A DNA stretch of 53,032 nt from the NCBI GenBank assembly GCA_002281755.1, contig NCHB01000028.1, positions 1-53,032 on the forward strand, in the 5' to 3' direction. This stretch comes from Sulfurovum sp. 16-42-52. Lineage in GTDB: Bacteria > Campylobacterota > Campylobacteria > Campylobacterales > Sulfurovaceae. The translations under genes were made by a program, and so were the position numbers. Positions 1-53,032 of the stretch are shown piece after piece. Below the pieces are notes generated by a model. The model made no database searches, was not told the DNA's origin, and saw only the letters and a program-made list of their open reading frames with translations. Numbering within the stretch: position 1 is the first letter of the stretch; each line of letters begins with the position of its first letter.

Positions 1-99
1 AACATACTTGTCCGTGGGATACACGGCAACAATGCTTCTCATCAAACTAGGGTTGCCTAGCGGAAGAAGAATCCACCTTATTTATGGGTGGAGTATCAA
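1..99 (+). mobile_element. Right end / omega-RNA scaffold of an IS200/IS605 (TnpB) element, partial
   Basis: The stretch is non-coding and strongly structured. A hairpin (TCCACC 72-77, GGTGGA 87-92) ends four bases before TCAA at 96-99, the arrangement seen at the right end of IS605-type elements, where TCAA is a known right cleavage sequence in ISHp608. Upstream, GGCAAC (25-30) can pair with GTTGCC (52-57), and CCGTG (12-16) with CACGG (22-26), so alternative or pseudoknotted folds exist, as in TnpB guide RNAs. Bases from about 100 on would be the guide/flank. The tnpB gene would lie left of the window and is not visible. The call rests on recognition of the pattern. Confidence 0.5.
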
Positions 100-174
100 A
101 TTACCTTTAAAATTGAACATAAATAAAAATATTCCAAAATACCTGCTGTAGCGTTAAAGATAATATTTCAATTG

Positions 175-203
175 TTGACAAAATAGATTATATAACCTAT
201 AAT
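175..203 (+). promoter_or_regulatory. Sigma70-type promoter of the HTH/nucleotidyltransferase operon
   Basis: TTGACA (175-180) and TATAAT (198-203) are both perfect consensus hexamers with the ideal 17-nt spacer. It is the strongest-looking promoter in the window and lies 45 bp upstream of the first gene. Its -10 box sits inside a palindromic operator, which implies tight repression. Confidence 0.8.
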
Positions 204-230
204 ATAGGTATTAAAAACTATATTATAGGT
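195..230 (+). promoter_or_regulatory. Two tandem palindromic operators over the -10 region
   Basis: ACCTATAATATAGGT (195-209) is a perfect palindrome around a central A and contains the -10 box. AACTATATTATAGGT (216-230) is a second copy with two mismatches. The copies start 21 bp apart, two helical turns, so dimers would bind on one DNA face. The adjacent winged-helix protein is the obvious ligand, which gives autorepression (inference). Confidence 0.7.
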
Positions 231-247
231 TTATAGAAGGATACCTC

Positions 248-577
248 ATGCTGGAAACACTATTTGGCTCTAAAAATATGGAAAGAGTATTGCAATTTAT
301 TCTTGCAAACGGTGAAGGTTATGCGAAAGAAATAGCAGATTTTTACAATTCAAGTCTAGACCCTATACAAAAGCAGTTAGAAAAGATGGAACTTGCGGGG
401 ATACTGGTCAGTAAAAAGGTAGGACGAACAAGACTTTTTATGTTCAATCCCCGCTATGCTTTTTTAAATGAGTTAAAAGCCCTTTTGGAAAAAGCTAGAA
501 CTTATTACTCCCCTGAAGAGATAGAAAGACTTATGATGAGACGGAAACGGCCTAGAAGGGCAGGAAAACCATTATGA
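248..577 (+). CDS. Winged-helix transcriptional regulator (ArsR/MarR-like), antitoxin-like partner
   Basis: A 109-residue protein that is almost entirely one winged helix-turn-helix domain. Residues ~8-75 hold the recognition region (YAKEIADFYNSSLDPIQKQL) and a wing with KVGRTRLF. A basic C-terminal tail (MMRRKRPRRAGKPL) is typical of small regulators that precede a nucleotidyltransferase gene in many bacteria. An AAGGA ribosome site lies 8 nt before the ATG. The stop overlaps the next start as ATGA, so the two are translationally coupled. It probably binds the two operators upstream and represses its own operon, and by analogy may neutralise the downstream enzyme. The DNA-binding role is well supported; the antitoxin role is inferred. 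Confidence 0.75.
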   Translation: MLETLFGSKNMERVLQFILANGEGYAKEIADFYNSSLDPIQKQLEKMELAGILVSKKVGRTRLFMFNPRYAFLNELKALLEKARTYYSPEEIERLMMRRKRPRRAGKPL

Positions 578-1107
578 AAAGTATTAAAGATATGAGTATG
601 GAAGAATTGGCCGGATATGTTTGCAGTCAACTTGAAAAAGAAGGTATTAAAACTGTGCTTTCTGGTGGATCTTGTGTTGAAATTTATAGCGAAGGCAAAT
701 ATACATCAGATGACATAGATTTGGTAGATAGATTTAACGGGGGTCATACAAAAATAAAAAATGTTATGGTTCAATTAGGCTTTAAAGAGCATAACCGTTA
801 TTTTGTACATCAAGATACACGATATTTCATAGAATTTCCAAGAGGTCCTCTTGGTGTAGGTGATGCACCTATAACTGAGATTGCGTCAAGAGAAAATGAA
901 ACAGGTATTTTGAGACTACTCACTCCGAATGATTGCATTAAAGATAGATTGGCTGCATATTATCATTGGGATGACCCTCAAAGTTTAGAACAAGCTATTT
1001 GGGTAGCCCAGCAAAATAAATTTTATATTGATTCAATAAAAGAGTGGTCCATGAATGAAAAAGAATTAGATAAATTTGAAATTTTTAAAAGTCGATTAGG
1101 CACATAA
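574..1107 (+). CDS. Nucleotidyltransferase-fold protein, candidate toxin of an HTH/NTase module
   Basis: A 177-residue protein with the minimal nucleotidyltransferase signature: LSGGS at about residues 30-34, then SDDIDLVD at about 46-53 supplying the paired metal-binding aspartates, and a later acidic residue in RYFIEF that could be the third ligand. This is the fold of AbiEii, MenT and MntA toxins and of antibiotic adenylyltransferases. The C-terminal half (residues ~105-175) is helical and charged. It starts four bases inside the regulator gene. With a strong repressible promoter and an adjacent IS end, it looks like an acquired toxin-antitoxin or abortive-infection unit. The substrate (tRNA end, protein, or other) cannot be read from the sequence. 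Confidence 0.65.
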   Translation: MKSIKDMSMEELAGYVCSQLEKEGIKTVLSGGSCVEIYSEGKYTSDDIDLVDRFNGGHTKIKNVMVQLGFKEHNRYFVHQDTRYFIEFPRGPLGVGDAPITEIASRENETGILRLLTPNDCIKDRLAAYYHWDDPQSLEQAIWVAQQNKFYIDSIKEWSMNEKELDKFEIFKSRLGT

Positions 1108-1124
1108 ACGAATAAAAAAAGCCC

Positions 1125-1151
1125 AAAAAAAGTGACACCAAAAGTGTCACT
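1125..1151 (-). terminator. Rho-independent terminator of the GAF gene (minus strand)
   Basis: An 8-bp perfect stem (AGTGACAC 1131-1138, GTGTCACT 1144-1151) has a 5-nt loop. On the minus strand it is followed at once by a run of T, the A run at 1125-1131 on plus. It lies about 70 bp past the stop of the minus-strand GAF gene. On the plus strand no T run follows, so it is not a good terminator for the nucleotidyltransferase gene. Confidence 0.7.
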
Positions 1152-1221
1152 AGTATATGGATAGATATAGTAAATAAGGGAATAGGGCATAACTTATCGT
1201 TGCAACTGATAGTTGAAGCTT

Positions 1222-2034
1222 TTAATCCTCTTTTTCAAGTCCATGGTAGGATAAATCAGCGTCATCTTGGGACTGTCTGATAAAAATACCATTTGCATTT
1301 CTGTCAATTTTTACATACATCGGTATAGATATAAACTCATTATTCATCGCATGGTAGAATATAGGTATCATTTTAGGTAGCTCATCAAGCAGATAACACT
1401 TATCTGCACCGATAAAATAGTCTCTTCTCATCTCAAGAATCTTATAATAAGCATACTCATCTTCCATTAAATAAAGTTTTTTATCTTTCAAATAGATATC
1501 AAGTTTTTCCTCTGGACTGATATTATCTATAGTACTTGATGGTTTGTTTTTAGTTTTTGAAGGTACTTGAGACTCTATTAAAGGGATTAAAAATTCACTG
1601 AGAGACTCTATAAATTTTTGGTCCCACTCATTGAAGCCATTGGGTTTGTTTAGAAGTTGTATAGCACCCAGTCTTTTCATTTGTGCATTTAAAATCGGCA
1701 CAGCGAGTACACTCTTGGTTTTGTATCCACTTTTTTGGTCAATGCCCTTGTAGAAATATTTACTAGAGGCTGTATCGTTCTCTAATACGGTCTCTCTTTT
1801 ATGAAAAGCATAACCTACAAGACCAGTATTTGAATTAAGGGTAAGCATCGGTATATTATCGCTGTAGATACTTTGAAGTTGATTTGTTTTTTCTTTATAC
1901 GCAAAAATGGTACAACGTTCTGTGCCTGTATACTTTCGGATATACGAAGCAATAAGATTGACACGATCCTCAATTGTATTTTTGGCAATTATCTCATGGT
2001 CTAATTCAATAAGAATTGAAGCTTTGTTTTTCAT
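1222..2034 (-). CDS. GAF-domain sensory protein
   Basis: About 270 residues from the ATG at 2034, chosen because AGGA lies about 9 nt upstream; a longer reading to 2127 would run through the promoter region. Residues ~17-155 form a GAF domain (TGERCTIF-like core, NTGLVGYAF, VLAVPIL, GAIQLLNK), the same class as in the divergent neighbour. The last ~100 residues match no family I recognise. It may sense a small ligand or redox state and act with the HD-GYP protein encoded divergently from the same 116-bp control region. A terminator follows at 1125-1151. Confidence 0.7.
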   Translation of the reverse strand: MKNKASILIELDHEIIAKNTIEDRVNLIASYIRKYTGTERCTIFAYKEKTNQLQSIYSDNIPMLTLNSNTGLVGYAFHKRETVLENDTASSKYFYKGIDQKSGYKTKSVLAVPILNAQMKRLGAIQLLNKPNGFNEWDQKFIESLSEFLIPLIESQVPSKTKNKPSSTIDNISPEEKLDIYLKDKKLYLMEDEYAYYKILEMRRDYFIGADKCYLLDELPKMIPIFYHAMNNEFISIPMYVKIDRNANGIFIRQSQDDADLSYHGLEKED

Positions 2035-2095
2035 AGTAATTGTTCCTGCTTTGAGTCTAAGTTGTAGTATATCCAAACTAATGACTAGTATTGGC

Positions 2096-2123
2096 TTGAC
2101 ATTTTTTTTTATTCCAATACAAT
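2096..2123 (+). promoter_or_regulatory. Promoter of the GAF/HD-GYP gene
   Basis: TTGACA (2096-2101) is followed after 16 nt by TACAAT (2118-2123). This is on the plus strand, 28 bp before the ATG at 2151. The minus-strand GAF gene is divergent, and a TATACT-like box for it lies in the same interval. Confidence 0.6.
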
Positions 2124-2150
2124 ACAATCAATGAGGACAAGGATGAAAAA

Positions 2151-3251
2151 ATGAAACGAAATCCGACTGAACTTTTAAAATTTATCTTTGATTCTATTAC
2201 CACGATAGCCAAGATACGAAATCATGAAGCACTTTTGATATCACTTGCTCAACTCGGAAGGGATATTGTTGATGCCGATCGGTGCAGTATATGGATATGG
2301 GATAAGGTGCAAAATAAACTTTGGACCAAAGTGGCACAGGGTGTAAAAACGATCGAGTTGGAGGCTCAATCGGGTATTGTGGGTACTGCAGTGAATGAAA
2401 ATAAAGAATTTATCATCAATGATGTACAGAATGATCCACGTTTTCATGCAGAAATAGATAAAAAAAACAGGTATGTAACAAAAACAATGATCGTCATCCC
2501 TATGCATAATCAATTCAATGAAGTGATAGGTGCCATACAGGTGATGAATAAAAATGAAAATGGTATTTTCTGTGAGCAAGATTCAGAATATCTCAAGCTT
2601 GCATCTACGTATGCCGCAGAGTCAATTGAAACTATCTTATTGATGGAAGAGATAGAAAACACCCAAAGAGAGTTAATCTATATGATGGGGGTTATCGGAG
2701 AGAATCGTTCGCAGGAAACAGGAAATCATGTCAAACGGGTGGCTGAATATTGTTATCTTTTGGGTGAACTGTATGGCTTGAGTCCAAAAGAGTGCAAAAT
2801 ACTCCGTGATGTTTCACCTATGCATGATCTTGGAAAAATTGGTATTAAGGATGCGATACTCAATAAACCAGGAAGATTGAATGAAGAGGAGATGCATGTG
2901 ATGAAAACGCATGCCAAGCTTGGATATGAGATTTTAAAGTCTTCAGATTTGGAGCTTCTGAAGGCTGCTGCCATCGTTGCACATGAACACCATGAAAAAT
3001 ATGATGGCATGGGTTACCCTAGAGGACTTAGCGGTGATGCGATACATATCTATGGTCGTATTACTGCCATTGCAGATGTATTTGATGCTTTGGGGTCAGC
3101 CAGAGTCTATAAGCCTGCTTGGAGTGATGAAAAAATCTTTTCTTTTTTTAAAGAAGAGAGCGGTGCGCATTTTGACCCACATTTAATTTCACTTTTCTTT
3201 GAGCATAAGGATAAGTTTTTTGAAATTCGTGATAGGTTTAGAGATGTATGA
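2151..3251 (+). CDS. GAF / HD-GYP cyclic-di-GMP phosphodiesterase
   Basis: A 366-residue two-domain cytoplasmic protein. Residues ~18-160 are a GAF domain (ADRCSIWIWD, SGIVGTAV, IGAIQVMNK). Residues ~175-365 are an HD-GYP domain with the metal-binding HD in HDLGKIG near 225, HEHHEKYDGMGYP near 275-288 and ADVFDALGS after it. All motif residues needed for cyclic-di-GMP hydrolysis are present. AAGGA lies upstream of the ATG. Its last codons overlap the start of the metallo-hydrolase gene. The GAF domain probably gates the phosphodiesterase; the ligand is unknown. Confidence 0.88.
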   Translation: MKRNPTELLKFIFDSITTIAKIRNHEALLISLAQLGRDIVDADRCSIWIWDKVQNKLWTKVAQGVKTIELEAQSGIVGTAVNENKEFIINDVQNDPRFHAEIDKKNRYVTKTMIVIPMHNQFNEVIGAIQVMNKNENGIFCEQDSEYLKLASTYAAESIETILLMEEIENTQRELIYMMGVIGENRSQETGNHVKRVAEYCYLLGELYGLSPKECKILRDVSPMHDLGKIGIKDAILNKPGRLNEEEMHVMKTHAKLGYEILKSSDLELLKAAAIVAHEHHEKYDGMGYPRGLSGDAIHIYGRITAIADVFDALGSARVYKPAWSDEKIFSFFKEESGAHFDPHLISLFFEHKDKFFEIRDRFRDV

Positions 3252-4020
3252 AATAAAAGTATTTGGAGGCGTGAATTATCAAGAGATTCACAGGCAAGGC
3301 AGTGTTTTTATGTTCAATGAAAAATCCGTGATAGATGCAGGTTGTCTGTTGACTTCACTTGGAGAGAAATGTGCAGATATAGAAACAATCTGGTTGACCC
3401 ATTCGCATTTAGATCATATTGTCGATATTGCATTTGTCTTGGATATGTATTATGTACAGCGTAAAGTACCACTGAAGATCAGAGGTTTAAAAGAGACACT
3501 GGAAGCACTTCAAAAACATTTTTTGAATGATGATATCTGGCCAGACTTCTCCTCTATTACTTTAATGCATGGCAAAGGAATGTCCTTGGAATATGAAGCC
3601 ATAAAGGTTGGTGAATGCTACAGGATTGATGAAGAGACGACGATTGAGCCATTTGCCACTGATCATACGGTGCCAAGCTGCGGTTACATCGTCAGTAAAG
3701 AAAACTCCGCCATACTCATTGGGACAGATACGCACTCGTTGGAGGGAATCATAGCCTCTGTATCCAATAAAAAAGCGATTAGGGCCTTAGTCATTGAGTG
3801 TTCTTTCCCAAGTGCTTTTGATGGTTTGGCAAAGGTCAGCAAACATCTTACTCCTGCACTGCTTTTTCAGGGGTTAAAATCTTTAGAAAAGAAGGGTTTA
3901 AAGCTTTATATCAATCATATCAAACCTTCTTATGTAGAAAAAATTACTGAAGAGATTCAAGCCATGAAAGGTGATTGGGATGTGACAATTCTCAAGGATG
4001 GCGACACTATAGACTACTAG
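3244..4020 (+). CDS. Metallo-beta-lactamase-fold hydrolase, class II cyclic-nucleotide phosphodiesterase-like
   Basis: 258 residues starting at the ATG at 3244 inside the end of the HD-GYP gene (8-nt overlap, so coupled). THSHLDHIVD at about 52-61 is the zinc-binding HxHxDH motif. DHTVPSCGY, GTDTHS and NHIKPSY supply later ligands and match the layout of class II cAMP phosphodiesterases more than glyoxalase II. Its place between a cyclic-di-GMP phosphodiesterase and a cyclase-like gene supports a second-messenger role. The stop codon is shared with the convergent neighbour within one CTAG (4017-4020). Confidence 0.7.
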   Translation: MYEIKVFGGVNYQEIHRQGSVFMFNEKSVIDAGCLLTSLGEKCADIETIWLTHSHLDHIVDIAFVLDMYYVQRKVPLKIRGLKETLEALQKHFLNDDIWPDFSSITLMHGKGMSLEYEAIKVGECYRIDEETTIEPFATDHTVPSCGYIVSKENSAILIGTDTHSLEGIIASVSNKKAIRALVIECSFPSAFDGLAKVSKHLTPALLFQGLKSLEKKGLKLYINHIKPSYVEKITEEIQAMKGDWDVTILKDGDTIDY

Positions 4021-5201
4021 GACTTCATACTTTTTAACTGTTCTTTCATATATTTTGCAGCCATTGCATACCCTCCGTTTGAACCATCCAAAAAATGTAT
4101 ATGTTCGGTGTCATAGTTAAATATCATACAAGTCACAATAGCACTAGGAGAGGGATGCATACCAAAAACAATTTTTTTTTCATCATGGAGTTTAGTTAAA
4201 AATGCAGTCAGTTCTTCTCTTTGTAACTTAGTGCCTGATATCACCATTCTTAGCACTTCATCAAATTTTCTATAGTCTGTATTTGTGATAAGTCTTTGTT
4301 TGTATTGTCCCCAGTCAACACTTTCTGATTTGATATTTCTAGCCATGAGATATTTTCCCGCTAAAGATAAAAGGAGTAGTCTAAACAGATATTTTACTTT
4401 GCTATATGTTCCTTGAAAGGCAGTTCTGATACGTGTTTCTGAAGAAAGTTTTGCCAGAGATAATGTTAAGCTAAGATTTTCTGCTCTAAGTGGATGATGC
4501 TGTTTTTCATCTCCATATATGCTTAAAATTTTTTGAAATATTTCATCATAACTTTGTTTTTTGTGTTCTATTTCTGTATCTATAACACGAACAATGATGG
4601 CAACTGTTTCTTCATGTGAACTAGGGATTTCATCCCAGCGGCACTCAAAGCCTTCAAAATTTGCATTTGATTCAATTTTTTCTTCATCAAGATGGTACCT
4701 GTGTGTAAAATTAGAATTTTTAATTAAAGATTCAGCATAATCTAGTCCATTGCCTTGAAACATCGCTTGTTGAAAATGCGCTAATGGCTGGTATTTCCCA
4801 ATAAAAATGTCATATCCATGCTCTTTAATAAGCGACATAGGCACAATCCCTACTCTTAGTTGAAGGTTGAATGATTCTCTTGCCAATTTTTTTACAGCGA
4901 CTAAAGCAGATTGAATGGATTCTTTCTTAGAAGGCGGAATGCAGAAAGTCGCTCCGTCTCCACCAAAGACATAGGGAATTTTTAATGGCACGATTGCATT
5001 TAATACCACAGCAACAGTAGCCGTGCTGATAGAGTTTACTTCTTTATATAGACCTTTGTTGATGGCATCTGTTGAATTTTTAATATCTGCCACGACCACA
5101 AACCAATCAAGAGGAAGATTACTATAGGTTTCTAAACGTGTAAAATCAGAAAAATTGCTGAAGCTTTTGATAGTGGCATAAAAATCATCAGTAGAATACA
5201 T
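4017..5201 (-). CDS. DUF3095 family protein, class III nucleotide cyclase-like
   Basis: 394 residues matching the DUF3095 family over their full length. The N-terminal part carries WFVVVADIKNSTDAI (~33-47) and VFGGDGATFCIPPS (~77-90). These resemble the metal-binding and base-recognition segments of class III adenylyl/guanylyl cyclases (D-x-x-x-S-T and G-D-x-x-x-x-F). The C-terminal ~90 residues (GMHPSPSAIVTCMIF, DGSNGGYAMAA) are a separate conserved block of the family. No biochemical function is established for DUF3095 as far as I know; cyclase activity is an inference from the motifs. It faces the metallo-hydrolase gene and overlaps it by 4 nt at the 3' ends. Confidence 0.7.
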   Translation of the reverse strand: MYSTDDFYATIKSFSNFSDFTRLETYSNLPLDWFVVVADIKNSTDAINKGLYKEVNSISTATVAVVLNAIVPLKIPYVFGGDGATFCIPPSKKESIQSALVAVKKLARESFNLQLRVGIVPMSLIKEHGYDIFIGKYQPLAHFQQAMFQGNGLDYAESLIKNSNFTHRYHLDEEKIESNANFEGFECRWDEIPSSHEETVAIIVRVIDTEIEHKKQSYDEIFQKILSIYGDEKQHHPLRAENLSLTLSLAKLSSETRIRTAFQGTYSKVKYLFRLLLLSLAGKYLMARNIKSESVDWGQYKQRLITNTDYRKFDEVLRMVISGTKLQREELTAFLTKLHDEKKIVFGMHPSPSAIVTCMIFNYDTEHIHFLDGSNGGYAMAAKYMKEQLKSMKS

Positions 5202-5413
5202 TGTTCCCCATTTGCCGCATAATTGTCAAGAGACTTTCTGGATTATGCCGTGCTAAGATTATAGAGGGCTTAAGGCATGTTGCTAGGTGTTTTTATCAGC
5301 AAAGAAGATACTTCAATAATGTATTATTTTAAGGTACTGTTTACCATTCTGTATCAGAATAAAATGCATTAAACTGCATACAGAGACGGATAAAGGTACA
5401 TTCAGGAGTGAGC
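5202..5413. other. Intergenic region between divergent genes
   Basis: 212 bases between the DUF3095 gene (minus) and the kinase gene (plus). They are AT-rich and presumably hold both promoters. I see no consensus -35/-10 pair with correct spacing, no strong hairpin and no short gene with a ribosome site. Confidence 0.4.
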
Positions 5414-6355
5414 ATGCATGAAGAGTTAAAAGGGTGGCTGGAGTGGTTGGGGATTGAAAATCCACAGCTTGAAGTGTTGCATGGGGATGCGAGTGCGAGA
5501 CGGTATTATAGGCTGCAAAGTGATGACGCTACGGGTATGGTGATGGATGCTTCAGAGCTCAAAGAGAGTGTTCCCGTGTTCATAGGTGTCGCGTGGAGGC
5601 TGATGGATGCTAAAGTTCGTATTCCTGTCATCAAAGCGTATGAACTGAACAAAGGCTTTATCTTTTTGGAAGATATAGGCTCGACACATCTGTATGATGA
5701 GCACAGGCAAGCCGATGCCTCAAAGTATTATGAAAAAGCCATAGAGACACTGGTGGCGATGCAAGAAACACCTTCACAGGGCTTGGCACCGTATGATGGG
5801 ATGTTTTTGCTTGAAGAGATGAATCTGATGCCACAGTGGTACTTCAAGGAGTATCTGCAACAAACGCTTGAATGTGTGGAGGCGCGCTTACTCTTGGAGA
5901 GTTTTAGCCTCATTGCCAAAGAAGTATTGAGTCAGCCACAGGGCATTTTTGTACATCGTGACTACCATGCGAAAAATTTGATGATTGATGGGCAGGATGA
6001 GATAACTGTCATCGATTTTCAAGATGCCAAAGAGGGTGCATTGATGTATGATTTGGTGTCACTCTTACGTGATGTGTATGTGAAGCTTGATACCAAAGAA
6101 GTCCAGAGGCTGGTGCTGTTGTTTAAACAACTTAAAGGCATTGAAGTGGATGAGGTAACATTTATGCGCTGGTTTGATTTTACAGGTTTGCAGCGGCATA
6201 TTAAGATACTGGGCATTTTTGCGAGATTAAGCATCCGTGACGGCAAAGACGGGTACCTTAAAGACATACCATTGACCTTGCACTACATTCAAGAAGTAGG
6301 GAGCAAATATCCTGAACTTCAGGGGCTACTTACCCTGCTTAAAACAATTAAATGA
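5414..6355 (+). CDS. Aminoglycoside phosphotransferase-fold kinase, AmgK-like
   Basis: 313 residues of the APH/choline kinase fold. The catalytic loop is HRDYHAKNLM near residues 180-189 and the metal-binding segment is VIDFQDAKEG near 199-208. The N-terminal GDASARRYYRL is the nucleotide-binding lobe signature shared with AmgK, the sugar-1-kinase for N-acetylmuramate/N-acetylglucosamine in cell-wall recycling. The usual murU partner is not adjacent. ATG 5414 is preferred over GTG 5408 because AGGAG ends six bases before it. The substrate is inferred from family resemblance. Confidence 0.75.
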   Translation: MHEELKGWLEWLGIENPQLEVLHGDASARRYYRLQSDDATGMVMDASELKESVPVFIGVAWRLMDAKVRIPVIKAYELNKGFIFLEDIGSTHLYDEHRQADASKYYEKAIETLVAMQETPSQGLAPYDGMFLLEEMNLMPQWYFKEYLQQTLECVEARLLLESFSLIAKEVLSQPQGIFVHRDYHAKNLMIDGQDEITVIDFQDAKEGALMYDLVSLLRDVYVKLDTKEVQRLVLLFKQLKGIEVDEVTFMRWFDFTGLQRHIKILGIFARLSIRDGKDGYLKDIPLTLHYIQEVGSKYPELQGLLTLLKTIK

Positions 6356-6360
6356 GAAGA

Positions 6361-6389
6361 TTGAGCGTTTAATGCTATTGTGTTATAAT
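6361..6389 (+). promoter_or_regulatory. Promoter of the periplasmic adaptor gene
   Basis: TTGAGC (6361-6366), a 17-nt spacer and TATAAT (6384-6389) lie 20 bp before the ATG at 6410. The promoter sits directly after the kinase stop codon, so the adaptor gene is separately transcribed. Confidence 0.65.
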
Positions 6390-6409
6390 CCCTCAAAAAA
6401 AGAGTATGG

Positions 6410-7117
6410 ATGAAAATTGTACTGCTGATATGTGCGCCATTTTTACTGTTTGCCAATGTGCATTATGCCAAAGTTGAGCCCTATGAATCTGCCGTGTTGA
6501 AGTCTGCCGTGAGTGCTTTGGTGATCGGGGTAGATCTTGATGCAGAGGGGAAAGTGGTCGATAAGAAAAGAGTGATTTATCTGGATGACCGTTTAGATAA
6601 ACTGAACCTCAAAGCATCGCAGGAAAATTTCCTTATTCTTGGTGAGACGTTAAAGCGTCAAGAGGCGTATTTTGGGCGCATTAATGAATTAAATACAGCC
6701 TCCAAAGCCCAAAAAGACACTGCGTTTTACAATTTTGCTTCTGCAAAAACACAGTATGTGGATATGGGATATAAGATTGCACAGCTCAAAGACAGCATTG
6801 AGAAAAAATCCATTGTATTGCACCATCAGTATGTGTATGAAATTATGGTACGAGAAGGTGATTTCGTATCGCCGGGAACACCTCTAGCCAAAGTGGTGGA
6901 TACAGACAGAGCAAAGTTGGTACTTTTTTTGGAACCGTCTGAAATCGAAGGGATAGAAAAAAAAGCGGTTTATCTGGGTGATAAAAAAACACAATACAAA
7001 GTAGATAAAGTCTGGAAGGTCGCGGATGAAAAGTTTATCTCCTCTTATCGTGCGGAGATTTACATCGATGCGCCTGAAATGTCGTTCTCAAAACTGCTAA
7101 AAGTTGAACTCAAATAG
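6410..7117 (+). CDS. Short HlyD-like periplasmic adaptor protein
   Basis: 235 residues with an N-terminal signal peptide (MKIVLLICAPFLLFANVHYA). A helical hairpin region follows (~75-140), then a lipoyl/barrel-like segment with VREGDFVSPGTPLAKVVDT (~147-165) typical of membrane fusion proteins. It is much shorter than usual RND or ABC adaptors (350-450 residues). A TolC-like gene lies one gene downstream, but no inner-membrane pump gene is in the cluster. Function inferred: bridging an exporter encoded elsewhere to the outer-membrane channel. Confidence 0.6.
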   Translation: MKIVLLICAPFLLFANVHYAKVEPYESAVLKSAVSALVIGVDLDAEGKVVDKKRVIYLDDRLDKLNLKASQENFLILGETLKRQEAYFGRINELNTASKAQKDTAFYNFASAKTQYVDMGYKIAQLKDSIEKKSIVLHHQYVYEIMVREGDFVSPGTPLAKVVDTDRAKLVLFLEPSEIEGIEKKAVYLGDKKTQYKVDKVWKVADEKFISSYRAEIYIDAPEMSFSKLLKVELK

Positions 7118-7137
7118 CTAACCTAAAGACACTTTGC

Positions 7138-7143
7138 TATAAT
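7138..7143 (+). promoter_or_regulatory. -10 box before argD
   Basis: TATAAT at 7138-7143 lies 25 bp before the argD ATG, with no recognisable -35 at the proper distance. This is common in this phylum, where -35 boxes are weakly conserved. Confidence 0.5.
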
Positions 7144-7168
7144 ACACTACTTTAATGGGGGATGAACA

Positions 7169-8353
7169 ATGACGCTAGAACAACAAGACAAACAGTATGT
7201 GTTGCAAACCTATGCACGCGATTACACCAATTTTGTAAAAGGTGTAGGGGCAACGCTGTATGATGAAAACGGTAAAGACTATATTGATTTTGCCGCAGGC
7301 ATCGCAGTCAACTCTGTGGGACATGCCAACCCAAAACTGGTTGCTGCACTGTGTGAACAGGCACAAAAAATCATCCACATCTCTAACCTGCAGGTCATAG
7401 AACCGCAAGCCAAACTGGCACAAAAGATTGTGGAACTCTCTGGCTATGATATGGGCGTATTTTTTGCAAACTCAGGCGCAGAAGCCAATGAGGGTGCGAT
7501 AAAGATAGCACGCAAATACGGTGAGACAAGGTTTGAAAATAAACGATACAAAGTGATAACTCTTGAGCATTCGTTTCACGGACGTACCATCACAACCGTG
7601 AAGGCTACAGGGCAAGCGAGTTTTCATGTACCGCATTTTTCTCCTTATCCGGATGGATTTTCGTATGAAAAAACGATTGCCGATGTCTTTGGGGCTATTG
7701 ATGATGAAACGGTAGCTGTACTCATCGAACTCGTGCAAGGTGAGGGCGGTGTGCAGCCTTTTGAAAAAGAAGAGGTGCAAGCCTTAGCAAAACATCTCAA
7801 AGAGAAGAACATTTTGCTCATCGTGGATGAAGTGCAAACGGGTGTGTACCGTACCGGTGAGTTTTTGGCATCCAATCTCTACGAAATAGAACCTGACATC
7901 ATCACCCTTGCCAAAGGGTTGGGCGGTGGTGTGCCTATCGGTGCGGTGATGACCAGACACAAAGAGGTTTTGAGTGCAGGGGATCACGGAAGTACTTTTG
8001 GTGGGAACTATCTGAGCACGGCAGCGGGACTGGCGGTTTTAGAGATATTACAGCCTTTGTATGAAAGTGGCGAGCTGGATGAAATTTTGGTTTATTTTAC
8101 GCAAAAACTGCAGGAAGTTGCGGCAAACTACACACATTTGTTTGAAAAAGAGGTGGGGCTGGGACTGATGCGAGGTCTTCGTGCCAAAACCGCAGAGATT
8201 CAAGTGGCTGTGATCAAAAATAGTATGAAAGAAGGGCTTGTAGTACTTAAAGCAGGACGCAATACCATACGCTTTTTACCCAGTCTGACCATCAGTAAAA
8301 ATGAAATCGATGAAGGGTTCAAACGCTTTGAAAACGTTCTTCGTACTTTGTAG
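7169..8353 (+). CDS. argD: Acetylornithine aminotransferase
   Basis: 394 residues, normal length for ArgD, a class III PLP-dependent aminotransferase that converts N-acetylglutamate semialdehyde to N-acetylornithine in arginine synthesis. Visible hallmarks: NSGAEANEGAIKIARKYG, HSFHGRT, LIVDEVQTGVYRTG and the PLP lysine in TLAKGLGGGVPIGAV near residue 249. GGGGGA lies upstream of the ATG. It overlaps the TolC-like gene by 53 nt. argB is in this window too, at 27.3 kb, so the pathway is dispersed. Confidence 0.92.
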   Translation: MTLEQQDKQYVLQTYARDYTNFVKGVGATLYDENGKDYIDFAAGIAVNSVGHANPKLVAALCEQAQKIIHISNLQVIEPQAKLAQKIVELSGYDMGVFFANSGAEANEGAIKIARKYGETRFENKRYKVITLEHSFHGRTITTVKATGQASFHVPHFSPYPDGFSYEKTIADVFGAIDDETVAVLIELVQGEGGVQPFEKEEVQALAKHLKEKNILLIVDEVQTGVYRTGEFLASNLYEIEPDIITLAKGLGGGVPIGAVMTRHKEVLSAGDHGSTFGGNYLSTAAGLAVLEILQPLYESGELDEILVYFTQKLQEVAANYTHLFEKEVGLGLMRGLRAKTAEIQVAVIKNSMKEGLVVLKAGRNTIRFLPSLTISKNEIDEGFKRFENVLRTL

Positions 8354-9530
8354 TTTGGGGCTTTGCACCTTGCTTTATGCCGATGAGCTGGGGAGTATAC
8401 TGTCTGATAATAAAGAGTTGTTGTTTGATTATCAAATGCAAAGCAATGAACTTGAAAGTGACAAACTCTCCAACAGTTGGATGAACCCCGTTCGTTTGCA
8501 GTATGGCAGAAACTACAGTACACAGTTTGGTGATCAGACGATAGATACAGGAAGTTATTCGGTGGTGGTGGATCAGCCTATCTTTAGGTCGGGTGGGATT
8601 TATTATGGTATCAAGTATGCGCAGGCATTTCGTGAAGCCAATCAAGCCGATATCCAACTTCAAAAACGCACCATGATAGGAGATGCCGTCTCCATCCTGT
8701 TTAATTTGAAAAAAACAAAACTTGAGCAGGAAAAGATGCGCTTTCAGCTCAAAAATGATGCCATTGACATCTTACAAAAGCGTGAAAGTTATGAAGCGGG
8801 ATTGCTTGACAGCAGCTTTTTGGATCAGGCGATACTCAAAAAGAGTCAGGATGAAACGGCTTTACTTGAGATGGAACTTACCCTGATGGAGTTGAAACAG
8901 AGATTTTCACTCCTAAGTGATAAAAACCCTTACAGTTTGCGCCTTCCTGTCTTGAAACTGATGAGTAAAACAAAATACCGTGAAGCCAATCTGGAGCTCA
9001 AAAGAGACAGGTTGCGTGCAGAGCAGTCGGACTACAACGAAAAAGTCACATGGGCGAAGTATCTTCCCGCTGTCTCGCTTCAAGGACAGTACACGGATGG
9101 AGACATCAACCCTCTTTTTGCCAGACCTGGTTCTTTGCTGCAGGAACAGTACTACAATTATGGCTTCACGGTTTCGATACCGATCGATATCAATGCACCC
9201 AGCGATATTGAGTTGGCAAAAGTGGAGAAGCTAAAAGCAGCGGTGGAAGTACTGGACAAAAAAGAACAGGTCAAGGAAGAGTACAACTGGATAGAAAACA
9301 GTCTAGGTATTTTAGATAAAAAAATCGCTTTGGCAAATCAAGATGAATCGGTCTTTAAAAATCTCTATAAGCTCACCAAAAACCTTGCAGATGCGGGAGA
9401 AAAAACCACCTATGATGCTGATGTGATGTTTAACTCTTCACAGATTCGCAAGCTTGATCAGCAGATATACGCCATTGACAAGCAAATTCAGCTGCTCAAA
9501 CTCTATATACGGGTGGAAAATGCGATTTAG
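8301..9530 (+). CDS. TolC-like outer-membrane efflux protein
   Basis: 409 residues with a signal peptide (TFFVLCSLGLCTLLYA). The rest is dominated by long amphipathic helices with two beta segments (YSVVVDQPIFRSG and YGFTVSIPIDINAPSD), the repeat pattern of the outer-membrane efflux protein family. It starts within the end of argD; an internal ATG at 8310 is an alternative start. With the HlyD-like gene upstream it would form the outer two parts of a tripartite exporter. Confidence 0.75.
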   Translation: MKSMKGSNALKTFFVLCSLGLCTLLYADELGSILSDNKELLFDYQMQSNELESDKLSNSWMNPVRLQYGRNYSTQFGDQTIDTGSYSVVVDQPIFRSGGIYYGIKYAQAFREANQADIQLQKRTMIGDAVSILFNLKKTKLEQEKMRFQLKNDAIDILQKRESYEAGLLDSSFLDQAILKKSQDETALLEMELTLMELKQRFSLLSDKNPYSLRLPVLKLMSKTKYREANLELKRDRLRAEQSDYNEKVTWAKYLPAVSLQGQYTDGDINPLFARPGSLLQEQYYNYGFTVSIPIDINAPSDIELAKVEKLKAAVEVLDKKEQVKEEYNWIENSLGILDKKIALANQDESVFKNLYKLTKNLADAGEKTTYDADVMFNSSQIRKLDQQIYAIDKQIQLLKLYIRVENAI

Positions 9531-10506
9531 CGACTATATGAACGCGTGGCTTTACGGTGAGGAGGGCTACTATAAGCACTTTAAAGCCATCGGAAAAACC
9601 GGAGATTTTTATACCGCAGTGAGTACAAGTCGTTTTTTTGGTGCGAGTATTGCCAATTATTTCTACAAACTTTTGCAAGAGGGCGTTGCCGATAAAAATG
9701 GCTGGCTCATCGAGATAGGCGCACATCAAGGCTACTTGATTTGTGATATGATCCAGTGGCTTTACACCTGTGACCCTGCTTTGGTGCAAACGTTGAAGTT
9801 TGGCATCGTGGAACGCCAGAGCGAAGTGCAAAAAGCCCAAAAGGCATACATCAAAGAGCGCTTTGGTGATGATGTGCACATTGTGCATTTTAATGATATC
9901 TCAGAAGTAAAAGCCGCGTATGCCTTTGTTGTTGCCAATGAGATTTTGGATGCATTTGCCTGTGAGTTGCTCAAAGATGAAAAAATCGCCCATGTGGATA
10001 ATCATGAGATTATATGGAAAGATGCATCTTCTGAGATGCTCTTGTGGGCAAAAAAGCATTATCTCACCCAAGGTGAGATTGCTGTAGGGTATGAAGACTT
10101 TGCTTTAGATATGGCAAAGGGCATTGAACACTGTGATTTTGTGACCTTCGATTATGGTGAAAAATATGTGCGTAATGACTTCTCAATCCGTATCTACAGA
10201 ACACACCAAACCTTTCCTTTGTTTGATGAGGAACTGAATCTCCATGAGTCTTACCAAAAAGATGATATCACCTATGATGTAAACTTTGCCCATGCAAGCG
10301 AGGCATTTGTGCAAGCAGGTTTTGATGAGGTGTTGTATGAGACACAAGCACGTGCTTTGGTGCGTTTTGGGATTATAGACATTCTTGAGCGCTTTGCAAA
10401 ACAGGCAAAACAGTCACACTATGTACGAGAAGCTGATAAGATTAAAACACTGCTATCACCCACGATGATGGGCGATAGATTTAAGATGATACATTTTAGA
10501 AAGTAA
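9520..10506 (+). CDS. MidA-like SAM-dependent methyltransferase (DUF185)
   Basis: 328 residues from the ATG at 9520, which overlaps the previous stop by 11 nt and has GGTGGA just upstream. The opening MRFSDYMNAWLYGEEGYY and GDFYTAVSTSRFFGASIA are characteristic of the family. IEIGAHQGYL (~70) is the SAM-binding loop and VVANEILDAFACE (~135) the later motif. Mitochondrial NDUFAF7/MidA methylates an arginine of a complex I subunit; bacterial members are presumed methyltransferases of unknown substrate. The family call is firm, the substrate unknown. Confidence 0.8.
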   Translation: MRFSDYMNAWLYGEEGYYKHFKAIGKTGDFYTAVSTSRFFGASIANYFYKLLQEGVADKNGWLIEIGAHQGYLICDMIQWLYTCDPALVQTLKFGIVERQSEVQKAQKAYIKERFGDDVHIVHFNDISEVKAAYAFVVANEILDAFACELLKDEKIAHVDNHEIIWKDASSEMLLWAKKHYLTQGEIAVGYEDFALDMAKGIEHCDFVTFDYGEKYVRNDFSIRIYRTHQTFPLFDEELNLHESYQKDDITYDVNFAHASEAFVQAGFDEVLYETQARALVRFGIIDILERFAKQAKQSHYVREADKIKTLLSPTMMGDRFKMIHFRK

Positions 10507-10511
10507 GGTTC

Positions 10512-10931
10512 TTACTGCATCGCTTTTAGCATGTTGCAGCGTTTGATGGAAGCCTCTTCACTTCCAAACATTGCAGTGTATTTGTCAAATTTTTCCTGAG
10601 TGATCATTGCGATGCACTCTTCTTTACTCATCCCGCTAGAAGCAGTAGCCGGCTCTGAAGGTGCAGGTGCTTTTTCTACTGTTTTGGGTGTGGCTTTTTT
10701 GTCTTCGGGGTACATGTAGTCAGAGTTGAAGTTTTTATCATCTATCTCTCTAAGTTTTATGTTTTTTTTAGGCGGTGGGGGTAGCTGTTTTTTCGCCACA
10801 GGCGCAGTTTTTTTTACCACAGGTTTTGGTGCTACTTTTTGAACAACAGGTTTTCTTGCAACGGGAACACTGCTTTGTGTACATCCTGCCAAAAGTAAGG
10901 CAAGACTAAGGGCTATACTGGTTTGTTTCAT
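10512..10931 (-). CDS. Proline/lysine-rich lipoprotein
   Basis: 139 residues from the ATG at 10931, chosen because AAGGA precedes it by 5 nt. The signal peptide ends in the lipobox LLLAGC, so it should be lipidated. Residues ~25-60 are a low-complexity stretch rich in Pro, Lys and Val (repeats of KPVV-like units), suited to span the periplasm or peptidoglycan. A short C-terminal domain has two Cys (KEECIAMI and KRCNML), which may form a disulfide. No known function. Confidence 0.65.
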   Translation of the reverse strand: MKQTSIALSLALLLAGCTQSSVPVARKPVVQKVAPKPVVKKTAPVAKKQLPPPPKKNIKLREIDDKNFNSDYMYPEDKKATPKTVEKAPAPSEPATASSGMSKEECIAMITQEKFDKYTAMFGSEEASIKRCNMLKAMQ

Positions 10932-10981
10932 GGTCATCCTTTTTAATTTGCTGTGTATTGTAGTATAAAACACGACTATTT

Positions 10982-11338
10982 TCAACATTGTAGGCTCAGA
11001 ACGACAACCGCGATAGCAAAGCCGCCATCATGACTGATGGAAAGAGAAGAGGTTTGTATGGGGTATTTCATCAGTGCATCATGGCTCAGTGTAAATGTGG
11101 GTTTCCCCCGTGCATCTTTGTTTAAGAGGATATCATGAAAGGACAACTCACGCCCGATGCCACACCCCAACGCTTTGGCTATGGCTTCTTTGGCTGCCCA
11201 AAAGCCCGCTATGGATGCAGGTTTTTGTACGAGTTTTATCTCGTCTGGCTGTAAAAAGCGCTGGGTAAATTTATCGCCAAATTGGCTGAGTGCTTTTTCG
11301 ATTCTGCTGATTTGGATGATGTCTGTACCGATGTTCAT
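10982..11338 (-). CDS. acpS: Holo-[acyl-carrier-protein] synthase
   Basis: 118 residues, typical for AcpS, which transfers 4'-phosphopantetheine from CoA to acyl carrier protein. Motifs: GTDIIQISRIEKAL at the N terminus, FWAAKEAIAKALG with the magnesium-binding Glu, and LSISHDGGFAIAV near the C terminus. ATG 11338 starts the conserved domain. The box TATAAT lies six bases before this ATG, so the mRNA may be leaderless unless the gene is read through from radA, whose stop is 17 bp upstream. Confidence 0.9.
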   Translation of the reverse strand: MNIGTDIIQISRIEKALSQFGDKFTQRFLQPDEIKLVQKPASIAGFWAAKEAIAKALGCGIGRELSFHDILLNKDARGKPTFTLSHDALMKYPIQTSSLSISHDGGFAIAVVVLSLQC

Positions 11339-11354
11339 GGAAGTATTATAGCGC

Positions 11355-12707
11355 TTACATCCACTCAACTACTTTAGAAACTTCATCCGCAATAAAACAT
11401 TTTATTTTCGTTGTCTCTAGTGGTTTGTTAGGGATGACCGCCTTGCTAAAGCCCTGTGTTTCTATCTCTTTGAGACGCTGTGAAAGCCCTGCTATTTCGC
11501 GTATCTCACCTGTGAGGCTGACTTCGCCCAAAAAGAGTGTCTGTGCACTAAGTTCTCTGTTTCGGTAGGAGCTTAAAATCGCTGCGATGACGGCAAGGTC
11601 GGCTGAAGGCTCGTTTATCTTGATACCTCCTGAGACATTGATGAAGACGTCGTAAGTGCCAAGAGGCAGGTCAAGTTTTTTCTCAAGTAGTGCAAGCAAC
11701 ATACCCAAACGGTTGTTGTCGAACCCTGTGGAGCTTCGTTTGGCATGCCCGTAAGATTCAGATACCAGTGCCTGTATCTCGACGATGATGGGGCGGCTTC
11801 CTTCCATGATGACGGTGAGCGCAGAGCCTGACTGTAGTTTTTGTTTGTTAAAAAACTTACCTGCCATGGACTTCGCATCGTTGAGTCCCTCTTTGTTCAT
11901 CTCGAAGATGCCCACTTCGTTGGTAGCACCAAATCGGTTTTTAAACCCACGCAACAGACGCAAGTCAGAGTTGGTGTCGCCTTCAAAGTAAAGAACGGTA
12001 TCCACCATGTGCTCCAACACTCTAGGCCCCGCGATGGAGCCGTCTTTGGTGATGTGCCCGATGATAAAGATGGGGATGTGCAGACTTTTGGCAAGCCGCA
12101 TCAGCTCAAAGGTGATGGTACGCACCTGTGTCACAGAACCTGGAGCTGAGGGCGTTTCTTCAGAGTAGAGGGTTTGGATGGAGTCGATGACGATGAGCTC
12201 ATAGGGCTGGTTTCCCACTTCAGCTATAACCGAACTGAGGTTAATCTCAGGGAGCAAATAGAGATTGTCGTGGTTGGCTTCAAGTCTGTTTGAACGCAGT
12301 TTGATCTGCCCTGCTGACTCTTCTCCTGAGACATACAGCACTTTTTTTCCTGCTCGCGCTAGGTTTCCTGCTATCTTGAGCAACAGCGTTGATTTGCCTA
12401 CTCCCGGACTGCCGCCGATGAGTGTGAGTGAGCCCGGAACGATGCCTCCACCCATGACAAGGTCAAGCTCTTTGCTGCCTGAAGTGAAACGGATGATGTT
12501 GTCTTCTTCTATCTGCGTGATGGGTTTGGCTTTGGGGGTCAGTGCGCTTCCGCCTCGTCCTTTTGAAGACTCGTTGAGGTATTTTATCTGCTCGGTGCTG
12601 AGTTCTATCATGGTTTCCCACTGCTCACATGAGGTGCATTTTCCCATCCATCTAGGAGATTGAAACCCACACGCTTGGCACTCAAAGACCGTTTTTTGTT
12701 TCGCCAT
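11355..12707 (-). CDS. radA: DNA repair protein RadA
   Basis: 450 residues, full length for RadA (Sms), a RecA-family ATPase that promotes branch migration in recombinational repair. In order: the N-terminal zinc finger (CQACGFQSPRWMGKC), Walker A GGSPGVGKSTLL, Walker B region LIVIDSIQTL, the RadA-specific KNRFGATNEVGIF, and a Lon-protease-like C-terminal domain (SADLAVIAAILSS). AGGAG sits six bases before the ATG. It heads a minus-strand group with acpS and the lipoprotein. Confidence 0.95.
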   Translation of the reverse strand: MAKQKTVFECQACGFQSPRWMGKCTSCEQWETMIELSTEQIKYLNESSKGRGGSALTPKAKPITQIEEDNIIRFTSGSKELDLVMGGGIVPGSLTLIGGSPGVGKSTLLLKIAGNLARAGKKVLYVSGEESAGQIKLRSNRLEANHDNLYLLPEINLSSVIAEVGNQPYELIVIDSIQTLYSEETPSAPGSVTQVRTITFELMRLAKSLHIPIFIIGHITKDGSIAGPRVLEHMVDTVLYFEGDTNSDLRLLRGFKNRFGATNEVGIFEMNKEGLNDAKSMAGKFFNKQKLQSGSALTVIMEGSRPIIVEIQALVSESYGHAKRSSTGFDNNRLGMLLALLEKKLDLPLGTYDVFINVSGGIKINEPSADLAVIAAILSSYRNRELSAQTLFLGEVSLTGEIREIAGLSQRLKEIETQGFSKAVIPNKPLETTKIKCFIADEVSKVVEWM

Positions 12708-12813
12708 AAAGCACTCCTGCTAACTGTTTATTTTGTGATTGTAAACTAAAATGACTGCTTTGTACATAAAAATGTCAAATTGTCATATTTGATCTCTTTT
12801 GGGTTCTTTTGGC

Positions 12814-12819
12814 TATAAT
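12814..12819 (+). promoter_or_regulatory. -10 box of plsC
   Basis: TATAAT at 12814-12819, 25 bp before the GTG start at 12845. It also argues against a start at 12809, which would put the promoter inside the gene. Confidence 0.55.
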
Positions 12820-12844
12820 CTTCCCACTCAAAAAAGGATTTTTC

Positions 12845-13537
12845 GTGACATTTAACACTATCAAACAGCTTTTTATTGGTCTTTATCTGACAAATAGTTT
12901 TGGCTTCAGACTCAAAAAAACCAATGATCCTATGGAAAAAAAAAGACTAAGACTTGCGTACTCTGAGGCGCAACTTGCCACTTTAAAGGTCACCGTAAAG
13001 GTTGAAAACAAAGAAAAACTTCCCCAGACAGGGCAGTATTTAGTTGTCTCTAACCATAAAAGTATCATCGATCCGCCCATCATCGAAGTGGCATTTAAAG
13101 AGACGCAGATATTTGGTCCGTGGGTTTCCAAAAAAGAGCTTTATAACTCGTTTTTCTTTGGACTCTTTGTGCGTCATGCAGGCTCCATCTTACTTGACCG
13201 TGAAAAGAGTCAGATGAGTGGGTTTTTTGCAGAAACCAAAGAAGCCGTCAGTCGCGGTGAGTCCATCTTCATCTTCCCTGAAGGCACACGCAACAAAACC
13301 AACAAACCCCTCTCATCTTTCAAAGAAGGCTCACGCATCATCGCACTCAAAAACCGCCTGCCCATTCTGCCTTTGTACATCAAAAGCGACGCAAATAAGG
13401 TACTCAAAAATACCCTAGCCAACAGCGCGCTACACCAAGAAGTCACCATCGTAGTAGGCGACATCATAGACTACAAAGACAAAACCGACCTAGAGACACG
13501 CTACCGTGAGATGTTCGGTTTGCAAGAAGAGGGTTGA
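12845..13537 (+). CDS. plsC: 1-acyl-sn-glycerol-3-phosphate acyltransferase
   Basis: 230 residues starting at GTG 12845, with AAAGGA nine bases upstream and a -10 box at 12814. PlsC adds the second acyl chain to lysophosphatidic acid in membrane lipid synthesis. NHKSIID (~70) is the catalytic HxxxxD motif and FPEGTRNKTN (~148) the glycerophosphate-binding motif. The N terminus is hydrophobic and membrane-associated. The next gene, a restriction enzyme, follows after 18 bp with no promoter of its own that I can see. Confidence 0.88.
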   Translation: MTFNTIKQLFIGLYLTNSFGFRLKKTNDPMEKKRLRLAYSEAQLATLKVTVKVENKEKLPQTGQYLVVSNHKSIIDPPIIEVAFKETQIFGPWVSKKELYNSFFFGLFVRHAGSILLDREKSQMSGFFAETKEAVSRGESIFIFPEGTRNKTNKPLSSFKEGSRIIALKNRLPILPLYIKSDANKVLKNTLANSALHQEVTIVVGDIIDYKDKTDLETRYREMFGLQEEG

Positions 13538-13555
13538 TGTGAAAGTAGTTTACGC

Positions 13556-16270
13556 ATGATAAGCCTAAGCGAGATACGAAACCGTGCCCTAAGATTTCAA
13601 AACGAGTGGGCAGGTACGACATACGAGCGTGGTGAAGCGCAGAGTTTTTGGAACGATTTTTTTCAGATTTTTGATGTATCGCGCCGTCGTGTCGCCACAT
13701 TTGAAGAACCTATCAAAAAACTGGGCGGTTCACAAGGTTTCATAGACCTTTTTTGGAAAGGACAGCTTCTTATAGAGCACAAAAGCTTCGGCAAAGACCT
13801 CCGTAAAGCAAAAACCCAAGCCTTAGACTATTTTCCCAATATGCCTGAGCGTGACCTCCCGAAATTTATCCTTGTGTGTGATTTCCAAAACTTCGAGTTG
13901 TATGATTTGGATGAGAATGTAGAGTACCATTTTACTTTGGATGAACTGCACAAAAACATCGAGATTTTCGCCTTTATCGCAGGGTATCAGAAGAAAACCT
14001 ACAAAGAGGAAGAACCGACCAACCGCGCTGCTGCGGAGCTAATGGGAAAACTCCACGACAAACTCCTCGAAAACGGTTATGAGGGACACGAACTCGAACT
14101 CTATCTTACGCGTTTGCTTTTTTGTATGTTTGCTGAAGATACGGGGATATTTCCGAAAAACGGCTTTCGAGAGTTTGTCGAACTCTACACCGATGAAGAC
14201 GGGCGTAATCTTGGCTCTCAAATCGGCTATCTGTTCCAAATCTTCGATACTCCCAATGACAAACGCCCTAAAAATCTCGATGAGAGCTTCACGCAGTTTC
14301 CTTATGTCAATGGGCAGGTGTTCAGTGAGCAGATACGCATTGCGACGTTTGATCGCTCCATGCGTGAAATGCTCCTTGATGCCTGTGCCTTTGACTGGAG
14401 TGTCATTAGCCCCGCGATATTTGGCTCGATGTTCCAAGCCTCGATGGATACGACCAAGCGAGGAGAACTCGGCGCACACTTCACCAGTGAGAAAAACATC
14501 CTAAAAGCCATCAAACCATTGTTTTTGGATGAACTTTGGGAAGAGTTTGGGCGCATCAAGAACAACCCAAAACAGCTTCAAGTCTTCCATGCCAAAATCT
14601 CAAACTTGAAGTTTTTAGACCCAGCGTGTGGGAGTGGCAATTTTTTGGTTATCGCGTATCGTGAGTTAAAACTTGTAGAGTTTGAAGTGCTCAAAGTCCT
14701 CAAGATACTGACGCAACTCGTCCACATAGACCAATTTTACGGTTTTGAGATAGAAGAACTCCCCAGTCGCATCACCCAAATGGCGATGCTTCTCATCGAC
14801 CACCAAATGAACTTACGATTTGCCCAAATGTTCGGTGAACCACACTTCAACATCCCCATCGTAGAGAGTGCCAATATCTTCAATGTCAATGCCTTGCGTG
14901 CAGACTGGAAAGAATTACTCAACGGCACACATATCGACTATATCATCGGTAATCCGCCGTTTTTGGGTTCAAAATTGCAATCGAAAGAGCAAAAAGCAGA
15001 TATGACCATCGTATTTAATGGAGTCAAAAATGCGGGAGATTTGGATTTCGTAGCGGCATGGTATGTCAAAGCGGCACAGCTGATACAGGGAACTAGCGGT
15101 AAAGTTGCCCTCGTCTCAACCAATTCGATTACACAGGGGGAGCAAGTAGGGATTTTATGGCAGGAACTTTTTAATCGCTATCATGTGAAAATCCACTTTG
15201 CTCATCGTACTTTTAAATGGAACAACGAAGCCAAGCGTAACGCCGCCGTATTTTGTGTCATCATTGGCTTTGCCGCGCATGATACGAAAATCAAACGAAT
15301 TTTTGAATACGAAACACCGATTTCTGAACCGCATGAAATAATCGTGCAAAATATCAATCCGTATCTTGTGCGTGGGGATGATTTTTTTATATCATCAAAA
15401 CGAAAACATATCCAAAACAGTGTTCCTCAGATTCTCTTTGGGAGTATGCCTAATGATGGAGGCAATTTTCTCTTTACGGATGATGAGAAAGAGGAATTCT
15501 TAGCAGTAGAGCAAAAAGCCGAAAAATATATAAAGCCTCTTATATCTGCAAAAGAGTATTTAAACAGCAAAAATCGATGGTGCTTATGGCTCAAAGATTG
15601 TCCGCCTAATGAACTATCATCAATGCCACACGTACTGGAGCGGGTCAATAATGTTAAAAAGATACGAAGCGAAAGCAATCGAGAAGCCACCAAAAAGTTA
15701 GCAAAAACACCGATGCTATTTGGAGAAGATCGACAGCCTGATAGTGATTATGTTTTAATACCTCTCCATAGTTCTGAAAATAGAATGTATATTCCCTTTG
15801 GGTTTTGTGATAAGAGCATAATTGCTAATAATTCCACAAGTATTGTTCCTAATGTCACACTTTACCATTTCGGGATTTTAACTTCTAAAATACATATGGA
15901 TTGGGTACGATATACGTGCGGACGAATTAAAAGTGATTATCGCTACTCAAACGAAATCGTCTATAATAATTTCCCATTCCCGCAAGAAATAACCGACAAA
16001 CAGCGTGAGCAAATCGAAACCTTAGCCCAAGCAATCCTCGATGCCCGCACGCAATTTCCCGACAGTTCCTTAGCCGACCTCTATAACCCCCTCACAATGC
16101 CTCCGAAACTGCTAAAAGCGCATGAAGCACTCGATAAAGCGGTGGATAAGCTGTATCGCAAAGAGGGCTTTAAAAGTGATACGGAACGGGTGGCGCATTT
16201 GTTTGAACTCAATAGAGCGCTGACGAGTTTGATAGGGGTGGAGAAGCCGAAGAAAAGAGGTAAAAAATGA
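13556..16270 (+). CDS. MmeI-family type IIL/IIG restriction-modification enzyme
   Basis: 904 residues, close to MmeI (919). One chain combines nuclease, N6-adenine methyltransferase and target recognition. The nuclease is near the N terminus: FIDLFWKGQLLIEHKS, with the D-(x)n-E-x-K set ending near residue 75. The methyltransferase has HFTSEKNILKAI, motif I DPACGSGNF (~357) and motif IV NPPF (~466). The following ~250 residues should be the specificity domain, and the last ~120 a helical cap. MmeI-type enzymes cut about 20 bp from an asymmetric site and protect by modifying one strand. The gene looks intact. It lies between plsC and ftsY with toxin-antitoxin genes behind it, so it is part of an accessory island. 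Confidence 0.85.
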   Translation: MISLSEIRNRALRFQNEWAGTTYERGEAQSFWNDFFQIFDVSRRRVATFEEPIKKLGGSQGFIDLFWKGQLLIEHKSFGKDLRKAKTQALDYFPNMPERDLPKFILVCDFQNFELYDLDENVEYHFTLDELHKNIEIFAFIAGYQKKTYKEEEPTNRAAAELMGKLHDKLLENGYEGHELELYLTRLLFCMFAEDTGIFPKNGFREFVELYTDEDGRNLGSQIGYLFQIFDTPNDKRPKNLDESFTQFPYVNGQVFSEQIRIATFDRSMREMLLDACAFDWSVISPAIFGSMFQASMDTTKRGELGAHFTSEKNILKAIKPLFLDELWEEFGRIKNNPKQLQVFHAKISNLKFLDPACGSGNFLVIAYRELKLVEFEVLKVLKILTQLVHIDQFYGFEIEELPSRITQMAMLLIDHQMNLRFAQMFGEPHFNIPIVESANIFNVNALRADWKELLNGTHIDYIIGNPPFLGSKLQSKEQKADMTIVFNGVKNAGDLDFVAAWYVKAAQLIQGTSGKVALVSTNSITQGEQVGILWQELFNRYHVKIHFAHRTFKWNNEAKRNAAVFCVIIGFAAHDTKIKRIFEYETPISEPHEIIVQNINPYLVRGDDFFISSKRKHIQNSVPQILFGSMPNDGGNFLFTDDEKEEFLAVEQKAEKYIKPLISAKEYLNSKNRWCLWLKDCPPNELSSMPHVLERVNNVKKIRSESNREATKKLAKTPMLFGEDRQPDSDYVLIPLHSSENRMYIPFGFCDKSIIANNSTSIVPNVTLYHFGILTSKIHMDWVRYTCGRIKSDYRYSNEIVYNNFPFPQEITDKQREQIETLAQAILDARTQFPDSSLADLYNPLTMPPKLLKAHEALDKAVDKLYRKEGFKSDTERVAHLFELNRALTSLIGVEKPKKRGKK

Positions 16271-16641
16271 AAAGAGATTTAGACTTAATGCGCGAGATTA
16301 TGCTGACATTAGAAGAAAAAATGGAGTATGGCAAAAATATTATGAGTGATAGACTATTTGAAATGATGAACAATAAAACACTATCTTCGGCAAAACTGAG
16401 TTATCACATTGGATTATTGATAGAAGTCAATTTTATTGATGCAGTAAAAACATCTCATCATCGTGGTATAGATTTTGACATCACAACGATTACATCCGAT
16501 GGACAAGATTTTTTAGACACAATTAGACAAGATTCTACATGGGATATTATCAAAGAACAAGCAGTAAAGATGGGTGGTTATAGTCTCTCTTTGATTGTTG
16601 ATATTGGTAAGGAATACTTAAAAAAACAAATTGGTCTTTAG
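16267..16641 (+). CDS. DUF2513 family protein
   Basis: 124 residues that match DUF2513 by layout: the opening MKRDLDLMREIML, a winged-helix-like segment YHIGLLIEVNFIDA (~47-60), and TSDGQDFLDTIR (~79-90). It overlaps the restriction enzyme gene by 4 nt (ATGA), so it is coupled to it. DUF2513 genes are common in prophages and mobile regions; no function is established. It may be a regulator or accessory factor for the restriction enzyme. Confidence 0.7.
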   Translation: MKRDLDLMREIMLTLEEKMEYGKNIMSDRLFEMMNNKTLSSAKLSYHIGLLIEVNFIDAVKTSHHRGIDFDITTITSDGQDFLDTIRQDSTWDIIKEQAVKMGGYSLSLIVDIGKEYLKKQIGL

Positions 16642-16687
16642 ACAAAACCATAACTCTACATAAGCAAAAACTTCATTCAAAACAGTA

Positions 16688-16716
16688 TTGACAGTCGTAT
16701 ATTATAATAGTAAAAT
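16688..16716 (+). promoter_or_regulatory. Promoter and candidate operator of the MazF-type operon
   Basis: TTGACA (16688-16693), a 17-nt spacer and TAAAAT (16711-16716) lie 31 bp before the first gene. Imperfect inverted repeats (GTATAT near 16698 against ATATAC ending near 16722) flank the -10 box and are a plausible operator. AGGAG precedes the ATG. Confidence 0.65.
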
Positions 16717-16746
16717 ATATACTAATTATAAAATAGGAGAATAAAG

Positions 16747-16998
16747 ATGTTAATCATCAGTTCAAGCGACATTGTTAAAAAGCCAAGCTATATTACTCGA
16801 CCGACTGAGATCACTTTTGTGGAAGATGCCAAACAGCACATCACAAGAAGTGTTGTACTCCCTTATGCACTTTATGAAAGGGTAAAGGAGAAGATCGAAG
16901 ATGAAATTTATCTTTTCAACAACCAAAAAGCACTCAGTTCCACAGCAAATACTGAGTTTATGGAGATAGAACCAGTAGTTGAGGATTTGGTTAGATGA
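16747..16998 (+). CDS. Antitoxin of a MazF/PemK-type pair
   Basis: 83 residues, acidic toward the C terminus (EFMEIEPVVEDLVR), which fits the toxin-wrapping tail of type II antitoxins. The first half (SSSDIVKKPSYITRPTEIT) resembles the Phd/YefM-type N terminus seen with such toxins in this phylum. It overlaps the toxin gene by 4 nt and has its own promoter. Assignment comes mainly from position and size. Confidence 0.65.
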   Translation: MLIISSSDIVKKPSYITRPTEITFVEDAKQHITRSVVLPYALYERVKEKIEDEIYLFNNQKALSSTANTEFMEIEPVVEDLVR

Positions 16999-17342
16999 GA
17001 AGAGGTGAGATTTATCTCGTTAATTTCGGCAAAAAATACAACAGCGAGTTTGGTAAAATCCGCCCCGCACTTATCATCCAAAATGATGTCGCCAATCGCA
17101 ACATCGATAAAGTGGCATTTAAGGGGGTTACCGTGATGCCAATGACTTCAAATAGTTCTGGCGGTGATCTGCGTGTGAAGGTCTTAAAAAGGGGTAATCT
17201 TGAACAGACAAGTGAGATTTGCATCAATGAACTCTGCACCCTGGATGTAAGCAGGATAGAGCTTACAGTACCTCTTACAACCCTCTCTGAAGAGGAGATG
17301 AAAGAGGTTGAGACGAAACTTACTAAACATTTGGGATTGTAG
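16995..17342 (+). CDS. MazF/PemK-type endoribonuclease toxin
   Basis: 115 residues of the PemK/MazF fold: MRRGEIYLVNFGKK at the start, IRPALIIQND (~23-32), VMPMTSNSS (~47-55) and ICINELCTLDVSRI (~75-88). All conserved blocks are present and the length is normal, so it is likely an active sequence-specific mRNA interferase, restrained by the upstream antitoxin. It starts 4 nt inside the antitoxin gene. Confidence 0.85.
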   Translation: MRRGEIYLVNFGKKYNSEFGKIRPALIIQNDVANRNIDKVAFKGVTVMPMTSNSSGGDLRVKVLKRGNLEQTSEICINELCTLDVSRIELTVPLTTLSEEEMKEVETKLTKHLGL

Positions 17343-17368
17343 AAGAGGGATACTTTTAGCATGTCATC

Positions 17369-17397
17369 TTGATGTATTGATGCATTTATGATAAAAT
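17369..17397 (+). promoter_or_regulatory. Promoter of the RelE-type operon
   Basis: TTGATG (17369-17374), a 17-nt spacer and TAAAAT (17392-17397) lie 22 bp before the ATG at 17420. Confidence 0.6.
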
Positions 17398-17419
17398 GAC
17401 AAAAAATAAAGGAGAGAAT

Positions 17420-17644
17420 ATGAGTACAAGAACGACTGTTTCGCTTGAAGACGATTTGCTAAAACTTCTCAAGCTTAAAGCTGTTGAGACTTCAACATCT
17501 GTTTCAACTCTACTAAATACTATACTTTCTGATGCTTTTAGGGAAGATGGTGATGATTTAGAAGTATTTAAAAGCAGAGAAAAAGAGACTAGCATATCAT
17601 TTGAATCATTTTTGCAAGAGCTCAGAAGTGAAAATAGACTATAA
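17420..17644 (+). CDS. Antitoxin of a RelE-type pair
   Basis: 74 residues from the ATG at 17420, preceded by GGAGAG. The opening RTTVSLEDDLLKLLKLKA looks like the strand-helix start of a ribbon-helix-helix repressor, so it probably autoregulates the pair. The acidic second half (FREDGDDLEVFKSREKE) would bind the toxin. It overlaps the toxin start by 17 nt. Confidence 0.7.
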   Translation: MSTRTTVSLEDDLLKLLKLKAVETSTSVSTLLNTILSDAFREDGDDLEVFKSREKETSISFESFLQELRSENRL

Positions 17645-17888
17645 AATAGAGATTAAAAAATCAGCACAAAAAGAGCTAAAAAATCTTCCAGACAAAGCAC
17701 TTAAAAAAGTCATCGAAAAGATAGGCTCGCTAGTCACAAACCCTAGACCAGCAGGATGTAAAAAACTAAGTGGAGATGAGAAATACAGAATCAGAATTGG
17801 TAACTATAGAGTACTTTATAGCATAGAAGATGAAATACTAGTCATTTTCATCGTAAAAGTTGGACATCGAAAAGATGTATATGAATAA
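17628..17888 (+). CDS. RelE/ParE-type toxin
   Basis: 86 residues from GTG 17628. The family core is clear: IKKSAQKELKNLP at the N terminus, a helical hairpin, then KLSGDEKYRIRIGNYRVLYS and VKVGHRKDVYE. The closing basic/aromatic residues are those used for ribosome-dependent mRNA cleavage in RelE relatives. The start was moved downstream from TTG 17601, which would overlap too far. It ends 40 bp from the convergent ftsY. Confidence 0.85.
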   Translation: MKIDYKIEIKKSAQKELKNLPDKALKKVIEKIGSLVTNPRPAGCKKLSGDEKYRIRIGNYRVLYSIEDEILVIFIVKVGHRKDVYE

Positions 17889-17928
17889 TGCTGCATTTGA
17901 TAACCATACACTATCATAGCATCACGAT

Positions 17929-18795
17929 TTAGATAAAAATCTCATCCAAAATAGTATTGACAAAGGCGTTGGCTTTGAACTCGATGAGGTCTTGGGGTTG
18001 TTCACCTGTGCCGATGTAGAAGATGGGCATTTTGAGTTCATCGGCGATGCTGAGTACTGAGCCGCCTTTGGCGGTGCCGTCTAGTTTGGTGATGATGATG
18101 CCGTCGATGCCTATCATTTCATGAAACGCTTTTGCTTGGTTGATGGAGGAGCTTCCCTGTGTGCCGTCAAGTATGAGCATCTTTCGGTGTGGTGCGCCCT
18201 CAAGTGTTTTGCCTGCGATGCGGATCATCTTTTTGAGCTCTTCTGAGAGGTTGGTTTGGGTATGGAGTCTGCCTGCGGTGTCGATGATGACATTGTCAAA
18301 GCCTTTGGCTTTGGCTGACTCGATGGTGTCAAAGACTACTGCTGAGGGGTCGTGTCCCTGTTGTGTTGCGATGATAGGAATCTCCAGTTTGGCTGCCCAT
18401 CTGCTGAGTTGTTCGATGGCAGCAGCACGGAAGGTATCGCCAGCACCGAGTATGACTTTTTTGCCTTCTTGTTTGTACTTGTATGCCAGCTTGGAGATGG
18501 TGGTGGTTTTGCCCGCACCATTGACGCCGATGATCATCTCCACAAAAGGTCTGGCATCACTCTCTTTAAAGTCTGCGTTGTACTGAAAGATGGAGATGAG
18601 CGAGTTAAAAGTCTGGATGCGGTTCACCGTCTCAGGCAATCCGCTCAACAGTCTCTCTACCAGTGCATACTGCACATCCGCTTCAAGCAATATCTCCTCA
18701 AGTTCATCTTTGTTGATGGACTTACGTTTGGTAGGAGCAACGGTTTTGATGGCATCATTGGTTCTGCCAAGTACTTTTTTAAATAGATTGAACAT
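17929..18795 (-). CDS. ftsY: Signal recognition particle receptor FtsY
   Basis: 288 residues, the short form lacking a long acidic N-terminal domain, as is usual in this phylum. The SRP GTPase NG domain is complete: GVNGAGKTTTISKLA (P loop), DTFRAAAIEQL, DTAGRLHTQTNL, TKLDGTAKGGSVLSI and a GTGEQPQDL closing motif. It receives ribosome-SRP complexes at the inner membrane. AAGG lies upstream of the ATG, and the thioredoxin lipoprotein gene ends 4 bp before it. Confidence 0.95.
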   Translation of the reverse strand: MFNLFKKVLGRTNDAIKTVAPTKRKSINKDELEEILLEADVQYALVERLLSGLPETVNRIQTFNSLISIFQYNADFKESDARPFVEMIIGVNGAGKTTTISKLAYKYKQEGKKVILGAGDTFRAAAIEQLSRWAAKLEIPIIATQQGHDPSAVVFDTIESAKAKGFDNVIIDTAGRLHTQTNLSEELKKMIRIAGKTLEGAPHRKMLILDGTQGSSSINQAKAFHEMIGIDGIIITKLDGTAKGGSVLSIADELKMPIFYIGTGEQPQDLIEFKANAFVNTILDEIFI

Positions 18796-18799
18796 AAGA

Positions 18800-19420
18800 T
18801 TACCTTGCTTTGAGTTGTTTTTTGGCTTGTTCGATGTCGTATTCTATCATCTCTACGGGGATGTTGCCTTCATAATGGGTGAAGTATCTGCCCTCAACAT
18901 AGATGACAATGAGCGGTATAGTGAAGTTTTCAGGAAGTCCCAATGTACGTGTCAAGCGTGCAGCAAGGGCATCGTTTTGGGCTGCGTTGGAGACAAAGTA
19001 ACGGACACCGTTTTTGGCGATAATCGTTTGTAGTGCCGCTTCTTGGATACTGTCATGGGTGAGTATGCCTGCAACAAAAAGTTCTTTTCGGTACTTTTTC
19101 TGTAAATCGTTCAGGTAAGGCATCTCAGCAACACAGGGCTGACACCATGTGGCAAAAAAATGCAAGAGTACGATGGGGGCATTGTGTTCTTTTATCTCGA
19201 TGTCTTCATCATAAACTGTGAGGTTGTACTCCTGCGAGTGAGTATTATGTAGCGAAAAAGTGGCGGGTTCTTGTGTGCTTTTGTGTTCTTGATTGCGTTG
19301 TTTTGTCAGTATTTCTGTGGTATTCTCGCTAGCAGTAAGGGTATCTTCATCCGGTTTGTCTTCGCAACCGACCAAACCTAAGAGCGATACGAGTAAAAGT
19401 AAAACAGCTATTTTATGCAC
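18800..19420 (-). CDS. TlpA/ResA-like thioredoxin lipoprotein
   Basis: 206 residues from GTG 19420. A minus-strand TATAAT at 19451-19456 puts transcription start near 19445, so the ATG at 19444 would be leaderless, while GTG 19420 has AGGGA four bases upstream and gives an ideal signal peptide. The lipobox is LGLVGC. The thioredoxin fold has FFATWCQPCVAEMP, a CxxC active site facing the periplasm, and FTIPLIVIYVEGR with the cis-proline. It likely reduces periplasmic disulfides, for example in cytochrome c maturation. Confidence 0.8.
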   Translation of the reverse strand: MHKIAVLLLLVSLLGLVGCEDKPDEDTLTASENTTEILTKQRNQEHKSTQEPATFSLHNTHSQEYNLTVYDEDIEIKEHNAPIVLLHFFATWCQPCVAEMPYLNDLQKKYRKELFVAGILTHDSIQEAALQTIIAKNGVRYFVSNAAQNDALAARLTRTLGLPENFTIPLIVIYVEGRYFTHYEGNIPVEMIEYDIEQAKKQLKAR

Positions 19421-19492
19421 ACAGTCCCTTTGGGTATAATTCATAGGGCGATTATACCCAAAGAGCATTAACAATACGGAATGAGCAGTATC

Positions 19493-20062
19493 ATGAAACA
19501 AAGCAAAGAAGAGCAAAAAAAAGCATTTAGGGCACAGTGTCTAAGACAGTTAGAGAAGGCTTCGGGTTATGGAAGTTACTTCAAAGACAAAAAGACCGTA
19601 GCGCTGTTGTACGATATTATCAAGGAACGTAAAGCCAAAGAAGTGATGGCGTATCTGCCACTCAAGAGTGAGGTCAATCTTTACGGGCTCATCACACGAT
19701 TGCGCAAAGAAAAGAGGGTGCTTTATGTCCCGTTTATGGAAGGTGCAAGTTTCAGATTGGTAAAATATAGACTTCCACTGAAGACAAAACAATTTGGAAT
19801 CAAAGAACCAAACGACTCAAAACAATTTAGAAAAAAAAAGTTAGATATGGCTATCGTGCCCATGGTGGGTACAGATGCGACACACAGACGTGTCGGATTT
19901 GGCAAAGGTATGTATGATAGATTTTTTGAAAAACAAGCCAAGAGCATAAACTATACCGTATTTGTAGCACGCCACTGGTGTTATAGCCCAACAATCGTTA
20001 CAGATGATCATGATGTCAAAGCAGATATGATTATCACTGCGCAGCCATTTTTACAACGTTAA
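19493..20062 (+). CDS. 5-formyltetrahydrofolate cyclo-ligase family protein
   Basis: 189 residues. RHRR-type basic residues near the N terminus, YLPLKSEVNLYGLI, and the nucleotide-binding block VGFGKGMYDRFFEK (~133-146) are those of methenyltetrahydrofolate synthetase, which salvages 5-formyl-THF with ATP. ATG 19493 is preferred over 19481 because GGAATGAG then lies 7 nt upstream; with 19481 it would abut the start. It is divergent from the thioredoxin gene and followed 33 bp later by rny. Confidence 0.85.
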   Translation: MKQSKEEQKKAFRAQCLRQLEKASGYGSYFKDKKTVALLYDIIKERKAKEVMAYLPLKSEVNLYGLITRLRKEKRVLYVPFMEGASFRLVKYRLPLKTKQFGIKEPNDSKQFRKKKLDMAIVPMVGTDATHRRVGFGKGMYDRFFEKQAKSINYTVFVARHWCYSPTIVTDDHDVKADMIITAQPFLQR

Positions 20063-20095
20063 GTTTAGACAGGATGGCGCAATAAAAGGACAGCT

Positions 20096-21622
20096 ATGGT
20101 AATACCAATAAGCATGACCGCTATAGCCGGAATCGCCATTGGGGCAGGACTGTGCTATGTATGGTTTAAAAAGAGTGCAAAGAGCGGGCTTTCGCATATG
20201 ATGATGGAGGCGAAAGCTAAAGCCAAAGCAATAGAGCATGAAACAGAGCTTATGGTCAAATCCGCAGAGGTGAAGATCAAAGAAACAGAACTGGAGCAGG
20301 AGCGCGAGTTTCAAAAACGTTTTGCCAAACTTGATGGGCGACATCGCGCCTTACTTTTAGAGACAAAAGAGCTTGCTGCCAAAGAAGAGAGTCTTAAACT
20401 CAGTGAAAAAAAACTCTTAGAAAAAGAAAGTAAGCTCGAAAAGCTCGAAAAACAAAAACAAGACGAGATCAACAAAGCAGTTGAGAGTATGCAGCATATC
20501 GCTTCGTTTACCAAAGAAGAAGCCAAGGCATACATTTTGGCAAAAGTAGAAGAGCAGAGCAGAGCGGATGTTGCAGCCATCGTGCGTCGGTATGAGCAGG
20601 AAGCAAAGTATGAAGGAGAGAAAAAAGCCAATTATATCTTGGCTCAAGCCACCACAAGGTACGCAGGTGAGTTTGCAGGTGAGCGGCTTATCAACCTCAT
20701 TACCTTGCCAAGCGATGAGCATAAAGGGCGTATCATCGGTAAAGAAGGGCGCAACATCAAAACCCTAGAGATGCTTTTGGGTGTGGATATCGTCATAGAC
20801 GAAACCCCTGGTGTTATCATGGTTAGTTCTTTTAACCTCTACAGAAGAGCCATCGCTACACGGGTCATAGAGATACTCGTTGAAGACGGTCGCATACACC
20901 CTGGACGCATCGAAGAGATACATGAAAAAGTCCAAGAAGAGTTTGAAGCAAAAACCTACGAAGAGGGTGAAAATATCCTCATCGACATGGGGCTTTTCCC
21001 GATGCATGAAGAGCTTGTAAGGCTTTTGGGTCGTATGAAATACCGCGCAAGTTACGGGCAAAATGCTCTCGCACACACCCTTGAGGTTGCCAAACTTGCC
21101 AGAGTGATGGCAGCGGAGATGGGTGGGGATGAAAAACTGGCACTTCGAGCAGGTTTGCTGCATGATATCGGCAAAGCACTGACGCAGGATCTGGGTGGCT
21201 CACACGTCGATATCGGTGCAGATCTGTGTCGTAAGTACGGCGAACATCCAACCGTTATCAATGCCATTTACGCACATCATGGACTGGCAGAACCCGATTC
21301 GGTAGAGAGTGCAGCCGTGTGTGCAGCCGATAAACTCTCTGCTGCAAGACCAGGCGCAAGAAGGGAAGTGCTAGAGAGTTTTACCAAACGGGTCAAAGAG
21401 GTTGAAACCATCGCTCTAAGCAAAGCCTATGTCGATCAGGCGTATGCCATCAATGCAGGCAGAGAGATACGTGTTTTTGTCAATGCGCAAAAGATGAGCG
21501 ACAATGAAGCGGTACTTTTGAGTAAAGAGATAGCCAAAGAGATACAGGAAAAAGTGCAATACCCCGGTGAGATTAAAGTCAATGTCATCAGAGAGACTAG
21601 AGCAGTGGATTATGCCAAATAA
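20096..21622 (+). CDS. rny: Ribonuclease Y
   Basis: 508 residues, the usual length. An N-terminal membrane anchor (IPISMTAIAGIAIGAGLCYV) is followed by a long coiled coil (~30-200), a KH domain (GRIIGKEGRNIKTLEMLLG) and an HD domain (LLHDIGKALTQD, AHHGLAEPDS). RNase Y is a membrane-bound endoribonuclease that starts mRNA decay. AAGGA lies upstream of the ATG. Residues 100-130 are very rich in Lys, Glu and Leu, as expected for the coil. Confidence 0.95.
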   Translation: MVIPISMTAIAGIAIGAGLCYVWFKKSAKSGLSHMMMEAKAKAKAIEHETELMVKSAEVKIKETELEQEREFQKRFAKLDGRHRALLLETKELAAKEESLKLSEKKLLEKESKLEKLEKQKQDEINKAVESMQHIASFTKEEAKAYILAKVEEQSRADVAAIVRRYEQEAKYEGEKKANYILAQATTRYAGEFAGERLINLITLPSDEHKGRIIGKEGRNIKTLEMLLGVDIVIDETPGVIMVSSFNLYRRAIATRVIEILVEDGRIHPGRIEEIHEKVQEEFEAKTYEEGENILIDMGLFPMHEELVRLLGRMKYRASYGQNALAHTLEVAKLARVMAAEMGGDEKLALRAGLLHDIGKALTQDLGGSHVDIGADLCRKYGEHPTVINAIYAHHGLAEPDSVESAAVCAADKLSAARPGARREVLESFTKRVKEVETIALSKAYVDQAYAINAGREIRVFVNAQKMSDNEAVLLSKEIAKEIQEKVQYPGEIKVNVIRETRAVDYAK

Positions 21623-21636
21623 AATTTTAAAATGGT

Positions 21637-21642
21637 TATAAT
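21637..21642 (+). promoter_or_regulatory. -10 box of the cyclophilin gene
   Basis: TATAAT at 21637-21642, 28 bp before the ATG; no consensus -35. Confidence 0.5.
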
Positions 21643-21669
21643 CTTGCGACATTTACAAAGGATAAAAAG

Positions 21670-22200
21670 ATGAAAAAAATTGTGTTTGCGTTTTTGTTGT
21701 TAGGGTTGAGTGTTTTGGTATTGGCTAAAGATACCATTGTGGTACTTGAGACGAATGTTGGTAATATCGAGCTTAAATTGTACCCAGAGGTGGCACCGTT
21801 GGCTGTGGAAAATTTCACGACACATGTTAAAAATGGATACTATAATGGGCTTATTTTTCATAGAATCATCAAAGGGTTTATGATACAAGGCGGTGATCCC
21901 CTGGGTACAGGTACTGGCGGTGAGTCTATCTGGAAAAAACCGTTTAAAGATGAGTTTGCAAACAATGTAGTCTTCGATAAACCCTATCTTCTAGCCATGG
22001 CAAACAGCGGGTCTGCAACAAACGGCAGCCAATTTTTCATCACGACTGCACCCACTGGCTGGCTCAATGGCAAACACACTATATTTGGCGAAGTGATCAA
22101 AGGGCAGGATGTGGTGCAAAAGTTGGAAAATGTATCCGTTTCCCCAAGTAGCAGCAGACCGATGTTTGACCAAACAATCAAAAAAGCGTACATCAAGTAA
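21670..22200 (+). CDS. Periplasmic cyclophilin-type peptidyl-prolyl isomerase
   Basis: 176 residues with a cleavable signal peptide ([15 protein letters not shown]). The rest is a compact bacterial cyclophilin: [15 protein letters not shown] (catalytic Arg), [12 protein letters not shown] and [12 protein letters not shown]. It catalyses proline isomerisation in exported proteins. It has its own -10 box. The next gene begins only 8 bp after the stop. Confidence 0.92.
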
Positions 22201-22207
22201 GCCGACT

Positions 22208-23113
22208 TTGGATTTAAATGCACTGCGCCAAGAGCGTCAAAAATGGCTGACATGGAAAAATATACAACCCTATCAGGAAGCCATTGCTAACCTCGGAACG
22301 TATGCGCATGTTGACGTTTTACTTGGCGATAGAGTAGAGATAGGCATCCCGCAACTCACTCTTGAGGATGCGCAAAAGATCAAAGAGACCGCACTGTTGA
22401 TGAAGCCTTGGCGAAAAGGGCCGTTTCAAATCAATGAACTCTTCATCGACTCCGAATGGCAAAGCCACATCAAATACAATCTTTTAGAACCCCACTTTAA
22501 CCTTGAGGGGAAAATCGTAGGTGATATAGGCTGTAACAACGGCTATTATCTCTTTCGTATGCTGACCCAAAAGCCCAAAAAACTCATCGGTTTTGATCCC
22601 TCTGCACTGTATTATTCACAATTTCAGTTTATCAATCATTTTGTACGCTCTAGTATCGTGTATGAACTTTTGGGTGTGGAACATGTCGAGTTTTACGAAC
22701 ACACGTTTGATGTACTTTTTTGTCTGGGTGTACTGTACCATCGTTCAGACCCCGTTGCGATGCTCAAGTCTCTCTACAAAGGGCTCAACAAAGGCGGAGA
22801 ACTGATCTTAGATACCTTCATGATAGACGGTGAAGAGGAGATATGTCTGACACCCCATGAACGCTACTCCAAAATTCCCAATATCTACTTTATCCCAACG
22901 GTCAATGCGTTGAAAAATTGGTGTCATCGGGCAGGGTTTGAGAGTGTTGAGGTACTTGAAATCATGAAAACCGAACCCCACGAACAAAGAAAAACAGAGT
23001 GGATAGATACCCAAAGTCTTGAAGACTTTCTTGACCCCAATGATGACACAAAGACAGTAGAAGGTTATCCTGCACCTAAAAGAGTTTATATTAAAGCTTT
23101 GAAAGCATCTTAG
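22208..23113 (+). CDS. cmoB: tRNA U34 carboxymethyltransferase
   Basis: About 301 residues, matching epsilonproteobacterial CmoB in length. CmoB uses carboxy-SAM to make 5-carboxymethoxyuridine at the tRNA wobble position. Motifs: [30 protein letters not shown] (SAM site), [23 protein letters not shown] and [19 protein letters not shown]. The frame stays open into the cyclophilin gene, with ATGs at 22109 and 22130, but those overlaps are long. TTG 22208 gives a family-like N terminus; the start is uncertain. CmoA is not in the window. Confidence 0.88.
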
Positions 23114-23229
23114 AAGATTGACTACAGGATGACTTTCGTCAGCAAAGGTTTGTCTTGGATGCCAGTTACATCATAGTTTAACATCTGATATACTTGGCGG
23201 AGTGAAAATTTTATTTTTAGACGAGGCAC

Positions 23230-23457
23230 TTAAGGTCTTGCTGCGATTTTCATCGCCAATTTTCGCGCGAATGGAAATACGAGTAAAATCGTAGGAAATG
23301 CGATGGCATACGCCACTAGCCACGCATGGAACCATATCCCGATAAATCCCTTGACGAATCCCAGATTGATAAATGTGATTGCCCCTGACATAATAAAGCT
23401 CATAAAACCTGACAGCAATGCTGCTTGCACCTGATGAAGATATTTAACTGAAATCAT
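23230..23457 (-). CDS. DUF2798 family small membrane protein
   Basis: 75 residues from the ATG at 23457, with AAGG six bases upstream. Two hydrophobic segments are clear: ALLSGFMSFIMSGAITFINLG and WLVAYAIAFPTILLVFPFA, with a basic C terminus. This is the DUF2798 pattern of two transmembrane helices, function unknown. The 116 bases between cmoB and this gene hold nothing else I can identify. Confidence 0.7.
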   Translation of the reverse strand: MISVKYLHQVQAALLSGFMSFIMSGAITFINLGFVKGFIGIWFHAWLVAYAIAFPTILLVFPFARKLAMKIAARP

Positions 23458-23666
23458 AATACGCCTTGGATAGTGTAGTTTAAGTAGTGAAGAACAGCAT
23501 ATTTTCATGTATGCCGTTGTGCCCAAACAAAGTTTATATTAAAGCACATAAAGCTTAAAGTTACTTTTATTTTTAAATAAGCTACCTTTTGCTATAAATA
23601 CGCTAATAAAAGAGAAAAGTCGAAAAAATTTAAGTTTTGGTTCGCTTTCTCGTTGATTGGAAAAGA

Positions 23667-24326
23667 ATGAGAATACTGACAGTGGGGTTCAGTGACGAAT
23701 ATGTCAAAGAACTTGAAAAAGAATTAGATAAATATTTTATTTGTATTGTTGATTATGCCAAAGATATGTATGATGCGACGAATTTCACCGATTTTAGGCA
23801 CTATGAACTCGTCATTATCGTCGATGAAGGCGTGAAGTTTTCACTTGAACGTTATGTAAACGAAGTCAAAAAGAAAAAGAGTGAAACGAAAATCATGATA
23901 CTCACCTCCAACCTAAAGCAGCAGTCTGCTTTCTTTTCGCTGGGTGTGGATGATGTGGTCTATAGACACTGTGAGCATCCTGATTTGATTGCTGCAAGGG
24001 TGTTGGCAAATATGAGACATCTATTTGGTACCCAGGTCGATATCGGTAAATTGGTCATCGATATAGCGAATAAAAAAATAGAATATGATGAAAAAATCGT
24101 TTCTCTCAATGGTAAAACCTTTGATATCTTGGCGTATCTTGCCCTTAGAAAACAACGGGTTTTTTCAAAAGATGAAATCATCAATGCGCTTTGGGAAGAG
24201 CCTGAGTATGTGAGCGACAACACCGTTGAGGTAGCCATCAACCAGATTCGTAAACGACTCAAAAGCATTCTTGGGTTTCAGGTGATCCATACCGTTCGCA
24301 GACGTGGCTATAAATTTTCTTATTAA
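23667..24326 (+). CDS. hsrA: Atypical OmpR-type orphan response regulator, HsrA (HP1043)-like
   Basis: 219 residues from ATG 23667, with GGA upstream. The C-terminal winged helix is very close to H. pylori HsrA: FSKDEIINALWEEPEYV, NTVEVAINQIRKRL and TVRRRGYKFSY. The receiver-like N-terminal half lacks the normal acidic cluster and phosphoacceptor context (the strand reads YELVIIVDEGVKF), as in HsrA, which works without phosphorylation and is essential in H. pylori. No kinase gene is adjacent. It probably governs core growth and redox genes and may regulate itself. Confidence 0.82.
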   Translation: MRILTVGFSDEYVKELEKELDKYFICIVDYAKDMYDATNFTDFRHYELVIIVDEGVKFSLERYVNEVKKKKSETKIMILTSNLKQQSAFFSLGVDDVVYRHCEHPDLIAARVLANMRHLFGTQVDIGKLVIDIANKKIEYDEKIVSLNGKTFDILAYLALRKQRVFSKDEIINALWEEPEYVSDNTVEVAINQIRKRLKSILGFQVIHTVRRRGYKFSY

Positions 24327-24349
24327 TTCTTTTAGACAAGGGTGTTGTT

Positions 24350-24532
24350 ATGAAAAAATTCTTTCTTTATCTATTGTTGATTCTTGCTGCACTCGGGGCT
24401 CTTTTTGCTTATGTGCTCTACAGTGAAGGTGCATTTGATGCTGCTGAAGCTCCAAAAGACAACGCGTTAAAACCTTTTGAAATGAAGTGTGAATCAGGCA
24501 AATGCGAATCAGGCAAATGTGGCGCAAACTAA
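24350..24532 (+). CDS. Small membrane-anchored Cys-repeat protein
   Basis: 60 residues. An N-terminal membrane segment (FFLYLLLILAALGALFAYVL) is followed by an acidic linker and the C-terminal repeat CESGKCESGKCGAN. At DNA level the repeat is a near-perfect 15-bp tandem (GAATCAGGCAAATG plus C or T). The spacing C-x4-C-x4-C suggests metal binding. It also resembles the EGKCG motifs of HvfA/bufferin-type peptides modified by DUF692 enzymes, though no such enzyme gene is in the window. It lies just behind hsrA and one base before a thioesterase gene. Confidence 0.6.
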   Translation: MKKFFLYLLLILAALGALFAYVLYSEGAFDAAEAPKDNALKPFEMKCESGKCESGKCGAN

Positions 24533-24533
24533 G

Positions 24534-24923
24534 ATGACAGACCACGCTACACATCTGGCTATCGATACTTCTTTGTGTGGTAAAGTAGTTAAGCTTGAGC
24601 CTAACTATGCAGAAGTGTTACTTCATACAACACACTCTATGGCAGCTGATGCCCTAGGTTTGGTACATGGCGGATTTGTATTTGGTGCAGCAGATTTTGC
24701 TGCGATGAGTGTAGTCAATGATCCTTTGGTTGTCCTTGGTGCATCAACTTGCAGATTTGTAGCACCCGTAAAAACTGGTGATGTCGTGTTATGTAAGGCA
24801 AGAGTAATCAGCGAAAAAGGAAAAAAAAGAGAGGTGAAAGTGCAGGCTTTTGTAGATGAAAAGCCTGTGTTTGAAGGAAATTTTACCACTTTTGTGCCCG
24901 ATAAACACGTTTTGTCAGTCTAA
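24534..24923 (+). CDS. PaaI-type hotdog-fold thioesterase
   Basis: 129 residues, a single hotdog domain. LVHGGFVFGAADFAAMSVVN (~41-60) is the signature with the catalytic-site HGG and acidic residue, and CRFVAPVKTGDVVLC the following strand. Members hydrolyse acyl- or aryl-CoA esters. The ATG comes two bases after the stop of the Cys-repeat gene, without a good ribosome site, so translation is probably coupled. The 3' end overlaps the convergent metallo-hydrolase by 4 nt. Confidence 0.82.
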   Translation: MTDHATHLAIDTSLCGKVVKLEPNYAEVLLHTTHSMAADALGLVHGGFVFGAADFAAMSVVNDPLVVLGASTCRFVAPVKTGDVVLCKARVISEKGKKREVKVQAFVDEKPVFEGNFTTFVPDKHVLSV

Positions 24924-25525
24924 ATGGTTGCGCGTACCTGATCGATCCAATACCCTAATTGGCGTTGTTCTGCCTTCAGTGTCGTGCTTGAGCCGTGACC
25001 TGGATAGATAGTATACTCTTCTTCTATCTGCATCGCTTTTTGTAGACTTTGCACCATTTTTTTGCCATCTGAAAACGGGAAATCCCAGCGTCCTATGGAT
25101 TGGGCAAAGAGAAAATCACCACTAAACCATACATTACCGACTTGAATGATACTGCATCCGGGGGTATGTCCTGGAAAATGACGGTAGCGTATCTCTACAC
25201 CCTCTAACACTAGTGTTTCATCTCCTTCTATCAGATAATCGGCATCACTGGGCGGCACAGATTGACCCAACGGGCAGTTGTGAAGCATAAAAACATCGTC
25301 TTTGGGGCAATACAGCGGAATGTTCAGGGCAACTTGCAGCGCATGGTTGCTCCAGACATGGTCGAAGTGCCCGTGGGTATTGAGGATGGCAACAGGATTG
25401 GTTACATTTTCGAGTACCCATTTTACAGCACCCATTCCAGGGTCTATGATGAAGTCTTTTCCCTCTACGGTCACGATATAGCAGTTGGTTTGGGTCGCGC
25501 CCATCGCTTGCATTTTGATGTGCAT
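24920..25525 (-). CDS. Glyoxalase II-like metallo-beta-lactamase hydrolase
   Basis: 201 residues. THGHFDHVWS (~50-59) is the HxHxDH zinc motif, with FPGHTPGCS (~117-125), FSGDFLF and YPGHG providing the remaining ligands. The single-domain form is typical of persulfide dioxygenase or YcbL-like hydrolases; YcbL-type thioester hydrolase is most likely. AGGAG lies 11 nt before the ATG, in the same 16 bases that carry the promoter of the divergent DUF455 gene. Confidence 0.82.
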   Translation of the reverse strand: MHIKMQAMGATQTNCYIVTVEGKDFIIDPGMGAVKWVLENVTNPVAILNTHGHFDHVWSNHALQVALNIPLYCPKDDVFMLHNCPLGQSVPPSDADYLIEGDETLVLEGVEIRYRHFPGHTPGCSIIQVGNVWFSGDFLFAQSIGRWDFPFSDGKKMVQSLQKAMQIEEEYTIYPGHGSSTTLKAEQRQLGYWIDQVRATI

Positions 25526-25541
25526 GTGTTATAATGCTCCT

Positions 25542-26369
25542 ATGAATGTAGCCAAAGTCCTAGAGCAAGCCATACAAAGTGATGATATCGTGCTCAAAGA
25601 AGCGTTGACTGCTTCGTGTTTAGAGTATTGTAGCCAAAATGAGGTAAGCACACCGGGTGATTTTGTACCAATACGCTTTTTGCACCCTTCTTATGCTTCC
25701 AAATGCCACATTGTTAATCCTAGATATTTGCCTGCAAGAAAAGATTTTGACAGCAAAGAGGGCTTGGCTACTTTGGTGCATGCGGTGGCACACATTGAGT
25801 ATTCGGCGATTGACTTAGCACTGGATGCGGTGTATCGCTACCCAAATATGCCCATGGCATACAAGAATGACTGGCTTAAAGTTGCCAGTGATGAGATACG
25901 ACATTTTAAGATGCTTGAAGCACTCTTGCATCAGTTGGGATATGTGTATGGTGCTTTTCCTGTACATAGTGGGCTTTTTGATGCTGCAAGTCATACCGCT
26001 CACAGCCTTTTGGAACGCATGGCGATTGTGCCGCGGTATTATGAAGCGTCAGGCTTGGATGTAAACCCTCAAATCATCAAAAAACTGGACAATAAACGCA
26101 AAAATCCACAGGTAAAACAACTGATTGATGCACTCACACTTATTTATGCTGAAGAGATTGACCATGTGCATAAAGGTGATAAGTGGTTCAAGTATGTATG
26201 CACGCAAGAAGGGGTTAAAGAAGGGCAAGAGGAAGCGGTCTATTTTGACATCCTTGCACGTTATAAACTCCTTACTAAACACAGACCGCATGTCAATGTG
26301 GAAGCAAGAAAAGAGGCAGGGTTCAGCTGTAGTGAGATTATGAAACTGGGCGCCAAGGTTTGTTCATGA
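25542..26369 (+). CDS. DUF455 ferritin-like family protein
   Basis: 275 residues of the DUF455 family. The family has a ferritin-like helical core; likely metal ligands are in HIEYSAIDLALDAVYRY (~83-99), DEIRHFKMLEALL (~117-129) and YAEEIDHVHKGDKWF (~200-214), a His/Glu set like that of MiaE-type diiron enzymes. Its reaction is unknown. TATAAT (25529-25534) ends seven bases before the ATG, so the transcript is probably leaderless. It overlaps lpxK by 4 nt. Confidence 0.8.
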   Translation: MNVAKVLEQAIQSDDIVLKEALTASCLEYCSQNEVSTPGDFVPIRFLHPSYASKCHIVNPRYLPARKDFDSKEGLATLVHAVAHIEYSAIDLALDAVYRYPNMPMAYKNDWLKVASDEIRHFKMLEALLHQLGYVYGAFPVHSGLFDAASHTAHSLLERMAIVPRYYEASGLDVNPQIIKKLDNKRKNPQVKQLIDALTLIYAEEIDHVHKGDKWFKYVCTQEGVKEGQEEAVYFDILARYKLLTKHRPHVNVEARKEAGFSCSEIMKLGAKVCS

Positions 26370-27283
26370 GAGCCTTTTTTGAAGCAATGTTCTTTGCGCC
26401 CAAATGGCATCATCGTATAGTGAGTTTTGTGCTGCTTCCACTTTCTTGGGTGTATGGGGCTGGTATGTGGCTTCGCAGACAGTGCGTGAAGAGAAAATCT
26501 TTTGATATCCCCATCATCTCTGTGGGAAATCTCATCGTGGGAGGCTCAGGAAAAACTCCTTTTGTCATTGCTTTAGCGTCGCGCTATGAGGATGTGGTGG
26601 TCATATCTCGGGGGTATGGACGACAAAGTCGGGGACTGGTTCAGGTAAGCCAAAAGGGCGAGATACGCACAGATGTCACTCAAAGCGGAGATGAAGCGAT
26701 GCTGATGGCACTTTCGTTGCCCCATGCAGATGTCATTGTTTCAGAAAACAGAGTAACAGCGATTGATTTGGCAAAAAAAAAGGGTGCACGCCTGATTGTC
26801 CTTGATGATGGGTTTAACCGTGTGACTATAGACAAATTTGAGATACTGCTTCAGCCTCAAACCATCCCAAATCACCATGCCTTTCCTGCAGGTCCTTTTA
26901 GGGAGTTTGTTTCACAAAAAAAAGTGGCAGACCTTGTCGTCACAGAAGGCAAAGAGTTCATACGTGAAGTAAGTTTTGAAGACTTGAGTGAAAAAATGCT
27001 TTTGGTGACTGCCATCTCCAATCCTAAAAGGCTGGATGTCTATCTGCCTGAGGGTGTAGTGGGTAAAGTGTATCTTGAAGACCATGCCTATTTTGATGAA
27101 TCCGTGTTGCAGGCACTTTTAAAGTCGCATGGCGCAACACACATATTGTGTACCACTAAAGACAAGGTAAAGATGATAGGCTTTAAGTTGCCTATCGCTG
27201 AAATGAAGTTAAAATTAGCACTCAAAAATGAAATTTTTACTCAAATTGATGAGTATATCAAGGGATACCGATATGAAAAGTAA
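26366..27283 (+). CDS. lpxK: Tetraacyldisaccharide 4'-kinase
   Basis: 305 residues. LpxK phosphorylates the lipid A precursor at the inner membrane. An N-terminal amphipathic/membrane helix (FVLLPLSWVYGAGMWL) is followed by the P loop VGNLIVGGSGKTPFV (~49-63), SRGYGRQSRG and VLDDGFNR. The ATG overlaps the DUF455 stop (ATGA), with AAGG 8 nt before it. It overlaps argB by 11 nt, so lipid A and arginine genes share an operon. Confidence 0.92.
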   Translation: MRAFFEAMFFAPKWHHRIVSFVLLPLSWVYGAGMWLRRQCVKRKSFDIPIISVGNLIVGGSGKTPFVIALASRYEDVVVISRGYGRQSRGLVQVSQKGEIRTDVTQSGDEAMLMALSLPHADVIVSENRVTAIDLAKKKGARLIVLDDGFNRVTIDKFEILLQPQTIPNHHAFPAGPFREFVSQKKVADLVVTEGKEFIREVSFEDLSEKMLLVTAISNPKRLDVYLPEGVVGKVYLEDHAYFDESVLQALLKSHGATHILCTTKDKVKMIGFKLPIAEMKLKLALKNEIFTQIDEYIKGYRYEK

Positions 27284-28124
27284 TATAGATGTGGTCAAAA
27301 CACTGCTTGATGCCTTGCCGTTTATCAAAAAATTTGCCTCTGAGAAGATTGTTATCAAATATGGAGGTGCGGCGCAGACAAGTGCTGAACTCAAAGAGCA
27401 ATTTGCGCAAGATGTCGTGCTCTTGCATCTAGTGGGGATGAAACCCATCATCGTGCATGGCGGAGGCAAAAGCATCACGGATTTACTGACCGATTTGGGT
27501 GTAGAGACTAGGTTTGTAGATGGACAGCGTGTCACGACTAGAGAAGTGATGCGTGTGGTTGAGATGGTACTCAGCGGAGAGATCAACAAAGAGATTGTCT
27601 CGCTGCTGGACAATCACGGCTCAAAAGCCATAGGTATTTCAGGTAAAGACGGCGGTTTTTTAAAAGGTATGCCCAAAGATTTTGAAAACTTCGGCTACAC
27701 AGGCATCATCGAGCATGTCAATCCTGAAATTGTCAATAATATCATTGATGACGGTGCTATCCCAGTCATCGCACCGATTGCAGGAAGCAGTACGATGGGG
27801 CATCCAGGGTTTAACATCAATGCTGACCTTGCAGCCAGTCAGGTAGCCATCGCGCTTGGAGCACGAAAAGTACTCTTTTTGACTGATACTCCGGGTGTTT
27901 TAGATAAGGAAAAACAGCTCATCACCAATCTAAGCATAGAAAAAACAGAAGCACTTAAAAAGGACGGTACGATACAAGGTGGTATGGTTCCCAAAGTGGA
28001 TGCGTGCATCGAAGCCTTACGCGGTGGGGTCAAAAAAGCGCATATCATCGATGGGCGTGTTGAGCATTCATTGTTGCTAGAAATCCTTACCAGTTCGGGT
28101 GTGGGAACTTGCATAGAACTCTAA
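27273..28124 (+). CDS. argB: Acetylglutamate kinase
   Basis: 283 residues from ATG 27273, with AAGGGA 7 nt upstream. Second step of arginine synthesis, phosphorylating N-acetylglutamate. Motifs: KIVIKYGGAAQTS (~27-39), PIIVHGGGKSIT, DGQRVTT, INADLAASQVAIALGARK and GGMVPKVDACIEAL. Length and motifs are normal, and the N-terminal helix that allows arginine-sensitive hexamers appears present (inference). Confidence 0.95.
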   Translation: MKSNIDVVKTLLDALPFIKKFASEKIVIKYGGAAQTSAELKEQFAQDVVLLHLVGMKPIIVHGGGKSITDLLTDLGVETRFVDGQRVTTREVMRVVEMVLSGEINKEIVSLLDNHGSKAIGISGKDGGFLKGMPKDFENFGYTGIIEHVNPEIVNNIIDDGAIPVIAPIAGSSTMGHPGFNINADLAASQVAIALGARKVLFLTDTPGVLDKEKQLITNLSIEKTEALKKDGTIQGGMVPKVDACIEALRGGVKKAHIIDGRVEHSLLLEILTSSGVGTCIEL

Positions 28125-28162
28125 GAACGCAGAGTAGACCATTTGCCCTTAGCTTTTTTGGC

Positions 28163-28168
28163 TATAAT
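28163..28168 (+). promoter_or_regulatory. -10 box of thrC
   Basis: TATAAT at 28163-28168, 31 bp before the ATG. A purine-rich AGAGGA ribosome site follows. No consensus -35. Confidence 0.5.
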
Positions 28169-28198
28169 ATTCACTACTATAAACAGAGGATATCTTAG

Positions 28199-29665
28199 AT
28201 GCAATTTATTGAGACACGCGGAAATGACGGACAGAAGCCTTTATCTGTACCCTTTTCAGAAGCCATTTTGAGCCCAAGTGCGAGCTTTGGGGGCTTGTAT
28301 GTGCCTAAAGCACTTCCTGTATTGGACACAGACTTTTTAGAGGGGCATCTTGGAAGCCATTATAAAACCTTAGCATTGGATTTCTTGCTCAAGTTTGGCA
28401 TAGATATAGAACCAGAGGTACTGCAAGAGGCGTTAAAACGCTATGATGCTTTTGATAACCCTGCTAATCCTGTACCCCTTTCTCAGATAGAAGAAGACTG
28501 TTTTGTCTCTGAGCTCTACCATGGTCCGACCCGTGCGTTTAAAGATATGGCATTGCAGCCTTTTGGCTATGTGTTGAGCAAGCTTGCGCAAAAAAGAGGT
28601 GAGCATTATCTTATCATGGCGGCCACCAGCGGGGACACAGGTCCTGCTACGTTGGAAACCTTTAAAAATCAAGCCAATGTGCAGGTGGCGTGCCTCTATC
28701 CTGATGGAGGCACTTCTGATGTGCAAAGACTTCAAATGGTTACTGAAGATGCACCCAATCTTAAAGTCATAGGGGTAAAAGGAAACTTTGATGACACGCA
28801 AAATACCCTCAAAGACCTCCTTGCCTCTAGTGACTTTAAAGAAGAGTTGGCGCAGAGAAATATCAAGCTCTCAGCGGCAAACTCCGTAAACTTCGGACGT
28901 ATCATTTTTCAGATTATCTACCATATCCACTCTTATTTGGAGTTGGTGCGCAAAGAGAAAATCACCATGGGTGAGACCATATATCTGGTCGTACCAAGCG
29001 GAAACTTCGGCAATGCTTTGGGTGCGTATTATGCTAAAAAAGCAGGACTTCCGATAGAAAAAATCCTTATCTCTTCCAATGTCAACAATATCTTGACAGA
29101 CTGGATTTGTAAAGGGGCTTATGATTTGACAAGCAGAACACTCATCCAGACAGAATCCCCTGCGATGGATATCCTCAAAAGCTCCAATGTCGAACGTATC
29201 ATGTTTGACAAATTTGGCGCGGCGCGTACCAAAGAGCTGATGGAAGCATTGGCAAACGACGGTAAGTATCAGCTCAGTGCAGCAGAGTTAGCTTCTTTGC
29301 GTGAAGATTTTGATGCTTCATTTTCAGATGATGCAGAGTGTGAAGCCGTTGTGGGTGCGTATGCCAAAAAAGGCTACTTGATGGATACACACACCGCTAC
29401 ATGCATGAAAGCCTATGAGACCCTTAGAGAGAAAAAGTGTATGACAGTCGTGTATTCTACAGCAGAGTGGACAAAGTTTAGTCCTGCAGTCTCAAGAGCA
29501 TTGGGGCATGAAGTCAAAGATGATGTGGAAGCACTCAAATGGGTGAGTGCCCATGCAAATGTGAGTGTCCCCCCTATGATTCATGCTTTGTTTGACAAAC
29601 CTGTCAAGCATTCTGTTGTGGTTGCCAAAGAATCCATAAAAGCAGAGATGCTAAGCTTTTTATAG
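28199..29665 (+). CDS. thrC: Threonine synthase
   Basis: 488 residues, the long form of ThrC. It converts O-phosphohomoserine to threonine with PLP. ELYHGPTRAFKDMALQPF (~102-119) contains the PLP lysine; AATSGDTGPATLETF and VPSGNFGNALGAYY bind the phosphate and substrate. Intact by length and motifs. The downstream LysM gene starts 15 bp after the stop and may be cotranscribed. Confidence 0.95.
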   Translation: MQFIETRGNDGQKPLSVPFSEAILSPSASFGGLYVPKALPVLDTDFLEGHLGSHYKTLALDFLLKFGIDIEPEVLQEALKRYDAFDNPANPVPLSQIEEDCFVSELYHGPTRAFKDMALQPFGYVLSKLAQKRGEHYLIMAATSGDTGPATLETFKNQANVQVACLYPDGGTSDVQRLQMVTEDAPNLKVIGVKGNFDDTQNTLKDLLASSDFKEELAQRNIKLSAANSVNFGRIIFQIIYHIHSYLELVRKEKITMGETIYLVVPSGNFGNALGAYYAKKAGLPIEKILISSNVNNILTDWICKGAYDLTSRTLIQTESPAMDILKSSNVERIMFDKFGAARTKELMEALANDGKYQLSAAELASLREDFDASFSDDAECEAVVGAYAKKGYLMDTHTATCMKAYETLREKKCMTVVYSTAEWTKFSPAVSRALGHEVKDDVEALKWVSAHANVSVPPMIHALFDKPVKHSVVVAKESIKAEMLSFL

Positions 29666-29679
29666 TTTAGCAGATACTT

Positions 29680-30663
29680 ATGTCCAGAAAATATTTTTTC
29701 TTTTTTCTTTTTTTTACTGGTGTACTGGACTCTACATTTGCACAAAGTATTGTAGATTGTAGGGTGGTTGCAAGTACTGCACCCGCTTGCAATCCCTATG
29801 GTGAAAAACTGCTGCTTGCCAAAGAGATTGTCTCTGCCAATGATACCCTCAAACTAATTCGAACCAAAACACTTCCTGTACCTCCAAAACCGACGCTTCA
29901 AGTGATTTCTGTTGAAGATATGATTGAGAAACATCTGAGTGTTCAAGATTCACTGCGTTACAGAGGCACTAAGGTGAGCAAGGATGCCATCAGAGCAGTT
30001 GAAAAACTTGATTCGCAAAAAGCCTTAGAGAAAAAGATTGAGAAGCTCGAAGAAGACATCGTTGCGCTTGAAGAAAAATTGCAAGAGGTCGCCTCTGTTC
30101 CGAGAAAGGGTGTATGGGGTGTTTACAAAGTGCAGCAGGGAGATACACTCAGTGCTATTGCCAAACGGTTTGCCTTAACTTTGCAGGATCTTGCAGACTT
30201 GAATGAACTTGAGGGCAAAGCGGTTATCGTTTCGGGTCAGAAATTGAGACTGCCTGTTGATCAAGCCAGAATTAATGTCATGGTGGCCGAAAAACACAGC
30301 AAGCAGGCATTGCTTCGAAAGCAAAATAAGCTTGATATGTTACAGGATTTTGGAAAACGCACCCTGCGTGTCACTGCCACAGCATACACCTCTCATGCCG
30401 ATCAAACCGGCGGTTCACCTTTTGTAGCTGCGTGGGGAACCAGGCTGCGTCCGGGTATGAAGATCATCGCCGTCTCTAGCGATATGTTAGGCAAATACGG
30501 GATGCGAAACGGAACAAAGGTACGCATAGCAGGATTGCCGGGCTACTACACCGTGCGTGATAAAATGAGTAAGCGTTTTAGAAAACGTATTGATATTTAT
30601 ATGGGGATGGATAGAAGAGCCGCACTGCGTTGGGGACGCAGGAGTGTGGTGATTCATTGGTAA
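29680..30663 (+). CDS. LysM and 3D-domain cell-wall protein
   Basis: 327 residues. Signal peptide (FFFFLFFTGVLDSTFA), a helical/coiled region (~95-145), a LysM domain (YKVQQGDTLSAIAKRF, ~149-164, through VSGQKLRLP) that binds peptidoglycan, and a C-terminal 3D domain (TATAYTSHADQTGGS, GTKVRIAG, DKMSKRFRKRIDIYMG) named for three conserved aspartates, all present. 3D domains occur in MltA/Rpf-like lytic enzymes, so a periplasmic murein hydrolase role is likely. The ribosome site is weak. Confidence 0.8.
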   Translation: MSRKYFFFFLFFTGVLDSTFAQSIVDCRVVASTAPACNPYGEKLLLAKEIVSANDTLKLIRTKTLPVPPKPTLQVISVEDMIEKHLSVQDSLRYRGTKVSKDAIRAVEKLDSQKALEKKIEKLEEDIVALEEKLQEVASVPRKGVWGVYKVQQGDTLSAIAKRFALTLQDLADLNELEGKAVIVSGQKLRLPVDQARINVMVAEKHSKQALLRKQNKLDMLQDFGKRTLRVTATAYTSHADQTGGSPFVAAWGTRLRPGMKIIAVSSDMLGKYGMRNGTKVRIAGLPGYYTVRDKMSKRFRKRIDIYMGMDRRAALRWGRRSVVIHW

Positions 30664-30678
30664 GCAAAGATCGTAAGA

Positions 30679-32613
30679 CTAGAGCGACTCAACAATCTCT
30701 AAAATCTCAAGATAGCGGTCGCTTTTTTCTTCGTACTCTTTTTGGCAAGCTATTAACGATTCACTTAGTGTGCTAAGACCCTTTTGCTGGTAACACTCAG
30801 GATCTGCCAAACAGGCATTGAGTGCGCGTATCTGCTCTTCCAGTGCTTCGATTTCATCGGGTAGTGTGTCAAAATCGCGCTGTTCTTTGTAGCTGAGTTT
30901 GGTTTGCTTTTTTGTTGCCTGAAGTTCTGTTTTTTTGGATTCGGATTTGACTTCTCTTTCCAGTGCATCAAGCTCCTGCATCTCTTTTTCAATCTCCAGA
31001 TACTCGGTATAGCTTTGGTAAGACTCTTCAACCAGACCCTCTCCCTTAAAGATGAAGAGCTTGGAAGCGATTTTGTCTATAAAATACCTGTCATGTGAGA
31101 CAAAAAGCAATGCACCTTGAAATGCAATGAGTTTGTCTTCTAAGATGGTGATGGTTTGGATATCCAAATCATTGGTCGGCTCATCCAGGATAAGACATTC
31201 CACATTTTTGGTAAAAAGAAGTGCGAGTGCCACACGGTTTTTTTCACCTCCTGAGAGCTGTCCTATCTTTTTGGTCATATACTCTTGAGGAAAGAGAAAG
31301 GTTTTAAGGTAGGCATAGACATGCATATGCGCACCTTGTACATCGACATGGTCACCACCGTTGGGGCAGAAGGTTTCGATGAGCGTATGGGTATCATTGA
31401 GCATTTCACGGTGCTGATCAAAATAGCCTATACTAAACTCACCTTTGTCTATCAGACCGCTATTGGGGCTTAAGCGCCCAAGCAAGAGTTTAAGTAAGGT
31501 AGATTTGCCTGCTCCATTGATCCCCACAATAGCGATTTTGTCGCGTTGCAGGATGCGTGTTGAAAAGTCTTTTATGAGCAGTTTATCTGCGATGCTATAA
31601 CCAAGATGTTCCACATCAAAAAGCATTTTGCGTTTACTTAGACCCTTTTCACCTCGCCAGCTCTTCTTTTCACGCTCAAGTTCGATTTGCATTTTGCGGA
31701 TGAGTGTCGGGTTCTTTTTGGCTTGTTCACGCAGTTCAAAGACGCGCGCTTTACGACCTTGGTTGCGTTTTTCGCGTGCGCGGACACTTTTGCCTAGCCA
31801 CTCCTCTTCACGTTTGAGCATCTTCAGTAGGGTGTCATGACTTTTTGCCAAAGAGAGCATCCGTTCTTCTTTTTGGTGCAGATAGTCCCTGTACCCACCT
31901 TTATAAGAGACCAGTCCTTGGTTTTCCACCTCTATGACACGCGTAGCGATGGTGTCGATAAAGTGCCTGTCGTGGGAGATGAAGAGTAGGGTAAATTTCT
32001 CTTTGAGCAGTATCTCTTCCAAAAACTCCACCATATAGACATCAAGGTGGTTGGTCGGTTCGTCAAGCAGCAATACATCGGGTTTTTTCAGTACCAGTGA
32101 AGCGAGTGCGACACGACGCTGTTCTCCCCCTGAGAGTGATACCACCAGACGATTTTCATACTCCTTGAGTTTAAACTCCTGCAAGATACGCTCGATCTTG
32201 TCATCGAGGTTCCATGCATTATGGTGGTCAAGGTAAGTAGAGATAGCTTCGAGCTTTTCAAGAAGCAGTTTGTTCTCAAAATCATCGGCTACCTCTAGAC
32301 TGAGTCTTGCATGCTCTTCTTGTGCGGCTTTGAGTTCACTCAGTTCGCCTAGTATGGCATCCCGTACAGTGAGGGTAGGCTCAAAACGGGGTTGCTGGGC
32401 AAGCATCTCCACTTGAAGGGTGTTGGCGACCACCCGTTTTCCCTCAGTCGGCTCTTCTGTACCCAACGCTATCTTCATCAGGGTTGATTTGCCGCAGCCA
32501 TTTTGTCCCACAACCGCGATGCGTTCCCCTTCGTTAAGGTGAAAATCGACATGATCAAGAAGCAGTTTGATGTCATACTGTTTTTTAATCTCAAAAAGGT
32601 CTATGAGTGCCAC
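30679..32613 (-). CDS. ABC-F ATPase, Uup-like
   Basis: 644 residues with two ABC domains and no membrane segments. Walker A VVGQNGCGKSTLMK and VGINGAGKSTLLKL; signatures LSGGEQRRVALA and LSGGEKNRVALA; Walker B plus NHLD/NDLD. A charged linker with an arginine-rich helix lies between the domains, and the last ~90 residues form a coiled coil as in Uup. ABC-F proteins act on ribosomes or on branched DNA. GTG 32613 is chosen: AAGGA is six bases upstream and the longer reading to 32691 crosses a minus-strand TATAAT at 32641-32646. Confidence 0.85.
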   Translation of the reverse strand: MALIDLFEIKKQYDIKLLLDHVDFHLNEGERIAVVGQNGCGKSTLMKIALGTEEPTEGKRVVANTLQVEMLAQQPRFEPTLTVRDAILGELSELKAAQEEHARLSLEVADDFENKLLLEKLEAISTYLDHHNAWNLDDKIERILQEFKLKEYENRLVVSLSGGEQRRVALASLVLKKPDVLLLDEPTNHLDVYMVEFLEEILLKEKFTLLFISHDRHFIDTIATRVIEVENQGLVSYKGGYRDYLHQKEERMLSLAKSHDTLLKMLKREEEWLGKSVRAREKRNQGRKARVFELREQAKKNPTLIRKMQIELEREKKSWRGEKGLSKRKMLFDVEHLGYSIADKLLIKDFSTRILQRDKIAIVGINGAGKSTLLKLLLGRLSPNSGLIDKGEFSIGYFDQHREMLNDTHTLIETFCPNGGDHVDVQGAHMHVYAYLKTFLFPQEYMTKKIGQLSGGEKNRVALALLFTKNVECLILDEPTNDLDIQTITILEDKLIAFQGALLFVSHDRYFIDKIASKLFIFKGEGLVEESYQSYTEYLEIEKEMQELDALEREVKSESKKTELQATKKQTKLSYKEQRDFDTLPDEIEALEEQIRALNACLADPECYQQKGLSTLSESLIACQKEYEEKSDRYLEILEIVESL

Positions 32614-32709
32614 ATTGTATCCTTGTGTAGTATGGCGCGTATTATAGCAAAGAGAGTGGGTTTTAAGGCTTGATTGGGTATATTCCAACATCTATTTACA
32701 AGGATTGTT

Positions 32710-33972
32710 ATGTTGGAAACCATCATTGCGCTGTACTCAGTTTATACCTTTTTAAAAATCTATATTGCTTTGATGCAAATCGGTTTTGTCAATGAAGAAA
32801 AAAGAAAAACACCCGTACTGATGTCTGCGCAAGAGTATCTTAGTGCAGGCAATTATGCCGTAGCCAAAGGCAAACTTGAGCTTGTAAGCACTTTTGTAGA
32901 GTATTTGACATTTATCTGGTGGGTATTTGCAGGGTTTGCCTGGTTGTCATCATGGGTTGTGGTAGAAGACAGCCTCATTCAAGGCGTAATGTTTCTTTTT
33001 GGTTTTTTACTTTTTGGTTTTATTGTCAATCTTCCGTTTGAGCTGTATCAGAAATTTAAGATAGATGAAGCCTTCGGATTTAACAAAATGACGCCAAAAA
33101 TGTATGTGCTCGATACGCTTAAATCAACTTTGTTGTTTGTGATTTTAGGCGGTGGGATTTTTGCGCTTTTGGTTTGGATTATCGACAGTTATGCCTCATG
33201 GTGGCTTTGGGGCTTTGTGTCGATGTTCACCGTGGCGATACTTGCCAATCTGTTAGCCCCTACCTTTATGGCACTTTTTAACACCTTCACACCCATAGAA
33301 GAGGGGGAACTCAAAACAAAAATCACTGCCATGATGAACGAGTCAGGACTCAAAAGTGACGGTATTTTTGTGATGGATGCAAGTAAACGAGACAGCCGTC
33401 TCAATGCCTTTTTTGGCGGTTTGGGTAAAAGTAAACGCGTTGTACTTTTTGATACGCTTTTGGAAAAACTCAACACAGACGAACTCCTTGCGGTGTTGGG
33501 GCATGAATTGGGTCACTTTAGACATGGCGACATCTGGAAAAATATCGGGCTGATGGGACTGCTTTTATTCATCGCCTTTTACCTCTTTGGTCATTTACCC
33601 GATACACTCTTTACTCAGATGGGCGTGATACCAGAAGCCGGAGTCAAGATAGCCATGCTGTTGTTGCTTCTACCCGTACTGAGTTTTGTTTTCACCCCTT
33701 TTATGTCAGCTGTGAGCCGTCATAACGAATATGCAGCTGATGAATACGGCTCCAGTGTGGGAGGTAAAGACAATCTGATATCTGCACTGATAAAGCTGGT
33801 GAGCGAAAACAAATCGTTTCCCAAATCACACCCTTTGGTTATCTTTTTTTACTACACCCATCCACCCGTACTTGAAAGACTCAAAGAGTTGGGGTTTGAT
33901 GCTGAAACTATGAATGCAGAAGAGCCAGCATTACCTACGGATGGAATATTTCAATTTATGGACAAAAATTAG
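32710..33972 (+). CDS. M48 family (Ste24-like) membrane metallopeptidase
   Basis: 420 residues with about six hydrophobic segments. GHELGHFRHGD (~273-283) is the HExxH zinc motif, followed by helices and EYAADEYGSSVGG (~345-357), which gives the third ligand. The N-terminal membrane domain matches the CAAX prenyl protease/Ste24 type rather than HtpX. It probably degrades or processes membrane proteins. AAGGA lies six bases before the ATG, and the longer reading from 32674 is not needed. Confidence 0.88.
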   Translation: MLETIIALYSVYTFLKIYIALMQIGFVNEEKRKTPVLMSAQEYLSAGNYAVAKGKLELVSTFVEYLTFIWWVFAGFAWLSSWVVVEDSLIQGVMFLFGFLLFGFIVNLPFELYQKFKIDEAFGFNKMTPKMYVLDTLKSTLLFVILGGGIFALLVWIIDSYASWWLWGFVSMFTVAILANLLAPTFMALFNTFTPIEEGELKTKITAMMNESGLKSDGIFVMDASKRDSRLNAFFGGLGKSKRVVLFDTLLEKLNTDELLAVLGHELGHFRHGDIWKNIGLMGLLLFIAFYLFGHLPDTLFTQMGVIPEAGVKIAMLLLLLPVLSFVFTPFMSAVSRHNEYAADEYGSSVGGKDNLISALIKLVSENKSFPKSHPLVIFFYYTHPPVLERLKELGFDAETMNAEEPALPTDGIFQFMDKN

Positions 33973-34016
33973 CTTTTTAGATAAAATCAAACATTATTGA
34001 TTATAGGAGATAAAGC

Positions 34017-34247
34017 ATGCAAACAATTCATATCAATGTAGATGAGAATAAAGTAGATATTATATTAAATATTATTAAAAACCTTAAAGACGATGTAGTC
34101 AAAAGTTATAGTGTCTCTTCAGATGTTTTTTATGATAAAAGAAAGTTAAGACTGAGTACATTAAGAGACGATGTGAAGTCGGGTAAAGAGTCTATGTATG
34201 ATTTTGATGTTTCTATGGATGAGTTAATAGAAGATCTTAAAGCTTGA
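34017..34247 (+). CDS. Antitoxin of a ParE/RelE-type pair
   Basis: 76 residues. The opening QTIHINVDENKVDIILNIIK and the acidic tail YDFDVSMDELIEDLKA match small antitoxins found with ParE-type toxins in this phylum. AGGAG lies upstream of the ATG. The stop TGA overlaps the toxin's TTG start. Assigned by size, tail and partner. Confidence 0.65.
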   Translation: MQTIHINVDENKVDIILNIIKNLKDDVVKSYSVSSDVFYDKRKLRLSTLRDDVKSGKESMYDFDVSMDELIEDLKA

Positions 34248-34528
34248 AAATCATTGAATCCAAACAATTTAAAGACGAATTAAGGGTTATTGCTTTTTAT
34301 ATCAAAAAAGATAAATTGTCAGCATCGCTTAGTTTTGTAACTCTCTTAAAAAAGAAAATTAGAGATTTAAAAGACTTTCCTTACCAATACAAAAAGTCTA
34401 TCTACTTTGACAATGAAGAGATTAGAGATATGGTCTATACTGGATATACAATTGTCTATGAAGTAAATCAAGAACAGAATACTTTGGAACTCTTAAGTAT
34501 TTTTAATCAGAATTTACCTGATTTGTAG
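34244..34528 (+). CDS. ParE/RelE-superfamily toxin
   Basis: 94 residues starting at TTG 34244 in the TTGA overlap. The fold is recognisable: KQFKDELRVIAFYIKKD, a helical hairpin ending KKKIRDLKDFPYQYKKS, and the strand pair MVYTGYTIVYEVN with ELLSIFNQNLPDL closing it. ParE members poison gyrase and RelE members cleave mRNA; the sequence does not say which. It is upstream of prmC with a 12-bp gap, so it may have been inserted there. Confidence 0.75.
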   Translation: MKIIESKQFKDELRVIAFYIKKDKLSASLSFVTLLKKKIRDLKDFPYQYKKSIYFDNEEIRDMVYTGYTIVYEVNQEQNTLELLSIFNQNLPDL

Positions 34529-34540
34529 AAGGATTAAAAG

Positions 34541-35359
34541 ATGACAAACAAAGAAGCCCTATTGTGGGCAAGTTCCAGTCTTTCTGAAGCCTGTGAACGC
34601 CCACAATATGAATCAGAATTATTACTTGCTTATCATTTAAAACAAGACCGTATTTATTTGACTACGCATGACCATGTGGAGATTGAAGCACCAGAGGTAT
34701 TTAAGACACTTATCCAAAGAAGAGCCAAACATGAACCTTATGAGTACATCGTAGGGTCTGCCAGTTTTTATGATATTCACCTTGAAGTGGAAGCAGGTGT
34801 GTTGATTCCCCGACCTGAGACTGAGATACTCATTGATGTGACAGCAGAGCTTATCCGAAAAGAACAACTCACCCACATCGCTGAGATAGGTGTTGGTTCA
34901 GGTGCCATTTCGGTCGTGTTGGCACGGAAGTTTCCCGAGTTGCATATCATTGCGACAGATATTTGTGAGACACCACTCAGGGTTGCTGCAAAAAACATAG
35001 CGACATTTGGGCTAGAACATCAGATTACCTTGCGAAAGTCCAATCTTATTGATGAGGTATCTGAAGAAGTGGAGTTGGTGGTCTCAAACCCTCCATATGT
35101 CGCAGAAGATTTTTTGTTGGCTTCAAATGTGGCGGATTATGAACCCAAAGAGGCACTGTTTGGCGGTAGAGTAGGGGATGAACTCCTTAAGCAAATCATT
35201 TTGGATGTCAAACAAAGAGGTATTCGCTTCCTTGCTTGTGAGATGGGGTATGATCAGAAAGAACCTTTGCAGGATTTTGTTAATCAAATCGGGGTAAAAT
35301 ACATCAATTTTTTCAAAGACCTCGCAGGACTTGACCGTGGCTTTGTCATTGAATTTTAG
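34541..35359 (+). CDS. prmC: Peptide chain release factor glutamine methyltransferase
   Basis: 272 residues. PrmC methylates the glutamine of the GGQ motif in RF1 and RF2. N-terminal helical domain, then IPRPETEIL (~89-97), the SAM loop AEIGVGSGAISVVLA, and the catalytic VSNPPYVAEDF (~183-193). AGAAGGA lies upstream. Complete. Confidence 0.93.
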   Translation: MTNKEALLWASSSLSEACERPQYESELLLAYHLKQDRIYLTTHDHVEIEAPEVFKTLIQRRAKHEPYEYIVGSASFYDIHLEVEAGVLIPRPETEILIDVTAELIRKEQLTHIAEIGVGSGAISVVLARKFPELHIIATDICETPLRVAAKNIATFGLEHQITLRKSNLIDEVSEEVELVVSNPPYVAEDFLLASNVADYEPKEALFGGRVGDELLKQIILDVKQRGIRFLACEMGYDQKEPLQDFVNQIGVKYINFFKDLAGLDRGFVIEF

Positions 35360-35373
35360 TAAGGATATAAACA

Positions 35374-35853
35374 ATGAACAGATATTTTAAAATGGCAACA
35401 ATGGTGTATCTTATCTTTCTGTCTGCAACGCTTGGTATGATGCTGTATGCAGGCATCGTGGTTACCTCTGTGACCTTTCATACGCAGGCATGGTTGGGTG
35501 CAGAGGTGCTCACGCGTTTTCAAGAGGGTCAGATTATGACAGAGAACTTTTTGCGTCTGTCGTATGTGGTGACTGTGATGCTGGTAGCAGTCGTATTCTA
35601 TGAAGGCTATAAGTTTAAAAAGTTTGAACGCGACACGCTGACGCAGGTAGCCACCTTTTTTGTCCTTGCAACTGGGCTTTTGTTTTCACAGTACTACATA
35701 CCCGATATCATAGCGATGCAAGCTCAGGGTGAAGCGATGACAAACTCTATGGCATTTGTCAATACCCATAAAGGCTCAGAGATAAATTCCAAAATATTCG
35801 CCGTCGCACTCTTGGTACTCATTGTGCAAAATATGCGTAGAGCGTGTAAGTAG
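35374..35853 (+). CDS. DUF4149 family membrane protein
   Basis: 159 residues with four hydrophobic segments: near residues 8-32, 62-78, 90-105 and 138-153. The layout and the FxSATLGMMLYAGIVV start fit DUF4149, a family of unknown function common in proteobacteria. AAGGA lies upstream of the ATG. It lies between prmC and a DNA glycosylase with minimal gaps. Confidence 0.65.
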   Translation: MNRYFKMATMVYLIFLSATLGMMLYAGIVVTSVTFHTQAWLGAEVLTRFQEGQIMTENFLRLSYVVTVMLVAVVFYEGYKFKKFERDTLTQVATFFVLATGLLFSQYYIPDIIAMQAQGEAMTNSMAFVNTHKGSEINSKIFAVALLVLIVQNMRRACK

Positions 35854-35859
35854 TTGTCT

Positions 35860-36348
35860 ATGAGTGAACTTTTGGAGCATCCGTTTAAACCCATCGTGTT
35901 TCAAGATACCAAGATATTGATATTGGGCTCTTTCCCCAGTATTCAGTCGTTTGAAAAAGCGTTTTACTATGCACATCCGCGCAATCAATTCTGGAAATTG
36001 TTAGAGAGTATCACCTCTTACCCCATCAACAATCGTGACCAAAAAATATGGTTACTGAAAGAGAGCAAGTTTGGTCTGTGGGATATGATCAAACGATGCA
36101 GCAGAGAAACTTCGCTTGACAGTTCTTTGGAAGAGGAAGAGGTCAATGATATCGCAGCACTGATTGAGGCGTATCCGAGCATCACTAAAATCGCTTTTAC
36201 GGGTAAAAAAGCAGAAGCGCTTTTTAGGGTGCATTTTTCTCATCTTGAGGTTGAAACGGTTTATCTTCCTTCACCCTCAGCGGCGTATGCGAAGATGTCT
36301 TTTGCAGACAAAGTACTTACATACAAAAAACACTTAGGGGTAAATTAG
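35860..36348 (+). CDS. Hypoxanthine/deoxyinosine DNA glycosylase (UDG family 6-like)
   Basis: 162 residues of the uracil-DNA glycosylase superfamily. ILGSFPSIQSFEKAFYYAHP (~23-42) with RNQFWKLLE next is the characteristic opening of the HDG group, which removes hypoxanthine from deaminated adenine. LPSPSAAYAKM (~139-149) is the C-terminal DNA-intercalation motif. ATG 35860 is used; TTG 35854 is in frame. The last base is shared with the start of apaH. Confidence 0.82.
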   Translation: MSELLEHPFKPIVFQDTKILILGSFPSIQSFEKAFYYAHPRNQFWKLLESITSYPINNRDQKIWLLKESKFGLWDMIKRCSRETSLDSSLEEEEVNDIAALIEAYPSITKIAFTGKKAEALFRVHFSHLEVETVYLPSPSAAYAKMSFADKVLTYKKHLGVN

Positions 36349-37181
36349 TGGCAGTTTGGGCAATTGGTGATATACAGGGATGTTACGGATCATTTAGACA
36401 GTTATTGGATAAAATAGCCTTTGATCCTACACAAGATACACTTTGGATCGCTGGAGATGTCGTCAACAGAGGCGAGGGCTCGCTTGAGACTTTGGAGTAT
36501 CTTTATAGTCTCAAAGAGCGTGTACAAATTGTACTCGGCAATCATGACATTACTCTCATTGCCGCCTATTACGGTATTAAAAAATCCAATCCGACGCTTG
36601 ATTCTATACTCCAATCCCCTCGTGCCAAGATACTCATAGACTGGCTCAGAAGCCAAAAGTTTTTACATGTTGATTATCAGCTTGGCTACTGTATGGCACA
36701 TGCGGGTATTTCACCCGAGTTTGATCTGGGTATGGCACTGCGTTATGCCCAAAGAATAGAAGAGAAGATGGGTGGCGATGATGCGGAAGTATGGCTCAGA
36801 AAAATCCTCAAAAGCGGTGTTGACCAATTTAACCGAGAGGCAAGCCTCATAGACATCGATCGTTATCTGGTTAGTGCTTTTACGCGTATGCGCTATTGCT
36901 ATAAAGATCATAAACTTGATTTTGACCAAAAGGGTGCACCGACAGATGTACTGAGACAAAAAGGGCTAAAGCCTTGGTTTGAATGCAAAGACCGCAAAGA
37001 GATTCATTTGCGCATTATCATAGGTCACTGGTCAACCTTGGGACTCTATCAAGACGAACATATCTTAGCCATAGACACAGGATGCCTTTGGGGCGGTAGC
37101 CTCACCGCAGCGCGTATTGATACGCATGAGGTTGAATTTGTATCTGTTGCATGTGAGAAACGATTAAATATTCAAAAATGA
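36348..37181 (+). CDS. apaH: Symmetrical bis(5'-nucleosyl)-tetraphosphatase
   Basis: 277 residues starting at GTG 36348. ApaH splits Ap4A into two ADP and can remove Np4 caps from RNA. Metallophosphatase motifs: AIGDIQGCYGSF (~5-16), IAGDVVNRG (~34-42), LGNHD (~62-66) and later AHAGISPEF. AGGGG lies upstream, and the gene overlaps the glycosylase gene by one base. Confidence 0.92.
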   Translation: MAVWAIGDIQGCYGSFRQLLDKIAFDPTQDTLWIAGDVVNRGEGSLETLEYLYSLKERVQIVLGNHDITLIAAYYGIKKSNPTLDSILQSPRAKILIDWLRSQKFLHVDYQLGYCMAHAGISPEFDLGMALRYAQRIEEKMGGDDAEVWLRKILKSGVDQFNREASLIDIDRYLVSAFTRMRYCYKDHKLDFDQKGAPTDVLRQKGLKPWFECKDRKEIHLRIIIGHWSTLGLYQDEHILAIDTGCLWGGSLTAARIDTHEVEFVSVACEKRLNIQK

Positions 37182-37196
37182 ATGAAGGTGAATCTT

Positions 37197-37256
37197 ATGA
37201 TACGTGTCGGCACAGAACGTTATGAAGTACCAGAGGCGGTACCTTTTGGAGGTTAA
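37197..37256 (+). CDS. Possible 19-residue small peptide
   Basis: ATG 37197 is preceded by AAGG with 8-nt spacing and opens 19 codons to a TAA at 37254-37256. The product begins MIRVGTERYEV and ends VPFGG. It lies between apaH and the convergent ATP-grasp gene. Its Phe-Gly-Gly end matches that of the UPF0323 lipoprotein nearby. It may be chance; there is no conservation test here. Confidence 0.25.
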   Translation: MIRVGTERYEVPEAVPFGG

Positions 37257-37270
37257 ACAACCGTATACTT

Positions 37271-38452
37271 CTATCTTTGGACACGGTGTCCAACAAATTT
37301 TGACATATTGTTCAGTATCTTCCCGCCTTTTCTGAAACCAAGTCCGCAGGCTTCATAGGCGTAAAATACACCTGCCTGATAGGAATTGCCCTCTTCATCT
37401 GTGGGCAGCTGTGTGTAAGTTTGGTACACCATTTTATGGCTGTCATACTCACCCGCCATACTCTCAATACTATTTCCCTTTTCATCCAAGATACTCACAG
37501 AACTTCCTTCTCTGCCAAAGACAGGTTTTCTGACTTGTTTTTTTCCTTGCAAAGGCTCAAAAGATGTTTCCAGAAGAAGAGGGTGATTGGGGAAGAGATC
37601 CCATAGGATTTTGAGCAAACCCTTGCTTTGAAAGAGCAGGGTATAGGGAGGATTAAAGATGATCGCTTTTTGGTTCTTTATGATGTTCGTAAGCAGCATC
37701 GCAAGATCTGATTCTTCCAGTGCTATATCTTCCCAAGGGATAAGTTTAAACCACAATTCATAATTTTTATCGTGATAAAAAATACCCTCTTGGGCTGAAA
37801 ATTCTATTTCGTCTATGTAGGCAAATTCTGTCTCAAATCCTGCTTCTGTGGCAATGTGCTGAAGGAGTCTTACCGTGTTTTCCTCTTCTGCATTTCCTCT
37901 GATCGAAGTAAAAAGAAAGCGCCAGCCGTCATAGTGTTCTTCAAAAGAGGAGACATCTTCTTCAAGTGTCACCAAACGTTTAAAATTGTCAACTAGAGCT
38001 TCATAAAGACCATTAAACTGCTGTGCTTCATTAAGCCCATTTTTTTTAAGCATCGCCCATTGTACGATCGCAGTTTCAAAAAGTGCTGTCGGTGTATCTG
38101 CATTAAATTCAAGCAGTTTAACAGGAGCGCCATCCAAGCCTCCTGCAAAGTCAAAACGACCATAGAGATGCCAGTGGACATCACTTTGCCATGATTCCTT
38201 AATGCTCTCTACAAGGTTGAACGGTATACCGATAGCATGGAAAAGATTGTTGTCTATGACATATTGTGCTGCTTCTATGTACATATCATACAGCGTATTT
38301 GCGGCTTCGTAGAACGTTTGCGCTTCCTGTTCGCTAATAAAAAGCAGTGTATCGGATAAATAGGAGCTTTCATCCTGATCTGTATGCCAGACAAACCCCA
38401 AAGATTCTAGGTAGTCTGTATTTAAAGGCGTTATCTTTTCAAAATTTAGCAT
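37271..38452 (-). CDS. Glutathionylspermidine synthase-like ATP-grasp ligase (YgiC/YjfC-type)
   Basis: 393 residues, the synthetase-only form without the amidase domain. RFDFAGGLDGAPVKLLEFNA (~99-118) then DTPTALFE, KPVFGREGSSVSIL (~310-323) and YQAGVFYAYEACGLGFRKGG are those of the GspS/YgiC family. The fold joins an amine to a carboxylate via an acyl phosphate. It starts three bases after the UPF0323 lipoprotein stop, so the two are one operon, as E. coli ygiC follows ygiB. True glutathionylspermidine synthesis is unlikely given this pairing; a ligase acting on its lipoprotein partner or on a cell-surface peptide is an inference. Confidence 0.8.
   Translation of the reverse strand: MLNFEKITPLNTDYLESLGFVWHTDQDESSYLSDTLLFISEQEAQTFYEAANTLYDMYIEAAQYVIDNNLFHAIGIPFNLVESIKESWQSDVHWHLYGRFDFAGGLDGAPVKLLEFNADTPTALFETAIVQWAMLKKNGLNEAQQFNGLYEALVDNFKRLVTLEEDVSSFEEHYDGWRFLFTSIRGNAEEENTVRLLQHIATEAGFETEFAYIDEIEFSAQEGIFYHDKNYELWFKLIPWEDIALEESDLAMLLTNIIKNQKAIIFNPPYTLLFQSKGLLKILWDLFPNHPLLLETSFEPLQGKKQVRKPVFGREGSSVSILDEKGNSIESMAGEYDSHKMVYQTYTQLPTDEEGNSYQAGVFYAYEACGLGFRKGGKILNNMSKFVGHRVQR
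37277..37293. repeat. Perfect 8-bp palindrome at the 3' end of the ATP-grasp gene
   Basis: TTGGACAC (37277-37284) and GTGTCCAA (37286-37293) around one base. It lies inside the last codons of the ligase gene. With a single-base centre it would need to open to form a hairpin, and no T run follows on either strand, so it is a weak terminator candidate or a protein site. Confidence 0.4.
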
Positions 38453-38455
38453 CTA

Positions 38456-39046
38456 TCAACCACCAAAAGAGCTACTGGAAGTACTTGAAGATTTGCCGCT
38501 TCCAAAAAATCCGCTTCTTTTGCTTGTACTGTTTTTAGGGTTGTTAAAACTTTTTTGGCTTTTGGCGTAGGTTGAAGGGGATTTGTACCCAGCTTGTCTG
38601 TTGTTTTGATAGTTTTGATTGCCAAAAAGTTTAGAGCCTATCCAGGAACCTATCATAGCACCGGCAATGCTTGAGAGTAAAACTTCACCAAGACCCATAC
38701 CGCCCTGCTGTGTCATTTGAGGATCTTGTGCTTTGGTAAGATTGGATGTACCGTTATCAATCTTGGCAGCTTCTTCGGCCACCAGTGCATCCATCTCCGG
38801 CTTGGTTAGAACGCGTTCTGTGCCATCAAGTTTTTTAAGCACGATGCGTGTCTCATCTGCTGGGAATTCATCTTTGATCTGGTATTTGCCGGGAGCCGTC
38901 TCTTCGATGATGACAAAGGCGTTTTGGGCTTTGGTTTCTTCTTGTTTGGACTCATTGTTACCAAAACATCCCGTAAGCCCTGTTGCCAAAAGTGCACCCA
39001 GCCCTGTAGCTGTTGCAATGGTTGAAAGTTTCTTTATATGTTTCAT
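38456..39046 (-). CDS. UPF0323 family lipoprotein
   Basis: 196 residues from the ATG at 39046, with GGA 7 nt upstream. The signal peptide ends in the lipobox TGLTGC. The middle binds nothing recognisable; a Gly-rich hydrophobic stretch (GLGEVLLSSIAGAMIGSWIG, ~115-134) could insert in a membrane. The last ~60 residues are Ser, Asn and Lys-rich and end SSSSFGG. UPF0323 is known from Campylobacter and Helicobacter. The Ser-rich tail ending Gly-Gly is like E. coli YgiB, partner of the ligase YgiC; here too a YgiC-like ligase gene follows, 3 bp on. Confidence 0.8.
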   Translation of the reverse strand: MKHIKKLSTIATATGLGALLATGLTGCFGNNESKQEETKAQNAFVIIEETAPGKYQIKDEFPADETRIVLKKLDGTERVLTKPEMDALVAEEAAKIDNGTSNLTKAQDPQMTQQGGMGLGEVLLSSIAGAMIGSWIGSKLFGNQNYQNNRQAGYKSPSTYAKSQKSFNNPKNSTSKRSGFFGSGKSSSTSSSSFGG

Positions 39047-39141
39047 TGTATATCCGTCAGGTAAAATTTCGATAATCATAGCAAAAGATGTTTAATGACA
39101 AGCAAAGTTAATAAGAAAGAAATGTATTGCAAAGAAGGGAG

Positions 39142-39163
39142 GGCAGAGAGGAAGAGCTCTGCC
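39142..39163 (-). terminator. Weak terminator-like hairpin after ftsZ
   Basis: GGCAGAG (39142-39148) pairs with CTCTGCC (39157-39163), an 8-nt loop between. It lies 17 bp past the ftsZ stop on the minus strand. The following bases are pyrimidine-rich but not a clean T run. Confidence 0.4.
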
Positions 39164-39179
39164 TTGTTATAGGGGAGAG

Positions 39180-40331
39180 TTAGTCCATCTGCTTTCTAAG
39201 GAAAGTTGGCACATCTAAAATATCTTCATTTTCACCATTGTATCCGCCTACAACCATTCTGTTCGCAATACGATTTGTATTGATGTTGCAAATATTTGGA
39301 CTTAGGAGTGTCTCTTGTTTTTTGATGATGGGTTCAGGGATGGAATTTTTGTCTTCAAAACCTGTTGCAACGATGGTGATTCTGACTTCATCAATTGCCA
39401 TATTTTCATTGGTGGTTGTACCAAAGATAACAGAAGCATTTTCATCGGCACTCTCTTCGATGATATTCATCGCTTCACTGATTTCCATGATAGGATAATC
39501 CGGGTGGATGTCAAAGTGAACCAATACACCCATCGCACCATCAATCGATATATTGTCAAGCAATGGTGATTCGATAGCAGATTTTGCTGCATCGTAGGCT
39601 GCGTTTTTACCACAGCTGTATCCTGCACCCATGAGGGCAAGACCTCTGTGACTCATGACTGTTTTTACGTCAGCAAAGTCAAGGTTGATATCATTGTCTC
39701 CATGTGAAAGAATCACTTTGGAGATACCGCCAACGGCTTGAGCAAGAATGTCATCTACCATTCTAAAACTCTCTTTGATGCCAAGATTTTTTTCAACAAC
39801 TGAAAGAAGCTTTTCATTTGGAACAACAATGATAGAGTCTGATTCTCTTTTGAGTTCCTCAAGACCTTCTTTTGCAAGTTTGGTTCTCTTCTTACCTTCA
39901 AACTTGAAAGGGCTGGTTACGATAGAAACGGTTAACGCACCGACTTCTTTTGCAGCTTGAGCAATGATTGGTGCAGCACCCGTACCTGTTCCCCCACCAA
40001 GACCGGCAGAAATAAAGACGATATCTGCGCCCGTTAACATACTTTTGATATCTTCAAAACTCTCAAGTGCAGCTTCTCTGCCTTTGTCAGGAATCATACC
40101 TGCACCCAAACCTCTGGTTGCATTGATGCCCAGTTGCATTTTAAATGGTGCAAGCGAGCTGTCCAGAGCCTGTGCATCGGTATTGGCAACAATCAAATCA
40201 ATACTATTGATTCCCTCATTAATCATGTGGTTAATCATGTTTCCGCCACCGCCGCCCACGCCGATAGCTTTTATTTTTGCACCATTGGTGTGACCTACGG
40301 CTTCAATGATCTCTATTTCAAACTCTTCCAT
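39180..40331 (-). CDS. ftsZ: Cell division protein FtsZ
   Basis: 383 residues. Tubulin-like GTPase that forms the division ring. GVGGGGGNMINHM (~24-36), the tubulin signature GLGGGTGTGAAPI (~110-122), NLDFADVKTVM and a C-terminal VPTFLRKQMD, which is the conserved tail that binds FtsA. AAAGGGAG precedes the ATG. Intact, which contrasts with the broken ftsA just upstream in the same operon. Confidence 0.97.
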   Translation of the reverse strand: MEEFEIEIIEAVGHTNGAKIKAIGVGGGGGNMINHMINEGINSIDLIVANTDAQALDSSLAPFKMQLGINATRGLGAGMIPDKGREAALESFEDIKSMLTGADIVFISAGLGGGTGTGAAPIIAQAAKEVGALTVSIVTSPFKFEGKKRTKLAKEGLEELKRESDSIIVVPNEKLLSVVEKNLGIKESFRMVDDILAQAVGGISKVILSHGDNDINLDFADVKTVMSHRGLALMGAGYSCGKNAAYDAAKSAIESPLLDNISIDGAMGVLVHFDIHPDYPIMEISEAMNIIEESADENASVIFGTTTNENMAIDEVRITIVATGFEDKNSIPEPIIKKQETLLSPNICNINTNRIANRMVVGGYNGENEDILDVPTFLRKQMD

Positions 40332-40367
40332 GTTTTTCTCCCTTTTAGTTGATGTGTGTACGCTATT

Positions 40368-41581
40368 TTAAAAAAGCTGCTTTGCCCAATTTGCCAGTTT
40401 TTTGAGTGGATTTTGATTGTCATGTCCCAAATCAGGCAGTTCGTCAAAAAGGATATTTCCCGTCTCTTCGCTATTGCCTTTTGGTCTTGATGACTCCTTT
40501 ATCTCGTATGGACGAGATTTAGAAGTTGCCTCTGGTTTTGCTGTCTCAGCTGAGCCGATGCGGATATCTCTTAGATTTTCTTCATGGACTACTTTGGAGT
40601 GCAACATGGTTTGTTGGAAATCAATTTCGTACTGTGTATGACCACCTGCTCTGTAAAGCAGTAAGCCAATGACTGTTGAGTAGGCAGGATCTTTGAGTTC
40701 ATCAAAAAGTCCCGGTACATTGTCAGGGTGTGCGACACGTACAGGCAGTCCTGTGAAAATAGCTTGCGCCAACTCCCTGATACCTTTGAGTTTTGTCATC
40801 CCGCCTGTAAGGATGATGCCTGCACCGATTTGTTCTTTCAGTGCAGATTTTTCAAGGGATTTTGCCAAGATCATCAACGCTTCTTCTACACGCGAGAAAA
40901 TGACTGAATGGACAATATCCAAAGAGACGCCATTGCGACTCTCTTCATCTCCGATGATCGGCAGTTCAATGATTTCGTTTGAGCTTTCAGTCAGATTGCC
41001 ATGACGTACTTTGACATTTTCTGCAATCTGTAAAGGTGTATGAAGTGCCATAGAAAGGTCGTTGGTGATGTGGTTTGACCCTACACCTAAAAAATCATTG
41101 TACCTTATGGAGTTTCCTGTGTGGATGACCATATTGCTGGTTTGTCCGCCTAAGTCGATGACTGCGACACCGAGCTTCCATACGGCTGGCGTTCATATCA
41201 ATCGGATCTTCGATAAAGTCTTGGTCATCTACTCTAAAGTTATAGGGTAAGACGTGAATCACGTCATATTCATTGGGGACATTTGCATTATAGAGTGCGG
41301 TTTGCATCACACGGTTAATCTCTTTGATGGAAATGTCTTTATGTGGTATGTTGACAATACCCGTTGAGTTGAGACTTTTTGCATAGGCATTGGAGATCGA
41401 AACTGTAGCTGAAGAGATATTGCTTCCTGCGATACGCTTTGCATCACTAATGGCTTTCTTGATAGATTTTGAAGCAAGCTCGATGTTGGTAATGGCACCT
41501 TTTTTAACCCCTTGTGATTTCAGCGATGATTGCACATATTTTAGTAGAACCGATATCTATAGCTAAAATTGTATCATTCAA
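40368..41581 (-). pseudogene. ftsA: Cell division protein FtsA, disrupted by two internal deletions
   Basis: Translation from TTG 41581 (GGGAGGG upstream, overlapping the chaperone stop) gives ILAIDIGSTKICAIIAE, then the frame breaks near 41520. The next frame continues with KSQGVKKGAITNIELASKS, so roughly 15-20 residues of FtsA are missing as well as the frame. It runs to DMNASRMEA and breaks again near 41175, where about 45-48 residues expected before LGVAVIDLGGQTSN are absent. The remainder to 40368 is normal, including GGMTKLKGI. Two junctions, both losing sequence and frame, exclude a simple one-base error. FtsA anchors FtsZ to the membrane and is usually needed. Either a true pseudogene or lost sequence in the assembly. 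Confidence 0.85.
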
Positions 41582-43053
41582 TTTGAAAGCCCTCCCATAT
41601 AAACTTCTGTAGGATACTGTTTGTCCAATATTTTGATTAGATTTGATTCAAATGTATTTTGTTTCAACTTGTTTACAGTTTGTATTGCAGATTCTGTCTG
41701 ATTTACATCTGCTACTATAAGTTTTTGTTCTAAAATATTATAAACGACCACCTTATCCGATACGCTTATAATACCTTTTTCTTTTGATGATGTAAAGAGT
41801 TTTTGTAAAAATTGTAAACTTTCTTCACTATTCAATCCTTCAAGGTTGACATTCTCCTCAAATTTTACAAAATCCGTAACAATACTGCCGTTGATGTCAA
41901 AGTTTTGCAGTGTGGTATCAGCTAAGTTTAAAAGCGCTTCTTTTTTTGCCTGATCAACATACGCAGCTGTGACTTCCTTTTTGGCTTCTTCATATGTTTT
42001 TACCCTGGAAGGGACAGAGTTTTCAATCTTAATCGTTGCATAGCGGTCTGCTATGATTTTAGGTTTGATGATATCGCCTGTAGATTTTGTTTTAAGTTCG
42101 CTCCATACTTCTTCTGTCAAGTTTGAGTCGCCAAAAGCAAGGGTCATTTTTTCACTAGCGTCTTGCTCTCCTTTTTTAAATGCGATATATGCTTTTTGAG
42201 CCGATTTTTTTGTTTTTTTAATCTTGAGATCTTGTGTTGCCAATGTCTTAGCTTCATCAAAAGAAAGCTGTTTCCCTGAAGCATCGGTGTAGTTAAAACG
42301 GTTGGCTTCAAAATGTGCTTTGACTTCATCGTCTGTCACAGGTGTGTCTTTACTCGGTGTCCATACGATGGAGAGTGTATAGCTTGGGTCAGTGAGGAAG
42401 TTTTCTTTTTGCATTTCCCACTGCGCTTTTATTTTTGTTTCATCTGCAACACTGTCAACTTGATTGCTTGTCAAGATTTTGTAAGCTATTTTGTCACTTA
42501 CATTCATCGCAGCCAAGATTGCTTCTTCTTCCAAAGGCAAACCTTCAACGCTGAGCAGAGAGAGTGCTTTTTGGATGACAAGTTCTTCTCTGAGTGTCTC
42601 TTCAAAAAATTTTGCTTTGAGTCTTTGGGTTCTGAGGTAGCCGTTATAAATCTCTTTGTTAAATACCCCGTCTTTTTGAAAGATGCGAATCTCTTGAAGT
42701 TTTTGTGCCACTTCCTCATCTGAGACAATTAACCCGATATCTTTCGCAAAATTTAAGAGTTTGGCTTGTGTCGCCAGTTGTGCAAATGCTTGCTGGATAA
42801 GCCCCATCTCTTTTGCTTTTGCTTCATCCAGTGTGCCTTGCATCATTTCATTGTACTGGCTGTAGAGGCTGCTGTATACCAAATTGAGTTTTGTCTGGGG
42901 GATTTCAATCGTGCCTACTTTGGCAACATTACCCGCTTTGGCGCCAAAACTGTAGCTTCCCCATCCTACAAAACCTGCACCAATAAATGCAATGGTTGCT
43001 ATCCAGATTGTCCATACCAGATATCTATTGTGTTTTTGCATCCAACTTATCAT
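41578..43053 (-). CDS. SurA/PpiD-like periplasmic chaperone
   Basis: 491 residues. One N-terminal membrane anchor (YLVWTIWIATIAFIGAGFVG, ~10-29) and a SurA N-like helical domain (~45-175, with LYSQYNEMMQG and LIVSDEEVAQKLQEI). The middle may be a degenerate parvulin domain (~225-350). It is built like PpiD and Campylobacter Cj0694, which assist folding of exported proteins. The stop overlaps the ftsA TTG. It is divergent from bioA. Confidence 0.78.
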   Translation of the reverse strand: MISWMQKHNRYLVWTIWIATIAFIGAGFVGWGSYSFGAKAGNVAKVGTIEIPQTKLNLVYSSLYSQYNEMMQGTLDEAKAKEMGLIQQAFAQLATQAKLLNFAKDIGLIVSDEEVAQKLQEIRIFQKDGVFNKEIYNGYLRTQRLKAKFFEETLREELVIQKALSLLSVEGLPLEEEAILAAMNVSDKIAYKILTSNQVDSVADETKIKAQWEMQKENFLTDPSYTLSIVWTPSKDTPVTDDEVKAHFEANRFNYTDASGKQLSFDEAKTLATQDLKIKKTKKSAQKAYIAFKKGEQDASEKMTLAFGDSNLTEEVWSELKTKSTGDIIKPKIIADRYATIKIENSVPSRVKTYEEAKKEVTAAYVDQAKKEALLNLADTTLQNFDINGSIVTDFVKFEENVNLEGLNSEESLQFLQKLFTSSKEKGIISVSDKVVVYNILEQKLIVADVNQTESAIQTVNKLKQNTFESNLIKILDKQYPTEVYMGGLSN

Positions 43054-43138
43054 ACTTCATCTGCCTTCAATCGAAAAATTTGTACAATATTCTACCTAAA
43101 ATAAGCTTATCGCTAACGAATCGGAGTTTTTAAACAGT

Positions 43139-44332
43139 ATGCCCAATCAAAATACAAAAATGATGCAGCGAGACCTGGAAGTCATCTGGCATCCCTGTAC
43201 GCAAATGAAAGACCACGAGACACTGCCTCTGATACCTGTCAAGTCAGGAAAAGGAGTCTATCTGTATGACTTTGATGGCAATAGCTATATTGATGCGGTC
43301 AGTTCCTGGTGGGTCAATCTTTTTGGTCATGCCAATGAGATAATTAATGCAAAGATCAAAGCGCAGCTTGAGACACTTGAACATGTGCTTTTGGCAGGTT
43401 TTACCCATGAGCCGGCTATAGAATTGGCGCATAAGTTGGTAGAGATCACGCCTTCAGAGTTAGTGAAGGTATTTTATGTGGATAACGGTTCATCTGCGGT
43501 GGAGGCAGCCTTGAAAATGAGCTATCATTACCATCTTAATCAGGGAAAATGTAAACCGATTTTTCTCTCATTGACAAACTCATATCATGGAGAGACTATC
43601 GGAGCACTGAGTGTCGGAGATGTGAAACTTTACAAGGAAACCTATGAGCCTCTTCTGATAGCAAATATGCAAGTCCCTGTACCCAAAGACCAAAGTATAG
43701 AGGCTGCACAAACAGCTGCAAGGGCTTTGACACTTCAATACGACGTGCATCTCATAGCCGATGAAATTATGACAGGTTTTGGACGTACGGGAAAAATGTT
43801 TGCCTGTGAATATGCAGGGATATCGCCTGATTTCATGACGCTCTCCAAGGGAATAACCGGAGGGTATTTGCCGCTTTCTGTTGTGATGACTACTCTTGAA
43901 GTTTACAATGCTTTTTATTGCGACTATAACGAGTATAAAGCCTTTTTGCATTCACATAGCTATACGGGAAATCCATTGGCATGTGCGGCTGCTTTGGCAA
44001 CGTTGGAAATCTTTGAAAACAATGATGTCTTGGGAGAAAATGCAAAAAAAAGTCACTATATCAAAGCAAAACTTTCACCTTTTTCTGCTTTGCCCAATGT
44101 CAAAGAGATACGGCAACAAGGTATGGTGGCAGCTGTAGAGTTGCAAGGATATGAGACCAGTGAACGCATCGGTTTGAAAGTCTATGAGTATGCGTTAAGC
44201 CAAGGGGTATTGCTTCGACCTTTGGGAGCTGTGATTTATTTTATGCCGCCTTATATCATCACCTATGAAGAGATAGATAAGATGATAGAGGTTGCCTATG
44301 CGGGTATAAAAAGTGTCTCCAAACCATACTAA
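43139..44332 (+). CDS. bioA: Adenosylmethionine-8-amino-7-oxononanoate aminotransferase with an internal in-frame deletion
   Basis: 397 residues against about 425-430 in relatives. BioA makes 7,8-diaminopelargonate for biotin. Present: [66 protein letters not shown] and the PLP lysine in TLSKGITGG. Missing: the segment that normally runs from the helix after PVPKDQS to just before [10 protein letters not shown], including the ALI-EPL-QCAGGM strand and loop. That is about 40 residues lost in frame near 43703-43730, where GCTGCA occurs twice 12 bp apart. The loss should damage the fold, so activity is doubtful. Confidence 0.8.
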
Positions 44333-44341
44333 CAGTGGTTA

Positions 44342-45652
44342 TTAGAGGTCAAAAAAACTTTTATTGTCTTTTTTGAGTCTGTTGTAATGCTTTTGGGCCC
44401 GGACAACACCTGCTTCCATCGCTTCAAAATAGAGCTGTTCAGCCTTCTTTTTGTCTCTTTTAGCCCCTATGCCGTGCTCATAAAATTGTGCCAAATCACA
44501 GAGTGCTTCAGGGTAGTCTTCAGCAGCCAATAGTGTCATGTGTGCAAAAGATTCGGGTATATTTTTTTCAAATAAAACGCCTTTATAGAGTTCTCTTGCC
44601 AACATAAACTGGGAAAATTTCGATTCTGTGGCAGCACAGATAAGTAGAAGCTGTGCTGCTTCTGCGTAGTGTTGTTGCTCGGTTAGTAGTTTAATATGCG
44701 TAAGCGTCTCTTCAATCTCTTTTTCGTTATAGCTTTCCTGACTTATTTTACTCAGCAGTGTTTTGGCTGATTCAAAATCATCTTGTGTATTGTCTGTTGT
44801 GGGATACTGTTTGGTCATGCTGCTAATTTTCTGTGCAATATAGGGGATGGCTTTGTAGAGCGAGTTGGCAATTTTACTTTGCACGTTTGTTTTGGGTTTG
44901 AGCTCTTTAAAGAGATGATTTTGGCTGAAGATGTCATTTTCCGGCAGAGTATCAACTTCAGCTTCAGGCATCACATCTTTTTCAACTTTTTTTTCTTTTT
45001 TTGTCATCAGGACATCAGAGGGGATTTCGATGGCAAGGGTCTCTTTAGCCAGAGGTGTCTCTTCTATAGGGTCTTGTACGTCAGCAATTTGCACCTCTGT
45101 CGTTTCTGTCTCAAAAAATGGATCTTTTGTGATGTCGGAGTTGCTTGTTTCTGGTTCACTGTTTTGCACCGGCGCTTCAAAAAAAGTATCTTTGGTGTTT
45201 GATGCAGTCTCTAGTACGAGTGCATCAGGTAATACTTCACTTGCCTCAATCTGAAGCAGTGCGTCAAAATCAATGGGCTGAGGCTGTTTGGTCTGTACAG
45301 GGGGCATATCGGTCAGAAAGTCATTGATATCAACATTTTGGCCTGTTTTCTCTGGAGTCGGTGAGACAAAAAGACTGAATTCGTCGATGATGGCTTGTGT
45401 TTCATCATCAAATTGTTTTGTTTTATCTTGAGAGCTTCTTTGGAGGACATTTTGGGTTGGTGCTTCGATATACTCGGCAATCAGTCTTTGCGCCTGCGCA
45501 TAACTTTCTGTCTGAATGGCTTTGATGATTGCCTGTATTTTCTCATCTGTTTTCAGCATGCCAAGCTTCAAAACCTGAAGCTGTATGGTTTCAATATCGG
45601 TAATGGAAATAGCGTAATTGATGATACTTAATCTTTTTTTTGTCTGATTCAT
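44342..45652 (-). CDS. Sel1/TPR-repeat protein with a long acidic disordered region
   Basis: 436 residues. Residues ~1-70 form a helical N-terminal domain. Residues ~75-265 are acidic, Pro/Thr/Glu-rich and probably disordered. The C-terminal ~130 residues carry Sel1-like repeats (AAQLLLICAATESKFSQFML, LCDLAQFYEHGIGAKRDKKK, AEQLYFEAMEAG). No signal peptide or membrane segment is evident. Sel1 proteins are scaffolds; the partner is unknown. Confidence 0.65.
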   Translation of the reverse strand: MNQTKKRLSIINYAISITDIETIQLQVLKLGMLKTDEKIQAIIKAIQTESYAQAQRLIAEYIEAPTQNVLQRSSQDKTKQFDDETQAIIDEFSLFVSPTPEKTGQNVDINDFLTDMPPVQTKQPQPIDFDALLQIEASEVLPDALVLETASNTKDTFFEAPVQNSEPETSNSDITKDPFFETETTEVQIADVQDPIEETPLAKETLAIEIPSDVLMTKKEKKVEKDVMPEAEVDTLPENDIFSQNHLFKELKPKTNVQSKIANSLYKAIPYIAQKISSMTKQYPTTDNTQDDFESAKTLLSKISQESYNEKEIEETLTHIKLLTEQQHYAEAAQLLLICAATESKFSQFMLARELYKGVLFEKNIPESFAHMTLLAAEDYPEALCDLAQFYEHGIGAKRDKKKAEQLYFEAMEAGVVRAQKHYNRLKKDNKSFFDL

Positions 45653-45781
45653 ATCATGACATCCTGTATGAGGTAATTTTTAGAGAGTATAACAAAAGTA
45701 TGCTTTACAGAACTCTTGTCACAGAAGTAACAGTTTTTCTGCGTTATACTCTGCATTAAAATGAGATGCAAAGGAGAGAAA

Positions 45782-46243
45782 ATGAAAAGCATGTGGATAC
45801 TTTTGCTACTGACAATAGGGCTTCATGCAGTCGAACAAGCCCAGCTTGTGGGAAAGTGGCAGGGTGCTATACTGACATCGAATTTTGGTACAAGTATCAC
45901 CGAAAAAGAGTATTTTGATCTCAATGCCAATCGTACATTTTCCTTGACAATTCTTGTCAACCTGAAAAAAGGTGATGCCTTTGTAAGAGATCTGCGTATA
46001 GAGGGTTCTGGTATCTGGAGAGTCAAAAATGATACCCTTGTACTGGTTGTCAATAAAGTTGAAGTGCCTTTTGCAAAAGAGATCTATCTGATATCACAAG
46101 AGTCGCTGCGCAATTTGGCAAATACCTTTAAACATCGATTTGAAAGCGAACCTATCCGTTTCAATTCCGTTAAATATATTGATGCCACCAAACTAATCTT
46201 GATTAACGAAGCATCAGTGCAGACGGAGTATGTACGCCAATAG
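45782..46243 (+). CDS. Exported protein of unknown function
   Basis: 153 residues from ATG 45782, with AAAGGAGAG upstream. A signal peptide (MWILLLLTIGLHA) is followed by LVGKWQGAILTSNFGTS and alternating strands (FDLNANRTFSLTILVNL, GSGIWRVKNDTLVLVV), which suggests a small lipocalin-like barrel. I do not recognise a family. TATACT at 45745-45750 may be its -10 box. Confidence 0.6.
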   Translation: MKSMWILLLLTIGLHAVEQAQLVGKWQGAILTSNFGTSITEKEYFDLNANRTFSLTILVNLKKGDAFVRDLRIEGSGIWRVKNDTLVLVVNKVEVPFAKEIYLISQESLRNLANTFKHRFESEPIRFNSVKYIDATKLILINEASVQTEYVRQ

Positions 46244-46249
46244 CCTTGC

Positions 46250-46825
46250 TTACAGATGGGCGGATAGGGCAAGCAGTTTACATGAGTTTTCAAGGATCGA
46301 GATCTTTTTTGCCATATTGGTGATGTCTCTGTCATATGAGATAAGACCAAACCCTTTAATAAGAAGCAAGTGTGTCTCATGGGTTTGGAAAAATCGGGCT
46401 ATTTCATACGGCGCGCGTTCTAGCCAGTCGTCAATATTTTTGGGGTCATAGACTGTGATTTCACCTAGGATTTTTTTGCCATAGAAATCTGCAGGAGAGA
46501 CTTTGGTATGTTTGAGCGAATATGCGGTTGCATAGGGTGGCATGGTATAAGAGATGTATTTTGCATTGGGAATGGTTTTATAGATGTGTTCATGGATATG
46601 GACATCCTCATTTGCCAAACTCCAGCGGTAATCCCGCTTTTGACAATCCAGCCTCACCAAAGACTCTTCTGTGATTTCATCCAAGATGACATCTTTGGCG
46701 TTGATAAGAAATCCATAACTGGAGACTCTAGCCGAAATAGAACCGTGAAAGACAGAAAAAAAGTTTTTATGAAAAAGTGAAAGTGAGATATGTTTGATAT
46801 CATCTACAAGGTGTTTGTCCGTCAT
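46250..46825 (-). CDS. Class II aldolase/adducin-family protein
   Basis: 191 residues. FFSVFHGSISARVSSYGFLI (~22-41), then HIHEHIYKTIPNAKYISY and MPPYATAYSLKH follow the fuculose-aldolase fold, but the usual zinc-binding His pair is only partly kept, so catalysis is uncertain. ATG 46825 is chosen: AAAGG is 8 nt upstream and a minus-strand TATAAT near 46855 would start transcription just before the longer ATG at 46843. A conserved single-copy gene type in this phylum, of unknown substrate. Confidence 0.65.
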   Translation of the reverse strand: MTDKHLVDDIKHISLSLFHKNFFSVFHGSISARVSSYGFLINAKDVILDEITEESLVRLDCQKRDYRWSLANEDVHIHEHIYKTIPNAKYISYTMPPYATAYSLKHTKVSPADFYGKKILGEITVYDPKNIDDWLERAPYEIARFFQTHETHLLLIKGFGLISYDRDITNMAKKISILENSCKLLALSAHL

Positions 46826-46875
46826 CAATAGAGCCTTTTTCATCAAATTTTGCTATTATAACATTCATAATTAAA

Positions 46876-46917
46876 AATCCTCTCCAGAGCGTTGCTCTAG
46901 GGTACAAACAGAGGATT
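46876..46917 (+). promoter_or_regulatory. Folded leader element in front of rsmH
   Basis: An outer 8-bp perfect stem (AATCCTCT 46876-46883 with AGAGGATT 46910-46917) encloses a nested hairpin (CCAGAGC 46884-46890 with GCTCT and GG at 46894-46901, loop GTT). A single-stranded GTACAAAC follows the nested stem. It ends 15 nt before the rsmH ATG; the likely ribosome site AAAGG lies just past it. It could be a leader RNA, a protein site or a terminator-like fold. Confidence 0.5.
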
Positions 46918-46932
46918 CAACAAAGGTTTTAG

Positions 46933-47856
46933 ATGCAAACACCCCACATACCTGTACTGTTAGATGAAGTGCTGGATAGTTTTAAGGATGTGGGTGAAGG
47001 GTATTTTGTAGACTGTACCCTTGGGTATGCAGGTCATAGCTCAGCGATACTTGAAAGGTATAAAGATTTATACCATATAGGTATTGACAGGGATGATGAG
47101 GCTTTGGCATTTTCAAAACAGCGTTTAGTACCTTATGCGCGGCGCAGCACACTGTATAAGGGTACATTTGCTGAAGTGTTTCCCACACTCAAAGAGGCTC
47201 CCATCGTTGCGGTTTTGGCAGATTTTGGTGTCTCTTCACTGCAGTTGGACAAAAAAGAAAGAGGGTTTTCTTTTCACTCTGATACACTCGATATGCGTAT
47301 GGATGCTTCTTCGGACTTGAGTGCCTATGATGTCATCAATGGCTATACACAGGAGAGACTGGAGTATATTTTTGATGCCTACGGTGAAATCCCTGCGTAT
47401 AAAAAACTTGCAGCTGCGATAGTAGATGCGAGGGCACATGCGCCCATTGACTCAGCCAAAGCCTTGAGCGAGATAGCCAAAACCGTATTGCCTTTTGCGG
47501 GGAAAATCCATCCTGCTACCTTGATGTTTCAGGCTGTACGCATTGAAGTGAACAATGAACTGGGTCAGATAGAGGGACTGTTGGATGCCTTGGAGAACAA
47601 ACACGTCAAAGCAGAAGTGGTTTCTCTTATCTCTTTTCATTCGCTTGAAGACCGTTTGGTGAAGAACCGTTTTAAAAAATGGTCACAGGCGTGTATCTGT
47701 GATAGTGCGGCATTGCGCTGTACCTGTGGCGGAAAGAATGCTCTGGGCAAAACGCTTTTCTCCAAGCCCAAAACCGCTACAGCCTTGGAGCTGAAGGCAA
47801 ACCCCAGAAGCAGGTCTGCAAAATTAAGAAGTTTTAGGTTTACCCATGAATGCTAA
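46933..47856 (+). CDS. rsmH: 16S rRNA (cytosine-1402 N4)-methyltransferase
   Basis: 307 residues, full length. HIPVLLDEVLDSF at the start, FVDCTLGYAGHSSAIL (SAM site), ADFGVSSLQLDKKERGFSF, MRMDASSDLSAYDVIN and SFHSLEDRLVKNRFKKW are hallmark blocks of RsmH (MraW). It sits at the head of a division-gene remnant, followed by an ftsL-like gene with an 11-nt overlap. Confidence 0.96.
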   Translation: MQTPHIPVLLDEVLDSFKDVGEGYFVDCTLGYAGHSSAILERYKDLYHIGIDRDDEALAFSKQRLVPYARRSTLYKGTFAEVFPTLKEAPIVAVLADFGVSSLQLDKKERGFSFHSDTLDMRMDASSDLSAYDVINGYTQERLEYIFDAYGEIPAYKKLAAAIVDARAHAPIDSAKALSEIAKTVLPFAGKIHPATLMFQAVRIEVNNELGQIEGLLDALENKHVKAEVVSLISFHSLEDRLVKNRFKKWSQACICDSAALRCTCGGKNALGKTLFSKPKTATALELKANPRSRSAKLRSFRFTHEC

Positions 47857-48115
47857 AAAGAAAAAATCGGCTCAAAACGGCATCACTTTCGGGATGGTTT
47901 CAGTTACGTTGATGTCGATGGCCATTGTGCTTATTTTGACTCTTATCAAAATCTATTTGAGCAATCAGATTTACTATGAAAGCAAGACGGTTAATAAGAT
48001 GCATACTGAAGTCTCTGTTCTTAAAGCTGAGAAGGTGATGCTCGAACAAAGTGTAGAAGCCCTCAAATTTAAAAACAGAGTTGAAGATACGATTTTCTCT
48101 ATACGCGAAGAGTAA
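47846..48115 (+). CDS. ftsL: FtsL-like division protein
   Basis: 89 residues. A short basic cytoplasmic tail (MNAKKKKSAQNG), one membrane helix (~17-38, MVSVTLMSMAIVLILTLIKI) and a periplasmic heptad-patterned coil (VSVLKAEKVMLEQSVEALKF). Size, topology and place directly after rsmH are those of FtsL, which joins FtsB and FtsQ at the division site. The sequence is poorly conserved in the family, so the call depends on context. Confidence 0.65.
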   Translation: MNAKKKKSAQNGITFGMVSVTLMSMAIVLILTLIKIYLSNQIYYESKTVNKMHTEVSVLKAEKVMLEQSVEALKFKNRVEDTIFSIREE

Positions 48116-48158
48116 GAGAGGGCAGGAAGCCACGCTAAAAATATTAACCTTGTTTGGA

Positions 48159-48164
48159 TATAAT
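48159..48164 (+). promoter_or_regulatory. -10 box of the polyprenyl synthase gene
   Basis: TATAAT at 48159-48164, 20 bp before ATG 48185. No consensus -35. Confidence 0.45.
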
Positions 48165-48184
48165 AAACACTCTATTTGGTAGAG

Positions 48185-49025
48185 ATGACTTTTGGGATGA
48201 AGGTAAAAGAGATGCTTCAAGCTGTTGCTGCGTGCCAAACTCATCTTGAAAATAGCCGGTTCTGAACTTTTGGTCATCAAAACAGCTGCTGTGGTGGAGA
48301 TGATTCATGCAGCCAGTCTCTTGCATGATGATGTCATTGATGATGCCTACACCAGACGTGCCAAACCCTCTCTTAACGCACTCTACGGCAATAAAACGTC
48401 CATTATGCTGGGTGATATTTTGTATGCAAAGGGATTTTTTGAGCTGGGCACCATCTCCCCGGAAGTTGCCAAAATAATCTCCAATGCCGTCATTCAACTG
48501 AGTCTTGGAGAGCTTAAAGATGTATCTCTTTCAAACGCTTTCAATACAGATAAAGCAGTCTATCTGGAGATGATTTATCAAAAAACGGCATCACTGATGG
48601 AAGCCAGCGCTGGGGCAGCTGCATTGCTTGCAGGCAAACCCAAAGAGTCCTATATGACGTACGGCAAAAATTTGGGCCTTGCCTTTCAGATGATTGATGA
48701 TTTGTTGGATATCACCGCAGATGAAGCGACTTTAGGCAAGCCAGCTCTGCATGATTTTGAAGAGGGGAAAACAACCCTGCCGTATATCTATTTGCATGAA
48801 GCACTGCCGAGTCATGAAAAAGAGACATTAAAATCACTGCATGCCAAAAAATTGAGACCAGTTGAACAGCAGTGGATTAAAAGCAAAATGCAGGAGCATC
48901 AAATCATACAAAAAGCGTATGATGAGGCTAGACAACTCATAGAAGAAGCCATAGCGTTGATGGACAGCAGGGGTGAAGCGGCACTTTCGGGTATCGCGCT
49001 ACAGATGATTGAGAGGGATTTTTAA
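48185..49025 (+). pseudogene. Polyprenyl diphosphate synthase, N-terminal segment lost at a frame break
   Basis: From ATG 48185 the frame reads MTFGMKVKEMLQAV and then runs to a stop near 48260. The family sequence resumes in another frame near 48225 with LRAKLILKIAGSE and then continues intact for about 265 residues. It includes the two aspartate-rich motifs LLHDDVIDD and MIDDLLDITAD that bind magnesium and the allylic substrate. Relatives have about 35-45 residues before LRAKLIL, so sequence is missing at the junction. The enzyme makes the long prenyl chain of quinones or undecaprenyl-like carriers and is normally essential. An initiation at TTG 48225 would give an N-truncated protein. Confidence 0.75.
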
Positions 49026-50332
49026 TGTATTATCAGGTTATGAGTTTTTCCCACCATCATTGCGACCAGGCGATGCGGGAGAAGTTGGCGTTTGTCAGTG
49101 ATGAAGAGACCAAACAGATGCTCAATCAACTGGTCGAGTTTGATTTTATCCATGAAGTGTTTATCGTCTCCACCTGCAACCGTGTGGAAATCGTGCTTGC
49201 CACCAGTGATAATTTTTCAAGCTATCATACGGTTTTAGGACTGATGAGCCAGAAAAGCACCCTCAATTTTTATCAGATCAAAGAGCTGGGCAAGCGTTTT
49301 GATGACGAAGAAGCCATAGGGCATATCTTTTCGGTTGTGGCCTCATTGGACTCTTTGGTGATCGGGGAGTCTCAGATCACCGGTCAGGTCAAAGAAGCCT
49401 TTACGTTCTCCTATAAAAACGGTACGGCAGGACGAAAGCTCAATCGTGTGATCTCCTATGCCATCAAGTGCGCAGCGCAAGTGCGAAATGAGACGCACAT
49501 CTCGCAAAATCCTGTTTCTATCTCCTCTGTAGCCGTAGCGCAAGCTTATAAGCTTCTGGGTGAAAATATGATTGGCATGACCGCCGTGGTCGTGGGTGCA
49601 GGAGAGATGGCAGTCCTTGCGGTTAAACATCTGCTGAGGGTTGGGTGTGATGTGGTGATGCTGGGTCGGGATACAGAGAAAGTTGAGCGTATCGCACAGT
49701 CATTGGGTGAAAACGTGAAAGCGGACAGCCTTGACAAACTCGCTAAATATCTCAATCGCTACCGTCTGATGTTCACTGCAACCTCTTCAAGAGAAGTGAT
49801 CGTAACCAAAAAACTGATAGAGAACGAAGCGCTGCCAAGACTTTGGTTTGATATGGCAATCCCGCGTGATATTGAAGATATGGAGCTGGAAAAACTGCAA
49901 ATTTTCCGCATAGACGACCTTCGTGCCATTTCACACAATAACCATGCCCTGCGTGAAGAACAAGCCGTCAAAGCAAGCGAAATAGTGCAAAAGTACACAG
50001 AAGATTTTTATGATTGGCTGAGAGCCCTTTCGGTTGAACCGGTAATCAAGCAGATGCGCCAGCATGTCAGTGCTGCCATAGAAAAAGAGATGCAGCGTGC
50101 GATTAAAAAAGGGTTTATTCCTCACGAATATGAAGACAATATCCGTAAAATGGCAGAACAGATGTTTAACCGATTTTTACATGATCCGACTCACAATCTC
50201 AGGCACTCTTCAGCAGACAATAAAAATGCAAATTGCATCGAAGCCGTGAAAAATATGTTTAATATCAATACGGAAAACATTGACTTCAAGCAGTACAAAA
50301 ATGACCATCATACAAAAGGATACAACGCGTGA
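49025..50332 (+). CDS. hemA: Glutamyl-tRNA reductase
   Basis: 435 residues, complete. First step of tetrapyrrole synthesis by the C5 route. [12 protein letters not shown] (~48-59) has the catalytic Cys; [17 protein letters not shown] (~109-125) and [16 protein letters not shown] (NADPH site) follow. The C-terminal helical dimerisation domain is present. The ATG shares the last base of the prenyl synthase stop. Confidence 0.95.
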
Positions 50333-51858
50333 GATATTCAAGATTATTACTTCCTACCACCAAAGAGACACCAAACGATGCAAGTTTGGCAAGCCATATC
50401 TACCTTATAAGAGCAGGGCTCATACAGTCTGTGGGCGGAAGCGGTCTTTACAATTTTTTGCCTTTGGGTAAAAAGATACTGGATAAGGTGCGAGCTGTAG
50501 TGAAAGAAGAGCTGGACAAAGCAGGGTGTCAAGAGGTGAGCCTTTCGTTTGTCACCCCGTCGGCATTGTGGGATGAGAGCGGGCGTTTGGAGAAGTACGG
50601 CAAAGAGTTGTTGCGTTTTAAAGACAGAAAAGACAATGACTTCATCCTGGGACCGACCCATGAAGAGATGATGGTCAATCTTGTGCGCCAAACGGTCAAA
50701 AGCTACAAACAGTTGCCGCTCAATCTTTATCAGATCAACCTCAAGTTTAGAGATGAGATACGACCCCGATTTGGTTTGATGCGCGGACGTGAATTTTTGA
50801 TGAAAGACGGATACAGTTTTCACAGTAGCACAGAAGATATGTTGAGAGAATTTGCTCTGATGGAAGAGACCTACAAAAAGATATTTACCCGTCTTGGGCT
50901 TGAGTTTAGGGTGGTTGAAGCTGATAGTGGTGCTATTGGTGGTTCTGGAAGCAAGGAGTTCATGGTGCTTGCAGACTCAGGCGAAGACACCATCGTCGTG
51001 TGTAACGACTGTGAGTATGGTGCAAACATCGAAGCCGCCACCTGTCAGCCAAAAGTTTACGATACCCATACCGCGTGTAAAACCGTCATCAAAAAAGCAC
51101 TTTACGATGAAGGTAAAAGCCTCTGTGTCGGCTTTGTACTGCCCCAGGATGCCGAACTTCAGGAGACGAAAGCCTGCAACAGTGTCGATGCTAATGATCT
51201 CATCGAGTGCGATACACAGCAGAGTCCAAGCATCGTAGTCATCGAAGAAACGCTGGGTGCTGCAGTTGACCCCAATGCCTTTGATGCGGAAGAGATAAAC
51301 TATGCCGATATCGTTGCGGTACAAGAAGGGGATACCTGTGCGATGTGCGGTGGTGCACTGCGCTACACCAAAGGGATTGAAGCAGGGCATATCTTCCAGC
51401 TGGGTACACGCTATTCTGAACCGATGGGGACACACTTTTTGGATGAAAACGGTAAAACTCAGCCTATGGTTATGGGAACCTACGGCATCGGTGTAAGCCG
51501 TTTGCTAGCAGCCATCATAGAGCAAAATCATGATGATAAGGGGTGTATCTGGACGAAAGAGTCTGCTCCGTTTGCGTTGCAGATTATCATCTCAAACATC
51601 AAAGATGATGCGCAGGTTGCTTTGGGTGAAAAACTGTATGAAGCGATGCTCTCTCTAGGTGTGGATGTCTTGCTTGATGACAGAAAAGACCGTTTTGGTG
51701 CAAAGATGAGTGACTATGAGCTACTGGGTGTACCGCATGCTGTGGTGATTGGCAAAAACCTCTCTGAGGGCAAAGTAGAGTTTGTGACACGCAAAGGGAT
51801 GTCAAGTATAGAAGTGGACGCAGATGGCATTTTAGATTTTTTGCGGGATACCCTTTAA
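50329..51858 (+). CDS. proS: Prolyl-tRNA synthetase with a shortened insertion domain
   Basis: 509 residues against about 565-570 for the usual bacterial form. GTG 50329, with AAGGA 8 nt upstream, overlaps hemA by 4 nt. Class II motifs are intact: motif 2 [21 protein letters not shown], kept partly here as [17 protein letters not shown], and motif 3 [17 protein letters not shown]; the anticodon domain is present. The editing (INS) domain between [13 protein letters not shown] and [12 protein letters not shown] is about 60 residues short, with gaps likely around 51050 and 51220-51280. Aminoacylation should survive; proofreading of alanyl-tRNA may not. Confidence 0.92.
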
Positions 51859-51859
51859 G

Positions 51860-52282
51860 ATGATTGTTTTACTCATTCCATTTTTACTGTTGGAGCTGTA
51901 TCTCTCTTTAAAAACAGGAGAGATGATCGGTTTTTGGTGGTCTGTGGTGTGGATAGTGTCAAGTTTTGCTTTGGGCATGATGCTCTTGCAACACTCACCG
52001 CAAACCATCATGGGCAATATGCAGTCGGTTAAAGCGGGCAAACTGGATCTGAAAAATTTTCAAAATGTCAGTATGGCGTATTTTGTGGCCGCGATACTCT
52101 TGATGATACCGGGCGTTCTTTCTGATATTTTGGGCTTGGCGGCACTTTTGTATGTGCTTTATTTACAATTTGTGGCTAAAATAACACCCGAACACACAAC
52201 TCAATTTACAAAACAAGGAGATGAACATGTCATTGATGTCGAAATTATTGATGAGTACAGTCGCACTGACAAGCATTCTTAG
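51860..52282 (+). CDS. FxsA-family membrane protein
   Basis: 140 residues with about three hydrophobic segments (IVLLIPFLLLELYLSL, SVVWIVSSFALGMMLL, VAAILLMIPGVLSDILGLAA). PGVLSDILG matches the conserved FxsA block (phage T7 exclusion suppressor family). It starts one base after the proS stop without a clear ribosome site. It overlaps the next gene by 56 nt. Confidence 0.8.
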   Translation: MIVLLIPFLLLELYLSLKTGEMIGFWWSVVWIVSSFALGMMLLQHSPQTIMGNMQSVKAGKLDLKNFQNVSMAYFVAAILLMIPGVLSDILGLAALLYVLYLQFVAKITPEHTTQFTKQGDEHVIDVEIIDEYSRTDKHS

Positions 52283-53032
52283 TGCAAACACACAGCCCGA
52301 TAACAAAGCGTTGGTCAAATATGTCAAACGTTCAGTGGTAAAAAACCCTGAAGTGATTGTCAAGGGGGTGACGGTTCTTGAGTCTAAAACGGACGAAAGA
52401 TTGCCAGGCTGGACGATTTTGATGACAACGATGGATGTCGAGTATCAGAAAAAAGAGATGCATGCACCTGAGATGATGTTTGTCAAAGATGGTTTGATCA
52501 CAGGACATCTAACTGATATTAAAACAGGCAATGACTACCGTGAACTCATCAAGCCAACGGTTCCGCAAAGCTATTATGATGAGGCGCATCTGCTTTTTGG
52601 CAACAAAGATGCTGCGCATAAAATTTTGATCTTCTCTGACCCTATGTGTCCGTTTTGTCAAGAGACGGTACCAGGTATCTTCACAGCAGCCAAAGAAAAC
52701 CCGACTCAAATGGCAGTCTACTATTACCACTTGCCGCTTTTGCGCATCCACCCTGTCTCAGATGTGTTGACACGCGTGATGCATGTAGCCCAGCATGAAG
52801 GTAAAGCAGATGTCGTTGAAAAGATCTATGCACTCAAGATTGACGCAAGAGAGACTGACATGGGCAAGATACTTGAAGCGGTGAAAACCCAAACAGGGTA
52901 TGTTGTAACGCCTGAACAGGTCAATAATCAAGCGGTAAAAGATGCCATTGCAGCAGACCAGAGTGCTGCAGAAAAATTGATGGTAGGCGGTACACCGACG
53001 ATTTACATCGATGGAGAGTGGGACAGAGCGCG
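52227..53032 (+). CDS. DsbC/DsbG-like thiol-disulfide protein, 3' end outside the window
   Basis: At least 268 residues from ATG 52227, with AAGGAG six bases upstream; the frame is still open at the window edge. A signal peptide (SKLLMSTVALTSILSA) is followed by an N-terminal domain (~25-115) and a thioredoxin fold with FSDPMCPFCQETVPGI (CxxC, ~131-146). Near the right edge is VGGTPTIYIDGEWD with the cis-proline. The layout matches periplasmic disulfide isomerases with an N-terminal dimerisation domain. It overlaps fxsA by 56 nt, so expression is linked. Confidence 0.82.
   Translation, partial: MSLMSKLLMSTVALTSILSANTQPDNKALVKYVKRSVVKNPEVIVKGVTVLESKTDERLPGWTILMTTMDVEYQKKEMHAPEMMFVKDGLITGHLTDIKTGNDYRELIKPTVPQSYYDEAHLLFGNKDAAHKILIFSDPMCPFCQETVPGIFTAAKENPTQMAVYYYHLPLLRIHPVSDVLTRVMHVAQHEGKADVVEKIYALKIDARETDMGKILEAVKTQTGYVVTPEQVNNQAVKDAIAADQSAAEKLMVGGTPTIYIDGEWDRA

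Follow-up and report, generated by a model that had tools for sequence, protein, structure and literature searches.

A UPF0323 lipoprotein and its adjoining YgiC/YjfC-type ATP-grasp ligase in Sulfurovum: a C-terminal signature shared by ligase partners and a proposed polyamine modification

Described relatives of the ligase

The GspS reaction is known to proceed from a carboxylate through an acyl phosphate to an amide (PMC2702004), and the chemistry common to Escherichia coli GspSA and trypanothione synthetase joins a polyamine to a C-terminal Gly carboxylate through such an amide. Closer to the protein described here are the E. coli enzymes YgiC and YjfC, which are devoid of Gsp synthetase activity according to Sui et al. 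(2012), as cited in PMC12506659, and which are called peptide-spermidine ligases in the title of a 2023 publication and peptide--spermidine ligase in RefSeq. Their genes follow those of the DUF1190 lipoproteins YgiB and YjfM at a spacing of a few bp. A related arrangement is the PspA-linked operon of Ravi et al. (2024), where a GspS-like ATP-grasp protein occurs together with DUF350 and a DUF1190 lipoprotein; in the passages of that work that we draw on, a polyamine link and a PspA/envelope-stress context are discussed for the operon, and the lipoprotein is called metal-chelating, with no proposal that it is the ligase's acceptor. In a wider circle, RimK, the tubulin tyrosine ligase family and PEARL are ATP-grasp ligases whose target is a C-terminus, of a protein or of a scaffold peptide, to which they attach a group as is proposed below, although the groups in question are amino acids and not polyamines.

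The gene pair of Sulfurovum

The window, which is the whole stretch of 53,032 nucleotides analysed here (contig NCHB01000028.1 of Sulfurovum sp. 16-42-52), carries on its minus strand a lipoprotein gene followed by a ligase gene (Table 1). The original prediction had read these as a UPF0323 lipoprotein and a GspS-like ligase in the architecture of ygiB-ygiC, with lipoproteins that are unrelated in the two systems but share a Gly-Gly end, and all of this was borne out. Both open reading frames are present, the first scores 270 bits with NCBIfam PRK04081 (NF003146), for which the cut-off is 194, and the second matches Pfam GSP_synth (PF03738) over residues 13-391 of 393 (E=2e-126), being the sole GSP_synth-type gene of this genome. 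The same order of lipoprotein and ligase, the same ligase family and fold, and Gly-Gly ends are found in ygiB-ygiC and likewise in yjfM-yjfC (YgiB ends in SSRSMGG and YjfM in ARGHWGG). Since the spacer comprises only 3 bp, there is no room for separate transcription of the ligase.

Table 1. Features of the locus, in coordinates of the window
Feature	Position	Strand	Remarks
UPF0323 lipoprotein, proposed acceptor protein	38456-39046	-	196 aa
Signal peptide and lipobox LTG-C (Cys27)	38966-39046	-	from sequence; C27 invariant in the UPF0323 alignment
Gly-rich hydrophobic segment GGMGLGEVLLSSIAGAMIGSWIGSKLFG	38621-38704	-	best-conserved stretch of UPF0323
KRSGFFG motif, proposed ligase recognition element	38501-38521	-	UPF0323 version of the tail signature [R/K]GGFG
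Ser/Gly tail SGKSSSTSSSSFGG	38459-38500	-	proposed acceptor carboxylate is the last Gly
Spacer, lipoprotein stop to ligase ATG	38453-38455	-	3 bp
YgiC/YjfC-type ATP-grasp ligase	37271-38452	-	393 aa, single-domain, without amidase domain, without signal peptide
Active-site stretch R99-D101...K112-E115-N117-ADTPT122 of the ligase	38087-38158	-	aligns with GspSA R316, D318, K327, E330, N332
ftsZ	39180-40331	-	directly upstream of the lipoprotein gene
ftsA-like gene	40368-41535	-	split into two ORFs that differ in frame and overlap near 41.1 kb
Short ORF MKVNLMIRVGTERYEVPEAVPFGG	37182-37256	+	just past an ApaH-like gene and in its frame; ends PFGG

Regarding the surroundings, ftsZ holds the same position in three or more relatives from the same family, and the two frames of the ftsA-like gene probably reflect a frameshift in the sequence. 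The short ORF on the plus strand was considered as a further FGG-tailed protein; it remained unmatched in the fetched loci and was treated as a chance occurrence.

By sequence, the solved structures nearest to the ligase are those of YjfC (7uk6) and YgiC (7uk8), followed by GspSA and trypanothione synthetase, and the same ranking was recovered with an AlphaFold model for which the window protein and 31 homologues served as input (pLDDT 88, pTM 0.89). The model superimposes on YjfC with a TM of 0.84 and a Z of 46.9 over 370 residues, on YgiC with a TM of 0.82 and a Z of 41.6, on GspSA with a Z of ~42 and on trypanothione synthetase with a Z of 34, whereas the similarity is only distant for D-Ala-D-Ala (Ddl) ligases (Z ~8) and for RimK and TTLL6 (Z ~7). 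The protein, which is ~30% identical to YgiC and YjfC, is thus by sequence and predicted fold a ligase of the YgiC/YjfC type (stand-alone PF03738), with a putative peptide-spermidine ligase activity.

A close-up view of the alignment with GspSA, which covers the synthetase part alone and leaves the fused amidase domain without counterpart, shows R316, D318, K327, E330, N332, K498, K533, R538, Q568 and R598 (GspSA numbering) to be invariant. In contrast, the GspSA stretch NADSASCH reads NADTPTAL in the window ligase, with DTPT in place of DSAS, so that S335, S337 and C338 are replaced by T120, T122 and A123; N-A-D-T-P-T is itself invariant in 32 ligases. We place S335 and S337, together with C338, in the glutathione site; the functions of single GspSA residues other than Cys338 are likewise assumed here. 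Such a pattern is the one expected of an enzyme that has kept GspS chemistry and lost the glutathione site, to judge from the aligned residues. Cys338 is named in PMC2702004.

As for the lipoprotein, its C-terminus reads KRSGFFGSGKSSSTSSSSFGG, with SSSSFGG as the final residues. No Pfam match to DUF1190 (PF06693) was obtained for it, and an hhalign comparison of the UPF0323 and DUF1190 profiles was confined to the lipobox (19 columns, probability 40), which leaves the idea of UPF0323 as a divergent DUF1190 family unsupported; beyond the lipobox, the two kinds of lipoprotein resemble each other in the C-terminal motif, with SGFFG in the window against RGGFG or its variants GGFG and GGYG in YgiB and YjfM, and in the Gly-Gly end. 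The last residue was G in 51 of 81 distinct UPF0323 proteins, S in 22 and A in 8, with no other residue found. G occupied position -2 in 67 of them and F or Y position -3 in 71; the Ser-rich stretch ahead of these terminal residues drifts. A further fixed element ~10-20 residues from the C-terminus is [K/R]SGFFG or KSFFG. In one further locus the UPF0323 tail is frameshifted and an alternative frame gives ...SSGFFGG, which likely represents a sequencing error or a phase variant. A probable helix-turn-helix protein with the conserved stretch 'LGITKEAIYNRIRRGTL', for which a Pfam search gave no match, is encoded ahead of the lipoprotein at two UPF0323 loci (L036, L037) and ~14 others from several genera.

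The two genes are inherited together to a striking degree. In 397 Campylobacterota genomes, UPF0323 was matched in 358 and the ligase in 355, both genes being present in 355 genomes, the ligase alone in none and the lipoprotein alone in ~2. The three excess UPF0323 matches comprised a spurious weak match, a locus truncated at the end of a contig and a genuine lipoprotein that has no ligase; the last, which is the sole usable genome in which decay of the tail might be looked for, has an intact GGGFGG tail. A Fisher test on these counts (355/2/0/40) gave p ~6e-53, a value that is descriptive because related genomes are not independent. Moreover, four genera (g1, g4, g19, g23) each contain genomes with both genes and genomes with neither, which indicates that the pair was lost jointly more than once. 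The two genes lie apart and are yet both kept in several Campylobacterota loci (e.g. G020, G023). Second ligase copies were also seen: one genome has a diverged copy next to UPF0323 and a canonical copy at a different place, and in two others the second copy is a C-terminal remnant.

A tail signature in the partners of the ligases

Ligases of many phyla, and of phages, adjoin a gene for an exported protein that is often not detectably related to UPF0323. A motif [R/K]GGFG with a short Gly/Ser tail behind it was found in YgiB, in YjfM and in the partners from Deinococcus, Arthrobacter, Acinetobacter, Azospirillum and Asticcacaulis, as well as in those of phages Motura, Phosso, OC, 44RR and 4_4572, with related forms in ventosus and PJN02. 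The window lipoprotein conforms to the wider signature [RKS]-[GS]-G-[FY]-[GF] within the last 45 residues plus a small last residue, in the form KRSGFFG...FGG. The signature also occurs in partners without a DUF1190 match, namely those of Deinococcus, Arthrobacter, Acinetobacter indicus, Virgibacillus and a Bacillus phage.

The C-terminal 45 residues of every ORF were then searched for the motif [RK][GSQ]G[FW]G at 80 bacterial loci, drawn from 84,980 species genomes, and at 80 viral loci from IMG/VR, which were collected when the motif was already known and therefore represent an independent check. A same-strand ORF with the motif was present at 72 of the 80 bacterial and 66 of the 80 viral loci, and after clustering of the ligases at 80% identity in 34 of 39 bacterial and 47 of 60 viral clusters. 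Opposite-strand ORFs, a control that does not model same-strand genes, contained it in 0 of 2280 bacterial and 0 of 2060 viral cases (0/4,340 together); this control was used because taking the longest upstream ORF as the partner irrespective of the motif understates the signal in GC-rich genomes. Among ~490 same-strand and other neighbouring ORFs, the motif was found by inspection outside partner-type proteins in 4. Several of the remaining viral loci (e.g. L240, L247, L257, L262, L269) show a looser form of the motif, and two of them begin at a contig end. In Campylobacterota, the FF form was present at 68 of 74 loci, compared with 0 of 899 opposite-strand ORFs.

In phages, 138 records matched the ligase and 133 the YgiB-like lipoprotein, the latter having been noted without function in the literature on phage Moon. 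In three of the latter records, from phages of Erwinia, Cronobacter and Citrobacter, the YgiB-like lipoprotein has RGGFG and the Gly-Gly end kept and no ligase is annotated next to its gene; such phages may use the host enzyme. Conversely, no tail-signature lipoprotein was found beside the ligase in the fetched stretch of a few phages (Ac42, DSS3_VP1). A viral search with the Deinococcus ligase as sole query returned nothing, and UPF0323 had no true match in viral contigs.

These observations bear on the possibility that the two proteins serve one pathway and make no contact, the tail signature being needed for export, for membrane insertion or for binding another envelope component. DUF350/YjfL membrane proteins are encoded beside 20 of the loci, and this envelope context, together with the PspA-linked operons and the Gly-rich hydrophobic segment of UPF0323, would suit such an arrangement. 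It would nevertheless leave unexplained why otherwise dissimilar proteins share a C-terminal signature when the ligase is their sole common partner, and why phages carry cassettes of lipoprotein plus ligase, so that we regard it as very improbable. Potassium-channel-like genes were also seen to adjoin the ligase, in Deinococcus and two phages.

The original prediction had singled out the terminal Gly-Gly, and a survey of the partners of YgiC-type ligases upheld it as an enriched feature and not as a required one. Gly-Gly stands at the very end of 27 of 61 non-redundant partners, whereas no other position of these tails has it in more than 8 of 61, and of ~490 neighbouring ORFs, judged by inspection after exclusion of partner lipoproteins that had leaked into the control set, 2 end in this way; the terminal Gly-Gly of the partners is not due to chance. 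With one protein taken per cluster, GG was the most frequent terminal dipeptide in viruses (21/47, then GS, GE, AS, SS and GA), in bacterial genomes (15/34, then GS, SS and GE) and in Campylobacterota with the FF motif (32/35). However, homologues adjoining the ligase may also end in FGS, FNS, FNA, GE, SS or AS, which rules out Gly-Gly as a strict signature. The true signal is the upstream motif with a mostly small last residue, in which GG is enriched and not essential. Gly-Glu ends were seen in partners from Acidobacteriota, Verrucomicrobiota and Bacteroidota MAGs and at several viral loci, and a Gly-specific acceptor would leave them unexplained. Altogether, the partners that do not end in Gly speak against an acceptor restricted to this residue and leave a C-terminal acceptor in general unharmed.

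A tail of this kind could also be a docking site or regulator only, the real product of the ligase being a small peptide-polyamine conjugate. GspS relatives do act on small molecules, and variable terminal residues next to a constant GGFG are what a docking motif would be expected to show. On the other hand, the last residue is restricted to G, S or A in all 81 UPF0323 proteins although the Ser-rich stretch beside it drifts, terminal GG is strongly over-represented, and export of the tail fits poorly with the long-term docking of a cytoplasmic enzyme; we therefore consider a docking role improbable. That the ligase acts on the C-terminus of its partner lipoprotein is strongly supported by sequence comparison, through the conserved tail signature, the co-occurrence of the genes and the polyamine genes in the same cassettes, and the proposal that it caps or extends the lipoprotein C-terminus thus survives without Gly-Gly as its defining feature.

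The proposed reaction and its meaning

Clues to the amine come from gene neighbourhoods. In Achromobacter phage Motura (locus L098, 1770-5363), an annotated homospermidine synthase gene is followed by the lipoprotein, which has RGGFG and ends in RGGFGSTGSSFSAGG, and by the ligase, with DUF350 two genes on. A Motura-like set was found in a proteobacterial MAG, with a synthase homologue assigned by similarity (46% identity), a lipoprotein ending in RGGFGSSAHGFSAGG, the ligase and DUF350. At two Burkholderiales loci, a spermidine-synthase-domain ORF, whose N-terminal part looks by eye like an AdoMet decarboxylase, precedes the lipoprotein, and the ligase and DUF350 come after it. In one genome of Arcobacter type, a ligase copy follows a gene of the arginase/agmatinase family. 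These links, together with the carboxynorspermidine decarboxylase (nspC) encoded in the genome of the window, support a polyamine as the amine donor, without proving it.

Polyamine synthesis was tried as a predictor of the ligase and gave no discrimination, since nspC is present in 45 of 46 examined Campylobacterota irrespective of the pair, and also in lineages that lost it.

The acceptor might be the lipoprotein C-terminus and the amine something different from a plain polyamine cap, such as an amino acid, a peptide, a cell-wall amine, the phosphatidylethanolamine head group or a polyamine shared as a bridge between two lipoproteins. ATP-grasp ligases accept many amines, trypanothione synthetase (TryS) links a glutathione to each end of spermidine and hence offers a precedent for bridging, and polyamine genes are adjacent in just a handful of the examined loci. 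Nonetheless, the closest characterised enzymes are peptide-spermidine ligases, going by the 2023 title, and two unrelated types of polyamine-synthesis genes occupy the same place in the cassettes, which makes this choice of amine rather unlikely.

We consider it probable that the pair represents a substrate and its dedicated enzyme, the ligase amidating the C-terminal carboxylate of the lipoprotein with a polyamine before export. Since the ligase lacks an export signal, the two proteins would meet in the cytoplasm ahead of export, where adjacent translation would help the enzyme to find the fresh pre-lipoprotein. Binding would take place through KRSGFFG near the C-terminus (GGFG elsewhere), ATP would be used to convert the carboxylate of Gly196 to an acyl phosphate, and this would be coupled to a primary amine of spermidine or norspermidine, as made in Campylobacterota by way of carboxynorspermidine. 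Once capped, the protein would carry a polycationic end in place of the carboxylate and would then undergo Sec export and lipidation. The family and fold of the enzyme, its kept catalytic residues and lost glutathione site, the co-occurrence of the genes and the tail signature of the partners come from computation; recognition of the motif, the lipoprotein tail as acceptor, a polyamine as the amine and a reaction ahead of export are what we infer. Against amidation by a polyamine before export stand the need for a ligase without signal peptide to win against the export of its substrate, a last residue that is not fixed (G, S, A, E), a polyamine supply that does not track the ligase, as nspC is kept where the pair is lost, and the separated genes of several Campylobacterota loci together with the Ac42 and DSS3_VP1 ligases, beside which no such lipoprotein was seen in the fetched stretch.

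The chemistry had originally been put forward as undescribed, which does not stand, since the activity is already published, by title, and named in RefSeq for YgiC and YjfC. In the literature searched, where the 2023 work is represented by its title, no description of a general lipoprotein acceptor with a recognition motif was found; the substrate in that work may have been the tails of YgiB and YjfM, in which case the central idea would already have been demonstrated in vitro for E. coli. What is known is thus the enzyme activity of the relatives, and what is new is UPF0323 as a lipoprotein family and the general tail signature for peptide-polyamine ligases.

Taken more widely, we lean towards a general bacterial and phage-borne system of C-terminal polyamine tagging, in which a portable GGFG-type motif and a short tail of small residues on unrelated lipoproteins of many phyla would be served by a cognate ATP-grasp ligase, phages carrying polyamine-synthesis genes or relying on the host ligase. 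If this is true, C-terminal polyaminylation would be a protein modification with its own recognition motif. DUF1190, UPF0323 and many unnamed lipoproteins would thereby gain a function, and there would be a reason for the presence of a ligase, or of just the lipoprotein, in T4-like and jumbo phages. Phenotypes in chemotaxis and virulence have been published for cj0371 of Campylobacter, and the modification may bear on them, provided that Cj0371 is, as we presume, a UPF0323 member. Moreover, the long-open role of YgiC and YjfC becomes testable in E. coli K-12.
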